DNA from: Rheinheimera sp.
GTDB lineage: Bacteria > Pseudomonadota > Gammaproteobacteria > Enterobacterales > Alteromonadaceae
DNA: 11,253 bases
Assembly (NCBI RefSeq): GCF_020217005.1
Contig: NZ_JAIWOI010000248.1
Coordinates: 1 to 11,253, forward strand
Direction of reading: 5' to 3'
Of the stretch, positions 1 through 11,253 are shown piece after piece. Both the position numbers and the translations under genes were made by a program. The first letter of the stretch is position 1. Each line of letters starts with the position of its first letter. The notes below the pieces were generated by a model, which saw only the letters and a list, made by a program, of their open reading frames with translations, was not told the origin of the DNA and made no database searches.

Positions 1-385
1 AGGTTTTGTCCAGCCCCAACAACTCATTCACAAGCTGGGCCAATTCTGGTTCATGCCCGACCAGCAACACAGCTTCATCCTGCTGTAACTGGCTGAACAA
101 ATGAGCTTTAGCTTCAGCCACTGGTACATCGGGCAATAAGCATTGCCACTCTTCGACTTGTACTTTTAGCCCGGAATCTTTTCTCACTAATGCCGCAGTT
201 TGCACAGCTTTGGTTTGTGGACTACAAAAAATCCGATCGGGCAATAAGCCCTGTTTTTGCATAAAAGCGGCCACACGGCGCGCCTGTAATCTGCCCTTTT
301 CATTCAGACAACGGTCGGCTTCATCCACCAGCGAAGTTCGCACATCTGCCGTCGCGTGGCGCATCAGATAAAGTACAGCTTTCAT
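1..385 (-). CDS. sixA: SixA-type phosphohistidine phosphatase, 3' end cut by window edge
   Basis: Histidine phosphatase (phosphoglycerate mutase-like fold) of the SixA type, which in E. coli removes phosphate from phosphohistidine on HPt or PTS-Ntr proteins; cytoplasmic. The reading frame starts at an ATG at 385 and stays open to base 1, giving 128 residues of a family of about 160. Visible motifs are the N-terminal catalytic RHAT (Arg8, His9) in MKAVLYLMRHATAD, an SPQTKAVQTA segment matching the family's second conserved block, and VGHEPEL near residue 110 with the second catalytic His. A clear ribosome site, AAGGTGA, lies 6 bases before the ATG. The C-terminus is outside the window, so integrity cannot be judged. 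The next gene is divergent, so this gene is read away from the kinase operon. The family is secure; the exact target protein is inference. Confidence 0.88.
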   Translation of the reverse strand, partial: MKAVLYLMRHATADVRTSLVDEADRCLNEKGRLQARRVAAFMQKQGLLPDRIFCSPQTKAVQTAALVRKDSGLKVQVEEWQCLLPDVPVAEAKAHLFSQLQQDEAVLLVGHEPELAQLVNELLGLDKT

Positions 386-411
386 CAATTTCACCTTTAG
401 TGCAGAAAATG

Positions 412-424
412 CTGGCAGACTATA
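412..424 (-). promoter_or_regulatory. Possible -10 region of sixA
   Basis: Read on the minus strand, TATAGT (424 to 419) matches the sigma-70 -10 consensus at 5 of 6 positions and would start transcription near 412, about 26 bases before the sixA ATG. No good -35 hexamer is visible 16-18 bases upstream, so this is a weak prediction. Confidence 0.3.
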
Positions 425-490
425 GCGAATCTATTACAGATATATGACTTACCCCTTTGTCATTGACGTAGCTGTTTTTTTGACAGCGTC

Positions 491-595
491 GCGGGCGACC
501 CTAAAGGCCGCCCCCACAATAGGGGCTAACTATCTTCTGTCACCTCTACTGATATTTAGATAGAAAATTGTAGGGGCGGGGTTTATCCCCGCCCG
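491..595. repeat. Pair of REP-like palindromes, reverse orientation of the 4946-5320 unit
   Basis: Two GC-rich palindromes, 491-518 and 569-595, lie 50 bases apart. The first carries GGGCGACC..GGCCGCCC around CTAAA; the second carries GGGGCGGGG and CCCCGCCC around TTTAT. They are reverse-complement relatives of elements A and B of the tandem array at 4946-5320, and the first has decayed by a few substitutions. The 386-811 gap holds this pair, a possible sixA promoter and a kinase leader hairpin. I see no gene in it; translated frames across it are repeat shadows. Confidence 0.8.
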
Positions 596-729
596 TATCG
601 AGTGCCAATCAACCGGGTAATTGCCAACTAGGTTCTTGGCCAATTGAGCCGCCCAACATACCAACTGCGACACTTTGCCACATTGCGCAGTACAGACAAG
701 CAGCAGACAATGATCCCGACTTCCACCAG

Positions 730-756
730 ATGACAAGGTGTTCCCACTCCTATACT
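730..756 (+). promoter_or_regulatory. Candidate promoter of the RegB/RegA-like operon
   Basis: ATGACA (730-735) resembles the -35 box (5/6) and TATACT (751-756) the -10 box (5/6), but the spacer is only 15 bases, shorter than the usual 16-18. Transcription would start near 763, leaving a leader of about 49 bases that contains the hairpin at 779-803. Confidence 0.35.
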
Positions 757-778
757 CTGGGCTGTCAGTTTTTTGCAA

Positions 779-803
779 CGGCTGCTTTGCAGCCGCTTTT
801 TTT
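779..803 (+). terminator. Intrinsic-terminator-like hairpin just before the kinase start codon
   Basis: A perfect 7-bp stem, CGGCTGC with GCAGCCG (779-785 and 789-795), closes a TTT loop and is followed by C and seven T (797-803). This is the form of a rho-independent terminator, yet it ends only 8 bases before the kinase ATG at 812. It could end an upstream transcript, act as a leader attenuator, or influence ribosome access. Confidence 0.6.
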
Positions 804-811
804 GAGACGCT

Positions 812-2092
812 ATGAACAGCATATTTGCCCGCAAAGATACCAGCCCGGCTCAGCCCATTCAGCAACTGCAGCGTTTTCGCTGGGTCTTGATTGCCTTAGA
901 ACTTCTGGCCAGCCTGATAGGTTATCTGTTGGAGTACCCTATCCATAGCTGGAGCCTGCTGTGTTTTGTCATTGCCGTCCATTGCTTTACCAATATCAGC
1001 CTTAAACTCTGGCGTGGTCAGCAAGGCTCAGAGCAACGTTTTATTGCCATCAGCATTTTGATTGATCTCTTTATGATCACAGCGCTGCTAGCGATGACAG
1101 GAGGCGCCAGTAATGGTTTTGTCGCCATATTACTGCTGCCTGTGGCTGTTACTGCGGTACTGTTTTCTGCAATTCCGAGCTACCTGATGGCGATACTGGC
1201 TATTGGCTGTTACAGCCTGCTACTGCAAGTGCCACTCACCACAGATGTGCATGCCATGCACCAGCATCATAGTGCTGAACCAGCGGGCACAGAACCTTTT
1301 AGCCAACATATCAGCCAAATGTGGTGGGCTTTTAGCTTTAGCGCTTTTATCGTCAGCTGGTTTATCAGCGCCCAAACCCAGCGTATTCGCAGCACTTCAG
1401 CGCAGTTAAACAAGCTGCAACAAAAACAGCTGCAGCATGAGCAAATACTGGCTGTGGCCACCTACGCCGCTAACGCAGCTCATGACTTAGCCACGCCGCT
1501 ACAAAACCTGGTGTTGCTGACCGATGAGCTGACAGAGCAACAGCAGGACGCCGCTTTAGCTACCGATCTGCGTCAGCAATTACAGTTGTGCCAGCAAATA
1601 GTGCAAAAACTTCGCAGCAATGCCCAGCAACTGCGTAAAGGTGACGTACAATCCCAGCCTTTGTATAACGCTATTGAGCACAGCATTCAGCTGTGGCTGG
1701 TGAGCCGGCCTGAAATCAGCATGGAACAACACTTCGCAAGCGACCAATCACCTTTAAAAGTGACGGACAGCATCAGTCTGGCGGCCGCTTTGTTTAATAT
1801 TCTGGATAATGCAGCTGACGCCAGCTTAGCCAATAAAGAGCCGAGATTAAGCCTGACGATGCAACAGAAGCAGGGCCAGCTGGAGTTACAAATTCGCGAT
1901 TATGGCCCTGGTTTATCAGAAAAAGAGCTGGCACAACTGGGCAAAAAGCCACAACCAAGTGAACAGGGTTTAGGTTTAGGCCAGTTCCTCGCTAATGTGT
2001 CCATCGACAGTCTGGGTGGTACAGTCGAGCGCAGCAACTGCACCGATGGCGGCGTGTTAACCCGTATTTATTTTGGTAATAAAGCACAATGA
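812..2092 (+). CDS. RegB/PrrB-type redox sensor histidine kinase
   Basis: Inner-membrane histidine kinase of the RegB/PrrB/ActS/RoxS family, which senses the redox state of the quinone pool and phosphorylates a RegA-type partner. Of 426 residues, about 24-187 contain six hydrophobic segments. A GGASNGF motif at 97-103 corresponds to the family's quinone-linked GGxxNPF, with Pro changed to Gly. The H-box is AAHDLATPL with His224. Cys260 in LQLCQQIVQKL lies 36 residues after it, where RegB has its redox-active cysteine. The ATPase domain shows the N-box NILDNAADAS (329-338), DYGPGLS (363-369) and GLGLG (386-390). The start is ATG 812; only a weak GAGA precedes it. The gene overlaps the next by ATGA, so the two are translationally coupled. 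No senC/prrC neighbour is present. Family assignment is firm; the controlled genes are unknown. Confidence 0.9.
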   Translation: MNSIFARKDTSPAQPIQQLQRFRWVLIALELLASLIGYLLEYPIHSWSLLCFVIAVHCFTNISLKLWRGQQGSEQRFIAISILIDLFMITALLAMTGGASNGFVAILLLPVAVTAVLFSAIPSYLMAILAIGCYSLLLQVPLTTDVHAMHQHHSAEPAGTEPFSQHISQMWWAFSFSAFIVSWFISAQTQRIRSTSAQLNKLQQKQLQHEQILAVATYAANAAHDLATPLQNLVLLTDELTEQQQDAALATDLRQQLQLCQQIVQKLRSNAQQLRKGDVQSQPLYNAIEHSIQLWLVSRPEISMEQHFASDQSPLKVTDSISLAAALFNILDNAADASLANKEPRLSLTMQQKQGQLELQIRDYGPGLSEKELAQLGKKPQPSEQGLGLGQFLANVSIDSLGGTVERSNCTDGGVLTRIYFGNKAQ

Positions 2093-2601
2093 AACTGGTG
2101 CTACTGGACGATGATGTCACTTTAACCCGCACCTTATGCCGTCGGCTGGAAGGCCTGGGACATCAGGTGAAAAGCTATAACGATGTGATAAGCCCCGAGC
2201 TATTAATCGCAGAGCAAGCCGACTGTTACCTGCTGGATTTACGTTTTGGTGTGGCCTCAGGCCTGGATTATGTGCAGCCACTACGCCAGCAGCTGCCGAA
2301 ATGCCGCATTGTGTTATTAACAGGCTACGCCAGCATAGCCACAGCAGTGCAAGCGGTAAAAGCAGGAGCAGACGACTACCTGACCAAGCCAGTCGATTTT
2401 GCGACTTTAACTCAGGCCTTAAGCGGTCAAGCGAGCGCAACAGCTGTCAATGAAGCCGAGGTTTTATCAACCGATCAGCTGGAATGGGAGCATATTCAAC
2501 GGGTTCTGGAACAGCACCAGGGCAATATCTCCCAAACCGCCAAAGCACTGGCCATGCACAGACGCACCTTGCAGCGCAAACTACAAAAACACAGGCCCTG
2601 A
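2089..2601 (+). CDS. RegA/PrrA-type response regulator with Fis-type HTH
   Basis: Cytoplasmic DNA-binding response regulator, partner of the kinase just upstream. It has 170 residues, close to the usual length of about 180. The receiver domain (1-112) shows the acidic pocket DDD (7-9), phospho-acceptor Asp50 in LLDLRFG, Thr78 in LLTGYASIATAVQAVKAGA and Lys100 in TKP. The C-terminal part (about 130-168) has LEWEHIQRVL followed by a Fis-like helix-turn-helix ending in MHRRTLQRKL, which is the signature of RegA/PrrA/ActR/RoxR. Start ATG 2089 overlaps the kinase stop by 4 bases. In other proteobacteria these regulators control respiration, carbon or nitrogen fixation and terminal oxidases; targets in this organism are inferred only by analogy. 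No intrinsic terminator is seen after it, and the suhB promoter follows at once. Confidence 0.93.
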   Translation: MKLVLLDDDVTLTRTLCRRLEGLGHQVKSYNDVISPELLIAEQADCYLLDLRFGVASGLDYVQPLRQQLPKCRIVLLTGYASIATAVQAVKAGADDYLTKPVDFATLTQALSGQASATAVNEAEVLSTDQLEWEHIQRVLEQHQGNISQTAKALAMHRRTLQRKLQKHRP

Positions 2602-2607
2602 ATTCGC

Positions 2608-2635
2608 TTTACTTTTTCTTCTCAGCGGCTACAAT
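2608..2635 (+). promoter_or_regulatory. Candidate suhB promoter
   Basis: TTTACT (2608-2613, 4/6 to the -35 consensus) and TACAAT (2630-2635, 5/6 to the -10) are separated by 16 bases, placing a transcription start near 2642 and a leader of about 39 bases before the suhB ATG. A second TACAAT lies at 2663-2668 without a matching -35. Confidence 0.5.
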
Positions 2636-2680
2636 ACGCGCCGCTCTTTTGACTGTTCTTTATACAATAAGGTAATCGCT

Positions 2681-3484
2681 ATGCATCCGATGTTAAACAT
2701 CGCAATTCGTGCTGCCCGCAGCGCAGGTAATGTCATCGCTAAAGCTTGTGGTCAGATGGACTTAGTTCAGACGACTCAGAAAGGCACCAATGACTTTGTG
2801 ACCAACATCGATAAAGAAGCAGAACAGGCCATAGTGCATGTTTTACGTAAGTCATTCCCGGATCACGACATTATCGGTGAAGAGAACGGCGAATATGGCA
2901 ACAATAATAGCGATTACCAGTGGATCATCGACCCGCTTGATGGTACCACCAACTTTATCAAAGGCATTCCTCACTTTGCGGTATCCATAGCTTTGCGTCA
3001 TCAGGGCAAACTGGATCAGGCCGTAGTTTTTGACCCCTTACGTGGCGAAGTATTCACTGCATCCCGTGGTGCAGGCGCTCAGCTCAATGGTCGTCGTATC
3101 CGTACTACCAATTTACCTGATTTAGGCGGCGCTATTCTGGCGACAGGTTTCCCGTTTAAACACAAACATCATTTAGATGCTTACACCGAAACTTTTAAAA
3201 CTCTGATGATTCAGGCTGCAGACGTACGTCGCACTGGTTCAGCAGCGCTGGATTTATGTTATGTCGCTGCAGGCCGTTTTGATGGTTTCTGGGAAATTGG
3301 TTTAAAGCCGTGGGATTTTGCCGCAGGCGAGCTGATTTTACGTGAAGCCGGTGGCTTAATCAGCGACTTCGCTGGTGGTAACAACTACCTGCGCAGCGGC
3401 AACATTGTTGCAGCCAGTCCAAAAGTATTAGGTGCCATGTTAAAAGGCATGCGCCCACATTTGACTGAATCTCTACTGAAATAA
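2681..3484 (+). CDS. suhB: SuhB, inositol-1-monophosphatase family
   Basis: Mg-dependent inositol monophosphatase that, in E. coli, also joins the Nus-factor complex for rRNA transcription antitermination and folding; cytoplasmic. The 267 residues equal the E. coli length and the opening MHPMLNIAIRAARSAGN is nearly identical. Metal and catalytic motifs are complete: Glu67 in GEENG, DPLDGTTNF at 84-92 (Asp84, Asp87) and WDFAAGELILREAGG at 211-225 (Asp212). The frame is open from 2450, but that stretch is the shadow of the response regulator gene. ATG 2681 is preferred because it matches SuhB's N-terminus and AAGG stands 8 bases before it. The gene has its own promoter and is followed by an inverted repeat that may end the transcript. 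Confidence 0.97.
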   Translation: MHPMLNIAIRAARSAGNVIAKACGQMDLVQTTQKGTNDFVTNIDKEAEQAIVHVLRKSFPDHDIIGEENGEYGNNNSDYQWIIDPLDGTTNFIKGIPHFAVSIALRHQGKLDQAVVFDPLRGEVFTASRGAGAQLNGRRIRTTNLPDLGGAILATGFPFKHKHHLDAYTETFKTLMIQAADVRRTGSAALDLCYVAAGRFDGFWEIGLKPWDFAAGELILREAGGLISDFAGGNNYLRSGNIVAASPKVLGAMLKGMRPHLTESLLK

Positions 3485-3492
3485 ATCGCTTG

Positions 3493-3531
3493 GGGTCAGA
3501 TCACATTTGCGCAGCAAAAGTGCTCTGACCC
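3493..3531. repeat. Long imperfect inverted repeat with GGGTCAGA ends, possible suhB terminator
   Basis: GGGTCAGA (3493-3500) and TCTGACCC (3524-3531) form perfect outer arms. Inside, TCACATTTGC (3501-3510) and GCAAAAGTGC (3514-3523) pair with two mismatches around a GCA loop. TTTATTTTC follows on the plus strand, so it could terminate suhB. The GGGGTCAGA/TCTGACCC end type is, from memory, common in dispersed gammaproteobacterial repeats. Confidence 0.7.
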
Positions 3532-3555
3532 TTTATTTTCGTCTCAATGTTCAAA

Positions 3556-3930
3556 TCAGACTTGCGGCTTAGTCAAAGGCAAACCTGCATTGACCCAGGC
3601 TGTATACCCACCCGCTAAACTCCAGACATCCTGATAGCCCATTTTCTGCAACATATCGGCCGCTAATGCCGAACGAAAACCACCACCACAATACAAAATC
3701 AGCGTTTGTTGTTTATCCTGCACTGCTTTTTCCACATCGCGCTCAATCACGCCTTTGCCCAAATGAATAGCAGCAGGCAAATGCCCTGCCAGCCACTCTA
3801 AATCCTCCCGCACATCCACCAACACATAAGGGGTTGGAAACTGCTGCAAATCAGCAATAGTCAGCTCTTTAACCCTGCTTTTGGCATCGTCGACTACAGC
3901 AAGAAAACCCGGGGAATGTTGTTTGGACAT
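3556..3930 (-). CDS. Single-domain rhodanese-like sulfurtransferase
   Basis: Single rhodanese domain that probably carries a persulfide sulfur on a cysteine; cytoplasmic, with no signal peptide. At 124 residues it is the normal size for single-domain members. Motifs in order are VLVDVREDLEW (37-46), GHLPAAIHLGKG (49-60), the active-site loop CGGGFRS (81-87, nucleophile Cys81), and AGGYTAWVNAGLPL near the C-terminus. The frame is open to 3960, but the ATG at 3930 has a clear AAGAAGG ribosome site, so the shorter form is preferred. The gene stands alone, convergent with suhB. A 7-bp inverted repeat lies in its leader. The natural sulfur donor and acceptor cannot be told from sequence. Confidence 0.9.
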   Translation of the reverse strand: MSKQHSPGFLAVVDDAKSRVKELTIADLQQFPTPYVLVDVREDLEWLAGHLPAAIHLGKGVIERDVEKAVQDKQQTLILYCGGGFRSALAADMLQKMGYQDVWSLAGGYTAWVNAGLPLTKPQV

Positions 3931-3955
3931 AAAAACCTTCTTGTAATTACATTTA

Positions 3956-3977
3956 GCCACTGTTTTTAATCAGTGGC
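3956..3977. promoter_or_regulatory. Inverted repeat upstream of the rhodanese gene
   Basis: GCCACTG (3956-3962) and CAGTGGC (3971-3977) are perfect arms around TTTTTAAT, about 26 bases before the rhodanese ATG. It may be an operator or a leader hairpin; no T-tract follows on the minus strand, so it is not a standard terminator. Confidence 0.4.
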
Positions 3978-4048
3978 AGCTTCAGTTACATCAATATAAA
4001 ACGAAGCTACCTCTTTTCCCCCTTAGCCGCAAGCCGTTCAAAAATGGG

Positions 4049-4190
4049 TGGCCAAGGTCGCCTTTTATGAATTACATCCATGTAATTCAACCTTTGGTCC
4101 AGCTTTCAGCTGTTGAAAAGTACTCCTGTACTTTTCTGCTTTGCGCCACTTTCTTTTGGCGACGCAAAAGAAAGTGGCTCGCCAACGGCG
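4049..4190. repeat. Cluster of consecutive small palindromes
   Basis: The 301-base gap between the rhodanese and HutD-like genes holds no gene but a dense row of hairpins. Arms TGAATTACAT/ATGTAATTCA (4068-4089, CC loop); CAGCT/AGCTG (4100-4112); GAAAAGTAC/GTACTTTTC (4115-4136, TCCT loop); GCCACTTTCTTTTG/CAAAAGAAAGTGGC (4145-4178, 6-base loop); and CGCC/GGCG (4180-4190). All arms are perfect. No T-tract follows, so these are not simple terminators. The look is of a dispersed intergenic element, and part of the motif set recurs at 10419-10694. Confidence 0.8.
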
Positions 4191-4231
4191 AAAGCGTTTT
4201 AAGTCAGTAGCAAACTGCCACCAAATCAGAA

Positions 4232-4801
4232 CTACAAAATTCTAATCCACACCAACCGACAGGGCTCCACACTAGCTTTCATCTGCAACGCCCCTACCTC
4301 ATCCGTGCATAACAAGCTTTGCCCAGCTTCCAGTTGATAGCTCTGCTCTTTGAAACTCAGCTGAAGCTGACCAGACGCCAGATATAACAAAGATTCATTC
4401 GCCAGAGTTAACGACAAAGGTTCAGTCACAGACAATACCTGCAAACTGGCTTTGACATCAGCACGCCTGGTCATCAGATTAAAATCCCGCACTGGCCCTG
4501 CTATTAAAGTGCAGTCAATGGCGGTTTCACCGGCAAAAGCGAAAGGCAGCAAAGCTTTATTCAACACTATGGGCTGCTCTTCAGCGCCATGCAAACAAAA
4601 GCCATTGCCTTGCAGCAGCATAATAATTCGGTCGGTTTGTTCAAAACGGGAAAAAGCACCGTCGCTGGCGACTTCGGCGATAGAAACACGCCAGCGCATG
4701 CCGCTTTGGTCGTCAGAACGGGCGATCTGATGCGTAATGCCACCGCCATTTTTCCAGGCCTGAGTTTGCCATTGCTTGGGGGAGATAAGTTGGAGCGCCA
4801 T
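4232..4801 (-). CDS. HutD/Ves family cupin-like protein
   Basis: Member of the HutD/Ves family, small double-stranded beta-helix (cupin-like) proteins. HutD is found in histidine-use operons and Ves in a cold-linked setting in E. coli; the biochemical role is not established. The 189 residues match the family's usual length. Diagnostic segments are WKNGGGITHQIA (16-27) and RWRVSIAEVASDGAFSRFEQTDRII (about 36-60), followed by LLQGNGF and a later GQLQLSF repeat of the fold. ATG 4801 is the only sensible start although the ribosome site before it is poor. No hut genes are nearby, so a histidine-degradation role is not supported by context. It is likely cytoplasmic, with no signal or membrane segment. 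Confidence 0.85.
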   Translation of the reverse strand: MALQLISPKQWQTQAWKNGGGITHQIARSDDQSGMRWRVSIAEVASDGAFSRFEQTDRIIMLLQGNGFCLHGAEEQPIVLNKALLPFAFAGETAIDCTLIAGPVRDFNLMTRRADVKASLQVLSVTEPLSLTLANESLLYLASGQLQLSFKEQSYQLEAGQSLLCTDEVGALQMKASVEPCRLVWIRIL

Positions 4802-4830
4802 AGGAAGAACTTAAAAGCTATGTAAAGTGG

Positions 4831-4860
4831 CTTATCTTAGGTGCTCTGCTGCGATGACAA
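4831..4860 (-). promoter_or_regulatory. Possible promoter of the HutD-like gene
   Basis: On the minus strand TTGTCA (4860-4855, 5/6 to -35) and GATAAG (4836-4831, 4/6 to -10) are 18 bases apart, giving a start near 4824 and a short leader. The -10 match is modest. Confidence 0.35.
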
Positions 4861-4873
4861 AAGAGCAACACAA

Positions 4874-4902
4874 ATAAAAAACGCCCCTTTGCAGCGAGGC
4901 GT
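4874..4902 (-). terminator. Minus-strand intrinsic terminator
   Basis: Read on the minus strand, ACGCCTC (4902-4896) pairs with GGGGCGT (4887-4881), allowing one G-T pair, around an 8-base loop, and is followed by TTTTTATT. It would stop transcripts of the diguanylate cyclase gene after they pass the repeat array. Confidence 0.6.
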
Positions 4903-4945
4903 AAAACGAACAGCTGGCTTTGTTGCAGCAAAACCAACTGTTTTT

Positions 4946-5320
4946 GTAGGGGCGACCTTTAGGGTCGCCCGCAAAGCAGTAACATAAACTCCAGACACCA
5001 GCGCCTGTAATACCCATCTAACGGGCGGAGATAAACCCCGCCCCTACAATGACCCATCTAAAATAATGACCAACCCAAATCACTGTAGGGGCGACCTTTA
5101 GGGTCGCCCGCAAAGCAACAGCAATTCCAGACACCAACGCCTGTTATGCCCATCTAACGGGCGGGGGTAAACCCCGCCCCTACAATGACCCATCCAAAAT
5201 AATGACCGCCCCAAATCACTGTAGGGGCGACCTTTAGGGTCGCCAGCAAAGCAACAGCAATTCCAGACACCAACGCCTGTTATACCCATCTAACGGGCGG
5301 GGATAAACCCCGCCCCTACA
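4946..5320. repeat. Tandem array of paired REP-like palindromes, 2.7 units of 136-139 bp
   Basis: Three units start at 4946, 5085 and 5221. Each has palindrome A (27 bases, GGCGACC/GGGTCGCC around TTTA), a 46-49-base linker, and palindrome B (27 bases, GGGCGGGG/CCCCGCCC around ATAAA or GTAAA). Units one and two add a 36-base linker, which the third lacks. A opens with GTAGGGGCG and B closes with CGCCCCTACA, so each A-B block has inverted ends. Units two and three are almost identical; unit one differs by a 3-base length change and several substitutions. The array ends 11 bases after the cyclase stop codon. The 4802-5331 gap holds this array, a terminator and a promoter, and no gene. Confidence 0.9.
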
Positions 5321-5331
5321 ACGCAGGGCAA

Positions 5332-6366
5332 TCAGCAACTACTGCTAATGCAATTCCTGCCTTCTGATTTCGCGCGATACAAAGCCGTATCGGCCGCACA
5401 TAACATGGCAAATGGGGTGCGGAACTGGCCGTTTATTTCACTGGCAATGCCCTGGCTGACAGTTACAGAGGTATCATCTGACAAACCTTGTTCTGAGAAC
5501 TTCAACTGACTGACATAATGCTGCACTTTAACCGCCACGGCTTTGGCCATAGCTTCGTCGTGGTAAGGCAGAATCAGTGCAAACTCTTCGCCGCCATAAC
5601 GGGCCGCTAAACCCTGACCACGAGGTACAGCCAACGAAATAGCAGCGGCAATACGGCGTAAACATTCGTCACCCTGCAGATGACCGTATTGATCGTTAAA
5701 CTGTTTAAAGTAATCAACATCTATGATCAGCACACTGACAGAGCTTTGATTTCTATTGCACTCTTCCCAATAGTGCTGCAGTCGTTCATCAAAGTGACGT
5801 CTGTTGGCTAAAGCCGTCAGTGGATCTGTGCTGGCAAGCATATGCAATTTGTAAAATTCAGCTTTGTAACTGGATAAATCGCGTATTACTACCACCAACA
5901 GCGGGTCGTCTGAAGGTAAATAAGATAAGGACAGTTCAATATCTTTGACATTACCATTGGCACAAATAATGGCCATTTCAGCCGGATTCTGCAACGATGA
6001 CAACACACCACGACGGCCCATATCGACCAGGTTATGGTAATGCGGCTGATAACGTTTGACTAAAAAGTCCGGCCAGCAATGCCCACGTAATGCGCCTTGG
6101 GTATGGCCCAAAAACTGTGCCGCTTTGCTGTTAATACACACAATACTGCCACTGACATTAACCACCAACACAGCTTCAGACAAATACTCAATCAAAGCAG
6201 GTAAAGATTCAAGATGAGGAACCGCATAACCACCAGCACCAGAAAAATCTACACGGGTAACATCGTTGTGGTTATAAAGCGAGGGGTTGAGCTCAGTTGG
6301 GCTGCCACTCGCTTCACTTACTGCAGAGGTTAAATATAATCTTTTAGATGGTGCTGAAGTTGTCAT
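5332..6366 (-). CDS. PAS-GGDEF diguanylate cyclase
   Basis: Soluble diguanylate cyclase making c-di-GMP from two GTP. Positions below count from the longer frame starting at 6420. An unstructured N-terminal part (1-65) is followed by a PAS domain (about 70-185, beginning ESLPALIEYLSEAVLVVN) and a GGDEF domain (198-362). The GGDEF domain shows DPLTALANRRHF, the metal and substrate segment DVDYFKQFNDQYGHLQGD, the intact catalytic signature RYGGEEF (GGEEF 276-280) and ADTALYRAKSEGRN. The allosteric I-site reads RGQG instead of RxxD, so product inhibition may be lost. There are no membrane segments. The start at 6366 is chosen because GGAG lies 9 bases before it; ATG 6420, giving 362 residues, has no good ribosome site. 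What the PAS domain senses is unknown. Confidence 0.9.
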   Translation of the reverse strand: MTTSAPSKRLYLTSAVSEASGSPTELNPSLYNHNDVTRVDFSGAGGYAVPHLESLPALIEYLSEAVLVVNVSGSIVCINSKAAQFLGHTQGALRGHCWPDFLVKRYQPHYHNLVDMGRRGVLSSLQNPAEMAIICANGNVKDIELSLSYLPSDDPLLVVVIRDLSSYKAEFYKLHMLASTDPLTALANRRHFDERLQHYWEECNRNQSSVSVLIIDVDYFKQFNDQYGHLQGDECLRRIAAAISLAVPRGQGLAARYGGEEFALILPYHDEAMAKAVAVKVQHYVSQLKFSEQGLSDDTSVTVSQGIASEINGQFRTPFAMLCAADTALYRAKSEGRNCISSSC

Positions 6367-6511
6367 AGGTCTGTGCTCCATAAGCCCTGGTACCGACGCA
6401 TTACTGCGTTTACTGAGCATGAATTTAGAACTTATGGAAAAAACAAACCTTCCGGCAACCTTCTGATTTAAATCATTGAATTTAAATTAAATTATTTATA
6501 TCTAAAAACTT

Positions 6512-6533
6512 AAAAAGCCCCGTATGGGGCTTT
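6512..6533 (-). terminator. Terminator of the regulator/DP-EP operon
   Basis: AAAGCCCC (6514-6521) and GGGGCTTT (6526-6533) form a perfect 8-bp stem around GTAT. Read on the minus strand it is followed by TTAAG and then TTTTT, about 90 bases after the stop codon of the DP-EP gene. The plus-strand side has only a short T run. Confidence 0.8.
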
Positions 6534-6624
6534 AAACACTAAGAGTAGCTGATTATTTCAGACGCTAAAGGAGCTTTATTTGACCAAATTTCAACCTTTA
6601 TGCCCCTGAATAAAAGTCTATGAA

Positions 6625-7011
6625 TTAATATTTAGGCGGTTTAATTTCTTTATTGATTACTTGCGGGTCAGGACTTAGTAACAGCAGGCTATTCGTAGTA
6701 TTCGTAAATATTAGTTGGAACTTAGTTGTACCCTGTACATTGTCTTCATCCATCAGCACCAGCTCCTGACCATCTGCAGATACCTGTACTGAGTCAATAA
6801 TATTGTCATAAGGGGTTAAAAAACCTGCGCCCATAAAAGCATAACCAGCGGAGTTGACCAGTCTGTAGGTAATATCTTCGCCACAAGTTACCACCACATT
6901 ACCAGTGCAAACTTCACCCTCCTGCAGATAAGTGACTTTAGGTTCCTGATTGGCATCTAATGTGATCGTGACTTCAATAACAGGGCCCTGAATTAAGTTT
7001 GTAGCGTTCAT
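6625..7011 (-). CDS. DP-EP (DUF1888) family self-cleaving protein
   Basis: Small protein of 128 residues that I place in the DP-EP/DUF1888 family. As I recall, its studied member SO1698 of Shewanella oneidensis is a beta-sandwich that cuts itself between Asp116 and Pro117, leaving Asp116 linked to Lys98. Here Asp115-Pro116 in LLSPDPQVIN and Lys97 in TTKFQLIF keep the same 18-residue spacing. Other notable segments are VIEVTITLD, YRLVNSAGYAFMGAGFLTPYDNIIDSV and LMDEDN. There is no signal peptide or membrane helix, so it is probably cytoplasmic. The frame is open to 7056, but ATG 7011 has AAGGA 6 bases before it and avoids overlap with the regulator gene. It lies 34 bases after that gene and shares its terminator, so the two are probably co-transcribed. 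The family call rests on memory of motifs, not on a search. Confidence 0.72.
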   Translation of the reverse strand: MNATNLIQGPVIEVTITLDANQEPKVTYLQEGEVCTGNVVVTCGEDITYRLVNSAGYAFMGAGFLTPYDNIIDSVQVSADGQELVLMDEDNVQGTTKFQLIFTNTTNSLLLLSPDPQVINKEIKPPKY

Positions 7012-7045
7012 AAGTTTTCCTTGGTTTGGGTGAAATAACAAAATT

Positions 7046-10000
7046 CTAAAAATCATTCAGCACAATTGCTGATTTCAGCAGCAGTTGCTGCACTTCAGGA
7101 TACTGCTCTAATTTATTCAGACAACTTAAAGCTCTGGCATAAGGCTGGATATAATAAGGTGTTTTATCTTTTTGCAGTAAAGGCTCCAGCAAAGTTTTTG
7201 CCATAGCGCAGGACTGTTGACTTTTATCATCCTGCAATTGGTTTTTATAATGCATTGCTTGCAGCAGTTCAGTTTCAGCCAAAGCAAGTGCTAAATTCGA
7301 ATTGCCAGCATCAGCTGAGTGAAACTCCCGGTACAAAGCTAAAGCTTGAGACGTAAAATCTGCGCTTTTCTTTGATTTTCCTATTGCCTGATAATAACGA
7401 GCAGACTCAAGTAACCAGTTAGCGTAGATCCTCTGGTATTGCTCTTCACCACCTAATACATTTTTCTTTTCATCAAGCTCTAGTTTTATAGATTCAGGAG
7501 TATAACTTATTCGTTGGTCATGTAACTTGGCATTGAGCCGCATTAACATGACCTTATGATGAAATAAACTGCCTTGCCATCCTTTGTTATCAGGATCTTG
7601 TAATACAGCTTGCTCCAACAATCCGCGAGCTTGATACACCTTAGCAAATGCCTGCTTGGTTAGTCCCTGATAATTATAGATACTAGCAAGTATGGAATAG
7701 CTGCTGAAAATTCTATCCAGTAAATAAGCATCGGCTTTAACTTCTTTATTCATCCTTTCAAACTCAGCCTGTATCTGTAAGTGCATTGCTATAACCTGAT
7801 TGGTATTCCCTTCAGCTGAAGCAGCCCGAGCTAACCAGGAGCGGGTATCAGCTATATCAGCAATCAAAGCGGTATTGCCTGGATCTTTAGCTTTTGCCAA
7901 TAATTTAAGATTTAACGATTCATCAAAAAAAGCCGTAGCTTGTTCAAACTCTTGTAAATTCATCGCTAAAGAACCTAAAGAATTAGTGGCGTAAGATAAT
8001 TCCATTAAGGCATCTACGCTGTCGGGCGCTATTTTGTACATAGCCTGGCTATAGCTGTAATACAGCTCAAATTCTGGTTTAACGGCCAACCAGTTATTGG
8101 CATCGTACTGAATTTGCCCCAGCCAAAAGGCATTGGCGCCTAAGGTTTTTAATAGTTCTAAATTATCCGGCTGCTCAGCTAGTACTGGCGCTAGTTTATC
8201 TCTTGCCGCTAACAAAGCCGTTTTGGCTTCATCAATTTTGTCACGTGAATAAGCCACTTCGCCCATAGCTTCCAGCGTTTGGCCATGTTGCAAACGGGCC
8301 TGGGTGCTTAGGTAGTGGTCTTTTTCCGCATCAGAAAAGTCGCTGAAATACTCCAGCGCTTTATTGCTGATACCGTCGAGTAAATCCATCCGACCTATGC
8401 TGCGCAATTTATCGGCAAAATCCCCCACCATAAAACCTAATAAACTTTCGGCGGCTAAACGTTTTTGCTGTGCTTGTTTTTCGGCTTCAAAACTTCGGAA
8501 GCTCATTAATACTGCAGTGAAAGTCAGCACACAGAGTAAAGCAAAAGTTAAACGCCTGCTGGTGCGTACTAGTTTGGATCTTTTGCCTGAGGCCAAAATA
8601 AAAGCTTGTTCGTTGGCATCCAGCGTAAAAAAGCCGTTTTGCGCCAGTTGCTGGGCTTCGGCCAAAGGTTTGCCGTCGGCCAATAAATAGGCGCTGTGTT
8701 TATCTTCGGCCAGCCAGCGTTTGGTTAAATGCTGCAAGCGGCTTTTTACACTTAAACTTTGATGATGTTCTGCTATCCAGTTGGTGGCGCGTGGCCAGCG
8801 CCTTAATAAAGCTTCGTGCGCAATACTGAAACAAGGCACAGCATTGTGCAGGTGGGAGACAAATAAACGATGTTCCACCATGGCTTGTACCAAAGTACGC
8901 TCAGCCTCATTATGTAGTTGTTGCCAGAGTGCTGTGCGGCTGGTGATGGACTGTTCGTCTTCGCGTAACGTCACCAGTAAAGAGAGCACCCTGGGTAAAC
9001 TGTCTTTTTCGGCTGTGCTTAACTGCGCTATGGCCTGCTCGGCATTTTTACCTATAGCGCCTTCAATACCGCCTAAGTTTTTATACACAGAAAACAGCAG
9101 CTGGTTGCTGTCGCTGCGCTGTAAATACAATTCCTGCAAAGTGTATTGCAGCATAGGTAAAGCGTCGGGGTTGCTGGCGGCTTCGCTGCATAACAGCTCA
9201 TCCAGCGGCACTGCGGTATTTGGGTCTAAGTCCCAACTTAAATTGGCGGCTATGGCAGGTAAGCGGATCATCTGCAATAAATCGGCTCGGCTTGGTGGTG
9301 CTAAGTCAAAATGCGCGCCACGGGCTTTGCCTGCCATTAAACTGGGGTAAGTAACTAATAAAGGATAAAACTCATTACGACAGGCACTTAATACCAGCAC
9401 TAAACCTGAAGTCGCCAGTTGTTCCATCCGGTCGATAAACAGCAGCCGTTCTTCTTCGCTAAACAGCGGCGACGATAACAGCACTTCAAGTCGGTCAATA
9501 AAAATGGCAAAACGGGATTTACTTTCGTTTTGGTGTTGCAGCGCCTTTTTGCAGCTTTGCAGCACCCAGTCCATCTGATGTTGTAATTTATCTGCCAGCT
9601 GTTCTGCACTACAGCCGTCAAATACGGGCTGGTCTGCTACTTCCCAGTCGAGCAAAGCACTGGACAGTTGCATTAATAATTGGCCTGGGGTTAGGTCAGC
9701 TAAATCCAGACTACTGTACGACTCTACCTTAACGCCGTTATAGCCGCTGTTTTGCATCAAATTTGGCATCACGCCCGCATTGATTAACGAGGATTTACCG
9801 CAGCCGCTTGGGCCTAAGACTAAACAAAAAGCTCTGCCGTATTGCACTTGCTGCGCAATACGTTCCAATAAGGTATCAATTTGGCTGCCACGGCCAAAAA
9901 ACACTTTGGCATAACGGGCGTCGTAAGCCTGTAAACCCGGAAAAGGCGAACCGCCCTGCCAGCTTTGTGGTGTCGCGCTTTCTTCCTGCCCCAGCGGAAA

Positions 10001-10309
10001 AGTCACCTGAGCCAGGGTGCGGTAACCACGTTTACGTATAGTTTCAATATAAGTAGAGGCGGTGGCGCTGTCGCCGAGGGCTTTGCGAATTTGGGTGATA
10101 ATTTTATGCAGTGGGTTATCGCCCACTTCGGTTTGAGGCCAGCAAATGCTTACAATCTCGTCGCTGCTTAGTACTTCTCCGGCCTTTTGGCACAGCAGCA
10201 CCAGCACATCCATAGCTTTAGGTTCAAGCTGGATCAGCTGTTTGCCAAGCCTGAGCGTATTGGCACTAGGGTCCACCTGCCACTCGCCAAAAAAGAAAGT
10301 ACCGTTCAT
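7046..10309 (-). CDS. Winged-helix / STAND NTPase / TM / TPR one-component regulator
   Basis: Large membrane-anchored regulator. Numbers count from GTG 10315; ATG 10309 (residue 3) is preferred as start, though neither has a strong ribosome site. Residues 5-105 are an OmpR/CadC-type winged helix ending IETIRKRGYRTL. Residues 124-600 resemble STAND (nSTAND1-like) NTPases: FPGLQAYDARYAKVFFGRG, Walker A GPSGCGKSS (168-176), Walker B-like IFIDRLEVLL (271-280), then an arm ending SIAHEALLRRWPRA. A single hydrophobic helix at about 588-605 follows a Lys/Arg-rich stretch, favouring cytoplasmic N-terminus and periplasmic C-terminus. A charged coiled segment and GFMVGDFADKLRSIGRMDLL come next, then a helical TPR-like region (about 670-1085). 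A plausible role is binding DNA, using ATP and reading a signal through the TPRs. The ligand and target genes are unknown; it may control itself and the DP-EP gene. Confidence 0.87.
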   Translation of the reverse strand: MNGTFFFGEWQVDPSANTLRLGKQLIQLEPKAMDVLVLLCQKAGEVLSSDEIVSICWPQTEVGDNPLHKIITQIRKALGDSATASTYIETIRKRGYRTLAQVTFPLGQEESATPQSWQGGSPFPGLQAYDARYAKVFFGRGSQIDTLLERIAQQVQYGRAFCLVLGPSGCGKSSLINAGVMPNLMQNSGYNGVKVESYSSLDLADLTPGQLLMQLSSALLDWEVADQPVFDGCSAEQLADKLQHQMDWVLQSCKKALQHQNESKSRFAIFIDRLEVLLSSPLFSEEERLLFIDRMEQLATSGLVLVLSACRNEFYPLLVTYPSLMAGKARGAHFDLAPPSRADLLQMIRLPAIAANLSWDLDPNTAVPLDELLCSEAASNPDALPMLQYTLQELYLQRSDSNQLLFSVYKNLGGIEGAIGKNAEQAIAQLSTAEKDSLPRVLSLLVTLREDEQSITSRTALWQQLHNEAERTLVQAMVEHRLFVSHLHNAVPCFSIAHEALLRRWPRATNWIAEHHQSLSVKSRLQHLTKRWLAEDKHSAYLLADGKPLAEAQQLAQNGFFTLDANEQAFILASGKRSKLVRTSRRLTFALLCVLTFTAVLMSFRSFEAEKQAQQKRLAAESLLGFMVGDFADKLRSIGRMDLLDGISNKALEYFSDFSDAEKDHYLSTQARLQHGQTLEAMGEVAYSRDKIDEAKTALLAARDKLAPVLAEQPDNLELLKTLGANAFWLGQIQYDANNWLAVKPEFELYYSYSQAMYKIAPDSVDALMELSYATNSLGSLAMNLQEFEQATAFFDESLNLKLLAKAKDPGNTALIADIADTRSWLARAASAEGNTNQVIAMHLQIQAEFERMNKEVKADAYLLDRIFSSYSILASIYNYQGLTKQAFAKVYQARGLLEQAVLQDPDNKGWQGSLFHHKVMLMRLNAKLHDQRISYTPESIKLELDEKKNVLGGEEQYQRIYANWLLESARYYQAIGKSKKSADFTSQALALYREFHSADAGNSNLALALAETELLQAMHYKNQLQDDKSQQSCAMAKTLLEPLLQKDKTPYYIQPYARALSCLNKLEQYPEVQQLLLKSAIVLNDF

Positions 10310-10326
10310 AACCACAACCGGAAGTT

Positions 10327-10349
10327 AACTATATGTTTAATATATAGTT
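10327..10349. promoter_or_regulatory. Perfect AT-rich inverted repeat, candidate operator of the regulator operon
   Basis: AACTATAT (10327-10334) and ATATAGTT (10342-10349) are perfect 8-base arms around a 7-base spacer, 18-40 bases upstream of the regulator start codon. Its position between the likely -10 and the gene fits an autoregulatory site, although OmpR-type winged helices usually bind direct repeats. Confidence 0.5.
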
Positions 10350-10351
10350 GT

Positions 10352-10364
10352 GAGCTTTATTATA
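10352..10364 (-). promoter_or_regulatory. Possible -10 box of the regulator/DP-EP operon
   Basis: TATAAT on the minus strand (10364 to 10359) is a full match to the sigma-70 -10 consensus and would start transcription near 10352, just upstream of the inverted repeat. No -35 match is seen at 16-18 bases, which would fit an activator-dependent promoter or a chance AT-rich match. Confidence 0.4.
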
Positions 10365-10379
10365 AAAGCACTGATTTGT

Positions 10380-10440
10380 TACCCGTCGTACTTGAAGCTG
10401 TAGCGGCGTTGGCTGATTCTAACATTCGAGTTAGGAGCAA
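10380..10440. repeat. Fragment resembling a dispersed gammaproteobacterial intergenic repeat
   Basis: The stretch opening TACCCGTCGTACTTGAAGC and continuing with GCGTTGGCTG resembles, from memory, a widely scattered intergenic sequence in gammaproteobacteria for which I know no agreed name. It ends in a small hairpin, CTAAC/GTTAG (10419-10434). No coding frame is supported. Confidence 0.4.
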
Positions 10441-10443
10441 TAA

Positions 10444-10667
10444 AAAAATCGTCAGGAACGATTTTTCACTCACATCGTCCATGATGTTCGCCTACGGCAG
10501 CTGAAGCTGTGAAAAACAGCTGTCCTGCTGTTTTTTAACATTGGAGCGGAGCGACGATGGCCCGGAGGGCGAAGCCGGTTTTAGTATTGCCAACAGTTTG
10601 GCAATACCCGGATGAGCGCCAGTGGCTCTGACCACTGGCCGGAACATTTTGCAGGACAGCAAAATGT
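10444..10667. repeat. Second cluster of small hairpins
   Basis: Six perfect hairpins in about 220 bases. Arms are AAAAATCGT/ACGATTTTT (10444-10466, CAGGA loop), CAGCT/AGCTG (10498-10509), AAAAACAGC/GCTGTTTTT (10512-10535, TGTCCT loop), GTATTGCCAA/TTGGCAATAC (10584-10607), GCCAGTGG/CCACTGGC (10618-10639) and ACATTTTGC/GCAAAATGT (10644-10667, AGGACA loop). The 400-base gap between the regulator and rpmE holds this cluster, the regulator's promoter region and a terminator; no gene is supported. Confidence 0.8.
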
Positions 10668-10694
10668 AAAAAAGGCACCCTAGGTGCCTTTTTT
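10668..10694 (-). terminator. rpmE terminator
   Basis: AAAAAAGGCACC (10668-10679) and GGTGCCTTTTTT (10683-10694) form a perfect 12-bp stem around CTA, 15 bases after the rpmE stop codon. The A/T ends allow termination in both directions. Confidence 0.9.
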
Positions 10695-10709
10695 GACTGA
10701 TGCCTGAAA

Positions 10710-10922
10710 TTACTTGGCGCCCAGTACTGCGAAACGTTTTTTGAAGCGGTCAACACGGCCGCCTACGTCTAACACTTTCTGCTTACCAGTGTAGAATGGG
10801 TGGCAAGCTGAGCAAACGTCCAAGTGGATGTCTTTGCACAGTGTAGAGTGAGTTTTGAAAGAGTTACCGCAAGTACAAGTTGCAGTGATTTCTTTGTAAT
10901 CCGGGTGGATACTTGGTTTCAT
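10710..10922 (-). CDS. rpmE: 50S ribosomal protein bL31, zinc-binding type
   Basis: Large-subunit ribosomal protein bL31, which bridges the two subunits. The 70 residues are the standard length and the opening MKPSIHPDY is typical. Cys16, Cys18, Cys37 and Cys40 (CTC, CSAC) form the zinc site, so this is the C+ form, not the zinc-free YkgM type; zinc limitation often switches the two forms. GAGG precedes the ATG by 7 bases. It is a single-gene unit with a strong terminator after it. The leader holds a near-perfect palindrome (10951-10970). In E. coli, rpmE is reported to be autogenously controlled through its leader, and a similar control here is inference. Confidence 0.97.
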
Positions 10923-10950
10923 GGGTTTACCTCGTTAGGCCGTATCGCTA

Positions 10951-10970
10951 TCTGATCAACTGTTGTCAGA
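10951..10970. promoter_or_regulatory. Near-perfect palindrome in the rpmE upstream region
   Basis: TCTGATCAAC (10951-10960) and GTTGTCAGA (10962-10970) are inverted copies around a central T, with one extra T in the left arm, 29-48 bases before the rpmE ATG. It could be a protein-binding site or part of a leader RNA fold. Confidence 0.45.
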
Positions 10971-11080
10971 CACCATACGCAATTTCAGTTAAATTAGGGC
11001 GCGTAGTTTAATGGCTAAGGCTTAAAGTTTCAACAAATTGGCTGATTTATTTTTAATGGCTTTGCCGTGTGCGAATAATA

Positions 11081-11203
11081 TACCCAAGTGACCCCAAAAT
11101 GCAGAATTCAGCGGGAGATAAAAGCGCTTTAGGCGAGGCAGCTGTTGGAAGCTTTAGTGGGTCTAAAGCGACAACAGTTAACGCGGCATAAAGCGCTTTT
11201 AGC
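11081..11203. repeat. Nested inverted repeat element near the right edge
   Basis: TAAAAGCGCTTTA (11119-11131) and TAAAGCGCTTTTA (11189-11201) are perfect 13-base arms. Between them CTGTTG/CAACAG (11142-11147, 11172-11177) and GCTTTAG/CTAAAGC (11151-11157, 11163-11169) form an inner hairpin with a TGGGT loop. Upstream, TATACCCAAGTGACC (11081-11095) resembles, from memory, a dispersed gammaproteobacterial repeat end. The stretch 10923-11253 holds this element and the rpmE leader and no supported gene. Confidence 0.65.
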
Positions 11204-11253
11204 CCCGCCCGAAGGGAGTCGCTGGGCGATTGCACTGCGGTGTTAGCCTGTCT

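Follow-up and report, generated by a model that had tools for sequence, protein, structure and literature searches.

A two-gene module of a winged-helix/STAND/TPR regulator and a DP-EP protein in Rheinheimera and its relatives

The window analyzed here, a stretch of 11,253 nucleotides from Rheinheimera sp. (contig NZ_JAIWOI010000248.1), contains a two-gene module that is real and, within the loci examined, obligate. It joins a large gene, coding for a protein with a winged helix, an nSTAND1 ATPase, a predicted membrane helix and a TPR solenoid, to a small gene coding for a DP-EP protein (Table 1). The domain types are known, the combination and the partnership are new, and the module is undescribed in the literature searched: no paper on the pairing was found, and the available part of PMC7159879 contains nothing on it. 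We favor the reading, with a probability of about 0.45, that the large protein is an autoregulated, membrane-bound one-component STAND switch and the DP-EP protein its dedicated output or partner.

Table 1. Features of the two-gene locus (window coordinates)
Feature	Position	Strand	Basis or remark
Large gene: winged-helix/nSTAND1/TM/TPR regulator, 1,087 aa, membrane-anchored	7046..10309	-	
Winged-helix DNA-binding domain, residues 1-105 (Trans_reg_C 25-97)	9995..10309	-	Pfam; CadC (5ju7) nearest solved structure
nSTAND1 NTPase domain, residues 122-538	8696..9946	-	Pfam, alignment
Walker A GPSGCGKSS, residues 166-174	9788-9814	-	
Walker B FIDR around D272	within nSTAND1	-	
Single predicted membrane helix, residues ~587-605	8495..8551	-	Hydrophobicity, flanking charge
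TPR solenoid, residues ~660-1087, putatively periplasmic	7049..8332	-	AlphaFold, Foldseek; Pfam in relatives
Conserved cysteines of the TPR part, C1034 and C1063	7208-7210, 7121-7123	-	
Small gene: DP-EP protein, 128 aa	6625..7011	-	Pfam; by eye without signal peptide
N38 of the small protein, at the SO1698 D37 position	6898-6900	-	
Tail S-P-D-P-Q-V-I-N of the small protein, residues 113-120	6652..6675	-	
Candidate operator-like palindrome AACTATAT-N7-ATATAGTT	10327..10349	-	Conserved in Rheinheimera, one genome copy
Terminator-like hairpin 3′ of the small gene	6514..6533	-	

The pair and its distribution

The two minus-strand genes are 34 bp apart (7012-7045), as the initial annotation had described. 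The large ORF (7046-10309) begins with an ATG at 10309, two codons downstream of the GTG listed at 10315, and the small ORF (6625-7011) extends from an ATG at 7011 to a stop at 6625. Of the promoter and terminator proposed for them, a terminator-like hairpin is present at 6514-6533 (one of 12 in the region, where 5.3 are expected), and the promoter is one of nine matches, all weak, compared with 7.4 by chance.

A small gene bearing the Asp-Pro tail adjoins a large gene of this type in all 46 loci examined. The tail is found at none of the 12 loci that could be evaluated for other nSTAND1 proteins, nor in any of 651 background ORFs. Because the tail pattern was composed after the tails were known, 46/46 is a check of the reading and not an independent discovery, and the informative controls are 0/12 and 0/651. 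(nSTAND1 proteins of another type were found in 19 places, of which 15 were retrieved, leaving out G446, G552, G422 and G457; L083, L084 and L096 were then excluded for having hardly any sequence 3′ of the gene.) The pairing is far beyond chance. The suggestion that the two genes form one unit thus stands, and the concern that they might be neighbors in a few genomes only is answered by loci spread over two bacterial classes.

A DP-EP gene is present in 35 genomes of a 394-genome sample of the order, preceded in every case, and on the same strand, by a large gene of this type; among named genome contigs, six of seven relatives are from Rheinheimera and the seventh is from a gammaproteobacterial MAG. 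A reverse search with an alignment of 17 large proteins returned the same 35 genomes plus a two-piece match in G184, where the gene downstream is a divergent DP-EP gene scoring 15 bits in Pfam, below the cut-off of 25. In a sample of 398 genomes of the phylum there are two more long matches, G657 (model positions 5-1076) and G537 (5-928), both inside the class and outside the order, and the plasmid collection contains one large-protein match, from the alphaproteobacterium Niveispirillum cyanobacteriorum. The DP-EP family search of an equal-sized phylum sample gave no report for G657 or G537, and the Niveispirillum small protein has no Pfam match; nonetheless, in all three a small gene adjoins the large one (overlapping it by 4 bp in Niveispirillum) and its product carries the tail SSDPEVVN, LSDPQIIN or VCDPQVVC. 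The tail is a handle for finding partners that Pfam overlooks.

Several points define the scope of these counts. First, the reverse searches of the order and phylum samples scored at most two candidates per genome, so that second or third paralogues may be missed. Second, the automatic gene caller overlooked the DP-EP gene in two of 42 loci (L046 and L055) in favor of a longer overlapping ORF, and antisense ORFs masked the small gene at both L092 and L093 and, at L093, the large gene as well; all of these were read directly. Third, there are relatives that are not paired: in G072, G172, G321 and G147 (L077-L080) there are proteins that match over the winged helix and the ATPase, with a similar membrane segment and no DP-EP gene, and L077, the one scanned with Pfam, has a winged helix, nSTAND1 and TPR_12-type repeats. 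The pairing thus marks a subgroup and not all proteins with this domain order, and since the unpaired proteins group in the ATPase-domain tree at a support of just 0.64, with L093 adjoining them, where the subgroup ends is not firmly settled. The sizes and orientations of the ORFs around the pair vary between genera, and four loci of the order sample have intergenic gaps of 131-259 bp, leaving space for a separate promoter of the small gene.

Domains and topology of the large protein

The initial annotation had read the large protein as a winged helix, a STAND-like NTPase, one membrane helix and a TPR-like C-terminus, and Pfam, hydrophobicity, structural models and relatives bear this out. The N-terminal winged helix is of the OmpR type (Trans_reg_C, E 7.6e-17, above the Pfam curated cut-off), and the nSTAND1 domain (PF20703) scores 285 bits against a cut-off of 27.1 (E 1.5e-84), with G166, K172 and D272 invariant in 17 aligned sequences. 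The AlphaFold model, built with seven close relatives, places helical repeats confidently at about residues 670-1020; its N-terminal half has a pLDDT mostly below 50 and is unreliable, and as the TPR region alone is reliable no ATPase fold is claimed from it. For the solenoid, Foldseek ranks TPR proteins highest, among them O-GlcNAc transferase and LGN. No TPR model of Pfam is above its cut-off in the window protein (the best is TPR_CcmH_CycH, E 0.0022), and in relatives such models are: TPR_2 and TPR_8 in L042, and TPR_12, TPR_2, TPR_1 and TPR_8 in L060.

The window protein has one strongly hydrophobic stretch, and the 15 residues flanking it carry a net charge of +6 on the N-terminal and +1 on the C-terminal side. 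(In three of 42 large proteins, L059, L070 and L073, a stretch near residue 292 is more hydrophobic than the segment near 590, and the latter was taken as the helix.) A C-terminal cysteine pair is present in all 42, with a spacing of 29 in 37 of them, 28 in three, 26 in one and 14 in one, and 39 have no further cysteine past the membrane helix, the exceptions being L063, L072 and L073. The pair is also present in L091 and L092, at a spacing of 29, and in L076, at a spacing of 14, and is absent from L093. Together with the flanking charge these cysteines point to a periplasmic, disulfide-bearing C-terminal domain as in ToxR, TcpP and PsaE, each of which has two periplasmic cysteines (PMC8407435). 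The topology considered at the outset, with the N-terminus inside and the TPR part in the periplasm, is thereby supported as a prediction.

The large protein thus resembles ToxR, TcpP, PsaE and CadC in having an OmpR-type winged helix, one predicted membrane helix, two C-terminal cysteines in what would be the same compartment, and an adjacent partner gene; what sets it apart is the nSTAND1 ATPase, together with a TPR solenoid some 430 residues long. STAND ATPases are usually encountered in immunity and in cytoplasmic regulators. With one located in a membrane-anchored DNA-binding protein, transmembrane STAND signaling would become testable.

The small protein and its Asp-Pro tail

The small protein matches the DP-EP family (PF08985) at E 2.9e-24 (86.2 bits, cut-off 25), the sole Pfam report at E values up to 0.001, and it has the fold of SO1698 of Shewanella oneidensis, its nearest solved structure. 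We know of no biological role assigned so far to SO1698 from its crystal structures, and with an obligate partner the family acquires a functional context. The model of the small protein is a β-sandwich similar to the inclusion-body fold of PixA, MakC and MakD; of five DP-EP models one has a good score (73) and the other four score 37-50. This is a likeness of fold only, at 7-10% identity, with no match to the PixA family (PF12306) in the small protein and a score of just 6.6 for another PixA structure, 4pib. PixA was also considered as a general neighbor of the module and rejected, PF12306 being found in one of 17 genomes searched; that genome is the window's own, with the gene on a different contig. 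At the Niveispirillum locus a PF12306 gene lies divergently upstream.

The body of the DP-EP protein evolves fast, with a mean pairwise difference of 65% compared with 41% for the ATPase, and the tail is conserved. An alignment of 51 DP-EP sequences has no exception at D116 or P117 (SO1698 numbers) and a single one each at S114 and N121; across 27 divergent sequences, three of them from outside the order, the corresponding D115 and P116 are the sole invariant residues.

The initial annotation had called the small protein self-cleaving. In the SO1698 structures (PDB 3n55, 3njf-3njn) the wild type and the mutants Y26F, K98A, P115A and Q118A were deposited as 119-residue chains with D116 as the last residue, and D37A, S114A, D116A and P117A as chains of 128 residues; since mutants of D37, S114, D116 and P117 were deposited uncut, these four appear to be required for the cut. 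The window protein retains S113, D115 and P116 and departs from SO1698 at D37, where it has Asn38. Among 42 first-position genes the D37 position is Asp in just eight and the K98 position is Lys in 16, in an alignment that near D37 is clear for Rheinheimera and less clear for distant relatives. The self-cleaving label is weakened by these observations: either the conserved function is something other than the Asp-Pro cut, or D37 is dispensable for cutting. The conservation of the tail would then need another reason, for example recognition or closure of the sandwich.

By eye, which is how signal peptides were assessed throughout, neither a signal peptide nor a membrane helix is seen at the N-termini of the first-position DP-EP proteins in 42 loci, with upstream starts possible in some, e.g. 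L054. Eight loci have a second DP-EP gene further downstream: four Rheinheimera contigs (L006, L007, where it is split, L009 and L010) and four of 36 genomes of the order sample (L044, L056, L057 and L059). Seven of the eight begin with a visible signal peptide (in L007 the first of the two pieces) and the L057 ORF does not; the D37 position is Asp in two and K98 is Lys in all eight, and Pfam reports nothing outside the DP-EP domain in the five scanned. There is no second DP-EP gene in the window.

A conserved palindrome and possible modes of action

A 23-bp palindrome, AACTATATATTAAACATATAGTT, is located 18 to 40 bp upstream of the start codon of the large gene. There are several notable features. 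First, a 24-base block containing all of the palindrome except its first A is identical in all seven loci compared (the window, five from Rheinheimera and one from the MAG; L006 was left out because its contig ends), and its flanks are variable. Second, it is the sole match in the 3.92-Mb genome when permitting up to three mismatches, and it is not repeated between the two genes of the operon. Third, its composition is rich in A and T, and a promoter-like match overlaps it. In other genera, inverted repeats before the gene are in most cases not beyond those in shuffled sequences. The conserved element at the position where the initial annotation placed a promoter is this palindrome.

Its conservation and uniqueness suggest a dedicated operator and hence autoregulation, with the regulator controlling its own operon. 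In the favored reading the large protein would be a one-component regulator in the style of ToxR and CadC, in which a STAND ATPase has its place between DNA-binding domain and membrane; the TPR solenoid would act as a sensor on the periplasmic side, the ATPase as a nucleotide-gated and probably oligomerizing switch, and the winged helix on the palindrome upstream of the operon. Because the palindrome is found nowhere else in the genome, the operon itself would be the regulated product and the DP-EP protein the dedicated output, possibly also a partner in feedback. The earlier proposal that the small protein is the output gains some support in this way, the palindrome being the evidence given for it; with it, the domains, the topology and the unit persist from the original interpretation and the self-cleavage is what is weakened. 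Against the favored reading, the support from the palindrome is confined to Rheinheimera and another factor could bind it, and one unique strong site may be compatible with weaker or unlike sites elsewhere in the genome. A bolder form of the reading, to which we would commit only tentatively, is that of a distinct class of transmembrane signaling that acts on its own operon only, in which a ToxR-like protein with a STAND ATPase and a periplasmic TPR antenna is obligately coupled to a fast-evolving β-sandwich, invariant in its Asp-Pro tail alone, whose tail is recognized or processed in one or both compartments.

It is possible, if doubtful, that the DP-EP protein is instead a ToxS-like partner that binds, stabilizes or gates the regulator through its tail and the TPR part or the ATPase, with the target genes elsewhere. 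The one-to-one pairing would be as expected, ToxR/ToxS, TcpP/TcpH and PsaE/PsaF are comparable regulator pairs (PMC8407435), and some loci have the additional copy with a putative signal peptide. However, each of ToxS, TcpH and PsaF carries a membrane helix and is mostly periplasmic (PMC8407435), unlike the first-position DP-EP proteins, and a single palindrome in the genome does not favor targets elsewhere. The distances among DP-EP proteins bear on this directly: they correlate (Spearman) at 0.74 with those of residues 660-830 and 0.66 with residues 831-1087, compared with 0.61 with the ATPase and 0.54 with the winged helix. In a reduced set of 34 taxa, from which six Rheinheimera-type loci and L074 were taken out, the TPR parts reach 0.62 and 0.59 and the ATPase and winged helix 0.48 and 0.42 (L006, its large gene truncated by the contig end, was left out). 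Set against the 120 ATPase columns that evolve fastest, the two TPR stretches come out ahead in 99% and 97.8% of bootstraps; nonetheless, the fastest 120 columns of residues 831-1087 reach 0.33, below the 0.58 of the fastest 120 ATPase columns, and the signal is modest and may reflect evolutionary rate. Co-divergence that is stronger with the TPR part than with the ATPase suits contact more than a DP-EP protein that is output alone, but the prediction places DP-EP protein and TPR part on opposite sides of the membrane. The earlier worry that a cytoplasmic DP-EP protein could not meet a periplasmic TPR region is upheld by the first-position proteins and tempered by the co-divergence and by the second copies.

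It seems unlikely that the module is an anti-phage or conflict system in which the STAND protein detects an invader and the DP-EP protein is the effector. Such a role would be in keeping with the naming of nSTAND1 in predicted counter-invader systems (PMC8195603) and its occurrence in putative antigen sensors diversified by DGRs (PMC10907252), and with the patchy distribution in the order, two genomes of the same genus (G052 and G330) having the rpmE locus and lacking the pair. The window protein shares with the nSTAND1 proteins of predicted conflict systems an nSTAND1 NTPase joined to a C-terminal repeat superstructure. It differs from them in its DNA-binding N-terminus, where there is no known effector, in the membrane helix between ATPase and repeats, beyond which the presumed sensor would lie, and in its fixed DP-EP partner. 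Moreover, matches in PADLOC 2023 are weak and short for the large protein (at best 1.9e-4, confined to some 27 residues at the P-loop) and absent for the small one, DP-EP has no match in the plasmid collection, and none of its 21 pattern matches in viral contigs was confirmed.

TPR domains are frequent peptide binders. A signaling loop in which the DP-EP protein cuts its Asp-Pro bond and the freed C-terminal peptide is the TPR ligand would account for the invariant D-P, for the conserved stretch after it and for the deposited SO1698 chains, but it is more improbable still given the scarcity of Asp at the D37 position and, as judged by eye, a DP-EP protein with no signal peptide for reaching the periplasm. 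In SO1698, moreover, the peptide that is cut off reportedly stays bound in the sandwich. That the two genes are chance neighbors with no functional link is refuted by their pairing in every locus examined and in varied contexts.

Among the PHROGs the small protein has no match, and the large protein is matched, over its ATPase and its winged helix, by two families of unknown function.

Second DP-EP genes

The second DP-EP genes at two types of loci, those on Rheinheimera contigs (L006, L009 and L010) and those from the order sample (L044 and L056), encode about 110 additional residues ahead of the DP-EP domain, for which Pfam gave no family in the genes scanned; the L059 gene lacks this stretch. 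At L007, also on a Rheinheimera contig, the second gene is made up of two ORFs (7568-8326), a split that perhaps reflects a frameshift or sequencing error.

Locations of second DP-EP genes and other features
Feature	Location	Remark
Second DP-EP gene	L006:3418-4176	Downstream; signal peptide (N-terminal, by eye)
Second DP-EP gene	L009:7615-8373	As L006
Second DP-EP gene	L010:7610-8368	As L006
Second DP-EP gene	L044:7547-8317	As L006
Second DP-EP gene	L056:3989-4753	As L006
Second DP-EP gene	L059:7359-7865	As L006
PixA-family gene	L091:3178-3564 (Niveispirillum plasmid NZ_CP025613.1)	Divergent from large gene
Histidine kinase and Fis-type response regulator	Window 812-2601	Form a pair
PAS-GGDEF diguanylate cyclase	Window 5332-6420	Downstream of large gene/DP-EP pair

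The Niveispirillum protein

The PixA-family protein ends in WDPFITINP; here too a D-P lies near the C-terminus.

Other genes of the window

The kinase and regulator are, judged by eye, presumably RegB/RegA-like. At the Rheinheimera loci an ORF of 350-363 aa, similar in size to the PAS-GGDEF gene, follows the large gene/DP-EP pair. Between the HutD and GGDEF genes lie two short ORFs (4832-5289) whose N-terminal starts are almost the same (MGITG.GVW...FAGDPKGRPY), pointing to a putative intergenic repeat.
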